The translations under genes and the position numbers were made by a program. Shown piece after piece: positions 1 through 64,000 of a DNA stretch of 64,000 bases. The stretch covers positions 1-64,000 of the forward strand of contig NZ_MWQY01000006.1 in assembly GCF_002087085.1 (NCBI RefSeq), in the 5' to 3' direction. Under the pieces are notes generated by a model. It ran no database searches and was not told where the DNA came from. It saw only the letters and a program-made list of their open reading frames with translations. This DNA comes from Marispirochaeta aestuarii (GTDB lineage Bacteria; Spirochaetota; Spirochaetia; JC444; Marispirochaetaceae). Position 1 is the stretch's first letter, and each line of letters begins with the position of its first letter.

Positions 1-95
1 GGGGAAGACCATTCCTGCAAGCTGGGCGCACTTCGTGCTATCCAGTATCGCCCAGTCTGTCTTCCGGGGGAAGACCATACCATACCTGCAATTCA
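1..95. repeat. Edge repeat with nested inverted repeats
   Basis: The block starting at base 1 (GGGGAAGACCAT, then CCTGCAA) recurs at 67-90, giving a unit of about 66 bp that is cut by the window edge. Between the copies, arms GGAAGAC (3-9) and GTCTTCC (59-65), and CTGGGCG (22-28) and CGCCCAG (49-55), can pair. The junction itself is a GTCTTCC-GGG-GGAAGAC hairpin (59-75). It is probably the end of a tandem or dispersed repeat continuing to the left. Family not recognised. Confidence 0.45.
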
Positions 96-110
96 GCACC
101 GGTGACGGCA

Positions 111-602
111 CTATACCTCAACAACACTTTCCGTAACCATGTTCACGTCTTCAGTTGTTAATAATTTTTCACTATTGAGGATAACTAAAAATCTTTCATC
201 TAATTTTCCGATTCCACTGATGAAATCAGTATCCATATTGTTGTTAAATTTAGGTGGAGGATCGATTCGCTCCGGCAAGATTTCAAGTACCTCTTCTACA
301 GAATTGGCTATTATACCTATAGTGACAATTTGATTGTCTGACATAACCTCAATCAAAAGAATACATGTATCTACAGTATTTTCAGTAATCTTCAATCCAA
401 AGCGTTCACGAAGGTCTAAAACAGGAATAATCTCACCACGAACATTCATCACTCCTCGCATTACTGTCGGAGTTCCTGGGATTCTAGTAATAGTCCGAAA
501 TTCCAGCACCTCTTTTACTCGAGAAACTTCAATGGCATATTTCTCCTCGCCCAATGTAAAAGCAAGGTATTGATTGGTTGTAATTATATCGAAATCACCC
601 AT
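111..602 (-). CDS. cheW: CheW chemotaxis coupling protein
   Basis: This 163-residue protein is a single CheW domain, the scaffold that joins chemoreceptors to the CheA kinase. Its N-terminus has the family pattern: a YLAFTLGEEKYAIEV strand, then a PGTPTVMRGVMNVRGEIIPVLDLRERFG core with the conserved R-G-x-x-x-P-V-x-D-L turn. The length is normal for a stand-alone CheW. An AAGGAGGAG ribosome site lies just before the ATG at 602. The gene follows a chemoreceptor on the same strand with 96 bp between, so the two are probably co-transcribed as a receptor-adaptor pair. The segment is AT-richer than most of the window. Confidence 0.93.
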   Translation of the reverse strand: MGDFDIITTNQYLAFTLGEEKYAIEVSRVKEVLEFRTITRIPGTPTVMRGVMNVRGEIIPVLDLRERFGLKITENTVDTCILLIEVMSDNQIVTIGIIANSVEEVLEILPERIDPPPKFNNNMDTDFISGIGKLDERFLVILNSEKLLTTEDVNMVTESVVEV

Positions 603-698
603 AACTCCTCCTTAAAATAATCAAGCGATTATCAATTGAGTTTTCTTTTAAAAAATGATGTCAAACATCCCAAGTATCTATGAGATTAAAAGATTTAT

Positions 699-2834
699 TT
701 AGAATTCTTCAAAGTCTTTCGAATCGATTTCGTCTGCGTAGTTATTGCTACCTACAGTGCCGTCATTTTTCCATCTTTCTATTCTGTTAGTGTTTCTTTC
801 TTTTGAATGTAATCCCTGTTTTTCTGCTTCAGCGAGCAGTCTTATTCCTACCTCTTCTTTGCCTACATGTACTGTTTGTTTTTTTGCTGTTGGTGAGATA
901 TTTCTAGGAGCGGATAGTAAAGCTTGCTTTTTTTCTCTTTCAACATCATCTCTTATCTTAAAATAGGAAATGCTGCTCTCCAATCCTTCGGCCTGTCCGG
1001 AGAGTTCTTCGGCGACAGAAGCCATCTCTTCAGCTGCTGAGGCGTTTTCCTGAATTACCTGGTCTAATTGTGTTATAGCTGTATTGATTTGATCTACACC
1101 TGCGCTTTGCTCGCGACTTGCAGAACTAATCTCTTGTACAAGATCGGCTGTCTTCTTTATATTGGGCACCAATTGTTCGAGCATTTCTCTGGCTTTTTCG
1201 GCAACTGTTACAGTAGACGTTGAAAGTGAACTAATTTCTCCAGCTGCATCCTTACTCCTTGCAGCAAGCTTCCCGACTTCAGATGCCACAACAGCAAATC
1301 CCTTGCCGTGTTCACCAGCTCGTGCAGCTTCTATTGAGGCGTTTAATGAAAGCATATTCGTCTGACGCGCGATTTCTTCAATAATTACTATTTTCTCAGC
1401 TATACTCTTCATAGCTACAACAGCTTCCATAACCGCTTCTCCACTTTCTGTTGCATTTCCACTGGCCAGTGTAGCGATCTTTTCTGTTTCTGTAGCATGT
1501 TCAGCATTCTGCTTAATAATAGCACTCATTTGTTCCATCGAAGATGATACTTCTTCAACTGAAGAGGCCTGCTCCGTTGCACCTTGACTTATTTGTTCAG
1601 CGGAAGTACTCATCTGGTGACTCCCGGAGGATACTTGTGCAGAAGCATTTATTGCATCCGTTATAATACTCTCTAAGTTGGTTACCATCATCTCCAGAGA
1701 CTTTGACAATGTTCCTATTTCATCTTTACGATTCATACGTAGAGTTTCTCTTGTAAGATCACCTGTTGAAATTACCTGAAGTTGTTCAGAAATCTGCATA
1801 ATTGGTTTCGTAATGGACCGCACTAAAAGGAAAATAACTAAAATAGCAGCGAGGGAGAAAATAAATCCGATAATAAAACCATTCTGTAATAGGGCTATTT
1901 GTTGCACCCGAACCGTTTTTAAAGGTGAAGAAATTCCAAAACCCCACACTTCTTCAAAACCGGCGATTTTAAGCGGAACGGTAATAACAACAGATTGAAC
2001 CTTCTCTCCTCCCTCTGCTTTTTTTCTCTCGGAATAGATACTGCCTTGCTTGATCGACGTTCTGAATTCCTCAGGGTTTTGGAAATAGGCCCCTCCATCC
2101 GTCTGAACCAAGTTCTTCGTCGGATGTGCTACAACCATAGCGCTATTGGAGACCACAAAAGCATAACCGGTTTCAAATGGATGAATTTTATCAATAATAG
2201 CCTGAATTGAGTTTAATGGTACATCAACGCCAACAGCGCCGATTATTTCAGCATTTCGTTTAATTGGGATCGATAGTGTTGTCATTAGAACATCTTCACC
2301 ATCGACCTCGTAACTGAATGGCTCTAAGATTACGTGACCACTCTTCTTAAATACCTCCGTATACCATTCTTCTTTTGTATAACCGTCAAGGGATATAGCA
2401 GATAGCGAACCATTTGCCCTATTCCAATAGGAGGCAAAATGTCCTTCCTTAGTGTAGGGTGAAACATTCTTATATTCATCATCATTATTATCAAATTCAT
2501 TCGGTTCAAATGCGATCCATGTCCCTATGAACTCAGGATTCGAAACAAGTGCTCCTTTTACTGCTTTTAAAGCAAACTCCCTCTTGCTTTGGCTATCTAC
2601 AGGTACATATTCTTCTATTGTTCTAGCCAGCGAATGACCAACATTGTAAGCACTATCCAATAAGGCTGCCACATTCTTAGATTCTGTATGTGCAATCTGT
2701 TCACTTAGACTAATCACATCCTGTTCGAGCACTTTCGACTGCTGGTAAATTATAATCCCAACAACAAGACCGATAGCAATAATAAACAAGGATACCAACG
2801 GTAATAGCATTTTAGTTCTTAATTTCATCATCAC
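699..2834 (-). CDS. Methyl-accepting chemotaxis protein, dCache type
   Basis: This 711-residue transmembrane chemoreceptor senses a small ligand outside the membrane and signals through CheW/CheA. TM1 is at about residues 8-30. The periplasmic part (about 35-315) looks like a double Cache domain, with W-x-R-A and D-G-x-x-x-E-E-W-Y-type motifs. TM2 is at about 320-342, followed by a HAMP domain and a long coiled-coil signalling domain with the hairpin-tip sequence [20 protein letters not shown]. The C-terminus ends in DFEEF, which fits the x-aromatic-x-x-aromatic pentapeptide that tethers CheR/CheB in other bacteria. The protein starts with three Met codons; the exact one is uncertain. Ligand unknown. 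Confidence 0.92.
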
Positions 2835-3333
2835 TCTCCTGGTGAATAACTCGATGGATGCATACAGCCATCACTGATAGCGTGATCAGATCAATAAATG
2901 ATTCAAAATGGTATACAAAACCACGCCAAACCTTATCAATATATTCTTGTCATGTAACTTATTGTACTACATTAAGACATTTGAGATGCTGAGTCTACTA
3001 CATAAAATCATTTATCAATCCATATTTGGCGGGTTTCTTAGATTCAAGCCATTTACAGTTTCTGCCGAGTTTACTATTTAGAAAGTCTGAATATATGAGA
3101 GAAATAGAAATAAATCACCAAGGTATAAAGATCAGCATATTCTGCTTACTAATTCTTCAAACGATTGCCGCACACTCTTTCCGGCGGTATCTAAGCTAGT
3201 ATATTCCGGGGATGCTAATCCCGCTTCCGGATTTCTTCCCGGGATGACAACTTCAAACCTTCTATTTCCGGTATCCTGTCTGTTTTTATAAAGCAATTTT
3301 CCTTGGCGATTGGTTGAGTACAACGGACATCGG
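2835..3333. other. AT-rich intergenic stretch, no convincing gene
   Basis: About 500 bp between the chemoreceptor start and the GH32-like stop. The part to about 3130 is AT-rich and should hold the chemoreceptor promoter, but I see no clear -35/-10 pair. Composition changes near 3180-3250 to the more GC-rich style of the rest of the window. A 63-codon minus-strand frame at 3132-3323 exists but lacks support. No tRNA or terminator seen. Confidence 0.6.
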
Positions 3334-4863
3334 TCAGGGAGCAGAACTCCGGCTGCCGTTTATCCGTACCTTTCTAAAGGAGACACTTCCGCTTTCTGCA
3401 AAAAAGCCCCACTTGCCGTGATTGACGGACATATGAAGGCTGTCAGTAAGAGTACCGTTACAGTAAACATCCAGAAAGAATCCCATCAGTACCAGCGTTA
3501 TCAGGCAGTCTTCTGTTGCCGGCGTTTTTCTCATTCCGGGGGGAAGAGGAACCTCGGTTACCGGGACAAAGATCCATCCGATCTCCCCTATAGAACAGCC
3601 GCAGATCCGCAGCAGCGACTTCTCATAATCCATCATAACGGCCGTGCCTTCATTGTCTTCAGTACTGTAATGAACAAGAAAGCCGCAGCTTCTGCATGCA
3701 CCTTCCGGCTGTGAAGAGATATACAGCCGGTCATAATCACAGAGATCAAGATACACCGAGAATCCCCGGTCTGCCGACCCCTCCACGGTCTCGGTGTCCG
3801 GATGCTTCCAGTTCCGGGAGTTCCTGTCTGACTGAGGATGGCATGTAAAATTTCGGCTGTTCAAATCCATGCTGTATAAGTCTTTCAGAAACAGGGATGA
3901 CAGAGCTTTCGGCAGTACCAGTTCCGGTTTCTCATTCCGGAAGATCATCTTTTTCGGCATTGCCCAGGAACCGCGGAAGGATCCTCTGTTTTTAAGAGTA
4001 TTGGGAAACACGTTGTTGTAATAAAATATACGCCCTTCGGAAGCATTGGAAGGACAGGCGATACTCCGCCCCGCGTAATTGTGCAGAGAACCGGAAGGAG
4101 AGCCCAGCAGCAGGCTGTTTTCCGGTTCAATATACGGACCATCAATCCCCTCGCTCACCAGATACCTGATACCGCTGGCGCCTCTCGGCCATTCCCGGCT
4201 CCTGCATGAGTGCCACTCCCCGCAGGAGAAAAGCAAGTACCACCGGTCGTGGAAGAAAAAAACATCCGGGACTTCCAGAAATCCGTAATTCCCGGAGACA
4301 TGAACGGGGGGCCCGATCTCCCAGTCGAGCAGATTATCGGAGACAGCATGAGCAATGGCCCCTCCGCCGTTGAGCCCCCCCTCACTGACACGTGCACAAA
4401 GGAAGAGATGGAAGGTCCCCTGACTATCACGTTGTATACAGGGGTCCCGCCATGCCGCATGATGTAAGGGGGTGCCGCCGACATCAGTCTCATACCACCG
4501 CGGGTCGGGAGCCAACAGCGGTTCCTCACTATACTTTTCCCACCGGTTCAGGTCGGGAGAAACCGCCAGACCAAGAAGCTGAAGGTGTCCCCTTCTTGCA
4601 CCGTAGAACATATAATATGAATCCCGGAACCTGATCACCGTACCGGTCAGCAGAAAACCGGCATCCCATTGCCGGCCTGTACCCATACGGATAACAGGCC
4701 CAAGGTCCTTCCAGTTCAACAAATCAGAAGAGACCGCATGATTAATGGCATCGGAGCGCCGGCCGGAATATTTGGTCAAATGAAAAAGGTGGTAAGTGCC
4801 GTTGTCATTATAAAGCCAGCTGTCCCAGAGGATTCTCCGTGTATCTGAAGGTGTAAAGAGCAT
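3334..4863 (-). CDS. GH32-like five-bladed propeller glycosidase
   Basis: This 509-residue protein has no signal peptide and is probably a cytoplasmic glycosidase of the GH32/GH43 type, acting on sugars brought in by the transporter encoded upstream. Blade motifs are visible: WDSWLYNDNGTYHLFHL near residue 13, the RDP motif (WRDPC, about 138-142), and EVPD (197-200) where GH32 enzymes have EC/EVPD-type sequences. A C-terminal beta-sandwich-like part follows from about 380. I prefer the ATG at 4863, which has GGGAG seven bases upstream; the ATG at 4881 has no ribosome site. It is the last gene of the binding protein-permease-permease operon. Substrate unknown; fructoside or arabinoside are possible. 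Confidence 0.75.
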   Translation of the reverse strand: MLFTPSDTRRILWDSWLYNDNGTYHLFHLTKYSGRRSDAINHAVSSDLLNWKDLGPVIRMGTGRQWDAGFLLTGTVIRFRDSYYMFYGARRGHLQLLGLAVSPDLNRWEKYSEEPLLAPDPRWYETDVGGTPLHHAAWRDPCIQRDSQGTFHLFLCARVSEGGLNGGGAIAHAVSDNLLDWEIGPPVHVSGNYGFLEVPDVFFFHDRWYLLFSCGEWHSCRSREWPRGASGIRYLVSEGIDGPYIEPENSLLLGSPSGSLHNYAGRSIACPSNASEGRIFYYNNVFPNTLKNRGSFRGSWAMPKKMIFRNEKPELVLPKALSSLFLKDLYSMDLNSRNFTCHPQSDRNSRNWKHPDTETVEGSADRGFSVYLDLCDYDRLYISSQPEGACRSCGFLVHYSTEDNEGTAVMMDYEKSLLRICGCSIGEIGWIFVPVTEVPLPPGMRKTPATEDCLITLVLMGFFLDVYCNGTLTDSLHMSVNHGKWGFFAESGSVSFRKVRINGSRSSAP

Positions 4864-4897
4864 GAAGGATCTCCCGTACATCTGGAATTTCAGCAGT

Positions 4898-5740
4898 TCA
4901 GCCTACGACGCTTCCTTCGGTCAGGCCGCTGGTAATGTATTTCTGCATAAAAAGGTACATAATAACTACGGGAATTGTGGTGAGGATGCCTCCGGCCATG
5001 AGTACATTCCACTCCACCAGGTATTCGCTGATGGAGGCCACCAGCGAGACCGTTAACAGCCGCTTACTCTCGGTAAGGATGAGAGTATTGGCAAACATGA
5101 ATTCGTTCCAGGCAAGGATAAAGCAGAAAACCCCTGTGGTGGCGACACCAGGAGAAGAAAGGGGAACGATAATCCTGAAAAAGGCCCCCATTCTTGAACA
5201 GCCGTCTATCATTGCCGCCTCTTCAAGCTGCTTCGGAACATTTCGGAAGAATCCCCGCAGCATCCAGATAGCCAGAGGAAGGGAAAATACCGTAAAGGCA
5301 AGAATCAGGCCACTGTAGGTATCGATCAGGTTTATGTGCCGCAGAAAGATGAAGAAGGGAACAAGAAAAACCACGGGAGGGAACATTCGTGTTACCAGAA
5401 TTCCCAGGATCAACAAACGTTCCCCGGGTATGCGGAATCTCGCCAGAGCATATCCTCCCAGAGATCCGATAAGCACCGAAACACAGGCCGTCATAAGGGA
5501 GACATACAGGGTGTTCCCGAAATAGGTGCCGAAGCGCATGGTCTGCCATCCGCGGATAAAGTTCTGAATGTCAAAGGAATCGGGCAGAAAGCTTGGAGGA
5601 TAGCGCAGGGTTTCCGGGTTTGACTTAAAAGATGTCAAAAACATCCACAGAAAGGGAGCAAGGACAAACAACGTAAGCAGCAGCAGCGCGGCATGAACAT
5701 AGACGGTTTTTATCAGGATTCGTCGCTGTATCGCAGTCAT
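4898..5740 (-). CDS. Sugar ABC transporter permease, MalG type
   Basis: This 280-residue inner-membrane permease has six predicted helices and carries the EAA loop that docks the ATPase (EEAAMIDGCSRMGAFFRIIV, about residues 190-209). It is the second permease of a type I carbohydrate importer. It lies 14 bp after the MalF-type gene and before the GH32-like gene on the minus strand. AGGTGG about ten bases upstream supports the ATG at 5740. No ATPase gene is in this cluster, so a shared MalK/MsmX-type ATPase must serve it; the nearest candidate in the window is at 57.5-58.5 kb. Substrate unknown. Confidence 0.93.
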   Translation of the reverse strand: MTAIQRRILIKTVYVHAALLLLTLFVLAPFLWMFLTSFKSNPETLRYPPSFLPDSFDIQNFIRGWQTMRFGTYFGNTLYVSLMTACVSVLIGSLGGYALARFRIPGERLLILGILVTRMFPPVVFLVPFFIFLRHINLIDTYSGLILAFTVFSLPLAIWMLRGFFRNVPKQLEEAAMIDGCSRMGAFFRIIVPLSSPGVATTGVFCFILAWNEFMFANTLILTESKRLLTVSLVASISEYLVEWNVLMAGGILTTIPVVIMYLFMQKYITSGLTEGSVVG

Positions 5741-5754
5741 CGTATCGTTACCAC

Positions 5755-6651
5755 CTATTCACTCAGATTTTTACCTTCAACCTTGTAAAGATAGAACCCT
5801 ATAATAATCAGCAGAATCGAAACCATGATCAGGGACTGGGCGGATGCCAGCCCGAAGTTGTATCTGGAAAAAGCAACATTATATATCTGGGTCGAGAGGA
5901 TCTCGGTTGAGTTAACAGGACCTCCTTTTGTCATGACCCAGATCATATTGAAACTGTTGAAAGTCCAGATGGTAATGAGGGTACTGGCAACAACTATCGA
6001 AGACCGCAAAAAAGGCAGGGTTATATTGAGGAAGCATTTCCATGGCGAAGCGCCGTCCATTTCAGCAGCCTCATAGAGACTTCTCGGAATCTGCTGAAGC
6101 GCGGCGAGAAAAATAATCGTGCTTAAGGGAAACTCCTTCCAGACCCTGGCAATCACAACCCAGATCCGTGCCCAGACCGGATGGCCCAGCCATGGAATGG
6201 AATCGCTGATGAACCCCAGCTTCAGGGCCAGATAGTTCACAAGACCGAAGTCAGGATGAAGCAGCCACATCCAGTTCAAAGCAGCCACCGAGGCAGGGAT
6301 AGCCCAGGGAATAAGTATTGCCGCTTTGTACACCAGCAATCCTTTCACCTTCTGGTTCAACAGCAGGGCGATAACAAGCCCGAATAGAATCTGTCCTGCC
6401 ACATTGGCGAAGGTCCACCAGATTGTATTAAGAAAGGAATACCAGAACTGGGAAGAAGTAACACTGGCTGCGTAATTATCCAGGCCGATGAAAGGAATCC
6501 CCCGCTGCATGGTCATCAAATTATAGCGGAACAGACTCATGAATAGACCGATAATCACCGGTACGATCACCACGATAATCAGAATGATCAGGCTGGGGCT
6601 TATAAGGACCAGGCTGAGGTTTTTTCTGCTGAATTTGCTTACTGCGGACAT
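5755..6651 (-). CDS. Sugar ABC transporter permease, MalF type
   Basis: This 298-residue inner-membrane permease has six helices with the first near residues 15-38. The EAA loop is YEAAEMDGASPWKCFLNITL (about 193-212). It pairs with the MalG-type permease that follows 14 bp later. It is separated from the binding-protein gene by 87 bp that contain a stable hairpin, a common arrangement for making more binding protein than permease. Confident at family level; the sugar is not evident from the sequence. Confidence 0.93.
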   Translation of the reverse strand: MSAVSKFSRKNLSLVLISPSLIILIIVVIVPVIIGLFMSLFRYNLMTMQRGIPFIGLDNYAASVTSSQFWYSFLNTIWWTFANVAGQILFGLVIALLLNQKVKGLLVYKAAILIPWAIPASVAALNWMWLLHPDFGLVNYLALKLGFISDSIPWLGHPVWARIWVVIARVWKEFPLSTIIFLAALQQIPRSLYEAAEMDGASPWKCFLNITLPFLRSSIVVASTLITIWTFNSFNMIWVMTKGGPVNSTEILSTQIYNVAFSRYNFGLASAQSLIMVSILLIIIGFYLYKVEGKNLSE

Positions 6652-6675
6652 TGTCGCTGTACTTTCCTTTAGAGA

Positions 6676-6699
6676 CGACGGGCTGTGCCCAACCCGTCG
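6676..6699 (-). other. Hairpin between binding-protein and permease genes
   Basis: Arms CGACGGG (6676-6682) and CCCGTCG (6693-6699) pair perfectly around a 10-nt loop. There is no T tract after it on the minus strand, so it is more likely an mRNA-stabilising or attenuating hairpin than a full terminator. It would protect the upstream binding-protein message. Confidence 0.6.
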
Positions 6700-6738
6700 C
6701 CATATAAATCGACTGCGGTACCGGTTCTGCCTGACTGC

Positions 6739-8037
6739 TCAGCGCCTGACTTCATCCAGCTGGGCCTGCATCCGGACCGCCGCATCATCAAGAGCTGCCA
6801 GGGGGTCACGGTTGTTGACAAACACCTCTTCAAAAGCTATGCCCAATTCTGTTCTGCTGTGGTCGCCGATAACCGAGGCATGGTTTATTCCGTAGGGGAA
6901 CTCCCTTAAAAAAACCTTCAGAAGGGGGTCGTTTACAAACTCGCTGTCCGCGGCATCGACCCGGGAAGAGAAGCGACCATAGTCAAACACTACCCACATG
7001 CGCTCCCGGTCGGTCAGAAAATCTATCCATTTATATGCCGCATCTTTAACCCTGGAACCGGCGGAGATTACAAGACTGCTTCCGCCCATACTGACGGCAC
7101 GGCGTTTCTGCATGGGGTGAGGGGCCACAGCAAACTCGAAATCAGGTTCCGCACTGCGCAGGGGATCGAGCTCCCAGTCTCCGGCAATATACATGGCTAT
7201 ACGTTTTCCAAGAAAGGCGTTTCGAACATCATCCCAGCGGTCGTAACCGACTGCCCCCGGAGGAACCACTTTGTGGACAGTAAAAAGCTCTGCGAACCAC
7301 TTGAAAGCCTCCTGTCCTTCAGGTGAGTTTACGACGATCTTCTTTCCGTCATCACTGATAATCTGCCCACCGTTGGCAATCAGAAAGGGAAACCATCCGT
7401 AGGAAGCTCCGCGGCCGCTGCGAATACCAAAGCCGTACTGGTCAATCCTGCCGTCCCCGTCCAGATCTTTTGTAAGGGCCTTTGCAACCTTGAGAAAACT
7501 GTCCCAGTTGTAAGGTTTTTCCAGGGAAGGGAGGGGAAGTCCTGCTTCTTCAAACATGGTTTTGTTGTAAATCAGGGCAGTCGCGTCGGACATCCACGGT
7601 ACAGCATAAATATTGCCTTCATAGCTGCTGGATTTAAAAGCGCTCGTGTTTATCTCGTCGATTTTGCCGCTCTGTTTCAGGTAACCATCTACTGGTTCCA
7701 GAATACCCATTGCGGCGAGCTCCACGGGCCAGGTTGTCGCCACATGAATAACATCCGCCGCGACACCGGACATGCTGGATGTTATGATCTTTTCCATCAG
7801 CCCCCTGTGGGGAGTGTTTTCTATCCGTACATCGATATCAGGATTGAGCTCCATGAATTCCTGCTGTGCCTTGACGAGGGCAAGTTCATCACCGGCAGCC
7901 ATTTCATCATAGACCCACATCGTCACCGTGGTTACGGAGGAGGTCTCTTCTTCCTGTCCTGCAGCGGACATGGGAGAAATAAAAAGCAGTAACATCATAC
8001 AGGTGAGAACGCAAACGACAATGTTTCTTTTACTCAT
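6739..8037 (-). CDS. Extracellular sugar-binding protein, family 1
   Basis: This 432-residue periplasmic binding protein feeds the two permeases downstream. A signal peptide covers about residues 1-27 and the mature part starts near AGQEEETSS, a Gln/Glu-rich start common in spirochaete binding proteins. The body has family 1 features: TVTMWVYDE at the first strand, GVAADVIHVATTWPVELAAMG, and YAVPWMSDATALIYNKTMF, the usual ligand-cleft strand. AAGGAG seven bases upstream fixes the ATG at 8037. The two-component pair immediately upstream on the same strand may control it. Ligand not identifiable. Confidence 0.93.
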   Translation of the reverse strand: MSKRNIVVCVLTCMMLLLFISPMSAAGQEEETSSVTTVTMWVYDEMAAGDELALVKAQQEFMELNPDIDVRIENTPHRGLMEKIITSSMSGVAADVIHVATTWPVELAAMGILEPVDGYLKQSGKIDEINTSAFKSSSYEGNIYAVPWMSDATALIYNKTMFEEAGLPLPSLEKPYNWDSFLKVAKALTKDLDGDGRIDQYGFGIRSGRGASYGWFPFLIANGGQIISDDGKKIVVNSPEGQEAFKWFAELFTVHKVVPPGAVGYDRWDDVRNAFLGKRIAMYIAGDWELDPLRSAEPDFEFAVAPHPMQKRRAVSMGGSSLVISAGSRVKDAAYKWIDFLTDRERMWVVFDYGRFSSRVDAADSEFVNDPLLKVFLREFPYGINHASVIGDHSRTELGIAFEEVFVNNRDPLAALDDAAVRMQAQLDEVRR

Positions 8038-8148
8038 ATCTTTACTCCTTTATTCTTTTTCTTTTCAGCTTATCGGGTCCGGACCTTACCCACGGTCCCA
8101 ACGCAGAACCAGAATAAACCAGTCTCTTGCACAGAGCCAGTTATCATC

Positions 8149-8164
8149 GTACTGAAAAGAGTAC
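8149..8164. promoter_or_regulatory. Possible operator before the binding-protein gene
   Basis: GTACT (8149-8153) and AGTAC (8160-8164) form an inverted repeat with a six-base centre, and GTACTG is repeated directly. It lies in the 170-bp gap between the response regulator stop and the binding-protein gene, so it could be the response regulator's target. No convincing promoter could be aligned with it. Confidence 0.3.
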
Positions 8165-8207
8165 TGTTTTTACCGGTACTCATCTGTTGAACAGGAGAAA
8201 GGATCAG

Positions 8208-8867
8208 CTAAAGAGGGATCGAATCAATATCCAGATTGCTCAGAAGCCGTATGGCTTCCAGCCGGGTCCCGACACCAAGCTTTGAATAGATTTCACTCAT
8301 ATGGTTACGGATTGTCTGGGGAGTTACACACATTTCTTCCGATATCTGCCGGTTATCCAGCCCCCGGGCTATGAACTTGAGAAGTTCCCGTTCCCGTTTC
8401 GTCAGCGTCAGCATCCAGGGGGGAATAGCGCTGTCTGGGGCTGGAAGCTGATGGGGATCTCTTAGCAGCTTCTGGACAACCCCGGGGGAAACAATCACCT
8501 GCCCGGACATTACCACATGAATAGCCTGGATAAGGTCAGCAGGAGGCATGTCTTTCAGCAGATACCCTATTGCGCCGTGAGAGAGGGCTTCATGGATATA
8601 CTCATCATCATCAAAGGTTGTGAGCATGATAATGCGGGTGGAAGGCCTTACAGGATGAACCCTTTCCACAACAGCCACCCCGTCTATTGCAGGCATGCGG
8701 ACATCAAGCAGAGCAATGTCGGGAGAATGCTGCAGGATCATCTCAACAGCCTGTTTGCCGCTGTGTGCGACCCCCACTATCTGAATATCCCCGGAAAGTT
8801 GTTCCAGCACATACTTGAGGTTTTCAACAAAGAGGAGCTGATCATCTGCAAGGACAACTCTAATCAT
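8208..8867 (-). CDS. NarL/LuxR-family response regulator
   Basis: This 219-residue regulator has an N-terminal receiver domain with acidic pair D8/D9, phospho-acceptor D55 (LLDVRMP) and K105 (GYLLKD). A LuxR-type helix-turn-helix follows at about 150-215 (LTKRERELLKFIARGLDNRQ, then VTPQTIRNHMSEIYSKL). The frame stays open upstream to 8993, but the receiver begins at MIRVVLADDQ, so the start is the ATG at 8867, inside the end of the kinase gene (8-bp overlap). That implies translational coupling with the kinase. It probably activates the sugar transporter operon downstream. Confidence 0.92.
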   Translation of the reverse strand: MIRVVLADDQLLFVENLKYVLEQLSGDIQIVGVAHSGKQAVEMILQHSPDIALLDVRMPAIDGVAVVERVHPVRPSTRIIMLTTFDDDEYIHEALSHGAIGYLLKDMPPADLIQAIHVVMSGQVIVSPGVVQKLLRDPHQLPAPDSAIPPWMLTLTKRERELLKFIARGLDNRQISEEMCVTPQTIRNHMSEIYSKLGVGTRLEAIRLLSNLDIDSIPL

Positions 8868-10119
8868 ATGCGGATACCATCTTCCTTTCACTTTTACAAG
8901 GCAGACCATCCTTCGGCAGCTCCACAGTAAGCTTGAAGCCCCCGGACAGGTTTCTGAAATGGATCGTCCCGCCCATGGATTCCACCCGTTCACGCATTCC
9001 TGCTAATCCGACTCCTTCAGATATGCCTGAAGAACCGCTTCCCCGTCCGTTGTCGGTTATATTGAGAATGATCATGTCTCCCGCCTGCTGCAGATGCACC
9101 AGCACCCTGTCCGCTTTTCCATGACGGAACGCGTTGGTGAGTCCTTCCTGCATGGACCGGTACAATACTATCCCTATCCCCGGGGGCAAATCAACAGGAG
9201 TGTTGGTCAATTCAAGGGCAAGCTCCACCCCGGTAGCCCGGGCAAAGGTTTCGGCAAGACGAGTCAGTCTCAGGCAGGTAGAGATGTTCTCAGCTTCGAC
9301 TTCCCTGAGAATACGTACAGCCCTGCGTGTATCCTTGAGACAACGTCCGGCCTCTTCCCTTGTGTCGCGAATATATTGACGCAGCTTGCCGTTATCCGCA
9401 GGAGAAAGCAGCAGCATGGCTTCCAGCATCATGACGATGTTCATAAGGGTGTGGCCGACGCTGTCATGAATCTCTCTGGAGATCCGTTTTCTCTCCTCGA
9501 GGGCTGCCGCATGTCTGGCATTCTGGGCGTAATCCTGAAAGGACTGATTGGCTTTGACAAGTTCGCTTACTGCAGTATCAAGAGAGTCGGTAATCTCCCG
9601 CCCTTCATGAAGATGCTGCACTGTTGCTTTGATATACTCGGCTGCCACCGCTGCCGCGGTCAGGAGCAGAAGGGAGGCAAAGACAGAACCGGGACCAGGA
9701 GAAACAAGTTCAGCCCCATACCAGTTTGCTTCCGGTAACCACAGTAAGAATGTGGTTCCCAGACTTAGCGCAATAATCGACAGGGACCCATGCAGGATCG
9801 ACGGAAAATAAATACCGCTCTGTAAAACCAGTACAAGCAGAACCAGAGATTCCGCCAGCAGGGGTTCTTGGGCGGGAATAAGGATCACCAGAATAAAGAA
9901 AAGCTGACATAAGAAAAGAAGGATCCTCAAGGACCGTGAAGGCAGCCAGATAAATATGAGAGATAAGGAAAGAGACAGGGAGACAAGAACAGCCAGCTGT
10001 AAAATCCATGAAGACGGATACGGTCTTCCAGGAACCAGGTTCAAAAAAGCGGTCAATGCAGAGAGGTGGCAGGCTATAGAGAAAAGAGAAAGGATCCATT
10101 CCATTTTACGCTCTGCCAT
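8860..10119 (-). CDS. Membrane sensor histidine kinase, HisKA_3 (NarX-like)
   Basis: This 419-residue kinase has about five hydrophobic segments in residues 8-160 with almost no external loop, so it probably senses within or at the membrane. A short coiled coil leads to the HisKA_3 dimerisation motif with phospho-acceptor H218 (ISREIHDSVGHTLMN). The ATPase domain has the N box (EGLTNAFRHGKA) and G boxes DNGRGSG and GVGLAGMRERVESMGG. Its partner is the overlapping NarL-type regulator. The GGGGAGG ribosome site lies inside a perfect palindrome, which may limit translation. Confidence 0.92.
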   Translation of the reverse strand: MAERKMEWILSLFSIACHLSALTAFLNLVPGRPYPSSWILQLAVLVSLSLSLSLIFIWLPSRSLRILLFLCQLFFILVILIPAQEPLLAESLVLLVLVLQSGIYFPSILHGSLSIIALSLGTTFLLWLPEANWYGAELVSPGPGSVFASLLLLTAAAVAAEYIKATVQHLHEGREITDSLDTAVSELVKANQSFQDYAQNARHAAALEERKRISREIHDSVGHTLMNIVMMLEAMLLLSPADNGKLRQYIRDTREEAGRCLKDTRRAVRILREVEAENISTCLRLTRLAETFARATGVELALELTNTPVDLPPGIGIVLYRSMQEGLTNAFRHGKADRVLVHLQQAGDMIILNITDNGRGSGSSGISEGVGLAGMRERVESMGGTIHFRNLSGGFKLTVELPKDGLPCKSERKMVSAYD

Positions 10120-10126
10120 ATTACGC

Positions 10127-10140
10127 CTCCCCTAGGGGAG
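10127..10140 (-). promoter_or_regulatory. Palindrome covering the kinase ribosome site
   Basis: CTCCCCTAGGGGAG is a perfect 14-bp palindrome. Its right arm, read on the minus strand, is the GGGGAGG Shine-Dalgarno sequence six bases before the kinase ATG. It may hide the ribosome site in RNA or act as a DNA operator. Confidence 0.45.
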
Positions 10141-10248
10141 TATCCTTTTCAATCTTCGATCCTGAAACCTCAGGCAGAAAAAATCAAGAGTGCTGCCTGC
10201 CGATCAGGCAGTAATATTCCAGGACCGTTTTCATACACTTTCAAAGAT

Positions 10249-10818
10249 TTATTTTCTCAGCTCCAGGGCAATTCCCCTGGACGACGCTGATTTCAGAAAT
10301 ACTTCCTTTGCCGTCCGTGCCTTCTCTTTCTTCTCCCGGAGCTTCCTGCCGGCGTTTTCCACGTCCCCGACAATACTCTTCAACTCTTTCAACGGCAGTA
10401 AGTTGACCGCAAGGCAATAAAAGCTCTTCATTCTGCCATCGTTAAAATCCGCAATCAATTTTTCCAGGATCATCTGTTTTTCCTTTAGATCATCCAGGTA
10501 TTCAGAAAGATTACGTTTCGCTTTTTCCATGTCGGAAAAAACGTTTCGTTTCGTTATAAAGGAATCCTTCTCCACGGGTATGGCGTATCGTTCACAGGGA
10601 AACCCTGCGCACTCATGGCAGAATTCAGTGTTATCGTGCTTACGGCTGCAGGTAATAACGGAACAGGCGGGATGTTTTTCGTGGAAATTGCTTCCGCCGC
10701 AGCCGGGACATCTGGATGAACCTTCGGTCTGGAAGCGAGGACACAGAACGCAGTTCAGCCCGCACAGGGAAAACTCCGGATATTTTCTGGAATACTCTTT
10801 CACACAAAACCTCCCCAT
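10249..10818 (-). CDS. DUF3795 cysteine-rich protein
   Basis: This 189-residue protein has an N-terminal DUF3795 domain with its cysteine pattern: CGLNCVLCPRF near residue 18, CPGCGG near 38, a C-x-x-x-x-C pair near 50-58, then FCHECAGFPCERY near 67-79. The eight or more cysteines suggest metal binding, but this has not been shown for the family as far as I know. The C-terminal half is charged and helical. It follows the acyltransferase-like gene by 28 bp on the same strand. Function unknown. Confidence 0.8.
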   Translation of the reverse strand: MGRFCVKEYSRKYPEFSLCGLNCVLCPRFQTEGSSRCPGCGGSNFHEKHPACSVITCSRKHDNTEFCHECAGFPCERYAIPVEKDSFITKRNVFSDMEKAKRNLSEYLDDLKEKQMILEKLIADFNDGRMKSFYCLAVNLLPLKELKSIVGDVENAGRKLREKKEKARTAKEVFLKSASSRGIALELRK

Positions 10819-10846
10819 CCGCTGACGAAGGACCCGATCGTCTTGT

Positions 10847-11629
10847 CTACAAAAGGTTTCGGTACTCCTGTTCTATATATTTTCTCAGCAGGTTGATAAA
10901 CCTCGCCGCAGGCGCACCGTCAACACTATCATGATTAAAAATGGAAGTAATATTGATGATTTCCCTGATAACAACCGCATCATTTCTTACAACCGGCTTT
11001 TTTACCACAGGGCCCAGAGCAAAAGAGACAGCCTTCGGACCTCCACTGTAGGGAATAATGTAGCCCGGCACATTCGTAACCATGCTTACTGATGTTACAA
11101 AAACCGTTCCGGAGAATCGCTTGACCAGATCGTGTTGTTTCAGTATCTGCCGGAACAGGAATACAACCAGAAAACGCGGGAGGCGGGAAAAGATTCTCTG
11201 CCCCAGCCGGGAACTCATATAGGTCTTCTCTTCACCGACTGCCGATTTTGCGGTCTCTATCTCCTCGTCTATTTCCCGTATAGTTTTATCATTGATTGCA
11301 CGCAGTATGTACTGCTTATTATACGTAACACCGTTCTGCATAACTTCAACAGGTATATCGATATCCACCTCAGCAAAGCGTGTCTTTCGGCGCACATTTA
11401 TCATGGAGTTGAACTCCGGCTGTTCATGCAGGCATCTTCCTATCGCCTTCAACAGAAATGAAAAAAGTGAGCCCCCTTCTCCTCTGCTTCTCAGAGCTCT
11501 CAGCTCTTTCCGTACATCCGTTACATCGAACTCCATAAGAGCGTAGAAATTATGACCGCCCTTAACCATATCAAAGCCGTAGATAGACAGTCGCCTGTAT
11601 TCTGATATCTTTTCCCGGTGTCCTTTCAT
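10847..11629 (-). CDS. Stand-alone E2-type acyltransferase domain protein
   Basis: This 260-residue protein matches the catalytic domain of 2-oxoacid dehydrogenase acyltransferases (the chloramphenicol acetyltransferase fold), but has neither a lipoyl nor an E1/E3-binding domain. The start region (YGFDMVKGGHNFYALMEFDV), the VDIDIPVEV strand and the C-terminal active-site signature NHDSVDGAPAARFIN (His-x3-Asp-Gly) are visible. Without a lipoyl arm it probably acylates another acceptor. No E1 or E3 gene is nearby. The neighbouring DUF3795 gene may be in the same operon. Substrate unknown. Confidence 0.75.
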   Translation of the reverse strand: MKGHREKISEYRRLSIYGFDMVKGGHNFYALMEFDVTDVRKELRALRSRGEGGSLFSFLLKAIGRCLHEQPEFNSMINVRRKTRFAEVDIDIPVEVMQNGVTYNKQYILRAINDKTIREIDEEIETAKSAVGEEKTYMSSRLGQRIFSRLPRFLVVFLFRQILKQHDLVKRFSGTVFVTSVSMVTNVPGYIIPYSGGPKAVSFALGPVVKKPVVRNDAVVIREIINITSIFNHDSVDGAPAARFINLLRKYIEQEYRNLL

Positions 11630-11765
11630 ATGTATTCCCTGTTTCTAAAAGAACGAACAATTCCATAAATAGTACCACCGCTCTACGTGCATTGTCGATG
11701 TTTTTACTTCTGCCCGTAACGCCTTCAAATTCGGAAGATTGACATCCTTCTGTTGCACCGGGACT

Positions 11766-11793
11766 TTGCCTTTAACTTGATTAAATATATAAT
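11766..11793 (+). promoter_or_regulatory. Sigma-70-type promoter of the amidase gene
   Basis: TTGCCT (11766-11771) and a perfect TATAAT (11788-11793) are 16 bp apart in a very AT-rich stretch, about 25 bp before the amidase start codon. Confidence 0.6.
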
Positions 11794-11817
11794 ATATATT
11801 AAGGACTATATTGAGAG

Positions 11818-12783
11818 ATGATGGGTAAACACCGTAATTATATGTTTATACTGCTTGCAGCCGTATTACTTGCGGCCGGCATTCTCCTTTTGAACGGCAG
11901 CTGCCAGAGTCCTGCAGCTTCTGCGCCCGAGCCGGACAGTACAGCTGCAGAAAATACGGTTCCCGGGGTAATTCCCCTGGAAGGGCCGATCGTGGTCGCC
12001 CTGCAGCCGGGTCACTGGAAGATCGACGAACTCCCGCCGGAAGCACTTCGCCGTCCGCGCAGTACAGGAGCTGTCCACGGAAATGTCCAGGAGCTCGACA
12101 TCAACCTTGCGGTTGTGGAGGCCCTGGTCCCCCTGCTGGAGGCGGAAAACTGGCGGGTCATCGTTGTTCCCGCGACGGTTCCTCCAGGGCTGCGGGCCGA
12201 CGTGTTTCTCTCAATCCACGCCGACTGGGGTACGGATCCGGCAAGAAGGGGCTGGAAGCTCGCTCCCCCCTGGCGCCCGAGCGTCGCTTCAAGCGAGATC
12301 GCCGAAGCCCTCAAGGAGTCATTCAGGGCCGAGGAGAGTCTGACAGAGGATGCAGACGGCGTTACCGTCGGAATGCGCGGTTATTTCGGATTCAGCTCCC
12401 ATCGCTACCATCACGCATCAAGTCCCTACACCCCTGCGGTACTTATTGAACTCGGCTTTGTAACCAACGCCGTCGACCGGGAACTGATGGTAACACAGCC
12501 GGAGTTCTTCGCCGGAATTATCCATCGCGGTCTGGAGAGGCATTTTTACACCCGGGGACGTTCCGATGTCGCATCCCTTGTTCCCAGGGAGTATGAAACC
12601 ATGGCAGTCGGTTCAGACGGGGCACACGTACGGCAGAGACCGGATCATTCGAGCCGCCTTGTCCGCAGGCTTGAGGCCGGCTCGTATATCTGGCCTGTTG
12701 ACGATACCGGGGACTGGTATCTGGTCAGACTCCGCAATCCCTTTCAGGTCGGATGGGTAGATTCAAGGTCGCTGGTAAATTAA
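11818..12783 (+). CDS. Lipoprotein N-acetylmuramoyl-L-alanine amidase + SH3
   Basis: This 321-residue envelope protein probably cleaves the amide bond between muramic acid and the stem peptide. The signal has a lipobox-like LNGSC (C29), so it is probably lipid-anchored. The Amidase_3 domain covers about residues 57-245, with the zinc ligands H66 (QPGHWK), E92 (QELDIN) and H134 (SIHAD) and the catalytic E211 (VLIELGFVTN) all present. A bacterial SH3-like domain (about 258-320; VRQRPDHSSRLV) may bind the wall. ATG codons at 11818 and 11821 are both possible starts. Transcribed alone from its own promoter and convergent with the next gene. Confidence 0.88.
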   Translation: MMGKHRNYMFILLAAVLLAAGILLLNGSCQSPAASAPEPDSTAAENTVPGVIPLEGPIVVALQPGHWKIDELPPEALRRPRSTGAVHGNVQELDINLAVVEALVPLLEAENWRVIVVPATVPPGLRADVFLSIHADWGTDPARRGWKLAPPWRPSVASSEIAEALKESFRAEESLTEDADGVTVGMRGYFGFSSHRYHHASSPYTPAVLIELGFVTNAVDRELMVTQPEFFAGIIHRGLERHFYTRGRSDVASLVPREYETMAVGSDGAHVRQRPDHSSRLVRRLEAGSYIWPVDDTGDWYLVRLRNPFQVGWVDSRSLVN

Positions 12784-12815
12784 TGCATGCGGGAGTTCGG
12801 GCAGGTATCCTGGAT

Positions 12816-13907
12816 CTATTCTATCCGAACGAAACTGCCGTTTCGTACCGTATACGGATACAGTTCAAAACTGCAGTCACCATACTCATCAAAAATGTAA
12901 TCAGTATTTACACCGGAAAACCTTCCCTCCTCGAGGATGAACCCGAATACATCCCGGGGCCGATCTGGTCCCGAAGATTTTATTGCACCGGATAACAGGT
13001 AAACTGCATCGTAATTTACCATGGACTGATACGTGGGTTCCTCGTTGAATCGTTCCCTGTAATTTCCTACAAACCGTGAATACTCCGGATCATCCCCCAG
13101 GAATCCTTTTTCAAGATAGGTAACAACTCCTTCCACACTCCTCCCGCCGTTCTCGATCAATTCTCTCGATACACCCCAGGGAGACAGTAACAGCAGCTGA
13201 TCGAACTCATCGATGTGCTGATAGATATACGCTGTATCGAAGGGACTGGCGATAAGGAGAACACAGTCGGAAGCCTGCTCCCGTATTTTCCTTGCGATAT
13301 CGATGTAGGAGGGTTTGACCCTGCTGTCGAACCCGACCTGCTGAATCCGAATGGCAGGAATTTTCTCACTTATTTCAGCAGTAAACGCTGTGGCCATAGT
13401 ATCCGCGTAGCTCCGGTTGTTCTCATCATAGACGATGGTCGCGCTCTTTATCTGCTGCCTGATCGCGTAGTCCGCAAGATGATCGGCATACAATGATATA
13501 TTTACCGTCAGGCGAATAAGATTGTCATCAAGACCCTTCAGTTCGTCGGAGCTCGCAGTCCCGGAGAGTACCAGAACATTCTTACTGTTAATGTAATCCG
13601 CCGCCTCCAGATATGCCCCGCTGGTTGTCGCCATAATCAGATAGTCTATTCCCTCTTCAATTAACCCCTGTACCATCTCCAGGGTAACTTCACCCCTGCT
13701 GTTATCATCCCTGACGACAAGGTTTACTTCCCTTCTCTCCCGCGAATTTATCTCCTCCGCTGCAAGAAGGGCCCCGTTGCGGGCTGACTCCAGCAGAGGT
13801 GAATAGTTCCCCGTCAGGCTCACAACCATTCCCGCATCGAAGGATGACTGTTGCCTGGCGCATGCAGAAACCAGCAGTATTACCAGGAACAACGTAATTG
13901 TTCTCAT
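12816..13907 (-). CDS. Periplasmic-binding lipoprotein (Peripla_BP_6)
   Basis: This 363-residue lipoprotein (lipobox LVSAC, C16) has a type I periplasmic binding fold as in branched-chain amino acid binding proteins: GMVVSLTGNYSPLLESARNGALLAAEEIN, then YLIMATTSGAYLEAADYIN. No permease or ATPase gene is nearby. It is divergent from a Cache-type histidine kinase only 55 bp away, so it may serve as a sensor partner rather than a transport component. That is an inference from position. Ligand unknown. Confidence 0.82.
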   Translation of the reverse strand: MRTITLFLVILLVSACARQQSSFDAGMVVSLTGNYSPLLESARNGALLAAEEINSRERREVNLVVRDDNSRGEVTLEMVQGLIEEGIDYLIMATTSGAYLEAADYINSKNVLVLSGTASSDELKGLDDNLIRLTVNISLYADHLADYAIRQQIKSATIVYDENNRSYADTMATAFTAEISEKIPAIRIQQVGFDSRVKPSYIDIARKIREQASDCVLLIASPFDTAYIYQHIDEFDQLLLLSPWGVSRELIENGGRSVEGVVTYLEKGFLGDDPEYSRFVGNYRERFNEEPTYQSMVNYDAVYLLSGAIKSSGPDRPRDVFGFILEEGRFSGVNTDYIFDEYGDCSFELYPYTVRNGSFVRIE

Positions 13908-13962
13908 TGAACATTCTCCGGTTTATTGTGTATCACCAGTAAGTCTACTATAATTTCCGGTA

Positions 13963-15657
13963 ATGCCGCAAATATCAGGTAAGAGCTTCAAAATCCATAT
14001 ATTCATCTATCTTGCCGGTTTTGTGATCCTGGCGCTTTTGATTGCCTTCTCCGCTCTCATCGCCACAAATAGAGTCTACCGCGATAATATCAGGCAGGAA
14101 ATCGCGATTCTGTCCAAAACTCTTGCCCAGACTGTAGATCGGTTCTTTATGCAGCCGGAAGAATATATTAAAGATGTGAGAAATCACATCAACCTTATTC
14201 ACACTGCTCCCGGTACACGGGATATCAATTGCTTTATCGATGATGTTCTCAATATTTTCAGCGGCTTCGACAGCATTTATCTGCTTGACCCTGACGGCAC
14301 CGTACTGGATACCTGGCCGTTTAATTCTGATCTTATTGGTATCGATTTATCGGGACAGGAGTACATCTCGACAACAGTTCTGGAGGACCAGGTTTACTGG
14401 TCAGACTCCTTCCTGTCGCAACAGACAGGGCTGCCGACAATCGCTTTGTCCCTTCGCAGCGACCAGGGGATACTGGCGGCATTTTACAATCTCAGGGAGC
14501 TGAGCAATTTCGTATCCGTGAGCTTCCCGGATCCCGACGAGTTCATTGCCATAATTGAAGGAGACGGCAATATAATCGGTCACACCTATCCGGAACGTGT
14601 ACTGCTGCTGGAAAACCTGGGCAATATGAACAGCTTTCGTCAGGCCAGGGCGGGGAATTCAGGGATCTCGGAAGATCGTTATCTCGATGTCAAAGGACTG
14701 GTCTCTGTTCACCAGGCCGAACACAGCGGATTCTATGTTATGGTCTTTAAATCCTATTCCAGAATATTCGGCAGGATGAACCTCATCTATTCGTTGTTAC
14801 TGCTCCTGCTTCTATCGGTTTCTCTAACCTTTGCCGTTCTTGTTCTAATATTGATCCACAGAGTGATGAGACCGATAGATGATCTGATCGATAAAATCGC
14901 CCAGGTCAGCAGTGGGTCCTATGACGTGGCGGTCCATTCCCGGTATTCCGAGTTTGACGAGTTGATTTCCAGCTTTAAGATGATGGTCAACCGCATTGAC
15001 GAACGGGAAAACGATTTACGTCAATCCCTGACAGACAAGGATACCCTCCTTCGCGAGCTCTATCACCGGACAAAAAACAACATGCAGATTATCGCCGGCC
15101 TGATGAGTCTGTACGGGAGAAAATACAGTCAGGAAGCTGTTTCCGGTTTTATCGAAGAAATACAGACCAAGATACAGGCAATTTCACTGGTACATGAAAA
15201 GCTGTACAGTACGGGCAATCTCTCGAAAATAGGATTGAAAGAGTACATTGAGGACCTGATTCCTCTGGTTGTTACCAGCTTAAGCAAGGGATCGGGATCA
15301 ATTCGGTACAACCTGGACATTGAAGATGTGAATCTTCTGATTGACTATGCTGTTCCCTGCGGACTGATACTGAATGAACTTATAACGAATTCGGTAAAGT
15401 ACGCTTTTCCGGATAATGCTGATGGCGAAATCACTATATATGCCGGAATCCGTGATAATATGCTGGACCTTCAGTACTCAGACAGCGGTACAGGTTTTCC
15501 GGAATCCTTCGATACCGGGAAGATTGAATCCCTGGGATTACTCCTTTTGAGCAATATTGTCCGGAACCAGTTGAGAGGAGAGATGGATATCAGCAGTCCA
15601 GGGGGAGTTCTGTACCGGATAAAAATACCCCTGGGATTCTATTCACCCAGGGTTTAA
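13963..15657 (+). CDS. Membrane sensor histidine kinase, HisKA_2/HWE type
   Basis: This 564-residue kinase has TM1 at about 11-33, a periplasmic Cache-like sensor (about 40-270; strands FDSIYLLDPDGTVLDTWP and GDGNIIGHT), TM2 at about 275-298 and a HAMP domain (about 300-350). The HisKA_2 motif contains phospho-acceptor H368 (LYHRTKNNMQIIAGLMSLY). The ATPase domain has LILNELITNSVKYAF and DSGTGFPE. The last bases overlap by 4 bp with the stop of the convergent receiver protein, its likely partner. Signal unknown. Confidence 0.92.
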   Translation: MPQISGKSFKIHIFIYLAGFVILALLIAFSALIATNRVYRDNIRQEIAILSKTLAQTVDRFFMQPEEYIKDVRNHINLIHTAPGTRDINCFIDDVLNIFSGFDSIYLLDPDGTVLDTWPFNSDLIGIDLSGQEYISTTVLEDQVYWSDSFLSQQTGLPTIALSLRSDQGILAAFYNLRELSNFVSVSFPDPDEFIAIIEGDGNIIGHTYPERVLLLENLGNMNSFRQARAGNSGISEDRYLDVKGLVSVHQAEHSGFYVMVFKSYSRIFGRMNLIYSLLLLLLLSVSLTFAVLVLILIHRVMRPIDDLIDKIAQVSSGSYDVAVHSRYSEFDELISSFKMMVNRIDERENDLRQSLTDKDTLLRELYHRTKNNMQIIAGLMSLYGRKYSQEAVSGFIEEIQTKIQAISLVHEKLYSTGNLSKIGLKEYIEDLIPLVVTSLSKGSGSIRYNLDIEDVNLLIDYAVPCGLILNELITNSVKYAFPDNADGEITIYAGIRDNMLDLQYSDSGTGFPESFDTGKIESLGLLLLSNIVRNQLRGEMDISSPGGVLYRIKIPLGFYSPRV

Positions 15658-16022
15658 CCAGGACTTCTTATACTGCTGATCAGTTCTTTAAGCTTGACCG
15701 GTTTTGTAAAGACTGCAACAGGGTCCAGATCCCGGGATTTCTGTCTGCAATCATCCAAATCATACCCGCTCATGAATACAAACCGGCAGGAATGTCTTGC
15801 GGATATCTTCTGTGCCGCTGTAAAACCATCCATTTCTCCGGACAGTCGTATGTCCATAAGAACCAGATTCGGTCCGTATGTATCCGCATCCCGGATCGCA
15901 TCCTCTCCACTGGAAGCTACCGCACAAACAGTAAAGCCGGCATCTTCCAGACCGACCCTTAGCATCATTGATGTTATAACCGCATCCTCTACAATGAGAA
16001 TCGTTGTTTCATCGTCATTCAT
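15654..16022 (-). CDS. Single-domain response regulator
   Basis: This 122-residue stand-alone receiver has the acidic pair E12/D13, phospho-acceptor D57 (LVLMDIRLSGEMDG) and the conserved lysine in FTKPVKLKEL. It has no output domain. The sequence around D57 resembles receivers that partner HisKA_2/HWE kinases, and the neighbouring kinase ends on its stop codon from the other strand. It probably relays phosphate onward or acts by protein contact. Confidence 0.92.
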   Translation of the reverse strand: MNDDETTILIVEDAVITSMMLRVGLEDAGFTVCAVASSGEDAIRDADTYGPNLVLMDIRLSGEMDGFTAAQKISARHSCRFVFMSGYDLDDCRQKSRDLDPVAVFTKPVKLKELISSIRSPG

Positions 16023-16130
16023 GTGAATCCATAGCAGTAATTATAGTCTACCCCTATTCTAAATAAATCTCCGCATGGTGCAAGTATAAGAAAAAGCACT
16101 ATCAGGCAGTCCTGTTTTTCTGCTTGTCCG

Positions 16131-16146
16131 CAGCAGATATCTGCTG
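16131..16146. promoter_or_regulatory. 16-bp perfect palindrome between divergent regulator genes
   Basis: CAGCAGATATCTGCTG is a perfect palindrome in the 206-bp gap between two divergent receiver-domain genes. It may be an operator for a dimeric regulator. No promoter could be placed around it with confidence. Confidence 0.4.
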
Positions 16147-16228
16147 TAAAATTATGCAGGATTCTTTCCTGTTAAGCAGTGCATACAAGCAGGAGAGCCA
16201 GGACTGATGCAGCAGGTGGTTAATAAGC

Positions 16229-17197
16229 GTGCCTCCGTCTTTAACAGTTGAAGAAAAGCCTGTCCCCGGCCCCAATTCCTCTTTAAACCCGCAGACCAAA
16301 GTAATCCTCATAGTAGAAGACGAGGCAATCATCGCCCTGGCGGAAAAGAAGATCCTGGAAAAGGCCGGGTACACAATCCATACAGCCTGTAACGGCGAAC
16401 GTGCCGTGGAACTCACGGAAAGCCTTGAGAGAATCGATCTTATACTGATGGATATCGATCTCGGACATGAGCCGGACGGTACGGAGACTGCGGAACGCAT
16501 CCTCACCCGGTATGAAATTCCGATCATGTTTCTTTCGAGTCACACCGAGGCCGATATCGTGGAAAGAACCGAGGGTATCACCTCCTACGGTTACATTGTC
16601 AAGCACAGCGGAGATACGGTACTGCTTGCCTCCATAAGGATGGCTTTCAGATTGTATGAGGCCCGCAGGTCCATTAAAGAGCATATGGGTATGCAGGATT
16701 TGATCCTGCGGGTGAGCAAATGTCTTGCAGCAACCTCGGACCTGCAGACGATTCTTCAGATTGCCTCTGACAATCTGGCGAAACTCTCAGGACTGAACAG
16801 CGGCGCCATCTATACCCTTGATAATGCCGTCCTTACCCTGAGGGCAACCACACCACCCTTTACAGAGCCCCCGCCTGAAAAGTTCCTCAGAGCCCGGATA
16901 CAGGATCACCCCCATATAAATAACGCCCTGCAGAGACGCGAGGCGGTCTATATCCCGGATACCGGATCAGAAGCATTTACGGAGGAAGAGCAGGCCATTG
17001 CCGAGGGCAGGCAGTTGAAATCTATTCTCTATGTTCCCCTGCTTTCCCAGGGAAAGAGTATTGGCGTTTTTATAACCGGTGCAACCAGCCGGAAAACCTC
17101 AATAAAGAAAACAACCATTCTGCTTTGCGAAACTCTGGCCAATATAGCCGCCCTTGCGGCGGCGAACGCCCTCAATCAGTCGAACAGTACAGAGTAA
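16229..17197 (+). CDS. Receiver-GAF domain signalling protein
   Basis: This 322-residue soluble protein joins a receiver domain (about residues 23-135, phospho-acceptor D75 in LILMDIDLGH) to a GAF domain (about 150-318; QRREAVYIPDTGSEAF, YVPLLSQGKSIGVF). No kinase, GGDEF or DNA-binding output is present. The sequence between them resembles the linker in proteins where a histidine kinase follows the GAF, so it may be a truncated relative. The start is GTG, with AGGTGG nine bases upstream; earlier ATGs run into stops. The diguanylate cyclase gene converges on it from the other side 7 bp after its stop. Confidence 0.85.
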   Translation: MPPSLTVEEKPVPGPNSSLNPQTKVILIVEDEAIIALAEKKILEKAGYTIHTACNGERAVELTESLERIDLILMDIDLGHEPDGTETAERILTRYEIPIMFLSSHTEADIVERTEGITSYGYIVKHSGDTVLLASIRMAFRLYEARRSIKEHMGMQDLILRVSKCLAATSDLQTILQIASDNLAKLSGLNSGAIYTLDNAVLTLRATTPPFTEPPPEKFLRARIQDHPHINNALQRREAVYIPDTGSEAFTEEEQAIAEGRQLKSILYVPLLSQGKSIGVFITGATSRKTSIKKTTILLCETLANIAALAAANALNQSNSTE

Positions 17198-17204
17198 GCG
17201 AAAC

Positions 17205-17783
17205 CTATTCCTTTATCCCCGCAACCCGGTTTCTGCCCGTCTGCTTTGCAAGGTAAAGGGCCTGGTCCGCCCGAAGGAGGAGATCATCCGGAGAATCCGA
17301 GGGCTGGACCTCGGTAACACCGAAGCTGCAGGTAATCTTCTGCTCTTTGAAGAAATCATGTTTTTCCACCAGGGCCCGCAGTTTCTCGGCGAGCCCCATG
17401 CCCTGCCGATGGCTGCAATTTGGAATTATGATCATAAACTCCTCGCCTCCCCAGCGGCCGATGGTATCCGTTTCGCGAATATTATTCTCCAGCAGCCCGG
17501 CGAAAGATTTCAGAACCTCGTCCCCCTTCTGATGACCGAAATTGTCGTTAACCTCCTTGAAGAAATCTATATCTGTCAGGATTACAGAAAACGTCTCTCC
17601 GTACCTGCGAAAGCGTGCGAGTTCTTCGGAGATCCTTTCATCAAGGCAGGCCCTGTTTTTAAGCTGGGTCAGCTTATCGGTAATTGACAGATCCGTAAGT
17701 TCCCTGTGGGTCCTGTCGTAGGCCTTCGAAAACTGCAGAACGACAAGGAAAACCGCAATCAGCTGTACAGGAACCTGAATCAT
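17205..17783 (-). CDS. GGDEF diguanylate cyclase, catalytic half (frameshifted)
   Basis: From the ATG at 17783 this part encodes 192 residues: the end of a membrane helix, then a full GGDEF domain that would make cyclic di-GMP. The active motif is GGEEF, preceded five residues earlier by the R-x-x-D inhibitory site (RETD). The same frame is open upstream to 17831, where it meets the end of the membrane half in another frame. Together the halves make a normal membrane-anchored cyclase of about 346 residues. The ATG at 17783 lacks an obvious ribosome site and would give a protein without most of its sensor, so I read this as the second half of one gene. Confidence 0.85.
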   Translation of the reverse strand: MIQVPVQLIAVFLVVLQFSKAYDRTHRELTDLSITDKLTQLKNRACLDERISEELARFRRYGETFSVILTDIDFFKEVNDNFGHQKGDEVLKSFAGLLENNIRETDTIGRWGGEEFMIIIPNCSHRQGMGLAEKLRALVEKHDFFKEQKITCSFGVTEVQPSDSPDDLLLRADQALYLAKQTGRNRVAGIKE

Positions 17784-17818
17784 GCGGTCGATATACTGAG
17801 CAGTCCGGGGATAGTCCC

Positions 17819-18244
17819 TTACCAGGGCGGGAAAAAATATTCGATTATAAGCAGTGCAGGGAAAACCAGTACCAGCAGGCTTATCAGAAAAACCCGGGTC
17901 CGTCCCTTGAACAGATATGTTATGGATACCACCAGAAGAAAGGTATAGCCCAGAGCATTATTATTGCTGCCTCCGGACTCAATGAACGCGTAGGGCAGAA
18001 AAACAGCAACAAGAAAAAGATAGAAAAAAAGCATACCCTCTGCGGCTTCGGATTTAACTCTATCCACAACAAAAGAAGCCGACGCAGCGGCAACCAACAG
18101 CAACCATTTGATACTCAGATACAGAGGAAAGCCCGCAACCAGGTTCCCGATTATACTGATAACTGACAGAGAAATACAGAAAATGAGAAGTATGGAATAC
18201 AGGCGCTGTTCAATTGTCGAAAAAAAGGAGGTTCGTCTCATCAT
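17819..18244 (-). CDS. Membrane sensor half of the split diguanylate cyclase
   Basis: 141 residues with about five hydrophobic helices and little outside the membrane, ending FFPPW and a TAA at 17821-17819. A -1 shift at 17831-17837 would continue as PALVRDYPRTAQYIDRM into the GGDEF half, which supports one original gene. It has a strong promoter at 18269-18296. It is either a recently broken gene, a single-base sequencing deletion in the six-T run, or a product of recoding. Confidence 0.75.
   Translation of the reverse strand: MMRRTSFFSTIEQRLYSILLIFCISLSVISIIGNLVAGFPLYLSIKWLLLVAAASASFVVDRVKSEAAEGMLFFYLFLVAVFLPYAFIESGGSNNNALGYTFLLVVSITYLFKGRTRVFLISLLVLVFPALLIIEYFFPPW
17831..17837 (-). other. 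T TTT TTC slippery heptamer at the frame junction
   Basis: On the minus strand the zero-frame codons are TAT TTT TTC CCG CCC TGG TAA. The T-TTT-TTC heptamer is of the X-XXY-YYZ form, and slipping back one base gives CCC GCC CTG GTA, exactly the frame of the GGDEF half. The zero-frame stop comes four codons after the heptamer. Only a weak GGGA-CTA-TCCC hairpin follows, and no upstream Shine-Dalgarno-like stimulator is seen. Confidence 0.55.
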
Positions 18245-18268
18245 CTGCTCACCGGCGAGTTTATACCC

Positions 18269-18296
18269 AGTATAGACGACCCGGATTAATTGTCAA
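18269..18296 (-). promoter_or_regulatory. Sigma-70 promoter for the split cyclase
   Basis: On the minus strand, a consensus TTGACA (18296-18291) is followed after 16 bp by TATACT (18274-18269), 25 bp before the start codon at 18244. It is one of the best promoter matches in the window, so the split gene is probably transcribed. Confidence 0.7.
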
Positions 18297-18364
18297 TCGA
18301 CCCGGGTCTGTACAATGCCTATTGACACTGTTACCAAAATATTAGCATTAGTAAAACAGAAAAG

Positions 18365-19441
18365 ATGGAAGAAACCTTCAATCTCCTGAACAACGCCTCA
18401 TCCCAGTTCGAGGCGGTTCTGCCGGAAATCGAGGACCTGAAAAAGGTCGCTGCCAATCCCGACGAGAATCGTGACACACGGATCGAAGCCTTCGAAGATA
18501 TCATCGCCTCAGAAGTCGGAGACACCCCTCTGGTCAGGGCCCGTAACCTTGAGCGGGAGGTGGGCCTGCGCCAGATCTTTCTCAAATTCGAGGGAGGCAA
18601 CCCTTCGGGGACCCAGAAGGACAGGATAGCCTTTGCCCAGGTCCTGGACGCCCTGCGCCGGGGGTATGACACAATAGTCATCGCCACATGCGGAAACTAC
18701 GGCGCCGCCATGAGTTTCGCCTGTTCCCTGGCAGGGATACGCTGCAGAGTCTACATACCCGAGAAGTACCACACCAACCGGATTGAAGAGATGCGCAAAT
18801 TCGATCCCGAAATTATCCGGGTCCCCGGGGATTACGAAAATGCCGTGGAGGTCTCCTCGACAGACGCCCGGCGTCTCGAATTCTACGACGCCAACCCCGG
18901 AGGAGACAATACGGACCTGCAGATCCGGGCATACGGTTCAATAGCAGAGGAGATTTACGATGAACTGCGGGACGCCCCAGCGGTGATCTCCATTCCGGTC
19001 TCCAATGGCACAACCCTGGCGGGTATTTACCGGGGATTCATGAATCTCTACCGCCGGGGAAAAACCTCCAGGGTGCCGCGAATTTTCGCAGGTTCCTCCC
19101 ACGGAAAGAATCCCATTATCCGTGCGGTGGTAAAGAACCTGCCCCACTGCGAAGACCTCAATCCGGGCCGCATCAGGGAGTCGGTTACCAACGAACCCCT
19201 GATAAACTGGCACTCCATCGACGGAGAACAGGCCCTCATCTCAATCCGCAATTCCGGAGGCGTGGCTGGCTTTGCATCGGATAAGTCCATGCGGGATTAT
19301 TCCAGGCTCATCCGTCAGACCGAAGGCTTTCACGTGCTGCCGGCTTCCACCGCGGGACTTGCCTCGATGATCGAGTCTCATAAAAAGGTTCCCCTGGGGA
19401 ATGACCGCTATGTTGTTGTCCTTACGGGGAGAAAATCTTGA
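18365..19441 (+). CDS. PLP-dependent enzyme, threonine synthase-like
   Basis: This 358-residue fold-type II PLP enzyme resembles threonine synthase and related ammonia-lyases. The PLP lysine is probably K85 (NPSGTQKDR), followed by the substrate loop ATCGNYGAA and the phosphate-binding loop PVSNGTTLAG. It is shorter than classical threonine synthase and starts an operon whose next genes overlap it, so it probably acts on an amino acid in the same pathway as the DgcN/DgcA-type proteins. A TTGACA at 18322-18327 lies upstream, but its -10 is unclear. The reaction cannot be fixed from sequence. Confidence 0.82.
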   Translation: MEETFNLLNNASSQFEAVLPEIEDLKKVAANPDENRDTRIEAFEDIIASEVGDTPLVRARNLEREVGLRQIFLKFEGGNPSGTQKDRIAFAQVLDALRRGYDTIVIATCGNYGAAMSFACSLAGIRCRVYIPEKYHTNRIEEMRKFDPEIIRVPGDYENAVEVSSTDARRLEFYDANPGGDNTDLQIRAYGSIAEEIYDELRDAPAVISIPVSNGTTLAGIYRGFMNLYRRGKTSRVPRIFAGSSHGKNPIIRAVVKNLPHCEDLNPGRIRESVTNEPLINWHSIDGEQALISIRNSGGVAGFASDKSMRDYSRLIRQTEGFHVLPASTAGLASMIESHKKVPLGNDRYVVVLTGRKS

Positions 19442-20517
19442 GCACACAAGCATTGAACGCCATCGTCTTCTGCGAAGGGGCCTTCGCCACTACCTATGGC
19501 AAGACCGCCCACGGCCTCGTCCGCTTTACCCGACGCTACCGCGTATGCGCGGTAATCGATTCGACCCTGTCCGGCCGGGATGCAGGGGAGTTTCTGGATG
19601 CCAGGCCTTCGGGAATCCCCATTGCAGCCAACGTTGCCGAGGCCCTTGAAGCTGCGGAAAAAGCGGGACGGCCCGCGAGCCACTTTGTTGTGGGTATTGC
19701 GGTGGAGGGCCGTCAGCTTCCGGAGAGTCTTGTAACTGCCGCCTCCGAGGCCCTTCAGGCGGGACTCCATATCGATTCCGGGCTGCACGTGTTTCTCTCC
19801 GAATATCAGCCCCTGGCACAGCTCGCCGCTTCCCGGAGACTAAAAATCCGGGATATCCGGAAGCCCCCGGCCGTGGAGGATCTCCACTTCTTCTCCGGCC
19901 GCATAGAAGAGGTTGGCGCCTTCCGAACCGCAGTCCTGGGAACCGACTCGGCCATCGGGAAACGTACCACAGCATGGCTGCTTATCCGGGACCTCGAAAA
20001 GCGGGGACTATCCGCGGAACTCATCGGTACCGGACAGACCGCCTGGATGCAGGGAGCCGAGTACTCCCTGGTTATGGACTCCCTGATCAACGACTTTGTC
20101 GCAGGCGAGATAGAGCACGCAGTACTCAGCGCCTGGGAACAAAAACAGCCGGCACATATCATCATTGAGGGACAGGGGAGCCTCATGAATCCCGCCTTCC
20201 CGGGAGGCTTCGAAATCCTGGCCGCCGCGCGGCCCCACTTCATCGTACTGCAGCATGCCCCGGCACGCAGGGAATATGACGGGTTCCCCGGATATCCGCT
20301 GCACCCCCTGGCCACCCAGATTCAGGCTCTGGAGCTTATCTCAGGAAAAAAGGTTATCGCCATCAGCGTGAACCATCAGGGTATGACGCGGGAGGAGGTA
20401 CCCGGGGTGTGCCGCAGTATCGAGAATGAGACGGGACTCCCCTGCTGCGATCCCCTGGTGGACGGGTCCGATATCCTGGTTGACGCCATCCTCGAAGCGG
20501 CAAAATCGTGCAGATAA
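19438..20517 (+). CDS. DUF1611 family protein (DgcN-like)
   Basis: This 359-residue protein has the two-part DUF1611 layout: an N-terminal Rossmann-like domain (AIVFCEGAFATTYGKTAHGL), and a C-terminal P-loop domain with GTDSAIGKRTTAW near residue 167 and IIEGQGSLMNPAF near 241. Relatives next to an enolase-superfamily enzyme have been named DgcN and assigned D-glutamate N-acylation; that assignment is from memory and is transferred only tentatively here. It starts with TTG overlapping the upstream stop, and its end overlaps the next gene, so all three are translationally coupled. Confidence 0.82.
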   Translation: MSTQALNAIVFCEGAFATTYGKTAHGLVRFTRRYRVCAVIDSTLSGRDAGEFLDARPSGIPIAANVAEALEAAEKAGRPASHFVVGIAVEGRQLPESLVTAASEALQAGLHIDSGLHVFLSEYQPLAQLAASRRLKIRDIRKPPAVEDLHFFSGRIEEVGAFRTAVLGTDSAIGKRTTAWLLIRDLEKRGLSAELIGTGQTAWMQGAEYSLVMDSLINDFVAGEIEHAVLSAWEQKQPAHIIIEGQGSLMNPAFPGGFEILAAARPHFIVLQHAPARREYDGFPGYPLHPLATQIQALELISGKKVIAISVNHQGMTREEVPGVCRSIENETGLPCCDPLVDGSDILVDAILEAAKSCR

Positions 20518-21578
20518 GGCGAACCGCCACCGCAGGCCTCACTCTGCCTCTGAAGCATCCCTACAGCATCGCCTACCAGAACATAAGCGAGGCAAAGGTG
20601 ATTTTTCTGCGTATCGAGACCCGGGACGGTATCAACGGTTTCGGCTGCGCCTCGCCGGAGGAGGCAATCACCGGTGAGAATTTCGACGCCGCCCGGGAGC
20701 TTCTGGAAGGAGAAATACGGGAACATCTGAAAGGCCAGGACCCCCTGCGCCGGGGAATGATCCTGGCCCGCCTTGCGGAATCTACGGCAAGGTTTCCCTC
20801 CGTGCGGGGTGCGGTGGACATGGCGCTCCTGGATATCCTGGGAAAAAAGGCGCGTCTTCCTGTCTGGCAGCTTTTCGGTGGCTTCAGGCGCAGTATCGAA
20901 ACAAGCATCACCCTGGGCATCGCCCCCCTGGATGAGACCCTCCGGATGGCACGGGAGCTTCTGAAGCAGGGCTTCCGAATACTGAAACTGAAAGGGGGGC
21001 TCTTGGTGGAGGAGGATGCGGAAAAACTCAACCGCCTCCGGGAAATCGCCGGCCCGAAGGCGGTGCTGCGTTTTGACGCCAACCAGGGCTACAGCGTCGC
21101 CGAAGCCCTGAGGCTGCTGGAGCTGGCGGCACCGGCGGAGATCGAGATCCTGGAACAGCCCACCCCGAGAAACTCCCCCACCCTGCTGGGTCACGTAACC
21201 CAGCTCCTGGCTGTTCCGGTAATGGCGGATGAGAGCATTCAGACCCTCCATGAGGCCTTTCACCTGGCCAGGGAGGAACTGGTGGATATGGTGAACATCA
21301 AGCTTACCAAGGTGGGAGGGTTTACCGCGGCCCGCAGAATAGACGCCGTCGCCCAGGCTGCCGGAATAGAATCCATGGTGGGCTGCATGGACGAGCCAGC
21401 CCTGGGAGTCGCTGCAGGGCTGCACTTCGCCCTCTCCCACGAGAATGTGCGCTATGCGGACCTGGACAGTTTCCTGGACCTGGAGGACGATCCCAGCTCC
21501 GGGGCGGTACGTTTGAAAAAGGGAATGCTCATTCCCCGCAGCGCCCCGGGCTTCGGTTCCAGTCCCGGGGTATTCTAG
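20508..21578 (+). CDS. Enolase-superfamily dipeptide epimerase / DgcA-like
   Basis: This 356-residue member of the muconate-lactonising/enolase superfamily carries the complete dipeptide-epimerase set: K160 and K162 (LKLKGG), metal ligands D190 (RFDANQGY), E216 (EILEQP) and D241 (MADES), and K265/K268 (NIKLTKVGG). This fits L-Ala-D/L-Glu epimerases. Alternatively, beside a DUF1611 partner, it may be a DgcA-type enzyme of D-glutamate breakdown. It starts with GTG ten bases inside the DUF1611 gene. Its stop overlaps the stop of a convergent small gene. Confidence 0.88.
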   Translation: MQIRRTATAGLTLPLKHPYSIAYQNISEAKVIFLRIETRDGINGFGCASPEEAITGENFDAARELLEGEIREHLKGQDPLRRGMILARLAESTARFPSVRGAVDMALLDILGKKARLPVWQLFGGFRRSIETSITLGIAPLDETLRMARELLKQGFRILKLKGGLLVEEDAEKLNRLREIAGPKAVLRFDANQGYSVAEALRLLELAAPAEIEILEQPTPRNSPTLLGHVTQLLAVPVMADESIQTLHEAFHLAREELVDMVNIKLTKVGGFTAARRIDAVAQAAGIESMVGCMDEPALGVAAGLHFALSHENVRYADLDSFLDLEDDPSSGAVRLKKGMLIPRSAPGFGSSPGVF

Positions 21579-21871
21579 GCATCCAGAAACTTTCCCTCAT
21601 GTTCCAGCCGCAGAAGCAGATGATCAACCTCGTTCAGAGCTTCGATGCCGTGCTGATTGAATCTGCTGCGAAGCTCCTCCAGGTCCGGCAGTTCCTCGTT
21701 TGTGTAGCGCTCGATGGCCTCCCTGGCTTTGGCAGCGTGGTGCACCTGGAGAGACTCCTTGATGTAGTTGATAATGAGCTTCTTGCTCGTGGTACGCAGC
21801 TCCTGCCGGTTTACGAGCTCGATAATTGAATAGGTAATCTGCAGTAAGCGTTCTTCCGAAGCGATATACAC
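21575..21871 (-). CDS. Small conserved-looking hypothetical protein
   Basis: 98 residues, mostly helical and charged, with no signal peptide or cysteine. The start appears to be GTG at 21871 with AAGGAAGG right against it, which is unusually close, so the true start may be a few codons later. Its stop overlaps the dgcA-like stop on the other strand. It lies just after mutM on the same strand and may be co-transcribed. Family not recognised. Confidence 0.55.
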   Translation of the reverse strand: MYIASEERLLQITYSIIELVNRQELRTTSKKLIINYIKESLQVHHAAKAREAIERYTNEELPDLEELRSRFNQHGIEALNEVDHLLLRLEHEGKFLDA

Positions 21872-21906
21872 CTTCCTTTAAGGAAAACAGCGGACCGTCT
21901 TCCCTC

Positions 21907-22761
21907 TTACAGTGTAGCATGTTCCGGCGCTTTCATCAGCAGAGGCTGGCAGACGGGGCAAAAATGGGTCGATCTCTGGGCAACGATAATACGCTCCACC
22001 GGGGCAGAGCAGCGGGGACAGGGCTTTCCGGTTCGCCGAAAGACCTGCAGGGAGGAGGCGTTTCTCCCGTAGCGGCCGGAACTGGAAAAGTTGGATTCCC
22101 CATCCCCCAGTGATGTACCCCTGTTCCGTATGCCCCGGTCGAGGACCTCCCGGATACAGCGGAGCAGATTCTCCGACGCAGGCCGGTCCAGAGTATTCGC
22201 CGGAATCAGGGGATGCAGCCCGGCGGCAAAGAGGCTTTCGTCGGCGTAGATATTTCCCAGACCGGCGATAAATCCCTGGTCCAGCAGCAGAGCCTTCAGC
22301 GCCCTTTTGCGGGATGCATGGCGGGAGAAGAACAGCTCCGTAGTCAGGTCGGGATCGAAGGGTTCCGGTCCCAGGGAGTCAAAGATCCTCTCCGGTTCCT
22401 CCGTCAGAACCATTCGACCGAACTTGCGGGTGTCATGGAACACGAGACTCCCCGTATCAAGGAAAAAAATAAGCCTGTCGTGGGGGTCCGAAGCAGCCAG
22501 CTCTTCAGAAAGAGTCAGTCCCCCGGTCATGCGAAAATGAATGACCAGGCTTAAATTTCCATCAAGGTCTATAGAGAGATATTTCCCCCGCCGGCGAATA
22601 CCGCAAACCCTGCGCCCCCGGATCAAGCTGCGGAACTCCCCGGGAGAAGGAGACTGAATGCTGCGGTCCCAGAAGATCCGCACGTCTGTAATCCGCCTGC
22701 CCGGGAGCCCCAGGGAGATCAGGTCTCGTCGAAGGGTCTCTATCTCCGGAAGTTCGGGCAT
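21907..22761 (-). CDS. mutM: Formamidopyrimidine-DNA glycosylase
   Basis: This 284-residue base-excision repair enzyme removes oxidised purines such as 8-oxoguanine and nicks the strand. The catalytic N-terminus is MPELPEIETLRRDL; proline after the initiator Met is the nucleophile and E3 assists. The conserved lysine lies in RRGKYLSIDL, the helix-two-turn-helix in FIAGLGNIYADESLF, and the C-terminal zinc finger in CPRCSAP then HFCPVC. The frame is open to 22824, but the Pro2 requirement and an AGAGGAG site fix the start at 22761. Confidence 0.96.
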   Translation of the reverse strand: MPELPEIETLRRDLISLGLPGRRITDVRIFWDRSIQSPSPGEFRSLIRGRRVCGIRRRGKYLSIDLDGNLSLVIHFRMTGGLTLSEELAASDPHDRLIFFLDTGSLVFHDTRKFGRMVLTEEPERIFDSLGPEPFDPDLTTELFFSRHASRKRALKALLLDQGFIAGLGNIYADESLFAAGLHPLIPANTLDRPASENLLRCIREVLDRGIRNRGTSLGDGESNFSSSGRYGRNASSLQVFRRTGKPCPRCSAPVERIIVAQRSTHFCPVCQPLLMKAPEHATL

Positions 22762-22878
22762 CTCGCTTCTTCTCCTCTTTGCAGTATCTACCGATAAAGA
22801 TATATGCGACAAGAAATAAAACAAGGAAAATTTTCCTGAAGATATGAAAAAGCGGAGAAAGGAGAATATAGTAGAACT

Positions 22879-23742
22879 ATGAACCCTGAATACAGAAGAC
22901 TGTTACCGATCCTGCTGCTCCTCCTTACAGGAGGGCTTCAGGTTTTCGCCTTCAATGTACACGACCAGATAATCTCCCCGGCCCAGAAACTTAAGGGCGC
23001 GCCCTACTCCTTCGGTGACGAGGGACCCCGGGCCTTCGACTGCTCCGGCCTGGTCTATTATCTTTACAAACCCTATATCCCCTCCATTCCAAGGACATCC
23101 CGGGATTACCGCAATTTCGGCAGTCCCGTTGACAGTGAAGAGCTGCTTCCCGGGGATCTTCTCCTGTTCGCTACAACCAATAACCGGGGGATCGTCTCCC
23201 ACGTTGCCATCTATATCGGTCAGGAGTCGGTTATCCATGCCGTCTCCAACGGACCGGAGACGGGGGTAATCATCTCCAGGATCGACTCAGGCTACTGGCG
23301 ACGGACCTTCCATTCCGCCCGCAGGGTATTCGATGAATCCCTTCAGAACACCGACAGGGAACAGACCAGCATCGAGTTTGAACGGGGCCTCTACACCGGC
23401 CCCCTGAAAAACGGGGAACCCTCGGGGACAGGTACCATGCGCCTGAAAAACGGCGATACCTATCAGGGAGAGTTCCGGGACGGGCTCTTCCACGGCCAGG
23501 GCACCTACACCTGGAGCAGTGGAAAAAGCTACACCGGCCGGTTCGAGAAGGGCGAAATCCTGGAGACCAGTAAACAGGGAGGGGAATCCGAAACCTATAT
23601 GGAAAAGAAGGACTCCCCCTGGGAGACCTGGGATGGAGAGGTCTACGGAGACTTCAAGGAGTGGCGCGAACAGGAAGAGTCGGCTTTTGAAGCCTTCAAA
23701 GCCAGGGACAAAGCAGGAACTGCAGGAAATATGCCCAGATAG
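22879..23742 (+). CDS. Secreted NlpC/P60 peptidase with MORN repeats
   Basis: This 287-residue exported protein has a signal peptide (about 1-24), then an NlpC/P60 cysteine peptidase domain with C55 (FDCSGLVYYLY), H108 (VSHVAIYIG) and H120, which probably cuts cell-wall peptides. Residues about 168-230 hold three MORN repeats (YTGPLKNGEPSGTG, YQGEFRDGLFHGQG, YTGRFEKGE). The tail is charged. The peptidase-MORN fusion is unusual: MORN repeats are better known as lipid- or protein-binding scaffolds. No operon partner. Confidence 0.88.
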   Translation: MNPEYRRLLPILLLLLTGGLQVFAFNVHDQIISPAQKLKGAPYSFGDEGPRAFDCSGLVYYLYKPYIPSIPRTSRDYRNFGSPVDSEELLPGDLLLFATTNNRGIVSHVAIYIGQESVIHAVSNGPETGVIISRIDSGYWRRTFHSARRVFDESLQNTDREQTSIEFERGLYTGPLKNGEPSGTGTMRLKNGDTYQGEFRDGLFHGQGTYTWSSGKSYTGRFEKGEILETSKQGGESETYMEKKDSPWETWDGEVYGDFKEWREQEESAFEAFKARDKAGTAGNMPR

Positions 23743-23845
23743 CGGTGCCAGCTGATGGCATGGGTCCGGGTCTTTTCTCTGGTGGGTATGCTGTTTAAAA
23801 ACAAGGGATGGCAGAAACTGGAACGCAAGGGCTTTGAAAGAAAAA

Positions 23846-23884
23846 GCTGAACCGGAAATCCCTCAAAGGGCCCTCCGGTTCAGC
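23846..23884 (-). terminator. Rho-independent terminator of the second chemoreceptor
   Basis: Arms GCTGAACCGGA (23846-23856) and TCCGGTTCAGC (23874-23884) pair perfectly over 11 bp. On the minus strand the stem is followed by TTTTTCTTT. It lies 29 bp after the chemoreceptor stop. Confidence 0.85.
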
Positions 23885-23912
23885 GCCGTATTCCATCAGA
23901 CAGAACTACTCT

Positions 23913-26201
23913 TTACTTTCCTTCGTCCTTATCTTCTTTCTCGTCTTCCGGGGTCATCTCTTCCAGGTACCCCTCGTCGTCGTCCTCTGTCGCCGAATCA
24001 TCTTCAGTCCGGCTTTCGTCTGTTTCTTCCGTATCTTCCGCCGGTCCCCCGGCATCGGCCATTTCCGCCTCCCTGGCGGCTTCGACTTCATCGTCCGTCA
24101 GGAAAAACTTGGTTGTTTCATCCTTGACCAGCCGGATACTTTCGGTGTTTTCATCTGAAAGCTCAACGATATTGGAGACTGCCCGGTTGATCTCACCGGT
24201 TCCACGGGAGATTTCGTCGATGGCATTTTTCACCTCTTCGCTGATGGCGTTCAGGCTCGTTATAACCTCGAGAATCTGGGCATTACCCTGGTTCATCTCT
24301 TCTGATCCGGAACGGACGGTTTCCGTTATCTGGGTCATTCCGGCCAGGATTCCCAGCAGCTGCTCACCACCGGTGGACTGCTCCTCCATGGCGGAACGGA
24401 TTTCTTCGAAGACCCGCTGTACCCCGTCAATGGATCCGGTAATCCGGCCAAAGGCTTCGTTGGTATCCCCGGAAATGCTGACAATCTGTCCCACCGCCTG
24501 GGTGACGTCCTTGAGTCTTCCTTTGACAATTTTTGCCTGGGCGGAGGCATTTTCCGCCAGGTTTCGAATTTCGTCCGCAACTACCGAGAATCCCGCCCCC
24601 GCCTCTCCGGCGTGGGCTGCTTCGATGGCAGCGTTCATGGCGAGCAGGTTTGTCTGAGAGGCGATATTGGCGATAACAGTATTTGCCTCGCCCAGGGCAT
24701 CGGACATTCCGGCAATCTCCCGAATAAGTCCAACCATTTTATCCAGCTGGTCCTTGCCGTTTTTGGAGACATCCTCCAGGGCCTTTACCTCTTCCGAAGC
24801 CTTGGCTGTGGTTGTACTGATCACCCGCACGCTCTGGACCATCTCCTCCACCGCGGTGGAAGACTGGGTAACGCTCTCTGCCTGCCGCTCGATGGAGTTC
24901 CCCAGGGACTCGACATTCTTGGTCATCTGCTCAACCGTCGCGGAAGTCTGGGTAATACTGACCGACTGGTTCGCAATCTGGGCCCGGGTGCTCTCGATAT
25001 TGGCGTTTATCTGATTGATGGCCGCTGCGGTCTCCTGAACATTCGTCGAAAGATCGTGGCCGCCCCTTTCAAGAACATCCATCTTTTCACGGACCTGGGT
25101 TACCAGGCTGCGAAGGGCCATCATCAGACGGTTGAACCTGCGGCTTATATCCGTGAACTCGTCATTACCCTTCTCCGGAGCCTGGACGGTCAGGTTTCCT
25201 GTGGCTGCGATCTGCAGAAGCCCGGCGAGACCGTGGATTCGTTTTATCAGGAAGCTCCGGATAAAGAGGATCAGAAGGGCAATCATAATCGTAACGGCAA
25301 CTACAGCACTGATCATCAGCATCCTGATAACCCGCACCGCCGGAGCGGACATCTCCTTCTGGCTCATGCTGACGGCGGATATCCAGGGGATCGAGCCGGT
25401 GGCGGGAGAGAAAACAAGGAGTCTGTCCTCACCGTTAAAGGTATAGCGGGCGACCCGTCGGTTGGCGAAATTGGCAGCGGATTTCTCCTGGATCATTAAA
25501 AAGAACTCTTCATTCGAAACGTCCGTTCCAATTATTTCGTTATTTGGATGGGAGACCATTATTCCATCGGTGGTCACGAGAAAGGGATATCCCGTTTCAC
25601 CGAACTGCATCGGCGATATATAGATGGAGCTGAAGGTCGCCAGATTCAGAACAGCGATCAACGTACCCTGTTCATCCCTCTCGTTAAAAACCCGCACCGC
25701 GTAGTAGATAACCGGCTTGCCGGAGAAGGGTGACTCGGAGGGAATAAAATCCACAGGATATGCAGCCCCTCCTTCAATCTCATTCCAGATACGGGTACCC
25801 CGCATGGATTTTCCGATCTGCGAATCATCCGCAGCAGCCAGGACGGTTCCATTTGTATCGACCATCAGAGCGGCGTCCAGTATCTGCAGGTTCGAATTCA
25901 GAATACGCAGCAGGCCCTGGGCTTCGTTGAAATTCCCGGTAACAAATGCCTCCGCATATTTGGTGTTAAGAAGATGTGCCTTCAGTATTCGCTCAACAAG
26001 GCGAGTCTGAAATTCAACCAGATGCCGAATGGCCTTTACCTCGCTCTCAAAACCCTGGATCTGTACATCGTCGATATCGGTACTCAGTCGACCGCCGATG
26101 GTTATCAGCATACCGGCAAATACTACGACAAGAAGGATTACAGTTATAAGAGAAACCCAGGCAGAAATGCCGAATCGGGATGTTACGTTTCGTCGTCGCA
26201 T
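23913..26201 (-). CDS. Methyl-accepting chemotaxis protein with acidic tail
   Basis: This 762-residue chemoreceptor has TM1 at about 12-36, a Cache-like periplasmic region (about 40-300; [22 protein letters not shown]), TM2 at about 305-328, HAMP, and a signalling domain with [25 protein letters not shown] at the tip. After the signalling domain comes a tail of about 60 residues dominated by Glu and Asp ([14 protein letters not shown] and onward), without an obvious CheR-binding pentapeptide. A GGAGG site six bases before the ATG at 26201 favours that start over 26231. Ligand unknown. Confidence 0.9.
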
Positions 26202-26284
26202 CAAATTCCTCCAAAATAGGGATACTAGCAAATATTCTAAATCGAAAAGCCAGAACAGGCAACGAATAAAATGCAGGTATCAGT

Positions 26285-27928
26285 TTACGCCAATTCCAGT
26301 TCCTCCACAACCCTCAAAATCTCCGGTAGGACCTGCTTTTTTCTGCTCAAGATCCCCGGCAGGTAAAACTCGTTGTCCTGAGTCTTTTTATAGATCAGCT
26401 TTTTCTCTCCCGCTTCAAACCCGCTGGACAGAAGGATGCTCTCTCCCTTCATTACATCGGAAATAAGCAGAAGAACCCAGTCCAGGCTTTTTTTCATCCT
26501 AACCGTGCCGATAACCGCCAGTAATTCATCCTTAACCTCCGGAACATCCTCCAGGGTAACGACCTCCGCCTGGCCTATGCCAAAGTGCACTCCCCCTTCA
26601 AAATACTCTTTGAAGTCCGACTCCACAACATCCCTGGCCTGCCGGTTTTTAATGGATGCCGAATGGCTGAAGAGGTCCTGCCCCCAGCTCTTCCAGTCCA
26701 CTTCCGCCAGCTTTCCGAGCTCTTCCACTGCCCGGCGCTCGGCCTCCGTGGTTGTAGGAGACTTCAGCATGACCGTATCCGCGAGGATTCCCCCCAAAAG
26801 CAGGGTCGCGGTAGTCCTGTCGATTTCCACACCGTGAAAAAGGTACTCGTGAAACACAATGGTGCAGGTGCTGCCCACGGGTTCAATCTTCATGGAAATC
26901 GGTTCCCTGGTTCTCTCAAAGCCCAGGCGGTGATGATCCACAACCTCCAGGATTCTGGCCTCCTCCGCACCGGGAACACTCTGGGAAATCTCGTTGTGGT
27001 CCACCAGGATTATACTCCGCCGGGGTTTACCGATAAAACAGCGCCGGGTTACGATACCGGAGAACTGCTTTCCCTCGAAAACCGGAAGACCCCGGTAATC
27101 GGAGTTTACCAGCCGGGCCTTGGCGGTTTCGTAGTTCTCGTCACTCTGCACGGAAACCGGATCGGAATTGATTATATCCTTTAGTGGTGCGGAAAGCCTT
27201 AAAAGGCGTACGGTCTCCGCAGTATCGATGTGAGATACAAATACCGAGCCCCTGTAGGAAGAAAAATCCACCGAAACGGGTTTGTCCTCGTCAAGTCCGG
27301 TAAGCACAATGGCGGGAAAATCATTCTCCACCGCGTAGTTGATAAGCTCGTTCCTGAGCCCCACGATGAGGATCGGCTTGACGTCTCCCAGTTCCCGGAT
27401 ACGCTGCACACTGATTTCGTAGGGCATGGCCCCGATCATGATGGGAGCGGAGATTTCGCGCTCCTCTCCAATGCGGTAAAAATAACCCGGAAGGACCCGT
27501 TTAAAGTTGTCCGTCAAAAAACGGTATACCGGCCTGGTGTGCAGGTTGTCGCTGATCAGGAACCCGGATATCTCGTGGAGACTGACAATACCCTTGAACT
27601 CATGCATGTTCTGAAACACTGGAATCATGCTCAAGGTCCGTTCATCCAGCTCCTTGATGGCCGTGTATACCGGGTCCATAACATCCAGGGTTATAACATC
27701 CCGCTTTGCAACGTCAGCGACCTTGGGGTAGACATCCTTAACCAGTAGAGGCGGCTCGATCCCGAGTTTTTCAAAAACATAGCGAGTCTGGGCATTCATG
27801 GCCCCGCAGCGGACCGGAAGATAGCTGTGATCAGGATCGATTCGGTTCTTCAGGGCGGCATAACACCAGGCGGAGCAGACGGAATCCATATCGGGGTTCC
27901 GATGTCCTGTTACATAGACTGTTTCCAT
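26285..27928 (-). CDS. Family II Mn-dependent pyrophosphatase with CBS domains
   Basis: This 547-residue enzyme probably hydrolyses pyrophosphate in the cytoplasm under nucleotide control. The DHH-type catalytic part is split, as in CBS-PPases: residues 1-70 (TGHRNPDMDS), then a CBS-DRTGG-CBS insert (about 75-300), then VDHNEISQSV and the DHH motif VVDHHRLGFE. The C-terminal DHHA2-like domain carries MKKSLDWVLLLISDVMKGES. Homologues begin at METVYV, so I place the start at 27928, although neither candidate has a good ribosome site. A proton-pumping pyrophosphatase is also encoded in the window. Confidence 0.9.
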   Translation of the reverse strand: METVYVTGHRNPDMDSVCSAWCYAALKNRIDPDHSYLPVRCGAMNAQTRYVFEKLGIEPPLLVKDVYPKVADVAKRDVITLDVMDPVYTAIKELDERTLSMIPVFQNMHEFKGIVSLHEISGFLISDNLHTRPVYRFLTDNFKRVLPGYFYRIGEEREISAPIMIGAMPYEISVQRIRELGDVKPILIVGLRNELINYAVENDFPAIVLTGLDEDKPVSVDFSSYRGSVFVSHIDTAETVRLLRLSAPLKDIINSDPVSVQSDENYETAKARLVNSDYRGLPVFEGKQFSGIVTRRCFIGKPRRSIILVDHNEISQSVPGAEEARILEVVDHHRLGFERTREPISMKIEPVGSTCTIVFHEYLFHGVEIDRTTATLLLGGILADTVMLKSPTTTEAERRAVEELGKLAEVDWKSWGQDLFSHSASIKNRQARDVVESDFKEYFEGGVHFGIGQAEVVTLEDVPEVKDELLAVIGTVRMKKSLDWVLLLISDVMKGESILLSSGFEAGEKKLIYKKTQDNEFYLPGILSRKKQVLPEILRVVEELELA

Positions 27929-28018
27929 GGAGCTACTATAGACGGAGAGCGGGGAAGACGACAAGCAGAATTAACGGAGGATCTGGCTCAGGACAAGTGA
28001 GGCTATCGGGCTATCGGG

Positions 28019-28657
28019 TTAGTAGTACTTGAGCGAAATGTCCCGGGAGTTCTGTATATGCCCCAGGACGGCAGCTTCGATTTCCTTTTCCTTCCCCGTC
28101 AGCAGAGCGTCAATTATTGCGGTGTGTTCCTCTACTGAATGATCGTAGTTTTCGTTTGCGGGATTGGAGGTTTTCATACGGATACGATGATTATGGTCAT
28201 GCACAATGGAAAGAAGATTAGCTACGAAACGGTTTCCACAGGATTCGATAATCCTGGTATGCAGCTCCCTGTCATGCTTTATGTAATATTGTCGTAAATT
28301 ATCCCCGGATATATCGGCAGGCGGCTCTTTAAAGGCCCTCCGCTTTTCCTTTAGCCATTCGCGGGAAATGATCGAACCCGCCAGAACAGTACAAAACGGT
28401 TCATTCAGCTGCCGTGCCAGGAATATATCATAAATCAGATCGCGGGTTACCTCTGTAACGATGGTCCCTTTGCGGGGATAAATATAGACAAATCCCTCCT
28501 TATGAAGACGCTGGAGGGCTTCACGGATCGGGGTTCTGCTGATGCGTAACTCCCGCTGCAGGCCTTCCTCGACGATATCCTGCAGAGGGGAGAGCTCGCC
28601 TTCGCAAATTTTTCTTTTTATTTCATTATAGGCATATTCCGTCTTTCCAATGTTCAT
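28019..28657 (-). CDS. GntR/FCD-family transcription regulator
   Basis: This 212-residue regulator has an N-terminal winged helix (about 6-70; LRISRTPIREALQRLHKEGF) and a C-terminal FCD ligand-binding helical bundle. It follows the TRAP permease genes on the same strand and probably senses the transported acid. The start is uncertain (ATGs at 28657, 28684 and 28705); the last lies inside a long inverted repeat, and 28657 gives a normal-length N-terminus. Confidence 0.88.
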   Translation of the reverse strand: MNIGKTEYAYNEIKRKICEGELSPLQDIVEEGLQRELRISRTPIREALQRLHKEGFVYIYPRKGTIVTEVTRDLIYDIFLARQLNEPFCTVLAGSIISREWLKEKRRAFKEPPADISGDNLRQYYIKHDRELHTRIIESCGNRFVANLLSIVHDHNHRIRMKTSNPANENYDHSVEEHTAIIDALLTGKEKEIEAAVLGHIQNSRDISLKYY

Positions 28658-28695
28658 GAGCACCGGACCTTTATAGATTATCATTGCTATAAAGT

Positions 28696-28730
28696 TCCCG
28701 CGCATTGGTACCCTGTATCAATACGCGGGA
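28696..28730. promoter_or_regulatory. Inverted repeat between dctM and the GntR gene
   Basis: Outer arms TCCCGCG (28696-28702) and CGCGGGA (28724-28730) are perfect. Inside them TTGGTAC-CCT-GTATCAA (28705-28721) continues the symmetry with one mismatch. It could be an RNA hairpin that attenuates the operon end, or the operator of this GntR protein. Confidence 0.5.
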
Positions 28731-28745
28731 GATTATTATCAAGCA

Positions 28746-30017
28746 CTATTTTATAAGGAGATTAGGCAGAAACATCACCATTTCGGGCCAGTAGGCCACG
28801 CACAGGAGAACGATTACCAGTGGAACAAGAAACGGCAGCGTCGCCTTCATTGTCTTCTCGAAGGATATTCGGGCGATATTCGATGTAATATACAGCACAA
28901 CCCCTACGGGGGGCGTTATCAGGCCTATCATCAGAGTCAGCACCATAAGAACACCAAAGTGAACCGGGTCAAGACCGAGCTGCAAAATCGGCGGCACAAG
29001 TATTGGTGTAAGCAGAATGAGCGAGGCGGTCGTTTCCAGGAAGCAGCCGATAATGAGCAGGAATACGATTATTATGAAAATAATCACCGCCGGTGTCTGG
29101 GAGATGGTAAAAAGAAATGTACCGACGCTCTGAGGTACCTGCTCCCTGCCAAGGAGAAAACCGTAAATGGAGGCCGCGGATATTATGTAGATCACCATGC
29201 TGGTGGTTTTTACCGTTTCCATAATGATATGATACAGATCGGAAAATTTAATCTCCTTATAGACGAACATTCCCAGAATCAGGGCATAGGTGGAGGCTAC
29301 AATCGCTGCTTCCGTCGGGCTGAACACACCTCCCAGAATTCCGCCGAGAATGATTCCCGGGGTAATCAGGGGAAGAAAGCCTTCCGCAAATGCGTTTCCC
29401 GCCTCCCGAATATCGAACCTGGAATGGACCGGATATTTTCGCATTTCTGCAATGATGAAAATCAGGATCATCAGCGCGAGACCCATTAATAATCCGGGAA
29501 GCGCCCCGGCAAGAAAAAGTTTCCCCACCGAAACATTCGCTATGGAGGCATAAATTACCATCGGAATACTCGGCGGAATAATCGGCCCTATAGTCGATGA
29601 GGCCGCTGTTACCCCAGCAGCAAAATCTATATCGAAACCCTCGTCTTTCATGGCTTTGATTTCGATAGTCCCCAGTCCTCCGGCATCCGCAATGGCGGCC
29701 CCGGACATACCGGCGAAAATCATACTGGCAACAACGTTTGCATGACCCAGCCCGCCGGGAATCCAGCCCACAAGGGACGAAGCAAAGCGAAACAGCCGTT
29801 GGGTAACACCGCCGTTATTCATCAGATTGCCGGCAAGTATAAAAAACGGTACCGCCAAAAGAGCATAGGAATCGATTCCTGATACCATCTTCTGTGCCAT
29901 AGTGATGACGGGAATGTCGAAGGCAAGCAGATAAAAAAACGAAATAAGCGCAAGAGAAAATACTATGGGAAAACCAATTACGATAAGAAGCAAAAAGCCA
30001 CCAATAAGAAACAGCAC
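28746..30017 (-). CDS. TRAP transporter large permease, DctM family
   Basis: This 423-residue integral membrane protein has about twelve helices and is the ion-coupled translocation subunit of a TRAP importer. Typical stretches are VPFFILAGNLMNNGGVTQRL and ADAGGLGTIEIKAM, and the helix-hairpin AASSTIGPIIPPSIPMVIYA with its repeat later (LMIGLITPPVGVVLYITSNI). It begins 3 bp after the small permease gene. Substrates of this family are usually organic acids. Confidence 0.95.
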   Translation of the reverse strand: MLFLIGGFLLLIVIGFPIVFSLALISFFYLLAFDIPVITMAQKMVSGIDSYALLAVPFFILAGNLMNNGGVTQRLFRFASSLVGWIPGGLGHANVVASMIFAGMSGAAIADAGGLGTIEIKAMKDEGFDIDFAAGVTAASSTIGPIIPPSIPMVIYASIANVSVGKLFLAGALPGLLMGLALMILIFIIAEMRKYPVHSRFDIREAGNAFAEGFLPLITPGIILGGILGGVFSPTEAAIVASTYALILGMFVYKEIKFSDLYHIIMETVKTTSMVIYIISAASIYGFLLGREQVPQSVGTFLFTISQTPAVIIFIIIVFLLIIGCFLETTASLILLTPILVPPILQLGLDPVHFGVLMVLTLMIGLITPPVGVVLYITSNIARISFEKTMKATLPFLVPLVIVLLCVAYWPEMVMFLPNLLIK

Positions 30018-30020
30018 GTT

Positions 30021-30503
30021 TTACCCCCTCTCCGGATTCAGCATCTCGCCAATCTTTTCTTTAATCAAATGCAGGGTGGATATTATCATCAAGGCCGATC
30101 CGATGGGCAGAGAGATGTAAACAAGAGCCCATGATAAAGCGAGTGCGGCGGTCTGAACCGTCCGCATTGTGTAAGAAAGCCGGATCCCCTGGAAAATCAG
30201 GACACACAGAATAACTACAATAAGAAGCTCCCGTAAAATGTATATGACATCCTGAACACGAGGGGGCAAAAGATTGATAAAATAGGTAACGCTGGTATGT
30301 TCATCGTGCCGGTTTACTACAGCCGCCCCGAGCATGGATGCCCAGATAAAGCAGTATCGTGCCAATTCCTCAGAAAAATATATCGGATTTCTGAGTACAT
30401 ACCGGCCGATTATATGAAAAAAAGTTATCAGAAACGCGACACTCATCAGGCTTATGCAGAAGACATCCGTCACTCTATCGATGTAGCCGGTAATCTTTTT
30501 CAT
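30021..30503 (-). CDS. TRAP transporter small permease, DctQ family
   Basis: This 160-residue membrane protein has four helices (about 13-35, 45-65, 84-106, 125-150) and the usual RYVLRNPIYFSEELARYCFIW segment after the first helix. It partners the DctM protein, whose gene follows directly. It is separated from the binding-protein gene by a 141-bp gap with a strong hairpin. Confidence 0.93.
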   Translation of the reverse strand: MKKITGYIDRVTDVFCISLMSVAFLITFFHIIGRYVLRNPIYFSEELARYCFIWASMLGAAVVNRHDEHTSVTYFINLLPPRVQDVIYILRELLIVVILCVLIFQGIRLSYTMRTVQTAALALSWALVYISLPIGSALMIISTLHLIKEKIGEMLNPERG

Positions 30504-30593
30504 ATCCGAATCCTTTATGTGTATTTAAACAGCAGGGCAGCTCGTAAAACTACTCCTTACCAGGTTTTTACAGGTGCCCTGTAACTATAAAAT

Positions 30594-30622
30594 AACGCGA
30601 TAAGATACACTCTTATCGCGTT
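30594..30622 (-). other. Strong hairpin between dctP-like and dctQ-like genes
   Basis: AACGCGATAAGA (30594-30605) and TCTTATCGCGTT (30611-30622) form a perfect 12-bp stem with a five-base loop, 23 bp after the binding-protein stop on the minus strand. An AT-rich TTATTTTATAG follows. It probably works as a partial terminator or stabiliser that raises binding-protein expression over the permeases. Confidence 0.7.
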
Positions 30623-30644
30623 GCAGTGCAGTTTATGAAAAAGA

Positions 30645-31649
30645 TTACCGTATTTCGGCGATACGCCGTGCAGTATCCTTTCCCCATTGTTTTTCAAACT
30701 TGGCGGGAACATCCTTCGCTGCTTCGAAGAAAGCCTGGACATCGGGTTCAATAACCTCCATTCCAAGTTCTTTCAGATCTTTAAGCATATCGGCTTCCTG
30801 CTTGATCGTAAGATCATTATTCAGCTTTACGGCTTCGTCGATGGCTTTATCGACAACCTTTTTCAGATCCTCGGACAAAGAATTGTACCATACTGAGCTT
30901 GCGCCGATAACATTTACACGCCGCATATGACCGGTCAGCATTATGTACTTTTGGGCCTCATAGTATTTGTAGGTGTAGATGGTCGGAATCGGGTTTTCCT
31001 GGCCGTCGACCACTCCCTGCTTCAGAGCCATATAAAGATCCGAGAAGGCAACGGGAGTCGGAGTGGCACCCATGGCACGAACCGCTTCGAGGTAGACAGG
31101 CTGATCCGGCGCCCGCACCAGCATGCCTTCGAGATCGCTGGGCGCATATATGGCTTTATCGCGGGTGGTCAGATGACGCGTCCCATAATAAATTTGCGCT
31201 GTGAGAATTTTCACTCCCCGATTCTTCTCCAACTTGTCGGATATCTCCTGAACAACATCACTTTCCGCCGCCTTCATGAGATGGTCGTAATCCCTGAACA
31301 GGTAGGGACAATCCATTACGGCGAATTCGGGCTGGAAAAGACTCGTTTCGGATGTTCCGCCCATGTACATATGTACACTGCCTGTCATTACCAGCTCGAT
31401 TACATCCTTCACATTACCCAGCTGGTTTGCAGGGAAAACTTCTACCTTCAGTCTTCCGCCGGATTCCGCGTTTACAATCTCGGCAAACTTCAGAGCCGCC
31501 ACATTGTTCGGATGGTCAGGCGCAACCGGGGTAGAGAATTTGACAACCTCTGTTTTGTCGCCCTGTTCCTGACCGCCGTTCGCAAAGCTGCTGACAGTAA
31601 AAGAAAACACCAGCACCAAAGCGAGCAGCACAATCATTTGTTTTTTCAC
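30645..31649 (-). CDS. TRAP transporter solute-binding protein, DctP family
   Basis: This 334-residue periplasmic protein has a signal peptide (about 1-23) and a mature start of NGGQEQGDK. DctP features are visible: FSTPVAPDHPNNVAALKFAE, the carboxylate-binding region around the arginine in DLEGMLVRAPDQPVYLEA, and DLYMALKQGVVDGQENP. The ligand is therefore probably a carboxylic acid. The start is GTG with an AGGAGGAG site. It is the first gene of the operon dctP-dctQ-dctM-gntR and divergent from a second GntR gene. Confidence 0.95.
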   Translation of the reverse strand: MKKQMIVLLALVLVFSFTVSSFANGGQEQGDKTEVVKFSTPVAPDHPNNVAALKFAEIVNAESGGRLKVEVFPANQLGNVKDVIELVMTGSVHMYMGGTSETSLFQPEFAVMDCPYLFRDYDHLMKAAESDVVQEISDKLEKNRGVKILTAQIYYGTRHLTTRDKAIYAPSDLEGMLVRAPDQPVYLEAVRAMGATPTPVAFSDLYMALKQGVVDGQENPIPTIYTYKYYEAQKYIMLTGHMRRVNVIGASSVWYNSLSEDLKKVVDKAIDEAVKLNNDLTIKQEADMLKDLKELGMEVIEPDVQAFFEAAKDVPAKFEKQWGKDTARRIAEIR

Positions 31650-31693
31650 AATACTCCTCCTCTGAGAAACAATTCATACAAAACCAAACAGTC

Positions 31694-31705
31694 TTGCATA
31701 CGCAA
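31694..31705. promoter_or_regulatory. Possible GntR operator upstream of the TRAP operon
   Basis: TTGC-ATAC-GCAA is an inverted repeat about 45 bp upstream of the dctP-type start, in the divergent control region. It fits the general TTG-N-CAA style of FCD-regulator sites. The promoter elements of the TRAP operon could not be placed clearly. Confidence 0.4.
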
Positions 31706-31881
31706 TATATACTTGTTAAATATGTGTAATATTTATGTTAGTTGCTGTTTTCAGGATTTGTCAATAAAAAAATCGCGGTTGTTTGAACATATCCTTCCGG
31801 CTTCCCCTCATCGATTCGGCGCATCTAAAATAACCTTAGAAACGCTGATGCTCTCAGTAAGAATTGTCTCGACAAGTTTAT

Positions 31882-31900
31882 TATACTATGATAATATCAT
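31882..31900 (+). promoter_or_regulatory. -10 box followed by a palindromic operator
   Basis: TATACT (31882-31887) is followed immediately by ATGATAATATCAT (31888-31900), whose core TGATA-A-TATCA is a perfect inverted repeat. It lies 10-30 bp before the GntR start at 31911. This is a good position for autorepression by blocking open-complex formation. No good -35 is visible. Confidence 0.5.
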
Positions 31901-31910
31901 CATACCAATT

Positions 31911-32618
31911 ATGACACCGCTATTCCAGGAAATCAAAACCAATACCCGCGCACGGCAGATTGTCGAGAAGTTTCGTCAAGCCATAGGGGAAGGCAGCTTG
32001 AAAATTGGGGACAAACTTCCGCCGGAGAGGGAACTCTGTACCCAGCTCGGCGTCAGCAGGACATCCCTGCGCGAGGCGGTCCGTATTCTCGAAGCCTACG
32101 GGATTCTGGAATCAATTCAGGGAGGCGGAACTTTCGTCACCGATCGTTTCGCGGAAAATGTGTTTGATTTCCTGGGATTCGGCGGAGCCCTGGATCGGAA
32201 CACCCTGGTTCACCTGCTGCAGACCCGCAGAATTCTGGAAGCCGGCGCCATAGCCCAGGCGGTTTCCGTCGCGGAAGACAAAGAACTGGAAGAGCTTGAG
32301 GCGATTGTCGACTCTCTGGAAAAAGAAACGGAGACGGCAAAACTCGGGCTGCTGGATGCCCGTTTTCATGAGACCATCATCGAACTCTCCCGAAACCCTA
32401 TTCTGACGTCCGTCTATCGGCTTATTTACAAAATGATGACCCGCGCAGTCTCCACCGTAATCGCCTACCCCACTGCACGCGGTATCGCTGTAGCGGACCA
32501 TCGCAACATACTTTCGGCAATGAAAAAACGGGATAAAGTCCAATGCCTGGATCTGGTCGATGCCCATGCTGAGCATACGTTAAAATTAATAGATGACCAC
32601 TTTAAAGAGGGAGGCTGA
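31911..32618 (+). CDS. GntR/FCD-family transcription regulator of the E1-E2 operon
   Basis: This 235-residue protein has a winged helix at about 14-75 (KLPPERELCTQLGVSRTSLR) and an FCD domain with the usual LLDARFHETIIELSRNP histidine segment that often binds metal or acid ligands. It is divergent from the TRAP operon and lies 2 bp before the E1 gene, with the E1 ribosome site inside its end. It probably controls both. The open frame extending upstream of 31911 is antisense to the dctP-type gene and is not used. Confidence 0.92.
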   Translation: MTPLFQEIKTNTRARQIVEKFRQAIGEGSLKIGDKLPPERELCTQLGVSRTSLREAVRILEAYGILESIQGGGTFVTDRFAENVFDFLGFGGALDRNTLVHLLQTRRILEAGAIAQAVSVAEDKELEELEAIVDSLEKETETAKLGLLDARFHETIIELSRNPILTSVYRLIYKMMTRAVSTVIAYPTARGIAVADHRNILSAMKKRDKVQCLDLVDAHAEHTLKLIDDHFKEGG

Positions 32619-32620
32619 AG

Positions 32621-35095
32621 ATGCCGTCGGAACAAGTAATAAAACCCCAGGATGTACGAAAAAAGGGAGTTCTAAAAACCGTTGAGATTCCCCTGAACAG
32701 TTACACCAAACGCCTTAAAGATGTAAAGAACGATTATTCGGCGGACGACCTGACTGCCATGTACCACGATATGCGCCTTATTCGCGAATTCGAAAACATG
32801 GTACAGGCGGTCAGGACCGTAAAAGAGTACAACGGCATCGAGTATTCATACACCGGTCCCGCCCACCTTTCCCAGGGACAGGAAGCAGCAGCAGTCGGAC
32901 AGGCCTACGCCCTGGACCTGGATGATTACACCTTCGGGACTCACCGCAGCCATGGCGAGGTCCTGGCCCGGGGGCTTTCCGCCATCCGCCGCTTGGAGGA
33001 GAAGGCCCTGGTACAGATTATGGAGGATTTCCGCCATGGAGCTCTCCTGCGTTCCGTCGAAAAATTTGCTCCCTCATCCCTGAACGCTCGGGAAACCGCC
33101 GAACTCTTTCTGCTGTACGGCTTCATGACTGAACTCTTCGGCCGGGAGATAGGTTTTACCGGGGGACTCGGCAACTCGATGCACGTCTTTTTTACCCCCT
33201 TCGGAATCTATCCCAACAACGCAATCGTCGGAGCCTCCGCGGGAATAGGCGCGGGGGCGGCCCTTTACAAGCGGCTGCGAGGGGAAAACGGCATTGTCAT
33301 CGTCAACTCGGGAGACGGTTCCATCAGTACCGGCCATGCCTGGGAGGCCATGCTCTTTTCAACCATGGACCAGCTCAATAAACTCTGGGACGAAAAGTAC
33401 CGGGGCGGTTTACCGATAATCTTTAACTTCATGAACAATTACTATGCCATGAGCGGCCAGACCTCGGGGGAGACCCTCGGTTTCGACGTTCTCGCCCGAA
33501 TCGGGGCAGCTTTTAACCAGGACGCGCTGCTTTCCGAACGGGTCGACGGATACAACCTTTTTGCGGTTATCGATGCCTTCCAGCGCAAAAAGCGTGCTGT
33601 TCTTGAACGGAAAGGACCGGTCCTGCTTGATACAATCGTATACCGTCACGCCGGTCACTCCGCCACCGATCCCAACGCATACAGGTCCAGAGAAGAGATG
33701 GAAGGCTGGATGGGTGTCGACTGTCTGGGTTCGTATCGCAAGGAACTGCTGGAGGAAGGGCTGCTCGATTCGAATCTGACAGACACGATTGACGGCAGCG
33801 TGAAGGAAAAGATCACCCTAGTTCTTAAATACGCGACCGGACTGCAGGAATCTCCCCGCATGAATATGCACGCCGATCCTGACGCTATTGCCAAATACAT
33901 GTTTTCCAACCAGAAGATCACGAGATTGTCTGATGATGATCCTGAGGTCCTCGGGAAAAAGAGCGAAAACAGCCGTTATAAAAAGATATCCGCAAAAGTG
34001 CGGCGCGGTCTCGATGAAAACGGAAACAAGGTATCGCCCCTCAAGGTGTTTTCCTATCGCGACGCAATCTTTGAAGCTCTGATAGACAAGTTTTATGAGG
34101 ACCCGACCATGATCCTCTTCGGCGAAGACGTGCGTGAACACGGGAACTCCTTCGGCGTTCTGCAGGGTCTCTACGAATCAGTACCGCGGCACAGGCTTTT
34201 CAATGCGCCCATAGCCGAAGCAGCCATTATTTCCGCGGCGGTGGGATATGCCATGTGCGGAGGACGGGCCGTCCCCGAAATCATGTGGTGTGATTTTCTC
34301 GGCAGGGCGGCGGATGAGCTCTTCAACCAGCTCGCAAAATGGCAGGGAATGAGCGCCGGCCTTGTGCGGATGCCCTGTGTTGTCCGGGTCTCCGTCGGAC
34401 ACGCCTACGGGGCTCAGCACTCCCAGGACTGGAGCTCTCTGGCCGCCCACATACCAGGCCTCAAAATCCTGTATCCCGCGACTCCTTATGACGCAAAAGG
34501 ACTGTTGAACTCGGCCCTGGGACTGACAGACCCCGTCATGTTTTTCGAAAGCCAAAAACTGTATGATACGGGCGAACTTTTCGCCCCCGAGGGAGTCCCG
34601 CGTGACTGTTATGAAGTACCCATCGGGAAATGCGATGTAAAACTGAAAGGCAGTGATCTTACCATCCTCAGCATAGGTCCGGCTCTCTATCCGGCCCTGG
34701 AAGCCGCGGAAGAACTCGCCCAAAAATGGCAGTTAAAGGCGGAGGTTATCGATGCAAGAAGTCTGATTCCCTTCGATTACCAGACTGTTATCGAATCCGT
34801 CCGCAAAACAGGACGCATTATAGTTGTCCACGATGCCTGTGAACGCGGAGGATACGCCAAGACCATTGCCGCCAACATAAGCGAGTTTTGTTTTGAGGAG
34901 CTCGATGCTCCGCCGGTTTCTTTGGGTGCCCACAACTGGGTATCCCCCTGCCCGGAGCTGGAGAAATATTTCTTCCCCTCGAAACAGATGATTCTGGACG
35001 CCGTCCACGAACGAATAAAGCCCCTCCCCGGCTACTCCCCGCTTTTCGACCTGAGTCTTGCGGAGAAGCTGCGGCAGGAAAATCTAGGTATTTAG
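32621..35095 (+). CDS. 2-oxoacid dehydrogenase E1, fused alpha and beta subunits
   Basis: This 824-residue thiamine-diphosphate enzyme decarboxylates a 2-oxo acid and passes the acyl group to E2. Residues about 40-440 are E1 alpha, with the TPP/Mg signature starting GDGSISTGHAWEAM and ending NFMNN (about 228-270). Residues about 478-820 are E1 beta, with EDVREHGNSFGVLQGL and the catalytic histidine region GHAYGAQHSQDWSS. In many bacteria these are two genes. A GGAGG site lies six bases before the ATG. The next gene is E2. The substrate (branched-chain acid, acetoin, pyruvate or another) cannot be told from sequence. Confidence 0.93.
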   Translation: MPSEQVIKPQDVRKKGVLKTVEIPLNSYTKRLKDVKNDYSADDLTAMYHDMRLIREFENMVQAVRTVKEYNGIEYSYTGPAHLSQGQEAAAVGQAYALDLDDYTFGTHRSHGEVLARGLSAIRRLEEKALVQIMEDFRHGALLRSVEKFAPSSLNARETAELFLLYGFMTELFGREIGFTGGLGNSMHVFFTPFGIYPNNAIVGASAGIGAGAALYKRLRGENGIVIVNSGDGSISTGHAWEAMLFSTMDQLNKLWDEKYRGGLPIIFNFMNNYYAMSGQTSGETLGFDVLARIGAAFNQDALLSERVDGYNLFAVIDAFQRKKRAVLERKGPVLLDTIVYRHAGHSATDPNAYRSREEMEGWMGVDCLGSYRKELLEEGLLDSNLTDTIDGSVKEKITLVLKYATGLQESPRMNMHADPDAIAKYMFSNQKITRLSDDDPEVLGKKSENSRYKKISAKVRRGLDENGNKVSPLKVFSYRDAIFEALIDKFYEDPTMILFGEDVREHGNSFGVLQGLYESVPRHRLFNAPIAEAAIISAAVGYAMCGGRAVPEIMWCDFLGRAADELFNQLAKWQGMSAGLVRMPCVVRVSVGHAYGAQHSQDWSSLAAHIPGLKILYPATPYDAKGLLNSALGLTDPVMFFESQKLYDTGELFAPEGVPRDCYEVPIGKCDVKLKGSDLTILSIGPALYPALEAAEELAQKWQLKAEVIDARSLIPFDYQTVIESVRKTGRIIVVHDACERGGYAKTIAANISEFCFEELDAPPVSLGAHNWVSPCPELEKYFFPSKQMILDAVHERIKPLPGYSPLFDLSLAEKLRQENLGI

Positions 35096-35107
35096 GAGGA
35101 AACCGCC

Positions 35108-36310
35108 ATGGCAGAATTTGTTCGTATGCCCCAAAAAGGACTGACCGAAGAGAGCGCCCTCTTGAGTGAATGGCATGTACGCGAGGGAGACCTTGTACGC
35201 CCCGGGCAGCTCCTCTTTTCTCTGGAAACCGGTAAAGCCGTTTTCGATGTGGAAGCCGAATCCGCCGGCACCGTTCTCAAACTTTTAGCCGCTCCGGGAG
35301 ACGAGGTCCCCATCAAGGATGCGGTTCTTGTCATCGGTGAACCCGGCGAAGAGTTCAGCATCGAAAAAACTCCCGCTGCTCCGCAGAGCGGAGCCAAGCC
35401 CTTGCCGGTCCCGGCTGAACACCCTGCAGACCGATCGTCTCGGGTTACTGAATTTCCGGGAGCCGGCGGAAGAGGCCGCCGCATCTCTCCCAGGGCACGA
35501 AATCTTGCGGAAAAACACGGTATCGCCGTGAACGACATCAAGGGAAGCGGACCCGGGGGCAGAATCATTGTCGATGATATCCGCAGGCTCATGACCGCCG
35601 CGGCTCCGCCCCGTCCGGACAACGACATGGGGGGACAGCGGCTGCCGGTAACCGGCATGCGCAAGGTGATCGCCGAGCGTCTGTCCGGGTCCTTCTTTAC
35701 CGCGCCCCATATCTTTCTGCGGGCGGCGGTTTCCGTGGACCGGCTGATGGAGCTCAGGGAAGGTATTTCCTCGGAAACAGGCACGAAGATCTCCCTTAAC
35801 GCCTTTTTCATGAAGCTCAGCGCGGAGGCCCTCAAGCGGCATCCGCGGCTCAATTCCAGCTGGAAAGAATCGTATATAGAGATCCACGATACCGCCGACA
35901 TCGGACTGGCTGTTTCGCTGGAGGATGGTCTTATAACTCCGGTTGTGAGAAACTGCGGAAGCAAGGGGATTATCCAGATCGACGGAGAGCTGAAGGAGCT
36001 GATAGAAAAGGCCCGACAGGGACGTTTGCAGCCGGAAGAATACCAGGAGGCCGGTTTCACCATCAGCAACCTGGGCAGCTACGAGGTAGAAGAATTTACG
36101 GCGATTATTAATCCCCCGGCGTCAGCAATCCTGGCCCTCGGCCGGGCAGGCAAAGAAACTGTGGTAAACGGAGACGACAGCGTGGAGATACGGCGCATGA
36201 TGCGGACAACCTTATCCTGCGACCACCGCGCCATTGACGGCGCAGTAGCCGCGGCCTTCTTGACGGATCTAAAAAGAATGATTCAGGATCCAGCCCGTGC
36301 GCTTCTGTGA
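35108..36310 (+). CDS. 2-oxoacid dehydrogenase E2 acyltransferase
   Basis: This 400-residue protein transfers the acyl group from the E1 reaction to CoA. It has one lipoyl domain (about 2-77, lipoyl-lysine in LETGKAVFDVEAES), a peripheral-subunit-binding domain (about 120-157; RRISPRARNLAEKHGI), and the catalytic core (about 180-400) ending in the active-site motif DHRAIDGAVAAAFL. Proline/alanine-rich linkers join them. An AGGAGG site lies upstream. No dihydrolipoamide dehydrogenase (E3) gene follows, so E3 must come from elsewhere. Confidence 0.94.
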   Translation: MAEFVRMPQKGLTEESALLSEWHVREGDLVRPGQLLFSLETGKAVFDVEAESAGTVLKLLAAPGDEVPIKDAVLVIGEPGEEFSIEKTPAAPQSGAKPLPVPAEHPADRSSRVTEFPGAGGRGRRISPRARNLAEKHGIAVNDIKGSGPGGRIIVDDIRRLMTAAAPPRPDNDMGGQRLPVTGMRKVIAERLSGSFFTAPHIFLRAAVSVDRLMELREGISSETGTKISLNAFFMKLSAEALKRHPRLNSSWKESYIEIHDTADIGLAVSLEDGLITPVVRNCGSKGIIQIDGELKELIEKARQGRLQPEEYQEAGFTISNLGSYEVEEFTAIINPPASAILALGRAGKETVVNGDDSVEIRRMMRTTLSCDHRAIDGAVAAAFLTDLKRMIQDPARALL

Positions 36311-36334
36311 ATCAGCCGTATTCATGCATCCGCG

Positions 36335-37084
36335 CTAATCCCGCAGGGTACCGCCGTTTACCATCATACTTTCCGCGGTAACAAAACCGGCCCGGGGACT
36401 TGCAAGATATGCAACTGCAAAGGCAACGTCTTCCGGGTCGCCTATTCGTTTCAGAATGCTGTTTTCGATGAATTTCCTGTTTTCTTCTTCCCCGGCGGCT
36501 GATGCCATTGCCGTTGCGATCCGTCCTGGACAGACAGCATTTACGGTAATTCCGTCGCCCCCCGTTTGTTGCGCGAGATTCCTGGTAAAGCCCAGCACTC
36601 CGGCCTTCGAAGCCGCGTAATGTGCCGCCGCGACGGTTCCCCCGTTCTTGCCCGCTTCCGAGGCGATGTTTATGATACGGCCGTATTTACGCCGACGCAT
36701 TCCGGGAAGGACTTGCCGACAGAACAGAAAATGCGCCCGCAGGTTCACCTGCAGGACCAGGTCCCACTCGGAGGAGGAGATTTCCTGGATACGGTGCAGG
36801 GGATGCATTCCCGCGTTGTTTACCAGAATATCGATTCTTCCAAAGCTTTTTTCCGCTTCTTCCACAAAGCCTTCGATCTCGTTTTCCTGTGCCAAATCGA
36901 TACGTCGGATAAAAACCTTGACGGAACCCGCTGCCTGAATCTCGCCGGCGGTTTTCCGCAATTCATCCTCCCTGAGATCGCACAAAGCCAGGTCCGCCCC
37001 TCTTACGGCAAGTTCGAAGGCTATAGCTTTTCCGATACCCTGGGCCGAGCCAGTTACGACGGCACACTGTCCCTGTAATTCCAT
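36335..37084 (-). CDS. Short-chain dehydrogenase/reductase
   Basis: This 249-residue classical SDR has the cofactor motif TGSAQGIGKA near residue 10, NNAG near 87, and the catalytic Ser with Y-x-x-x-K (HYAASKAGVLGF) near 150-160. The acidic residue after strand 2 (LCDLRED) suggests NAD(H). GGAGAGG favours the ATG at 37084 over 37096. It converges with the E2 gene and may oxidise a hydroxyl of the imported substrate. Confidence 0.9.
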   Translation of the reverse strand: MELQGQCAVVTGSAQGIGKAIAFELAVRGADLALCDLREDELRKTAGEIQAAGSVKVFIRRIDLAQENEIEGFVEEAEKSFGRIDILVNNAGMHPLHRIQEISSSEWDLVLQVNLRAHFLFCRQVLPGMRRRKYGRIINIASEAGKNGGTVAAAHYAASKAGVLGFTRNLAQQTGGDGITVNAVCPGRIATAMASAAGEEENRKFIENSILKRIGDPEDVAFAVAYLASPRAGFVTAESMMVNGGTLRD

Positions 37085-37282
37085 ATACCTCTCCATGCAG
37101 CCTTTGTTCGGATTGTAAAAATCAGCCCCCTCGTAGTGCCGGCTGCGGTATCATCATTATACACTACTTTTTGGTATTATGCTTGTATACAATTGACTCA
37201 CGTCTGCCCTTGGGTTTATGCTGAGGTATATCGTCGGTCCCCGCAGCCACAGCCCGGGGAGACCGCTCACAAGGAGTCTGAG

Positions 37283-38353
37283 ATGCCAGGAGTTGATGGC
37301 GGGGTACTGTTTCCCGCGGAAGAATTACGGAAATGGACGGAAGAAATCTTTCAGAAAGTGGATGTCAGCAAGGAAGACGCTGCTCTGCTGACTGATTCCC
37401 TGATCGAAGCGAACCTCCGGGGAGTTGATACCCACGGAATAACCCGCATGCTGACGGTCTACGTAAACCGCATACAGGCCGGAGTCCTGAGTCCCAGGAC
37501 AAAGCTCGATATTGTCCGGGAAAAACCCTCCACCGCCCTGGTTGACTGCAACAACAGCATCGGACAGGTAGCCTCTGATTACGCCATGAACCTGGCAATT
37601 CAGAAAGCAAAGAGCACCGGAACCGCCTTTGTCGCCACAACCCACTCGAACCACTACGGTGCCGCCGCATACTGGTCCATGAAGGCCCTGGAACATGGAA
37701 TGATCGGCTTTTCCGCCACCAACGGACCGGCCAGCTTTGCCCCCACCGGCGGCCGAACCCCGATGCTCGGTACGAACCCCTTCTCCGTCGCGATTCCTGC
37801 AGGCAGGGAACTCCCCTTCGTACTGGACCTTGCCACTACGGTTGTTGCCAGGGGACGGATTACCCTCTACGCAAAGCAGAACAAGGAGCTGGAACCAGGC
37901 TGGGCTTTTGACGAGATGGGGCGCCCCACCACTGATCCCCACAAGGCCCTTAAAGGACTGCTGGCACCCATCGGCGGCTACAAGGGCTACGGCATTGCCC
38001 TGGCCATCGATATGATCTCCGGCGTTATGACCGGATCAAAATACGGGACCCATTTCCCCGGATTTCTGGCTGACAACCTCAAGGATCCCACCGACGTGGG
38101 AAGCGTGTTCGCTGCGATCAGCATCGACAGCTTTATGGACCTTCCGGAATTTCAGGATGCCATGGACACGGCCATCCGGGAGGTAAAGAGCTGCGCCAGA
38201 GCCGAAGGGGTGGAACGCATCTACGTACCCGGCGAAATCGAGATGGGAATACGGGCGGACCGTCTTGCCAACGGGATTCCCCTCCCGGAAGCGGTACTCA
38301 CGGACTTTGTCGCCCTGGGCACGGAACTGGGAGTCGCTTTTCCCGGGGAATAG
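37283..38353 (+). CDS. Ldh_2-family malate/lactate-type dehydrogenase
   Basis: This 356-residue NAD(P)-dependent oxidoreductase belongs to the Ldh_2 family, which oxidises 2-hydroxy acids such as malate, sulfolactate or ureidoglycolate. Family marks are DTHGITRML near residue 50, THSNHYGAAAYWSMKALEHG near 118, GTNPFSVAIPAG near 165, and GGYKGYGIALAIDM near 230. AAGGAGT before the ATG at 37283 fixes the start; the open frame further upstream is not needed. A strong terminator follows. It probably supplies a 2-oxo acid to the E1-E2 complex encoded nearby. Confidence 0.92.
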   Translation: MPGVDGGVLFPAEELRKWTEEIFQKVDVSKEDAALLTDSLIEANLRGVDTHGITRMLTVYVNRIQAGVLSPRTKLDIVREKPSTALVDCNNSIGQVASDYAMNLAIQKAKSTGTAFVATTHSNHYGAAAYWSMKALEHGMIGFSATNGPASFAPTGGRTPMLGTNPFSVAIPAGRELPFVLDLATTVVARGRITLYAKQNKELEPGWAFDEMGRPTTDPHKALKGLLAPIGGYKGYGIALAIDMISGVMTGSKYGTHFPGFLADNLKDPTDVGSVFAAISIDSFMDLPEFQDAMDTAIREVKSCARAEGVERIYVPGEIEMGIRADRLANGIPLPEAVLTDFVALGTELGVAFPGE

Positions 38354-38375
38354 AACTTACAGTACCTGTTTACAC

Positions 38376-38401
38376 GAGGGCCTTCCGGGGCCCTCTTTTT
38401 T
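38376..38401 (+). terminator. Rho-independent terminator after the Ldh_2 gene
   Basis: GAGGGCC (38376-38382) and GGCCCTC (38389-38395) form a 7-bp GC-rich stem, followed by six T residues (38396-38401). It lies 23 bp after the stop codon. Confidence 0.9.
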
Positions 38402-38437
38402 ACAGACAACTCTAAAAACGTAGTTTTAGCGGTACCC

Positions 38438-39952
38438 TTATTCTGCAAAGCGGGATCCCGGATAGAGACTTATCTTTTCGGCCCGGTAACTGCGGTAGCC
38501 CTCGTAGGTGGAAGCATCATTGTCGGCAAGGATGATCTCCCGGACAACCCTGGCGGGGGTTTCGTCGGTTAGCTCGATAATGCGGGCGGAAATCTTCATC
38601 ATGTTGACCTTTTCCTTCTCAAAGTCAAAGAGCTCCATGGCCTGTCCCTCCAGATTCCTGGTGATCCCGCCAAAACAGGCCAGACGGTTTCCATTGGAAA
38701 GATAATCCGCATCGCCGATAAAAGGGGCGAAGAGTTCACTCCCCCGCTCCCTGCCGTACTGCCAGATCTGGCGCACCTTTCCCGCCTCGGGATCTATCCG
38801 GTACTCCACTATACGGGAATAGTTCTCCTCCGGGAGAAGAGGCTCATCATAGGAACGTTCGTTTCCGTTGTCGAAAAGGAGAATCCGGGAGGGATCGTCG
38901 GGATGGAGCATGGGGGCGTGCTGTCCCCAGGGCCACTCAAAGGGTTCACCCTCCGGCTGCAGCAGGAAGGGCCGGAATCTCTCCTTCCATTTTTCATGAT
39001 TTCCCAGAATCCAGTCGATCCGCCCCGAAGCAATATCGACTTTTATAAGAGCACTCTGGTCGCGACCGGAAACGATCATGGAGTCATCCCGGGCATCATA
39101 GATTATTCCGTTCAAATGGAGCCAGTCCCGCTTATTCAGATTCGCCGGCATTACAGGCCTTGCCGGATCGAGGATTTTCCGGAAGTCCCAGCGGGACAGT
39201 ATTATTCCGCTGGCCCGGTCAATCATGACAACCTCGTCGTCGACGGACCCCTTCGCGGAGCTCAGGGCCAGAAAGTTTCCGTTGGGCAGCTCCACCGCAT
39301 CGTGGTGCAGGTCCCGGGGAACGATATCCCATCGGACTCCCGTGGGCCTCCCCAGCATGTCAATCTCGACAATCGAATCTTCCTGCTGAATGATGAGGTT
39401 TCCGTTTTCGAGACGGCGCAGCAGATGCCCGTTGTCCCCGGCATAGAACCAGCGGACATCCCCGGCCTCATCGATGGCGGAGGGATAGGGGGTGTAACTC
39501 ATTCTGTCATCGTAATGTCCGAGGTGCAGAAAGAGCATCCCCGGTGCCGCCTTTTCCGGCAGTGGAGTGCGGACACGAATTTCGGGGTACTCCTCAGGCA
39601 GGGCTTCTGTGCGTATGCTGCGGGTCAGACTGTGAACCCGGCCCCGGTCATCGGTAACGCTGAATTCGATGCTATTTTTCCAGTCGGGGTAGAGACCGAG
39701 GACCGGGATGCGGTGCACTCGTGATTTTCGGTCAAAAGAGACCTTGAGGTCCTTCGCCCCGTTACGACCCTTGATACTGAGACTGACCCGTGAAGGCCTC
39801 CTGCTCCTGATCACCGCCTCCGCCGCCAGGGGAACTTTTTCGGCAGCACTGATAGAGATAATCCTCACCGGCGGCTGCAGAAGATAGACCACACCGGGGA
39901 TACCGATAAACAGAACACCAAGAGCCGGAAGCATAAGCCTGAATAAACGCAT
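38438..39952 (-). CDS. Membrane-anchored arylsulfotransferase-like protein (ASST)
   Basis: This 504-residue protein has an N-terminal membrane anchor (about 1-26), a small beta domain, and a six-bladed propeller like PAPS-independent aryl sulfate sulfotransferases. The active-site residues known from the E. coli enzyme have clear counterparts: DLHHDAVEL, the His in WLHLNGIIYD, the Arg in SGRDQSAL, and the His in WGQHAPM. It would move sulfate from one phenol to another outside the membrane. It has a single cysteine, so no disulfide partners are needed. ATGs at 39952 and 39970 are both possible; AGGGG precedes the former. Transcribed alone. Confidence 0.82.
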   Translation of the reverse strand: MRLFRLMLPALGVLFIGIPGVVYLLQPPVRIISISAAEKVPLAAEAVIRSRRPSRVSLSIKGRNGAKDLKVSFDRKSRVHRIPVLGLYPDWKNSIEFSVTDDRGRVHSLTRSIRTEALPEEYPEIRVRTPLPEKAAPGMLFLHLGHYDDRMSYTPYPSAIDEAGDVRWFYAGDNGHLLRRLENGNLIIQQEDSIVEIDMLGRPTGVRWDIVPRDLHHDAVELPNGNFLALSSAKGSVDDEVVMIDRASGIILSRWDFRKILDPARPVMPANLNKRDWLHLNGIIYDARDDSMIVSGRDQSALIKVDIASGRIDWILGNHEKWKERFRPFLLQPEGEPFEWPWGQHAPMLHPDDPSRILLFDNGNERSYDEPLLPEENYSRIVEYRIDPEAGKVRQIWQYGRERGSELFAPFIGDADYLSNGNRLACFGGITRNLEGQAMELFDFEKEKVNMMKISARIIELTDETPARVVREIILADNDASTYEGYRSYRAEKISLYPGSRFAE

Positions 39953-40032
39953 GGCCCCTATTGTAGACATAAACTGTCAGTTTTGTAAAATTTCCGTCCC
40001 GGGGCACAGAACCCGGATCAGTCCCTCCCCCC

Positions 40033-40824
40033 TTACAGAGCTCTGGCAAACTTCATGCTGCGCTTTTCTATATCCTGGGCAGAGGGCATGGGGAAATATT
40101 TAAGCGCCTCCGCGGAGGCAAACATGAAGCCCTTGCCGATCAGCTTGTAGGGAATACCGTCAAGATAGCTGTTCAGGCTCAAGCCCTTGTTCTCCTTGTA
40201 GCTTACGGTCCTCAGTTCGTTAATGGCGTCCCGTAAAATGGCCGGATGCAGCCCCGGGATGGGAGGCGGAAGAAAGGGGTTCTCCTCCAGGCGCAGCAGG
40301 AAATCCTCCAGGTCGAGATTGAGGTCGGCGTACAGAAACTTCGGGGCCCCAACGGGATTAAGCGGATCGGTAAGAAATTTCCCGAATTCGGCAAAGTTGT
40401 AGGTGGAGAGGACAAGCATCTGCATGGGGTCTATTTCTGCATATATCCTCAGGCTTTCCGGTTTTTTATCCGGTACATACGGAGCTTCATCCAGACCGAT
40501 ACAGTATCCTTCGGGGGTACTCAGGTAGAGTTTTTTAAGGGCCGCGAAATCCAGGTGCTCCAGGACCCGGTAGCTGGAGATAAACTTTGTCGCCTTGGGA
40601 CGTCCGTCTTCATGAGGTTCCAGCTCCGCCATGGCCTCTTCGATATTGAAATAGGGATGACGGAATTCCGGATCGACCTCCGCGAAAATAACCTTTCCTT
40701 CGTAATGCCGGGTGGGGCCGGAGGTATAGTGTGTCGAAAGCTGCTCCGGCCAGTATTGGGACGCGATCAGCGCTGAATTCGGATGGAGAATCGCGTACAA
40801 GTGGTTTTCAATTTCCCTGTTCAT
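40033..40824 (-). CDS. Hypothetical protein, 263 residues
   Basis: Soluble-looking, without signal peptide, membrane helix or cysteine cluster. It contains acidic and aromatic stretches (GKVIFAEVDPEFRHPYF, GYCIGLDEAPYVPDKKP) and a PPPIPGLHP turn. A clear AAGGAGATAAAAG ribosome site precedes the ATG. It follows the pyrophosphatase gene with 58 bp between and may be co-transcribed. I do not recognise a family. The coding signal is convincing because of the ribosome site and codon use like the neighbours. Confidence 0.75.
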   Translation of the reverse strand: MNREIENHLYAILHPNSALIASQYWPEQLSTHYTSGPTRHYEGKVIFAEVDPEFRHPYFNIEEAMAELEPHEDGRPKATKFISSYRVLEHLDFAALKKLYLSTPEGYCIGLDEAPYVPDKKPESLRIYAEIDPMQMLVLSTYNFAEFGKFLTDPLNPVGAPKFLYADLNLDLEDFLLRLEENPFLPPPIPGLHPAILRDAINELRTVSYKENKGLSLNSYLDGIPYKLIGKGFMFASAEALKYFPMPSAQDIEKRSMKFARAL

Positions 40825-40882
40825 CTTTTATCTCCTTATGTATCCCGGCAGCTTTTTCGCGTCTGTTCCGGGCTGCGGACCT

Positions 40883-42958
40883 CTAGTTCCAGTAGCTTTT
40901 CAGGAGAGGTGCTATAACCAGCGAAATGATGGCCATCATCTTGATCAGAATATTCAGAGAGGGGCCGGCGGTATCCTTGAAGGGATCCCCCACGGTGTCT
41001 CCCACGATGGAGGCCTTGTGGCTGGCCGAGCCTTTTCCTTCGCTGGCTCCCTCTTCTATGCTCTTTTTGGCATTATCCCAGGCACCCCCGGAATTGGCCA
41101 TAAAGATGGAGAGGATTACCCCGGATACCGTGGTACCGGCGAGGAGGCCCATCAGCATTCTGGTGCCCCCCAAAAATCCGACGGCAATCGGTGCCAGGGC
41201 CGCCACAAGGCCTGGGGCAACCATTTCCGTAAGCGCGGAGCTGGTACTGATATCGATACAGCGGTTGTAATCCGGAGCATCCTTCCCGCTGAGGATCCCG
41301 GGTTTCTCCCTGAACTGCCGGCGGACCTCCTGAATCATGGCAAAGGCTGCCCGGCCGATGGCCCCCATGGCCATGCTTGAGAAGAGATAGGGAATGGCCG
41401 CCCCCAGAAAGAGCCCCACCAGCACCGTGGGGTCGGTAAGATCTATGGACTCGATTCCCGCCTGCTCCTTGAAGGCTACAAAGAGAATAACTGCTGTCAG
41501 TGCAGCGGAACCGATGGCAAAACCCTTTCCGATGGCCGCCGTTGTGTTTCCCACGGCGTCCAGCCTGTCGGTTACGCTTCGCACCTCCGGCGGCAATTCC
41601 GCCATCTCGGCAAGCCCCCCGGCATTATCGGCGATTGGTCCGTAGGCATCAACCGCCAGCTGAATTCCAAGGGTGCAGAGCATCCCCAGGGCGGAGATTC
41701 CCAGCCCGTAGAGCCCGGCCATCAGGTAGCTGAGCATCAGGACAGCGGAGATAATCAGGATTGTCAGAAAGCTGGACCGCATGCCGATTCCGATACCGGT
41801 AATAATGGTGGTGGCCGGGCCGGTTTCGCAGGCCTTGACGATGGCATTGACCGGGCCGCGGTTCATGCCGGTAAAATACTCGGTCAGCATTCCGATACCC
41901 ACACCCGCAACAAGACCGACAATAAAGCTGAGGTAGATCTGGTTAAAGCCCGCCTGCCCGACACGATGGTCCCCCAGGATATACCAGAAGAGGGGGTATG
42001 CCCCAAGAGCGGCGATCAGGGCTGCGGTATAGGACCCGCGGTTCAGGGAGGCCTGGGGAGAGATGCCGGACCCCCGGCCCACAAGCCGGATGCCGATGAT
42101 CGACCCGACGACTCCCAGGGCGCTGAGGAGCAGGGGCAGGGCCACAAGTTCCGTCCTGATCTCCGGAGAGACAATTGCAGTCTGACCGAGGATAATACAA
42201 CCGACAATGGTACCCACATAGGACTCGAAGAGGTCCGCTCCCATACCGGCGACGTCTCCCACATTATCCCCCACATTATCGGCTATGGTGGCAGGATTAC
42301 GGGGATCGTCCTCCGGGATATTGGCCTCAAGCTTTCCCACAAGATCGGCCCCGATGTCGGCGGCCTTCGTATATATGCCTCCACCCACCCGGGTAAAGAG
42401 GGCGATTGAGGAGGCTCCCATGGAAAAGCCCGTCAAAAGGGGAAGCCCTATATCCGTCATGGCCTGGGTCTGCCGGCCGGTAAAGATGATTATCACCGCG
42501 GAAAGCACGGCAAATAGCCCCAGAAGGGCAAGTCCCACCACGCTCAGGCCCATGACACTTCCGCCGGTAAAGGAGAGAAGCAGGGCGGGGGCGAGCCCCT
42601 TCTCGGCGGCGCTTGTCGTGCGGGCATTGGAGGCGGTGGCTACCTTCATACCGATAAACCCGGCAAGGGCGGAGCATGCCGCCCCCAGTGTAAAAGTCAG
42701 GGCCTGAAACCCGAGCTGTCCTCGGTTGGCCAGGGCCAGGAAAACCGCAACCATCAGTACAAAGGGAATCAGAACCCGATACTCCCGGCCGAGAAAGGTC
42801 ATTGCGCCGTTGGAAACATACCCGCTTATCCGAAGAAGCTTTTCATTCTCCACCGGCTGCCTGAAAATCCAGCGGGTCTTGTAAATTCCGTAGATCAGAG
42901 AAACCAGGGACATAATCAGAACAGCAAACAGAGCACAGGCAAGTATGTTTACATCCAT
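40883..42958 (-). CDS. hppA: Membrane ion-pumping pyrophosphatase, K+-dependent type
   Basis: This 691-residue protein has about sixteen helices and couples pyrophosphate hydrolysis to H+ or Na+ export. The hydrolytic centre is complete: [20 protein letters not shown], then [20 protein letters not shown], and near the end [27 protein letters not shown] has alanine where K+-independent enzymes have lysine, which points to the K+-dependent class. Whether it pumps H+ or Na+ cannot be settled by eye. GGAGAAGG lies before the ATG. Confidence 0.96.
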
Positions 42959-42999
42959 TTCACCTTCTCCGCAGTTTCTTCCGGTTTGCCGGACACTGT

Positions 43000-43242
43000 C
43001 TAGAACTTCATTAAAAACGGTACCGAACTTTCTGCAACCTCATGCACCGTATTGTACAGCTCCTGTTCCATCCACCACTTTTTATCGAAATACCTGTCCT
43101 CCTCCCGTACCACTTTCCGGAAGAGGGGATTGAAGATATAGAGAGTCCCCCGGACCCTTTCGTCCTCGTCGAACTCGATGATATGATAATATTTTTCTTC
43201 CCTGCCGCCGCCGAACGCTTTGTACCAACGGGAGGCCTTCAT
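43000..43242 (-). CDS. Small hypothetical protein upstream of hppA
   Basis: 80 residues, charged and aromatic (KYYHIIEFDEDERVRG, FDKKWWMEQELYNTVHE), with no signal or membrane helix. It ends 41 bp before hppA on the same strand, so a shared transcript is likely. The ribosome site is weak. Family not recognised; I accept it mainly because of position and composition. Confidence 0.5.
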   Translation of the reverse strand: MKASRWYKAFGGGREEKYYHIIEFDEDERVRGTLYIFNPLFRKVVREEDRYFDKKWWMEQELYNTVHEVAESSVPFLMKF

Positions 43243-43481
43243 ACTCTAATGATAGGGGTACTTTTACAGCTGGGCAAGTTTTTTTCCCTGCCGGCGCTTG
43301 AGGCACAAATCCATACCTGATATGATAAAGAGAATCATTCTGAGAGGTTGCCTCCATTCGTCGCGGCTTCAAGGAGCACGAACCCAATTCTTATCCAAAG
43401 GCTGGTACTGATGGAAAAGAGAAGCTCATCTCCCCGGGGTTCCGGAAGCAGAGTATCCCCACCGTACCGTAAAAAAACGGT

Positions 43482-44234
43482 ATGAAGTTCATAAAAATCT
43501 CAGTTTTTCCTCTGCTTCTGACAGGCATTTACCTGCTGATCTGCCGCTTCGATATTGTCAATCCCTACCTGATCCCCCGGCCCGGGCAGCTTATCACCGC
43601 GCTGCTCTCGTTAACAGGCAGGGGCATCCTGCAGCACCACATTGCCGTATCTCTGCAGAGGGTCTTCGCAGGATTTTTTCTGACCCTTCTTTTTGCCCTC
43701 CCCATGGCCCTGTTCTTCCACTTTTACCGTCGAATATCCGCCTTCCTTCTGGGTACCCTCCATTTCCTCAGAAACACCCCTCCCCTGGCTATGGTTCCCC
43801 TTCTTATACTCTGGTTCGGTATCGGGGAGGCATCAAAACTGGTCCTGATAATCATGGCCAGTTTTTTTCCTGTTTTTCTCAATACCCTCAGCGGTCTTCA
43901 GCAGGTGGATTCCAGGCTGATAGAAATGGGGGACACCCTGGAACTGAACAGATGGGAAAAAATCATCCACATCCTTCTACCCGAGGCCCTTCCAACGGTA
44001 CTGACGGGCATGCGCCTCTCCTTCGGATACAGCTGGCGCGCCCTGATCGGAGCGGAGATGATAGCGGCATCCAGCGGACTGGGATACATGATTCTGGATG
44101 CCCAGGAACTGGCCAGAACCGACATCGTCTTTATCGGGATTCTGGCCATCGGGCTCTCCGGTCTGCTGCTGGACATCCTTTTCCAGCGTGTTATTCAGCA
44201 TATCTTTCCCTGGATTCCCGGTGAGGTGATATGA
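43482..44234 (+). CDS. ABC permease, sulfonate/nitrate/taurine type
   Basis: This 250-residue permease has six helices and belongs to the SsuC/TauC/ThiX type. The family opening NPYLIPRPGQLITALLSL, the RVFAGFFLTLLFALPMAL helix and RMSFGYSWRALIGAEMIAA-like loop (here RLSFGYSWRALIGAEMIA) are visible. It is the first of a permease-ATPase-binding protein operon. It lacks a normal ribosome site; the bases just before the ATG form an ACCGT-AAAAAA-ACGGT hairpin instead. Substrate could be a sulfonate or a thiamine precursor. Confidence 0.9.
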   Translation: MKFIKISVFPLLLTGIYLLICRFDIVNPYLIPRPGQLITALLSLTGRGILQHHIAVSLQRVFAGFFLTLLFALPMALFFHFYRRISAFLLGTLHFLRNTPPLAMVPLLILWFGIGEASKLVLIIMASFFPVFLNTLSGLQQVDSRLIEMGDTLELNRWEKIIHILLPEALPTVLTGMRLSFGYSWRALIGAEMIAASSGLGYMILDAQELARTDIVFIGILAIGLSGLLLDILFQRVIQHIFPWIPGEVI

Positions 44235-44992
44235 AGGGTTGTACTCTCAGCAACGTCTCGAAAAGTTTTAACCTTGACGGAAAAAAGGTGCGGGCCCTGA
44301 AGGGAATCAATCTCTCCATACCCAGGGGAGGCTTTGTTTCCCTGGTCGGCTACAGCGGCTGCGGAAAGAGCACCCTTCTTAAAATCATTATTGGCCTGCT
44401 CCCGGCGGATGAGGGCTCGGTCACGTTTACCGGCATGGAGGGACGAAGCGGAATTGTTTTTCAGGAACCCAGGCTCATTGCCTCAAGGAATGTGGAAAAG
44501 AATATCGCCCTCGCCCTCAGGCACGAAAAGGATCCCGAAACCAGAAAGAGAATCATACGGGATATACTCCAGATGCTGGCGCTTACCCCCTTCAGAAAGG
44601 CCTACCCCTGGCAGCTCTCCGGAGGAATGGCCCAGCGGACAGCCCTTGGCAGGGCCCTCTGCCGACAGCCGGAATTACTGCTCATGGATGAAGCCTTCGG
44701 AGCCCTGGACGCCTTGACCAGGGCCCGTCTGCAGGATGAACTGATTCGAATCTACCTGAAGCGTGGAATTACCGTCCTCTTCGTTACCCATGACGTTGCC
44801 GAAGCAGCATATCTGGGCAATAGAGTTCTTGTCATGCGGAAAGCGCAGATAGTCGACGATATACCCGTTCCCCTTTCATATCCCCGAAGCAGGATTTCAC
44901 CTGAACTCCTGTCAATACAGGAGAGGATTCTCGCATCCATGGCCCGAAACAGGGAACGTGAAGATGCGGAAAAATATATTCACGAGGAGTAA
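44231..44992 (+). CDS. ABC transporter ATPase, SsuB/TauB type
   Basis: This 253-residue ATPase energises the permease it overlaps by 4 bp. Motifs are complete: Walker A GYSGCGKST near residue 40, signature LSGGMAQRTALGRAL near 132, Walker B LLLMDEAFGALD near 152, and the switch histidine in LFVTHDVAEAA near 186. A short tail follows, as usual in this subfamily. Confidence 0.95.
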   Translation: MKGCTLSNVSKSFNLDGKKVRALKGINLSIPRGGFVSLVGYSGCGKSTLLKIIIGLLPADEGSVTFTGMEGRSGIVFQEPRLIASRNVEKNIALALRHEKDPETRKRIIRDILQMLALTPFRKAYPWQLSGGMAQRTALGRALCRQPELLLMDEAFGALDALTRARLQDELIRIYLKRGITVLFVTHDVAEAAYLGNRVLVMRKAQIVDDIPVPLSYPRSRISPELLSIQERILASMARNREREDAEKYIHEE

Positions 44993-44995
44993 TCC

Positions 44996-45949
44996 ATGCG
45001 AAAGATCATCTGTGCTGTTCTTGTACTGTCTGTTGTATCTTCAATCTGTTTCGCCGGCGGGGAAGCGGAGAAACCCCTGGAAGCGATTAACGTCTCCTAC
45101 GTAAAATCCCCTTTCAATCTGCCGCAGATAATCATGAAAAAGCGGGGAATGCTGGACAAGGCATTCGCTGAGGAGGGAATCCGGGTAGGCTATCACGCGA
45201 TAGAATCCGGGTCGCAGCAGGCCCAGGCCATGGCTGCGGGCTCGCTGGATATAGGCGGGGTCATGAATACCACCTCGGTGCTTCTGGCGACGGCCGCCGG
45301 AAACGATGTACGCATAATCTCCGGTTTCAGCCGTCCGGAAGGGATCTTTGCCATTGTCAGCGCGGATCCGTCGATTACAGGGATCCGGGATCTGCAGGGA
45401 AAAAAGGCAGGAGGGCCCAAGGGAACAGTCCTTCATCAACTGCTGGCGGCCGCCATGGAATCGCAGGGCCTGGATATTTCTGACCTGGAGTTCCTCCAGA
45501 TGTCCATTCCCCAGGCCTCCACGGCTATGCTGGCCGGACACCTGGACGCTGCCCTGCTGGCGGGGAGCATTCTGATACAGGCCCGAAACAGCGGCGCCCA
45601 TGTTGTCGTTACCGCCGAAGGACTCGTAAGTCCGAAACTGGTCATATGCGCCCGGGGAGGATTTCTTGAGTCCCATCCTGAAGCCGTGGATCTCTATTTA
45701 CAAATACACAGGGAAGCCCTTGCCTGGATGAAGGCGAATGAAGAGGAGGCCCTCCGGATCGGCGCAGAGGAACAGGGGATATCCCTGGATGATGCCAGGA
45801 TACTCTACGAGTGGACTCGTTTTACCGACAGGCTGATCCCTGAGGATCTGGAAACAATGAGAGACGATATCAGGTTCATGCTGCAGAACGGGATGCTCAC
45901 CAGAGAGACGGCCCCCGAAAACTGCATAGCCCCCTTTGCCCTGCCTTAA
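44996..45949 (+). CDS. ABC substrate-binding protein, SsuA/TauA/NMT1 type
   Basis: This 317-residue secreted protein has a signal peptide (about 1-20, [11 protein letters not shown] at the junction) and the NMT1/SsuA fold: [38 protein letters not shown], then [16 protein letters not shown]. This family binds sulfonates, nitrate, taurine or pyrimidine precursors of thiamine. It starts 3 bp after the ATPase gene. Its stop overlaps by 4 bp with that of the convergent chemoreceptor. Confidence 0.92.
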
Positions 45950-47583
45950 AGCTGTCTGCCGGGCTCTCCGGACTCCCCGGAGAGCTCCTTTATGGAACGG
46001 TGGAGGGACGCAGTACGCCGGGCGGTCTCGTTGATTATGCCGTCCAGGTGCTGCACAGCCCCCTGAATGCTCTGTACCGATCCGCTTACAACCTCGGAAG
46101 CGGAGGTTATATCGGTTACCATGGATTCTATGGCAGTCACATTGCGGCCGATTTCGTTCTGGTCATTCCCGATCTCCTGGGAGCCTTCGTTTATTATCAC
46201 CGAACCGTCCTGAAGGGACTGCATTGCATTCATGATCTCCGTTCCGGCAAGACTCAACTCACGGGTTGACCCGGCGATCTCCTGGAAGGCCTCCAGGACC
46301 TCCTGGTTTCCCGAGTAGATGGAGGCCATCACCTGATTCAATTTTTCCGCATTTTCCACGGTCGCTTTCAGGGATGTCATAAGGCTCTTGAGGGTCGAGT
46401 CGATGGTGGTACTGTTTTCAGCCACTGACATGGCGAGTTTACGGATCTCGTCAGCTACGACGGCGAAGCCTCTGCCCGCATCTCCCGCATGAGCGGCTTC
46501 GATGGCGGCATTCATGGAGAGAATATTCGTCTGGGAAGCGATGGAACCGACGATACTGTTGATCTCCATAAGATCTTCCATTTGCCGGTTTACATGTTCA
46601 AAGGCCTTGTTGGTATCATCCAGCTGTTCCATGCCTTCTTTACTGGTAATCATCAGCTTCTCGGCGACATCTTTCTTGGCTCCGGATATGCCGGCCACGG
46701 AATTGAGGGAGGCGGCCATTTCATTTACAGATGCTGTGGTCTCCTGGACAAAGGTGTTCTGTTCCTGTACCTGGGGAATAAAGGATGCGGCCTTGCTGCC
46801 TGTTCTGTCGCTCAAGGTCTTGACCCGGGAGACGCTGTCCAGCAGGGCCCGGGTACGTTCATTCAGGAGTCCGATATGATCTGATATCTGTTCGAGGTCG
46901 GTTCTGGACTGCTGGAAGTCCCTGCTCATGGATGCCACGACTTCGCTGTTGTCACCAGCTTCGTAGACCACCGAGCGGATTCCCCGCAGGGAGTCTTCTA
47001 TCTTTCTGTTGTTCTCCTCCAGTACCAGCATCGCCTGCCGGGAAGCCCGGGCGGTCCGGAAAGCGAACATGAGCATGAGCAGATAGATTACCGAACCCAC
47101 CACAATACGGTCCGCCATGTCGGGATTCAGACCCCCAAGGGCAGGAGCCAGCAGCATCATGGCCGTAAATACCACGACGGCAAAGCCCAGGATACCCGTA
47201 GCCAGGGTATGCCACTCGGACTCGCTGACAACAAGAGAAAGTACAAGAGGAAGGACCATGTAGAACATAACCGTATGAACCTGGTAACTCGACTCGAAAT
47301 CCAGCAGCATAGAAAGCGCCGTCATTCCCAGCAGGGCGATTACAAGGGGAAAGTTGCTGGCGAAGCGGTAATGCCCTCGAAAGAGCATGAAAAGTGAAAA
47401 AACCATGGTCAGCCAGATTGTAAAAACAAGTCCAAAGCTTGTGTAATCCCCGACGATAATATCGTTAACCAGGGCCACCGGCAAAACGGCACATATCAGT
47501 ACAAGGACAAAAAATACCCCGGGGACCCTGGTCCGTACCACAATCCCTCTATCTGCATATAAAGCCTTCAGCTTCCTGATCAT
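45946..47583 (-). CDS. Chemoreceptor with a multi-helix membrane N-terminus
   Basis: This 545-residue receptor has about six hydrophobic helices in residues 20-180 and no periplasmic sensor domain. It therefore probably senses membrane state, a hydrophobic ligand or a partner protein. The cytoplasmic signalling domain has the conserved tip [32 protein letters not shown] (residues about 340-370). There is no HAMP domain that I can recognise. GGGAG precedes the ATG by eight bases. Transcribed alone. Confidence 0.88.
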
Positions 47584-47693
47584 CTTGATCGCTCCCGTAA
47601 CCGCGTAGAATCGAATATGTCTGATTAATTAAGGGTAGTACAGTTTGTTATCGATATGCAATACTAATAAGCTCAAATCTGCCAAAATCTGCA

Positions 47694-49061
47694 TCACTGA
47701 GATTGAATATAGCGCTCTTCCTCTTCATGTATGCTGTGCATTATCCACAGGTAGGAGAAAATACCGCCGGCGACATTGGCCAGAAAAGCAGCCCCGAAGA
47801 TCCCCGCCACACCGAAAAGATATCGCAGAAAAAGAGCCAGGGGAATATACAGCAGAAACATCCGGGTAAGGCTTACCATGGCGGACCTCAAAGGTCTGTT
47901 CAGGCCGTTGAAACCGGAGCTGACAATCAGCAGAACCCCGTGAAAACCGTAACTCGCCGTTACAATCAACAGGTACAGGGACGTAACCTCAACAACTTCC
48001 GGATTGTCCGAGAAAATCCCCGCTATCTGATGCCTGCCCAGAATAACCGCGGCAACCCATAGAAGGCCCCACAGCATGGAGTAAAGCGAGGCCGCCCGAA
48101 GTCCCTGTACGGAACGTCCGTACTCCCGGGCTGCGGAGTTCTGGCCGACAAAAGGGACTATTACCGAGGCCAGGGCACGCATGAACGCGAGCACGAAGGT
48201 CTCAATCCTCGAGGCTACACCGAAGCCGGCAACCGCAGCAGGTCCGTAAACGGATATCAGGCGGGTAATAATCCCCACAGAGACAGGCATGATCATATTG
48301 GTCGCCATTGCCGGAAGCCCCACAAAAATAAGGCGTTTCCAGATCCCGAGAATCACAGCAGGACGAAGACCGTGGAAACCGATCATCCTTTCCCTGCGGG
48401 AGATAATCGTCATGGAGATGCTGAGTGTGGTCGCCCGGCCGATTACGGTGGCCAGGGCCGCACCCTTTATTCCCATCACCGGAAACGGACCAGGGCCGAA
48501 GATCAGCAGAGGGTCGATGATAACGTTCATCGTCGCTCCGATGATCATGATCAGGGCGGGAGTCCGTGTGTCTCCGGTGGCCCGGAGGGCGTTATTCCCC
48601 AGCATCGGGAATACGACAAAAGGCATGCCGAATAGCCATATATTCATGTAATCGAGAATATAAGGCAGGGTTTGCTGGTCAGCCCCGAGGGAAATGAAGA
48701 TGGGTTCCAGGAGGGGACGAAGCAGAGAGACAAGTATAACAACCAGAAAAAAGGCAAACATCAGCGCGCTGGTAACGATGCGCCGGACTTCTCCATCATC
48801 CCCCGAACCAATTGCCCTGGAAACCAGGGTGGAGGTACCGACACCGAGCCCCAGGGCAATGCTGTTGACCACAAAGACCAGGGGAAAGGTAAAGCTCATC
48901 GCCGCCAGGGGAATTGTTCCCAGACGGCCGACAAAATAGGTATCCGCCAGGTTAAATGCAACCATCCCGAGGATTCCCGCCAGCATGGGAACTGCCATTC
49001 CAAATACCTGAGAACCGGGATCACCGCTGGTGAGTGTTGCTCGTTGAGTAGAACCGGGCAT
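47694..49061 (-). CDS. MATE-family efflux transporter
   Basis: This 455-residue exporter has twelve helices in two related halves (GSQVFGMAVPMLAGILGMVAFNLADTYFVGRLG at the start; GLPAMATNMIMPVSVGIITRLIS at the second half). It belongs to the MATE group that exports cationic compounds or drugs with Na+ or H+. AGGAGG lies before the ATG. Divergent from the ZIP transporter by about 300 bp. Substrate unknown. Confidence 0.92.
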   Translation of the reverse strand: MPGSTQRATLTSGDPGSQVFGMAVPMLAGILGMVAFNLADTYFVGRLGTIPLAAMSFTFPLVFVVNSIALGLGVGTSTLVSRAIGSGDDGEVRRIVTSALMFAFFLVVILVSLLRPLLEPIFISLGADQQTLPYILDYMNIWLFGMPFVVFPMLGNNALRATGDTRTPALIMIIGATMNVIIDPLLIFGPGPFPVMGIKGAALATVIGRATTLSISMTIISRRERMIGFHGLRPAVILGIWKRLIFVGLPAMATNMIMPVSVGIITRLISVYGPAAVAGFGVASRIETFVLAFMRALASVIVPFVGQNSAAREYGRSVQGLRAASLYSMLWGLLWVAAVILGRHQIAGIFSDNPEVVEVTSLYLLIVTASYGFHGVLLIVSSGFNGLNRPLRSAMVSLTRMFLLYIPLALFLRYLFGVAGIFGAAFLANVAGGIFSYLWIMHSIHEEEERYIQSQ

Positions 49062-49225
49062 TCAACCTCCTGCCGCCAGGTTATAAGCCTATCGGTATCC
49101 TTTACTCCGGTCAATCGCCCGAAGAATATCTGCAAAATTCTACTTTGACGACGGCAGAAAATACTCTATTTTTTATATACAGGGAAGCTCTGAAAACGTG
49201 GTATTTTTACCCTAGTCAAGGAGGA

Positions 49226-49286
49226 AAGATTTTGTAGCGCCCGCAAAGTCTTGTGGTAGCAAGTGGTGAGGACCGCGGGAAATCTT
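49226..49286 (+). ncRNA. Candidate structured leader of the ZIP transporter
   Basis: Three nested stems can form: AAGATTT (49226-49232) with AAATCTT (49280-49286), CCCGC (49240-49244) with GCGGG (49275-49279), and CTTG (49250-49253) with CAAG (49260-49263). The outer two stack directly on the 3' side. It ends 71 bp before the transporter start. A metal-responsive leader is possible, but I do not recognise a known riboswitch class. Confidence 0.4.
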
Positions 49287-49357
49287 GACGACGCAGATTA
49301 TGGGGAAAAGAGTAGTTTAAGAGGTGCCCTGCAGGTACTGTATTGTGGAGGATCAAA

Positions 49358-50170
49358 ATGTTTGAATGGCTTTCAGGTTTCAGCCCGGTTACCCAGGCAC
49401 TTTTTGCGACCCTTTTCACCTGGTCTGTTACCGCCCTCGGCGCTGCAATGGTCTTCTTTTTTAAATCGGTGGAGAAAAAGTATCTCGATGGCATGCTTGG
49501 GTTCGCCGCCGGGGTTATGACCGCTGCAAGTTTCTGGTCGCTGCTGGCGCCGGCCATCGATTTATCCGAAGAGATGGGACTGATCATCTGGGTCCCGCCT
49601 CTTGTGGGGTTTCTTGCAGGCGGTGTTTTTCTCCGTCTCATTGATCTCGTGCTCCCTCATCTGCACATGGGTGAGGATATAGAACAGGCTGAGGGGCTCC
49701 ATACCCAATGGAAAAAAAGCATCCTCCTCGTACTGGCGATTACACTGCACAATATACCCGAGGGACTGGCCGTAGGAGTCGCCTTCGGTGCCGTAGCCGC
49801 CGGCATACCCTCCGCCTCCATGGCCGGAGCCGTCGCCCTCGCCATGGGAATCGGACTGCAGAACTTTCCCGAAGGAACGGCCATCTCCGTACCCCTGCGA
49901 AGGGAAGGACTGTCCAGGGGGAAGGCCTTCTTCTACGGCCAGCTTTCAGGCATTGTTGAACCCATGGCAGGGGTTCTGGGGGCGGCCCTTGTGCTGTGGA
50001 TGCGGCCGATCCTGCCCTATGCACTGGCCTTTGCCGCAGGGGCCATGATTTTTGTCGTGGTGGAGGAGGCGATCCCGGAATCCCAGAATTCAGGGAATAC
50101 CCACATTGCAACCCTGGGTGCAATGCTCGGCTTTGCCATTATGATGAGCCTGGACGTGGCACTGGGATAA
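49358..50170 (+). CDS. ZIP-family divalent metal transporter
   Basis: This 270-residue membrane protein has about eight helices and imports zinc or another divalent metal, resembling the GufA/ZupT branch. The two metal-site helices are intact: [14 protein letters not shown] and [18 protein letters not shown] six bases before the ATG at 49358 fixes the start; the open frame extending to a TTG at 49343 contains the ribosome site itself. A foldable leader precedes it. Confidence 0.92.
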
Positions 50171-50213
50171 GGACAGGACAAACGTTCCGCATTCCTGAAC
50201 ATTCTACCACATT

Positions 50214-50255
50214 ATGAAACAATTTGCTTGAAATGGTCGCTTTTCATGGTACAAT
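50214..50255 (+). promoter_or_regulatory. Promoter and IclR-like site of the GH105 gene
   Basis: TTGAAA (50228-50233) and TACAAT (50250-50255) are 16 bp apart, 25 bp before the start codon. ATGAAAC at 50214-50220 and TTTCAT within the spacer (50242-50247) are the half-sites also found at the iclR and kduI control regions. Confidence 0.5.
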
Positions 50256-50279
50256 AGCCGGCGAGGAGATCATGAGAAG

Positions 50280-51389
50280 ATGAATACAAATCTTATGAAT
50301 GAATTCACCCGGCAGTACATGAAGGCGGAGGGAAAATGGTTCGACCTTCGCTGGCATTATGTTCCCGGATGTATCATGAAAAGCTATCTCGATCTGTACG
50401 AAGTCACGGAGAATAACGAGTACCTGGATTTCGTAAAATCCTATATAGACCGGCTCTTTGACGAGAAGGATAATCCCATCGGTTTCAGGGAAACCGAATA
50501 CAATATTGATCAAGTACGGATCTGCAAGACCGTACTCGACCTTTACGCCATCTTTCCGGAAGAGAAGTATAAAAAGGCTGCAGACCGAATTTTTCAGCAG
50601 TTCGAGAACTATCCCCGCACAAAGGAGGGGAGTTTCTGGCACAAGGAGTTCTACTACAACCAGGTATGGCTTGACGGACTCTACATGGGGCAGCCCTTCT
50701 ACGTGCACTACATCAGGGATTTTCTGCCCGATAAGGACTATTCCGATACCATAAACCAGTTCGAGGTGTGCAGAAAACGGCTCTACGATCCGGAGCTCAA
50801 ACTCTACAAGCACGCCTATGATGAGGCAAAGAAGATGGACTGGGCGGACAGGCAGACCGGTCGCTCTTCCATTGTCTGGCTCAGGGCCGTCGGATGGTAC
50901 CTGATGGCCCTGGTGGACGTCATGGAAATCATCGGCCCCGAAGAAACAGGATACCCGGTTTTGCAGGATCTGCTGACCGAAGCCCTTGAAGGACTCATGC
51001 CCTATCGCCACGAAAGCGGAATGTGGTACCAGGTTGTCGACCAGGGCGGCAGGGAGAACAACTATCTGGAAACCAGCGGAACCTGCATGGCCTCATATGC
51101 CATGTTGAAGGGAGTGCGCATGGAGATCCTCCCGCAGGAGTACCGGAAACGGGGACTTGAATCCCTCGAGGGTACAGTGGAGCAGTACCTGCATAAAAAA
51201 GACGGTGAGATCCTAATCGGCGGCATCTGCCGCAGCGCCGGTCTCGGAATGCATCCGGAGGCACAATACATGAGAGATGGAAGCTACGACTATTACACCA
51301 CCGGGGAACAGGTAGTCGAGAACAACGGTCACGGGGTTGCTCCCCTTTTTATGGCCTATGCAGAGTCTCTCAGGATCTCAGAAATATAA
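50280..51389 (+). CDS. GH105 unsaturated rhamnogalacturonyl hydrolase
   Basis: This 369-residue cytoplasmic enzyme has the alpha/alpha-barrel of the YteR/YesR family, which removes the unsaturated galacturonyl residue left by pectin (rhamnogalacturonan) lyases. The catalytic region NQVWLDGLYMGQPF (acid D132) is intact, as are RQTGRSSIVWLRAVGWYLMA and ETSGTCMASYAM. The normal length for the family is about 370. GAGGAG and GAGAAG precede the ATG. The next gene overlaps it by one base. Its product would feed the KduI pathway. Confidence 0.9.
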   Translation: MNTNLMNEFTRQYMKAEGKWFDLRWHYVPGCIMKSYLDLYEVTENNEYLDFVKSYIDRLFDEKDNPIGFRETEYNIDQVRICKTVLDLYAIFPEEKYKKAADRIFQQFENYPRTKEGSFWHKEFYYNQVWLDGLYMGQPFYVHYIRDFLPDKDYSDTINQFEVCRKRLYDPELKLYKHAYDEAKKMDWADRQTGRSSIVWLRAVGWYLMALVDVMEIIGPEETGYPVLQDLLTEALEGLMPYRHESGMWYQVVDQGGRENNYLETSGTCMASYAMLKGVRMEILPQEYRKRGLESLEGTVEQYLHKKDGEILIGGICRSAGLGMHPEAQYMRDGSYDYYTTGEQVVENNGHGVAPLFMAYAESLRISEI

Positions 51390-52222
51390 TGAAACTCGGC
51401 ATCCGGGCCCACGATATGGGCATGAAGGAGTCCTTTGAGGAGGTCGCCAGATCCGCAGGGGAACTGGGGTTTGAATCGGTTCAGCTCGTCCTTCACAAGG
51501 CCGTAAGAAATGCCCGTCATCAGGCGGGGGAGCTTTCCCCGGAGTACTGCAGCCGCATACGAAGGGCCTTTGAAGGGCAGGGCCTGGAAATCGCCCTGCT
51601 GGGAGCCTACTTCAACTGGTTCCACGATGAGGGTGCCCGGGGGAAAGCCAAATACATCGACCATCTGCGCCATGCAAAGGCGATGGGAAGCCCCATGGTC
51701 GGAACCGAGGTCCAGGGGGTGCGGAAGGACCGCTGGGGTAGCATCCCTGAAAACGAAAGCCCGGAAGCCTGGTCCCTGGTGATTGAGACAGCAGGAGAGC
51801 TTGCTGAAGCTGCACAGGAAGCCGGTGTTCTGGCAGGTATCGAAGGAGCCTGCTCCCATGTCCTTTCCACCCCGCGAAAGGTTCTTGAGCTGACCGAACA
51901 GGCCGGTCCGGAGGGTTTTGCCCTGATCTTCGACCTCTTCAATTTCCTGAATCAGCATAACTACACGGAACAGCGGCGGATCATCGATGAAGCTCTGGAG
52001 CTGTACGGTGAAAAACTGGCGGTGGTCCACTGCAAGGACTTTGTGCCGAAAAAGGATTCTCTTGAGCAGGTTCCCCCGGGGGAAGGCCTTTTCGACTACC
52101 CCTATCTGATACGGAGGCTGAAAAGCCTTGGCCGGGACGATATGCACCTGATATTCGAGGGAGTCACCGGAGACGCCATAGTAAGCAGCCGGGACCATAT
52201 TCTCCGTCTTATGGAGCAGTAG
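51389..52222 (+). CDS. Sugar phosphate isomerase/epimerase, xylose isomerase-like
   Basis: This 277-residue TIM-barrel protein belongs to the AP endonuclease 2/xylose isomerase-like family. Metal-site residues probably include the Glu in LAGIEGACSHV, the Asp in LIFDLFNFLN, the His in VVHCKDF and the Glu in HLIFEGVTG. It is coupled to the GH105 gene (TAATG overlap) and probably acts on a sugar released from pectin fragments. The exact sugar is unknown. Confidence 0.85.
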   Translation: MKLGIRAHDMGMKESFEEVARSAGELGFESVQLVLHKAVRNARHQAGELSPEYCSRIRRAFEGQGLEIALLGAYFNWFHDEGARGKAKYIDHLRHAKAMGSPMVGTEVQGVRKDRWGSIPENESPEAWSLVIETAGELAEAAQEAGVLAGIEGACSHVLSTPRKVLELTEQAGPEGFALIFDLFNFLNQHNYTEQRRIIDEALELYGEKLAVVHCKDFVPKKDSLEQVPPGEGLFDYPYLIRRLKSLGRDDMHLIFEGVTGDAIVSSRDHILRLMEQ

Positions 52223-52223
52223 A

Positions 52224-52808
52224 TTACAGACCCTCCGGCCTCCAGGGTTCGGGGGGGCCCTCGTTTTCCGACTCCTCGATCAGAGCCGGCAGATAGATCA
52301 GGAGCCCCGGCCGACGGCGCATCAGAACGAACAGAATGCTGGAGGCGATAAAACTCAGACTCTCGTTGGCCCCCACCAGGAGCAGGCCTGAAAGGATACC
52401 CCCTTCGAAAAGGCTCAGGATCACTGCCCGGAGAACAACCATGAATCCCCAGGCCACAAACATATACAGAAGGGCGTAATAGGCGCTCGCCCGGATACGC
52501 TCCCTGCCTGCGGTGCGCAGAAGAATAAGCCCCCCGGCCAGACCACAGTACCCTGCCCCGTTGACAGCAACTGTCCCGATACCGCTTCCCGGCATCATAA
52601 GGGCGGAGGCGATACCAAAAAAAACAAGAGCCGGAAGGGCGGGGAGTCCCCAGCGGTAAAGGAATATCATGAGGGGCAGAAGGGCAATGGAAAAATAGAA
52701 GCCTGCGGAAAAAAACTTCAGCCCCCCCACGGCAATAAATTCGCCCGCAACTGCAAGGAACAGAAAAAAGATGAAATCCGGAATAAAGCTTCGTGTTGTG
52801 CTGTTCAT
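52224..52808 (-). CDS. Hypothetical membrane protein coupled to a MATE gene
   Basis: 194 residues with about six hydrophobic helices in residues 8-165 and a short charged tail. It overlaps the upstream MATE gene by 4 bp, so the two are translated together and may work together. I do not recognise a family. The glycine-rich helices (GAGYCGLAGGLILL) suggest close packing. Confidence 0.7.
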   Translation of the reverse strand: MNSTTRSFIPDFIFFLFLAVAGEFIAVGGLKFFSAGFYFSIALLPLMIFLYRWGLPALPALVFFGIASALMMPGSGIGTVAVNGAGYCGLAGGLILLRTAGRERIRASAYYALLYMFVAWGFMVVLRAVILSLFEGGILSGLLLVGANESLSFIASSILFVLMRRRPGLLIYLPALIEESENEGPPEPWRPEGL

Positions 52809-54205
52809 CCCTTTGCCGCCTCTTTATATTTTTTCCGGTCTCCCGCAATAGAAGGCCAGAACCTTTTGCGGAATATGAACACAGCCGTAAGGGCGCTGAT
52901 TCCGGTGAGCAGATTGCTCAGGAGCATGGTCATACCGATGCTTTCGTATCCCAGGTCGAGATAATCCCGGAGGATTATCAGGGGCGGCAGCCTGAACAGG
53001 AAGAGCCGCAGAACGTTAATGACCAGAATTACCTTGGCCATACCGAATCCGTAAAACAGCGAAAACAGGGCGCTGGACAAGGTCAGGGAGACAAAGGCCC
53101 AGCGTTCATAGGAGAGGATGGTCTTGATCTTCCCGATAAACACCGGGTCTCCGGCACCAAACAGACGCCCCAGGGGATCCATAAGGAGCCCCACGATAAT
53201 AAACCCTGCTGCGCCGATGGCGATGTTGATGACCAGGGTCCGGTAAAAGGAACCCAGGGCCCGCCGGTGAGACTGATTACCCAGGTTCTGGGCGATGATC
53301 GTGGTATTGCCGTCCATAACCCCGTTGGAAGTGATTATTACCGTCCCGGAAACCTGATTGGAAATTCCCAGGGCACCCACGGCGAGGCCGCCGTAAAAAG
53401 CCGACAGGGCGTTCATCCAGAGCTTTCCGAAACTGAAAGCAAAGCGCTCAACCATAATCGGCAGCGAAAGGGCCAGAAGGGGCTTAAGGTCGGCAACTCT
53501 CGGTTTCAGAGTAACCCGGGTTATCCGAAGAGGATTCTCCGGGGCCCTCATGCGTCTGAAAGCGATGCTGAGCATAAAAGCCTGGGCAATCAGGGAGGAT
53601 ATCGCCAGCATTATCACCCCGGTCTTCAGGAGGTAGACAAAAACACAGGAGAGGCCCAGTTTGATCAGCATTACCATCAGGTTAAGGATCATTATCAGCC
53701 TGCTGTGACCTTTGGCCCGCTCGATCCCGATAAAGACCATGTTGATGCAGCTCAGGGCGGATGTAAGGAGTTCCACGGTCAGAAAACCCCGGGCGGTGGG
53801 CATCAGCTCCGGCGGGGTTCGGGACATCCCGAGGATGGGATTATTGAACAGAATAAGCAGGACCAGCACCAGGGCCATGGAGAGACTGATAAAGATAAGA
53901 TTACCCGCGGAACGTCCGGCCTGTTCATCATCATAGGCACCAAAGTGACGGGCCACAACTATACTGCCTCCCGCAGCCAGCCCAAGGCTCACCGAATCAA
54001 AGACAAACTTGATCTGATGCACGAAGATTACCGCCGAAACCTCCAGGGAGCCGACGGAAGAGGCAATGATGGTGTCGAAAATCTTGAACACATGATTCAG
54101 AAGACTGAATACCACCAGGGGAAAGGAGATTCGGACAAGAACGGACCATAGATTACCGTGGAGGATGTTTTCGCGGGCAGTGGTTTCTTCGTTAATCTTC
54201 TTCAT
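52805..54205 (-). CDS. MATE-family transporter
   Basis: This 466-residue protein has twelve helices in two related halves (SVLVRISFPLVVFSLLNHVFKIFDTIIASSVG; ALSLPIMVERFAFSFGKLWMNAL). It is the second MATE protein in the window and not close to the first. Next to pectin genes it may export a small product or toxin; the substrate cannot be told. It starts a two-gene operon with the coupled membrane protein. GGAG lies three bases before the ATG. Confidence 0.9.
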   Translation of the reverse strand: MKKINEETTARENILHGNLWSVLVRISFPLVVFSLLNHVFKIFDTIIASSVGSLEVSAVIFVHQIKFVFDSVSLGLAAGGSIVVARHFGAYDDEQAGRSAGNLIFISLSMALVLVLLILFNNPILGMSRTPPELMPTARGFLTVELLTSALSCINMVFIGIERAKGHSRLIMILNLMVMLIKLGLSCVFVYLLKTGVIMLAISSLIAQAFMLSIAFRRMRAPENPLRITRVTLKPRVADLKPLLALSLPIMVERFAFSFGKLWMNALSAFYGGLAVGALGISNQVSGTVIITSNGVMDGNTTIIAQNLGNQSHRRALGSFYRTLVINIAIGAAGFIIVGLLMDPLGRLFGAGDPVFIGKIKTILSYERWAFVSLTLSSALFSLFYGFGMAKVILVINVLRLFLFRLPPLIILRDYLDLGYESIGMTMLLSNLLTGISALTAVFIFRKRFWPSIAGDRKKYKEAAKG

Positions 54206-54296
54206 AGGCTCCGGTGGTGCACAGGCATCGTGAGGATCAGTCTATCAGGAAATCATGACAGGGTCTCGACTTTGAGTCGTTCAGGGAATGAAAAGT

Positions 54297-54318
54297 CGCC
54301 CCGGGTAAACCCGGGGCG
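54297..54318 (-). terminator. Terminator of the uronate transporter operon
   Basis: CGCCCCGGGT (54297-54306) and ACCCGGGGCG (54309-54318) form a perfect, GC-rich stem 29 bp after the binding-protein stop. On the minus strand it is followed by ACTTTTCATT. The T tract is short, but the stem is very strong. Confidence 0.75.
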
Positions 54319-54346
54319 CAGGAAAAAGGAGGTAACTTTTTAGACA

Positions 54347-56392
54347 CTAGTCTGCAAGGGATTTGTAAACCAGGTTGTAGATCTTTTCTGTCTGTTCAAG
54401 CCCCCGGTTTGCCATCTCCGCACGGTACTCTTCGGCAGTAGGAACACGGCCTTCGCCGCCGGGGAGCTGTCCGCCGAAACCGAACTTCATAATGCGGTTT
54501 TCCCACTCTTCATGATACAGGGAAAAGGAGTTGAGGCTGAGGCTTTCCACCTGGTCTTCGCTCAGGGGAATAAGAGTCAGGGCCAGACGCCGCTCCGGCG
54601 GAACATCCGAGGTCAGGGAAGCCAGCGTCATGGGAGAGTCGAGAATCCGGTTGTGACCATTGGCATAGTGCTCGTTGCTGATCTGGGTCTCGATGGCAAT
54701 GGTCTGTTTTACATGGCCGATTCCCAGGGTTGCACCCAGGAAGCCGCGCATGAAGTTTGACCAGTTACCCTGGGTATACTGCAGGTTGTCCTCGTAGAAC
54801 TGGGGAATAAGCTTCGGTACCTGCTGGCCGCCGATGCTGGTGTATTCGTTCCAGTAGAGACCTTTGGGACCAAAGGTCATGACTTCCAGCCCTTCCTTGG
54901 AGAAGGGATAGTCCATAAGGAGCAGGGCCGCCTTCATGGTCTCGGGACTTACATCCTTTACAGCCGACCAGCCGCCTTCGTTCTTGACGGAGCGGTTGCT
55001 TTCCGAGAACTGTTCCAGGCCTTCGCCGAACCAGTCAGCCGCGGGGGGTACGACTGCCTCGAAGATGGTGCCGTACTCTGCCAGCTGTTCCGGCGGAATC
55101 AGGTCATGCAGAGAGACGGTGCTCGCCGCGTAATCGTAGCTCATGAAACCGTCGTTGTTCTGGAAACAATAGGTACGGAAGTTGTTGATGTTGCCCTTAG
55201 GCTGATCGAAGTCCTGCAGGACAAGACCTTCGCGATAGAGCTTGTTGAGGTTGTCCATGCCCATGTAGTACTCATCCGTCAGACGCAGGTCTTTCAGGGT
55301 GTTTTCTTTTGTTATGAGCCAGTGGTCAGCCCGGGAATCCAGTCCCCGGACACCCCAGATCTGTGCCAGGTTCCGCATACGCATATCGTTGTTCAGGTCC
55401 CGGATGTAGAAGACGATCAGGTCCTTGTCCTCCCCCGTCAGGTACTGGGGATTGGTCTTGATGGCCCGCATGAGAGCGACCAGTTCGTCCGCATCGTAAG
55501 CCGCATCGGAGCTGATAAACAGGTCGGAACGATTTTTGTACCCCGTCTTGTTATTCATATAGTTTGCATCAATGTAATCCCGCAGGGACTGGGCAAGAGT
55601 CCTGCCGTTCAGGGTACCCAGTTTGTTCTGGATATCGATGATGTTCTCTTTAATCGCGAAGCTCTTCACGTTGTCCTTCGATCCGACGGGAACCTTCTTG
55701 CCTCCACCGTAGTTACCGTAGAAGGAATCGTAGACAGGGGTAATAGTCCTGCCGGTATTGAAGGCCGGGGAGGGTTCATCGAGGATCTTCCGTACCCAGT
55801 CCAGACGCATAAGAAACATTCTTTCAAGACTGTTGATGTCGTCGAAATAGGGAGTCATGTAGATGTTGCCGTCCTGCTGGGTCAGCTGCATCTTGACCGA
55901 AGGGTTCTTGTCCAGGAAGGCTTTGAAGTTGGGCATCAGATCCCAGTGTTCGTTCAGAGGAACGAAGTAGCCCTGGACACCGTAGTCGCAAAGGGTTCTG
56001 GGGTGGCCCATATAGATATCCGAGGACTTGAAGCCCGTGGCCGCCGCCGCTTCCAGCAGCTCGTTCTCGTTGGAGCCCGATTTTGGCGTTGCATCTATGA
56101 TGTTGATGTTCAGGGCTTCCGCGATGTGCGAGTAGGTGGGAGAAAGATCACCCTTGTTGTAGGTTTTACCGTTGGGGGCCTCCCAGGGTGTGGACTCGTT
56201 GTAGGAGGGGAATCTCTGACCCCGGAAGGTCACGAAAATCCGTACATCCGCGCCGCCGCCGTCCAGAACGACGGATTCCGTCGCCTGCTCAGAAGAAGCC
56301 TGGGGAGCTTCTGCGCTCTCACCGCCGCCGCAGCCGATCATGAAGAATACAAGAACCGCAATTGCAAAAAGAGCAAAAAATCTTTTTTTCAT
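54347..56392 (-). CDS. Lipoprotein solute-binding protein, LipO-like, long form
   Basis: This 681-residue lipoprotein (lipobox FMIGC, C21) is the binding component of the LplB/LplC transporter encoded upstream. It looks like the LipO/YtcQ group that binds oligosaccharides: PVYDSFYGNYGGGKKVPV, then YEWNEY-like YWNEYTSIGGQQVPKL. At 681 residues it is longer than the usual 500-560. In this pectin/uronate operon its ligand is probably a (unsaturated) galacturonide or rhamnogalacturonide. It is the last gene, after a 75-bp gap with a hairpin. Confidence 0.88.
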   Translation of the reverse strand: MKKRFFALFAIAVLVFFMIGCGGGESAEAPQASSEQATESVVLDGGGADVRIFVTFRGQRFPSYNESTPWEAPNGKTYNKGDLSPTYSHIAEALNINIIDATPKSGSNENELLEAAAATGFKSSDIYMGHPRTLCDYGVQGYFVPLNEHWDLMPNFKAFLDKNPSVKMQLTQQDGNIYMTPYFDDINSLERMFLMRLDWVRKILDEPSPAFNTGRTITPVYDSFYGNYGGGKKVPVGSKDNVKSFAIKENIIDIQNKLGTLNGRTLAQSLRDYIDANYMNNKTGYKNRSDLFISSDAAYDADELVALMRAIKTNPQYLTGEDKDLIVFYIRDLNNDMRMRNLAQIWGVRGLDSRADHWLITKENTLKDLRLTDEYYMGMDNLNKLYREGLVLQDFDQPKGNINNFRTYCFQNNDGFMSYDYAASTVSLHDLIPPEQLAEYGTIFEAVVPPAADWFGEGLEQFSESNRSVKNEGGWSAVKDVSPETMKAALLLMDYPFSKEGLEVMTFGPKGLYWNEYTSIGGQQVPKLIPQFYEDNLQYTQGNWSNFMRGFLGATLGIGHVKQTIAIETQISNEHYANGHNRILDSPMTLASLTSDVPPERRLALTLIPLSEDQVESLSLNSFSLYHEEWENRIMKFGFGGQLPGGEGRVPTAEEYRAEMANRGLEQTEKIYNLVYKSLAD

Positions 56393-56416
56393 CCTGCGAT
56401 CTCCTTTTTATTTTTT

Positions 56417-56454
56417 CCGGAACAAGGCACATACATGCCTCATGAACGTTCCGG
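56417..56454 (-). other. Two-stem hairpin before the binding-protein gene
   Basis: CCGGAAC (56417-56423) pairs with GTTCCGG (56448-56454), and AGGCA (56425-56429) with TGCCT (56436-56440) inside it. No T tract follows on the minus strand. It lies 25 bp before the lipoprotein start and may set a processed 5' end that protects its message. Confidence 0.5.
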
Positions 56455-56467
56455 TTAGGTCCCGTTC

Positions 56468-56965
56468 TTAATGCCCGCGCCTTTTGTCCAGTACGCGGAC
56501 CAGCAGACGCCAAAGAAACTCGTATGTCAGGTAGAAGAGCCCAAAGAGGATCGGCTCCACCTGCAGCAGGACAGCCCCTTCAGTACCGGAAATGCGGGTA
56601 TACACACTGTTGATCCCCACGTAGCTGAGTACGACCAGGCCGACCAGCATCACGCCCGCCAGGATGTTCATCAGGGTTCCCAAAGGCCCCCGGCGTCTTA
56701 CGGTGAGCCAGGGATTCTCCGGCGGGTTTATCCTGGTCATGTCCCGCACCACCGGCGCAACAACATAGGAGTTCAGAAGCCCCAGAACAGCACCCATGGA
56801 AAAGATATGCACCGGGCTTCCCTGTAGCTCCGGTGCGGAACCGAAGCCCAGAAAAAAGTAGACCGCCCCGGCTATCCACCATTTGAAAAAGCCGACCTTG
56901 ATTCCCACAGGTATACGATAGAAAAAACCGCTGCCGTAGGGCTTCAACTCCTTATCCTTCATCAT
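56468..56965 (-). CDS. Small four-helix membrane protein D of the transporter operon
   Basis: 165 residues from MMKDKELKPYG, with helices at about 24-44, 50-70, 95-115 and 130-150 and a basic C-terminus (LLVRVLDKRRGH). The frame is open upstream to 57067, but that part overlaps the previous gene in an unlikely composition. It begins 10 bp after the stop of membrane protein C and is followed by the binding-protein gene. I do not recognise a family. Position in a carbohydrate ABC operon suggests an accessory part of the transporter. Confidence 0.75.
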   Translation of the reverse strand: MMKDKELKPYGSGFFYRIPVGIKVGFFKWWIAGAVYFFLGFGSAPELQGSPVHIFSMGAVLGLLNSYVVAPVVRDMTRINPPENPWLTVRRRGPLGTLMNILAGVMLVGLVVLSYVGINSVYTRISGTEGAVLLQVEPILFGLFYLTYEFLWRLLVRVLDKRRGH

Positions 56966-56975
56966 GTTCCATGAC

Positions 56976-57437
56976 CTACATGATGTACCTGTACAGGTCA
57001 TCCGACTTTCGGGAGACGATAACTTCAAAAACAAGGGCCAGCACCGCCGCGAGCATCCCTCCGGCAAAGAGGGCCAGGCTGTAATACATTTCCGGGATGG
57101 TAATCTCCGCTGTCAGCAAAGCCGTCTCCGTCAGGACCGCCTTCATATACAAAACACCGAAAAAGAACTCCACGCAGCTCACAAGGAGGGTACCGACGAT
57201 TGCCGCCGCTCCGGCTCCGGCGGAGAAGCCGTAACCGTTCAGGATGTTTATGGTGGAACTGAGAATAAAGGCCAGCAGATAAAATCCTACGATAACGGTG
57301 GTCATCTTTGTTATGGCCGCAATATGGACGGTAAGGAGGGCCACCTGAAGAAATCCGCTCAGCGCAAGGAGATTGCGGGGATACAGGTGAACCCGGCGGC
57401 GTTTCTTCTTTTTCTGCTTCCCTTGTACCTCAATCAT
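56976..57437 (-). CDS. Small four-helix membrane protein C of the transporter operon
   Basis: 153 residues. A very basic N-terminus (GKQKKKKRRRVH) suggests it starts inside the cell or binds an acidic partner. Four helices follow at about 22-42, 47-67, 78-100 and 118-142. It starts 12 bp after the ATPase gene. Not recognised as a known ABC subunit. Whether C and D share ancestry is unclear by eye. Confidence 0.75.
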   Translation of the reverse strand: MIEVQGKQKKKKRRRVHLYPRNLLALSGFLQVALLTVHIAAITKMTTVIVGFYLLAFILSSTINILNGYGFSAGAGAAAIVGTLLVSCVEFFFGVLYMKAVLTETALLTAEITIPEMYYSLALFAGGMLAAVLALVFEVIVSRKSDDLYRYIM

Positions 57438-57449
57438 AGAAAAATCCCC

Positions 57450-58547
<1,098 letters not shown>

Positions 58548-58559
58548 GTTCGCTACCAC

Positions 58560-59015
58560 CTATTCCTTTTCACGTGAAGTCCCCGTCTCCGCCGGAAACG
58601 GGTGTGTCCGGTTATACTCTTCAAGGGCCAGTCCGCGCCGCAACCCGACGATGCCGCTTAGCACAAGAAACACGCCGGAGATGATGACCGTTCCTCCGCT
58701 CCAGAGGGCCTGACTCGTCATTTCCATGTTCCACAGCACCAGGGGATGCCAGAAAACCTTGAGGATTATCAGAGCTCCCAGGAGAATAATGTTCCTGCTC
58801 GCCTTGACGCTGTAGTTGCGCGCTCCTTCAATGCCGAGAAAAAGTCCCATAAAGATTGCCAGGCTTATGAGGATCTCAATCCCCAGACTCATGGTTTTGG
58901 GAATGTAATCCAGGGTGTTGGCAATATAGATGCAGTAAAAGAGGAAGCTTAAAAGTCCGATATTGTAGGACTTCTGGTTCTGTTGATACCGCATGCGATC
59001 TACCCGGGTATTCAT
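58560..59015 (-). CDS. Small four-helix membrane protein B of the transporter operon
   Basis: 151 residues with helices at about 17-37, 42-62, 73-93 and 105-125 and a charged C-terminus. It overlaps membrane protein A by 4 bp and ends directly at the ATPase gene, whose ribosome site covers its stop codon. Translation of A, B and the ATPase is therefore coupled. Not recognised as a known family. Confidence 0.78.
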   Translation of the reverse strand: MNTRVDRMRYQQNQKSYNIGLLSFLFYCIYIANTLDYIPKTMSLGIEILISLAIFMGLFLGIEGARNYSVKASRNIILLGALIILKVFWHPLVLWNMEMTSQALWSGGTVIISGVFLVLSGIVGLRRGLALEEYNRTHPFPAETGTSREKE

Positions 59016-59536
59016 GAATCAGCCCCCTTTAGTCCGGCAATAGCCCGTGCCGTCAGCATTGCCAGGAACTGTCCCGAAATCAGAAGGTTCAGGATGAAGA
59101 TGACGAAACCAAAGCTGAAAACCGTGGTGGTGGCCTCGTAATCGGGGTAATAGATCCTGACATCCTCCACGTTCACCTGCAGGTAGGCTTCCCGAAAGGA
59201 CGGCATCCGCCACAGGCTGTACAGGGAAAGGACAATCATGCACAGGGCAAGGAGGGCCGCCAGGGCAAACTGAAAACGGCCGAAACTGTTCCAGAGCCTG
59301 AATCCGCTCATTCTCAGGACCGCAAGCACAACAATAGCGGCCAGGGAGAAATCAAAGAGGAGGCGGACATAGGCCTGGAAGCGGTCGTAGAGTTCCTTGT
59401 CCACCCCCCGGATCTGCACAAGGTTGGTGAAAAAGCCCAGGGAATAGAAGGCGAGGATAAAGACCATGGCGCCGAAAGCGGGGGAAATGATCCTTGGAAC
59501 CAGGCCGTCGGGTATGCGCCGCTCTGCCAGACTCAT
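59012..59536 (-). CDS. Small four-helix membrane protein A of the transporter operon
   Basis: 174 residues with helices at about 17-38, 57-77, 86-108 and 138-162. The loop before the last helix is acidic and aromatic (VNVEDVRIYYPDYEATTT) and may face the outside. It overlaps the LplC-type permease gene by 4 bp at its start and protein B by 4 bp at its end. No match to a known transporter subunit comes to mind. Confidence 0.78.
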   Translation of the reverse strand: MSLAERRIPDGLVPRIISPAFGAMVFILAFYSLGFFTNLVQIRGVDKELYDRFQAYVRLLFDFSLAAIVVLAVLRMSGFRLWNSFGRFQFALAALLALCMIVLSLYSLWRMPSFREAYLQVNVEDVRIYYPDYEATTTVFSFGFVIFILNLLISGQFLAMLTARAIAGLKGADS

Positions 59537-60399
59537 CCCTTGACCCCCCCGACGTTGACGCCTTTGACGAAGTATTTCTGCAGATGAGGATAAGCGGCGA
59601 TAACGACCACCAGAGAGAGGACCAGCATTCCGTAGATGATGGCCTCCACCGAAAAATCCAGGGCAACGCCTCCTACCTCCTCCTCGAGTACCTCCAGAGA
59701 TTCGGTCTTTATACGCAGATAGACCTGCAGGGGCATATCGCTGGCATCGTGGAGCAGCATACGTGTCCAGAAATACCCGTTCCAGCGCCCCATCCCCACA
59801 AAGAGGGTAACCGTGGCAATGGCTGCCTTGGACATGGGAATGAACACTTTGGTCAGGATCCGGAAGTCGTCGGCGCCGTCAACAATGGCGGCCTCTTCTA
59901 TCTCCGAAGGAAGGCTCTCAAAGTAGTTCCGCAGCAGCAGGATGTTGAAGGCCTGTACACCGAAGGCAACGATGATGCCCCAGCGGTTATCCACCCCCAG
60001 TCTGACATAGTTGATGTAGGTGGGAATCATGCCGGCGTTGAACCACATGGTAAAGACGACCAGAAAGTTCAGCTGTCGCCGGAACAGGAGCCTCCGCTTT
60101 GCCAGCGCATAAGCCCCGGGGATGCAGATTGCCATGCCGTAAAGGGTACCGATAAAGGTGTAAAAGATGGTATTGGAGTAGGTTATCCAGAAGGTCTTGT
60201 CGTTGAAGATAAACTCGTAGGCCCCGAAGGTGATCTCTTTGGGCCAGAGGATTACTTCTCCCCGCTCATAGGGTATCCTTCCGCTGATGGATGCGGAAAC
60301 GGTATACACAAAGGGATATATTGCAAGGATCGCGAAAACCCCTACCAGTACATAGGCGAGGACCGTGAAAATGGCTTCGGTCCGGTCAAGTCGTTTCAT
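59533..60399 (-). CDS. Oligosaccharide ABC permease, LplC/YtcP type
   Basis: This 288-residue permease has six helices. The EAA loop is IEEAAIVDGADDFRILTKVF (about 178-197), and the typical ending VKGVNVGGVKG of LplC proteins is present. It forms the membrane pore with the LplB-type protein encoded 49 bp upstream, taking in pectin-derived oligosaccharides by context. Confident at family level. Confidence 0.94.
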   Translation of the reverse strand: MKRLDRTEAIFTVLAYVLVGVFAILAIYPFVYTVSASISGRIPYERGEVILWPKEITFGAYEFIFNDKTFWITYSNTIFYTFIGTLYGMAICIPGAYALAKRRLLFRRQLNFLVVFTMWFNAGMIPTYINYVRLGVDNRWGIIVAFGVQAFNILLLRNYFESLPSEIEEAAIVDGADDFRILTKVFIPMSKAAIATVTLFVGMGRWNGYFWTRMLLHDASDMPLQVYLRIKTESLEVLEEEVGGVALDFSVEAIIYGMLVLSLVVVIAAYPHLQKYFVKGVNVGGVKG

Positions 60400-60448
60400 T
60401 CACAACCTCATCTCTATCCATGTTGTTCACCCGCTGCTCCTCCTGCTC

Positions 60449-61456
60449 CTAAAACACGGAGGTGTCCGAAATCTTGCGGCTGATATAGTTGGCCCCCAGC
60501 ACCAGCACCATGGCAATAAGGGCTTCGAAAAGACCGGCGGCGGTGGCCAGGGAGGGGCTGGTTGCCAGGGCCCCGGCCATTCTGCCTCCCACGCCGCCCA
60601 TACCGGTTCTGAACACGTAGGTCGCCAGTACATCCGAGGTTTCGTAGGTTGCCGGGTTGTACAGAAGCAGAACCTTTTCGAAACCCACCTGCAGCATCTG
60701 CCCGATACGCAGGATCAGCATTATGGTAAGGGTTGTGGCGATGCCCGGCAGGGTCACATGGCGGATCTGGTCCAGCTTTGTTGCGCCGTCCACTCTGGCG
60801 GCCTCGTAGTTGCTGGGGGGAATCCCCATGATGGCCGCGAAATAGACGATGGAACCGTATCCCGCCTTTATCCAGATATCCGAAACAATGTAGACACTCC
60901 GGAAATATGCGGGCTCGAACATGAGTTTCGTCTGCTCCGATATAAGTCCCAGAGCCTGCAGGACCCGGGTCACCAGTCCCACCGACCCGTGGCTGTTGGA
61001 GGTTATCAGGATTATCAGAGTGGTGATGATTACCTCGGAGATGAAGTTGGGCATGTACGACAGCGTCTGGGCCGCCGTCCGGTAAACAACGCTCCGTATC
61101 TCGCTGAAAAGCAGGGCCAGAATAATGGGCACCGGAAAGGCGAAGAGCAGTCCGTATATATTCAGCATGAAGGTGTTCCGGAAAGCCCGCCAGAACTCTC
61201 CGCTTCCGGCGCCGAAGAACAGCTCCCTGAAGTAATAAAAGCCGGCGAATTCGCTGCCCATTACCCCTTCGGTTACCTTGTAGCGTTTGAAGGCCACCAG
61301 GATTCCCCCCATGGGGAGGTAGCGCCACAGAAAAAAGAAGGCCACCATTGGAAGGAGCAGCACATAGAGCTGCCAGTCCTTGATAATGGTCGCGAGTACG
61401 CCCTTCTGCCTTCGCTCAAGTTCCTGCAAGCTGTGCGTTTTACCGAAAAAACCCAT
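60449..61456 (-). CDS. Oligosaccharide ABC permease, LplB/YteP type
   Basis: This 335-residue permease has six helices after a charged cytoplasmic N-terminus (about 1-28). LplB marks are LPMVAFFFLWRYLPMGGILV, SYMPNFISEVIITTLIIL, and the EAA loop NYEAARVDGATKLDQIRHVT. It follows kduI by 30 bp. Homologues in Bacillus (YteP/YtcP/YtcQ) import rhamnogalacturonan fragments, which agrees with the kduI and GH105 context. Confidence 0.94.
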   Translation of the reverse strand: MGFFGKTHSLQELERRQKGVLATIIKDWQLYVLLLPMVAFFFLWRYLPMGGILVAFKRYKVTEGVMGSEFAGFYYFRELFFGAGSGEFWRAFRNTFMLNIYGLLFAFPVPIILALLFSEIRSVVYRTAAQTLSYMPNFISEVIITTLIILITSNSHGSVGLVTRVLQALGLISEQTKLMFEPAYFRSVYIVSDIWIKAGYGSIVYFAAIMGIPPSNYEAARVDGATKLDQIRHVTLPGIATTLTIMLILRIGQMLQVGFEKVLLLYNPATYETSDVLATYVFRTGMGGVGGRMAGALATSPSLATAAGLFEALIAMVLVLGANYISRKISDTSVF

Positions 61457-61486
61457 TGTCCTGATCTCCTGTCCTTGTATGGGCTC

Positions 61487-62320
61487 TCAGGCCATGTCGT
61501 CCATGGACGCCCCGTCCATGTCGTCGAAGGTCTGATTCTCCCCCACCATCCCCCATATAAAGGTATAGTTACCCGTTCCCACCCCGGAGTGGATCGACCA
61601 GCTTGGGGAGATTACCGCCTCCTCGTTGCGCACCAGGATGTGCCGGGTCTCCCTGGGTTCCCCCATGAGGTGAAAAACGGCCTGATCCGGATCGAGCTCG
61701 AAATAGAAATAGACCTCCATACGCCGTTCATGGGTATGGGCGGGCATGGTGTTCCAGACATTGCCTTTTGCAAGTTCCGTATACCCCATAACCAGCTGGC
61801 AGGAGGGAAGTACAGCAGGGTGTATAAGCTGCCGGATTACCCGCCGGTTGCAGTTTTCGTCGGAGCCGAGGTGAAGTTCCCGGGCCTTCCCCCTGGGCAC
61901 AGCTTGAGTATCGTAGCGCTTGTGGGCGGTTCCGCTGAGACAGTAGAATTTGGCGGGATCGGCGGAATCCCGGCTGGAAAAGGAGATTTCCCGGCTGCCC
62001 ATTCCGGCATAGAGTCCGTCCTTGCAGTCCAGGGAATAGTCGGTACCGTCGATACGTATCGTTCCCGGTCCCCCGACATTGATTACCCCCAGCTCCCGGC
62101 GTTCGAGGAAATAGTCGACCCCGAATACCCCCCGGTCTGTCTTCAGCTCCAGGGACTCATTGAAAGGCATGATCCCGCAGATAACGATGCGGTCTATATG
62201 GCTGTAGACCATTTTCAGGCTGCCGGGAACAAAAAGATTCTGAACAAGAAACTCCCTGCGCAGGCCTTCGGTATCGAGAACTTTGCCGTGTCCGGGGTGC
62301 ATAGGATGCCGTATTTCCAT
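61487..62320 (-). CDS. kduI: 5-keto-4-deoxyuronate isomerase
   Basis: This 277-residue enzyme converts 5-keto-4-deoxyuronate to 3-deoxy-D-glycero-2,5-hexodiulosonate in pectin breakdown. The cupin metal site is intact: MPAHTHERRMEVYFYF supplies two His and a Glu, and the fourth ligand is the His in SWSIHSGVGT. RHPMHPGHGK-type start and GIMPFNESLEL also fit. Length matches the E. coli enzyme. First gene of the transporter operon, with an IclR-type operator and a good promoter upstream. The next enzyme, KduD, is not in the window, although the distant SDR at 36-37 kb could be considered. Confidence 0.96.
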   Translation of the reverse strand: MEIRHPMHPGHGKVLDTEGLRREFLVQNLFVPGSLKMVYSHIDRIVICGIMPFNESLELKTDRGVFGVDYFLERRELGVINVGGPGTIRIDGTDYSLDCKDGLYAGMGSREISFSSRDSADPAKFYCLSGTAHKRYDTQAVPRGKARELHLGSDENCNRRVIRQLIHPAVLPSCQLVMGYTELAKGNVWNTMPAHTHERRMEVYFYFELDPDQAVFHLMGEPRETRHILVRNEEAVISPSWSIHSGVGTGNYTFIWGMVGENQTFDDMDGASMDDMA

Positions 62321-62338
62321 GAATCACCGCTCTCCAAG

Positions 62339-62406
62339 TTTCACATCGTGAAATCTTGTTTCATCTTTTTTCACAATAATTCTACCATAGATTTCCGGCG
62401 GGTCAA
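62339..62406 (-). promoter_or_regulatory. Promoter and IclR-type operators of the kduI operon
   Basis: On the minus strand TTGACC (62406-62401) and TAGAAT (62384-62379) are 16 bp apart. Downstream of the -10 lie GTTTCAT (62358-62364, plus strand) and the perfect TTTCAC-ATC-GTGAAA palindrome (62339-62353). A repressor there would block the start of transcription. Confidence 0.65.
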
Positions 62407-62457
62407 CAAAAAGTTTCACATTATGGTATCTTTTTCCTCTAAGAGGAACAAAGAGCC

Positions 62458-63267
62458 CTAAACCGCGACGATTTCAACCTCGTCGGTATCGTAGCCCAGA
62501 CGGGCTGAGATTTTCAGGGCGGTTTGACGGACCAGGGAACCGAGTTCATCCATGGAATAGCGGGTCTGATGAGGGCTCCAGGCTGTGCTGATTGCGGCAA
62601 TAACCTTGTTCCGGTAATCGTAGATCGGAGCGGCCACACAGCTGGTATTGTACTCCCACTCCTCGTCGTCCAGGCTGTATCCCTGGTCGCGGTACTTCCG
62701 TATAAGACTCAAGAGTTCCGGGACCTCTGTCACGGTTTTCTCGGTCCGCTTTACGCGTTCCTCTCCTTCCAGAATTCGCTGAAGGGAATCTTCGGGTTCG
62801 TCGAAGAGCAGAGCTTTGCCGATGGCGGTACAGTGAAAGGGACGGCGCATGCCGATTATCGCGAAGCGATGGGTACTGTCGAACTTTTCGATCTTGTCTA
62901 TGTAGACGACCTCGCCGTCCTTGCGGATGGCGAGAAAAACAACCTGCCCCAGCAGATTGGCGAGCTCCCGCATGTAGTACTCCGCCTCGGTCTTGAGCTC
63001 GATGCGGTTAAGGTACATTCCGGACATGTGTACAAAACCGAGTCCCAGGCGGTAGCAGTTGGTCCGGGGGGCTTTTTCCACGTAGTGCCGGCCCAGGAGC
63101 CCCGCAAGAAGCCGGTGAACCGTGCTCTTATGAAGATCCAGCCTGTTGGAAATCTCCGTCAGGGTAAAGCCCTGGGGATCCCGGGACAGAAGCTCCAGGA
63201 TATCGAAGGCCCGCTCGATGGACTGTACAGCCCCTTTTTTCCGGGAATTTTCAGAACTCTGTTTCAT
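62458..63267 (-). CDS. IclR-family regulator (KdgR-like)
   Basis: This 269-residue regulator has a winged-helix domain (about 12-75; FTLTEISNRLDLHKSTVHRLL) and an IclR effector domain with GMRRPFHCTAIGKALLF and the conserved cysteine region YNTSCVAAPIYDYRNKVIAAIS. It lies directly upstream of kduI on the same strand, so it is probably a KdgR-like repressor that responds to a ketodeoxyuronate. The start codon lies inside a 27-bp palindrome and no ribosome site precedes it, so the mRNA may be leaderless. Confidence 0.9.
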   Translation of the reverse strand: MKQSSENSRKKGAVQSIERAFDILELLSRDPQGFTLTEISNRLDLHKSTVHRLLAGLLGRHYVEKAPRTNCYRLGLGFVHMSGMYLNRIELKTEAEYYMRELANLLGQVVFLAIRKDGEVVYIDKIEKFDSTHRFAIIGMRRPFHCTAIGKALLFDEPEDSLQRILEGEERVKRTEKTVTEVPELLSLIRKYRDQGYSLDDEEWEYNTSCVAAPIYDYRNKVIAAISTAWSPHQTRYSMDELGSLVRQTALKISARLGYDTDEVEIVAV

Positions 63268-63282
63268 ACTATGAAACAGAGT
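63256..63282. promoter_or_regulatory. 27-bp perfect palindrome over the iclR start codon
   Basis: Arms ACTCTGTTTCAT (63256-63267) and ATGAAACAGAGT (63271-63282) flank an ACT centre without mismatch. The iclR ATG is the complement of 63265-63267. On the minus strand a TACTCT -10-like box overlaps the right arm (63284-63279), with TTGCAA 17 bp further upstream. It is very probably the autoregulatory operator. Confidence 0.8.
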
Positions 63283-63338
63283 ATCTGATTATTCGGTAAA
63301 TTGCAACAGAAATCGTATAGGGAGCTCAGACAGGGTGA

Positions 63339-64000
63339 TTATAGCATATAATCCGGATCCCGTATTACCGCGTTCTCCTGGTTGATGCTCAGGATTCTCT
63401 CCAGGTATTCGGGGCTTATGTACTGCGCCTCGTATTCCACCCCCTCGCGGTCGAGCTGCCGCAGGAAGGAGCGCAGATGGTTCCTCGAACCTTTCATCAG
63501 GTTCTGGTACAGGATGCTGATATCATCGTTGTCCGTCAGCTCCAGGTTCTGCTGCAGATCATGAATGTCCAGGTCCTCGATGAGGGCCCCGACCTTCAGG
63601 GCATCCACCACTGAGGTCTTTCCCCTGGCAGTGAGGTCCGCATACAGACTGACGAGGCCGCTGTCTTCGTACACCCCGGCATCACCTGTTCCGGCTTTTT
63701 CGAGACCGTAGGCATCCAGGAGCATTCCCACGGACTCCATGTGTTGCTCTTCACTCATGGCGATATTGCGAAAAACAGGAAGGTTCCAGGTTTCGTAGAG
63801 TTCCTGGTATACGTCCCTGGCGAGTTTCTCCTCCTCCCACATGAACAGCAGTCCTTCCGCCTCCTGCTGTGACAGACTGCCCGTATCTGCATCCGCCAGA
63901 ACAGACTTCAGGTCATCGGTAAAGCGGGAATCGAAACCGTAGCTCCCCCCCTGCCCTCCGGCGGCAGCCCTGCCGGGTCCGTTCCCGCGTCCCGGAACAG
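63339..64000 (-). CDS. DUF2202 ferritin-like protein (partial)
   Basis: The reading frame continues through the right window edge, so the 5' end is missing. The visible 220 residues begin with a Gly/Arg/Asn-rich stretch, then GLLFMWEEEKLARDVYQELY, the first ferritin-like helix with its Glu ligands, and SEEQHMESVGMLL, the E-x-x-H helix. The four-helix DUF2202 core probably binds a di-metal centre. Homologues are often secreted; whether this one has a signal peptide cannot be seen. Do not start it at the internal ATG at 63842: the conserved sequence extends upstream of it. Confidence 0.85.
   Translation of the reverse strand, partial: VPGRGNGPGRAAAGGQGGSYGFDSRFTDDLKSVLADADTGSLSQQEAEGLLFMWEEEKLARDVYQELYETWNLPVFRNIAMSEEQHMESVGMLLDAYGLEKAGTGDAGVYEDSGLVSLYADLTARGKTSVVDALKVGALIEDLDIHDLQQNLELTDNDDISILYQNLMKGSRNHLRSFLRQLDREGVEYEAQYISPEYLERILSINQENAVIRDPDYML

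Follow-up and report, generated by a model that had tools for sequence, protein, structure and literature searches.

Programmed -1 frameshifting of the dnaX type takes place at a canonical in-frame X XXY YYZ heptamer, and a diguanylate cyclase gene of Marispirochaeta aestuarii that is broken at T TTT TTC shares this element; it differs from dnaX-type genes in that its site is not conserved, no structure is found downstream and no Shine-Dalgarno-like stimulator is visible upstream. A second class of comparison is formed by recent prokaryotic pseudogenes and by the "singletons" of the GeneTack survey, which, as the portion of that report on singletons describes them, are confined to one genome, involve one indel, have unbroken homologues and lack a conserved frameshift box (PMC3711429). 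The cyclase break resembles them in each of these respects, and no feature that we tested sets it apart from the singletons. The same portion attributes singletons to sequencing error or recent indel, and holds error mainly responsible where BLASTp confirmed the frameshift (PMC3711429). With regard to slippage on homopolymers, Baranov et al., in their treatment of run length, report that in a large proportion of genomes selection against slippage is visible once runs reach nine, and call eight A non-slippery (PMC1088944), while GeneTack, in its corresponding passages, ties slippage to T runs above eight (PMC3711429).

At the protein level, the closest described systems are the membrane-anchored GGDEF diguanylate cyclases (PF00990; TIGR00254), with which the gene shares a GGDEF domain with GGEEF and RxxD motifs, and relatives that carry an N-terminal membrane domain. 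It differs from them in being broken, and in that its own membrane domain (about 140 amino acids, 17822-18244) matches no Pfam or NCBIfam family. A literature search for a diguanylate cyclase with a programmed frameshift at a slippery site found nothing, and one for GGDEF phase variation by homopolymeric-tract frameshift returned only a Pseudomonas mutation-accumulation study, as far as the accessible portion of that study goes. We contend below that the break is very probably a singleton one-base frameshift, either a true indel or an assembly error, in an ordinary membrane diguanylate cyclase gene.

Anatomy of the Broken Gene

The window, which is the whole stretch of 64,000 nucleotides analyzed here, contains the following features.

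17819 to 18244, minus strand: ORF1, 141 amino acids plus stop, which encodes the membrane half of the broken diguanylate cyclase (helices 1-5, as assigned from homology) and is homologous to the N-terminal part of nine unbroken relatives
17205 to 17954, minus strand: open stretch in the -1 frame, encoding the last membrane helix, a coiled coil and the GGDEF domain (GGEEF, RETD; PF00990, 158 bits)
17831 to 17837, minus strand: T TTT TTC heptamer; aligned to the intact orthologue of G002, the closest relative, the window is short of one base here or immediately next to it
18269 to 18296, minus strand: sigma-70-type promoter TTGACA-16-TATACT, 11 of 12 consensus positions, with the same spacing before the G002 orthologue
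18365 to 19441, plus strand: divergent neighbor, a PLP-dependent enzyme that scores above the cut-off of the NCBIfam threonine synthase model PRK06381.1; its G002 counterpart is 95% identical and marks synteny

ORF1 runs on the minus strand for 141 codons, from an ATG at 18244 to a TAA at 17819, and only three sense codons separate the in-frame T TTT TTC (17837-17831) from that TAA. Read with a single -1 step at the heptamer, it continues to a stop ending at 17205 and becomes a 346-residue diguanylate cyclase with GGEEF and, five residues before it, the R-x-x-D motif RETD. The initial annotation, which had described a membrane ORF joined through the heptamer to a GGDEF half in the -1 frame, is thus correct as to anatomy on the minus strand. 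The two frames share 136 nt, and the first ATG within the -1 open stretch lies at 17783. Because the -1 frame opens 120 nt ahead of the heptamer, it is homology, and not the open frames by themselves, that places the junction.

The GGDEF half, with its GGEEF motif intact, exceeds the PF00990 cut-off (158 bits against 23.8) and is predicted to be a diguanylate cyclase; the N-terminal membrane domain has 38 invariant columns in an alignment of its four closest members. A protein model of the G002 orthologue, built from an alignment of nine sequences (mean pLDDT 86, pTM 0.55), has predicted helices at residues 6-35, 39-60, 65-87, 95-109 and 113-135, and a long helix at 145-186 that leads into the cyclase domain. 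The intact gene would encode five membrane helices and a sixth that continues as a coiled coil, followed by GGDEF. In this model the break maps to residues 133-137, at the end of the fifth helix, so the two halves are probably not natural separate modules, and the GGDEF part would keep the sixth helix only.

The consensus promoter that the initial annotation had placed before the gene is also borne out (TTGACA-16-TATACT at 18296-18269, 11 of 12 positions), and the same 28-nt arrangement precedes the orthologue in G002. Overlapping its -35 region is an inverted repeat at 18278-18308, with 15-nt arms that are 80% complementary and separated by 1 nt (GACCCGG... / ...CCCGGGTC); this repeat could be a candidate operator, and G002 does not share the DNA around it.

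Relatives Carry the Gene Unbroken

Relatives were gathered by searching with ORF1 in 98 genomes (six with a match, own genome included), by a profile search of 394 genomes of the class (seven with a match, own included), and by a search of further genome contigs, which contributed one more (JAHDLA010000010.1); viral contigs that were searched held no relative of ORF1. Merging these searches gave nine distinct relatives, namely G002, G032, G163, G062, G024, G044, G239, G275 and JAHDLA010000010.1. In all nine, one open frame leads from the membrane part into the GGDEF domain, and in none is it split. The closest, G002, is of the same genus and carries a syntenic orthologue that matches at 69% over the N-terminal half. 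The -1 read-through protein aligns without a gap across the junction to four of the nine (G002, G032, L015 and L054), and the nucleotide alignment to G002 has a lone gap of one base bordering the T run, with clean flanks.

At the codons aligned with the heptamer, an in-frame X XXY YYZ is absent from every relative (0/9). Similar strings do lie nearby in unbroken frames, as T TTT TTA in G002 at offset -11 (the window heptamer being at -2) and as T TTT TTC in G062 at offset +2. Conservation of a slippery site together with a split frame, by which a programmed -1 frameshift would be recognized among homologues, is therefore lacking, and what is found instead, unbroken homologues that differ by a single indel, is what characterizes a recent pseudogene or indel singleton. 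Comparison with relatives had been named by the initial annotation itself as a means of refuting recoding, and with nine of nine unbroken and none bearing the aligned heptamer, the recoding reading fails that comparison. Conserved recoding was rejected, as none of the nine relatives is split. Among the five readings then offered, a mutation or a sequencing deletion is supported; programmed frameshifting, slippage on the six-T run and phase variation are not.

The genome of the window encodes FlaA (PF04620), which none of 14 control genomes has and which suggests a spirochaete; no 16S gene was found in it. In another genome of the same genus, G001, the neighboring gene is present and the N-terminal half has no match at E 1e-3, so that on sequence evidence the cyclase gene looks absent there. 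The relative on JAHDLA010000010.1 (L015) belongs to a metagenome-assembled genome labelled Sedimentibacter and is a 46% relative of the N-terminal membrane domain, which may reflect horizontal transfer or a misbinned contig.

The Heptamer and Its Surroundings

The overlap of the two frames does contain an in-frame X XXY YYZ, T TTT TTC, as expected of a programmed -1 site, and the initial annotation had the gene split exactly there. An in-frame heptamer does stand at the break as placed by homology, but the coincidence is weak evidence: with 98 in-frame X XXY YYZ motifs in 29,583 codons (the 82 ORFs of the contig with homologues in G002), about 0.15 would be expected by chance in the 45-codon overlap. 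The overlap also holds T TTC CCT, nine codons upstream of the heptamer, and T TTC CCG, which overlaps it. Moreover, when a base is lost within or next to a run of T, the shortened run comes to stand before its neighbor, such that an in-frame slippery heptamer can be the consequence of a break and not its cause; the concurrence of break and heptamer consequently says little for recoding unless the site is conserved, and the locus is of interest chiefly as a caution on this point. Here, the heptamer is very probably a by-product of the T run, and no signal.

Programmed -1 ribosomal frameshifting, which would produce a membrane stub and a full cyclase in a set ratio, could call on the canonical type of this heptamer, on the restoration of the protein by a single -1 step and on halves that look constrained. 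We nevertheless hold it to be extremely unlikely, since both heptamer and split are missing at the site in nine of nine relatives, and since T TTT TTC occurs in frame seven times in the 82-ORF set, twice in ORF1 itself, where the second copy lies 64 codons upstream. The search for stimulators points the same way. Downstream RNA folded no more stably than its shuffled versions, whether 91 nt were folded (z +0.60; 143 of 200 shuffles as stable) or 61 nt (z +1.57; 189 of 200), pseudoknots being outside the folding model; no Rfam family matched positions 17000-19000 even at E 1; and no Shine-Dalgarno-like or AGGAG-like string was visible by eye in the 30 nt before the heptamer. A structural stimulator was rejected on the folds and the lack of an Rfam match. 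The initial annotation, to which the stimulatory elements looked weak, had itself leaned away from classical recoding.

Transcriptional slippage on the T run might restore a share of full-length mRNA, and Baranov et al. describe known cases in which a run of A or T rescues a broken gene (PMC1088944). Six T, however, falls short of the thresholds given in the run-length passages of that work and of the GeneTack survey (PMC1088944; PMC3711429), and the same gene contains longer T runs, two T7, which makes slippage at this shorter run highly improbable. The T7 pair also weighs on phase variation, in which changes in tract length would toggle the cyclase among cells: the break does coincide with a homopolymer, and a switch of this kind could plausibly act on a regulator, but the six-T tract is not the longest in the gene and is not conserved at this site across the family, and we consider the chance of such a switch to be very slight.

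Age of the Break and Its Consequences

Measured against G002, pN/pS is 0.21 in the GGDEF half (rank 52 of 82) and 0.29 in the membrane half (rank 68 of 82, somewhat relaxed), the median over the 82 ORFs being 0.18. With G032 as outgroup, changes unique to the window numbered 5 against 14 unique to G002 in the N-terminal half, and 4 against 10 in the C-terminal half, so that the window branch is not accelerated; with L015 the picture was mixed, reversing in the C-terminal half (4 against 12, and 10 against 6), and with L054 it was even (10 against 9, and 9 against 7). Taken at the level of sequence, neither half of the gene appears clearly decayed. Together with the conserved promoter and the intact GGEEF and RETD motifs, this indicates that the break is either recent in the organism or present in the assembly alone.

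On the singleton reading, the gene has lost one base at or next to the T run that separates helices 5 and 6, and the sequence shows that translation stops three codons on. The product would be a predicted membrane stub without cyclase, and probably little or no GGDEF protein would arise, since beyond the break the open GGDEF frame has its first ATG about 35 nt after the stop, with no evident ribosome-binding site. Loss of one cyclase may be tolerated given the many other GGDEF genes in this genome, which has 31 stretches matching GGDEF.

The conserved protein sequence and promoter tell to some degree against the singleton reading, as they would also fit a gene that is still used through slippage, and a polymorphic or leaky locus is possible. 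Under the latter, a real indel would be tolerated since weak -1 slippage on T TTT TTC would still supply a little full-length cyclase; this rescue is unsupported, and we judge it very improbable. If true, the mutation would turn one c-di-GMP input down instead of knocking it out, which would explain the undecayed halves, and leaky expression, once shown, would make the locus a natural example of slippage softening the effect of an indel.

Frame Breaks Elsewhere

Assembly or sequencing error is a special case of the singleton frameshift, in which the gene is intact in the organism and the break exists in the consensus alone, and we regard it as a serious possibility at somewhat below even chances. 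It would accord with the lack of clear decay in either half, and homology-validated singleton frameshifts are the class in which the GeneTack authors, in their account of singletons, anticipated sequencing error (PMC3711429). Contig C3 of this genome also carries a second GGDEF gene that is broken. Set against this, the window holds 91 homopolymer runs of at least six, and no break affects its other T7 and A7 runs, among them both T7 in the cyclase gene; moreover, just one of 77 comparable genes is broken. This last count comes from a survey of 216 kb of the window's contig and 259 kb of G002, in which a script flagged breaks in 2 of 77 and 5 of 82 ORFs, respectively. One flagged break per side fell on a start codon preceded by a ribosome-binding site and was discarded as spurious, leaving 1 of 77, which is the cyclase gene, and 4 of 82. 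Broken genes are thus part of the background in this genome and its relative, in keeping with the singleton reading.

The second broken GGDEF gene (G000:C3:138535-139595, L016) likewise encodes a membrane protein; its break falls within the GGEE motif, and the frame is again resumed in the -1 direction. As a sign of systematic recoding it was set aside, neither supporting nor excluding it, since its site is of a different kind and no orthologue was found in six other genomes at E 1e-20. The breaks in G002, in G002:C1:463000-482000 and adjoining stretches, include the orthologues of two genes that are intact in the window (11818-12783 and 16229-17197), and the G002 assembly may contain indel errors or many pseudogenes.
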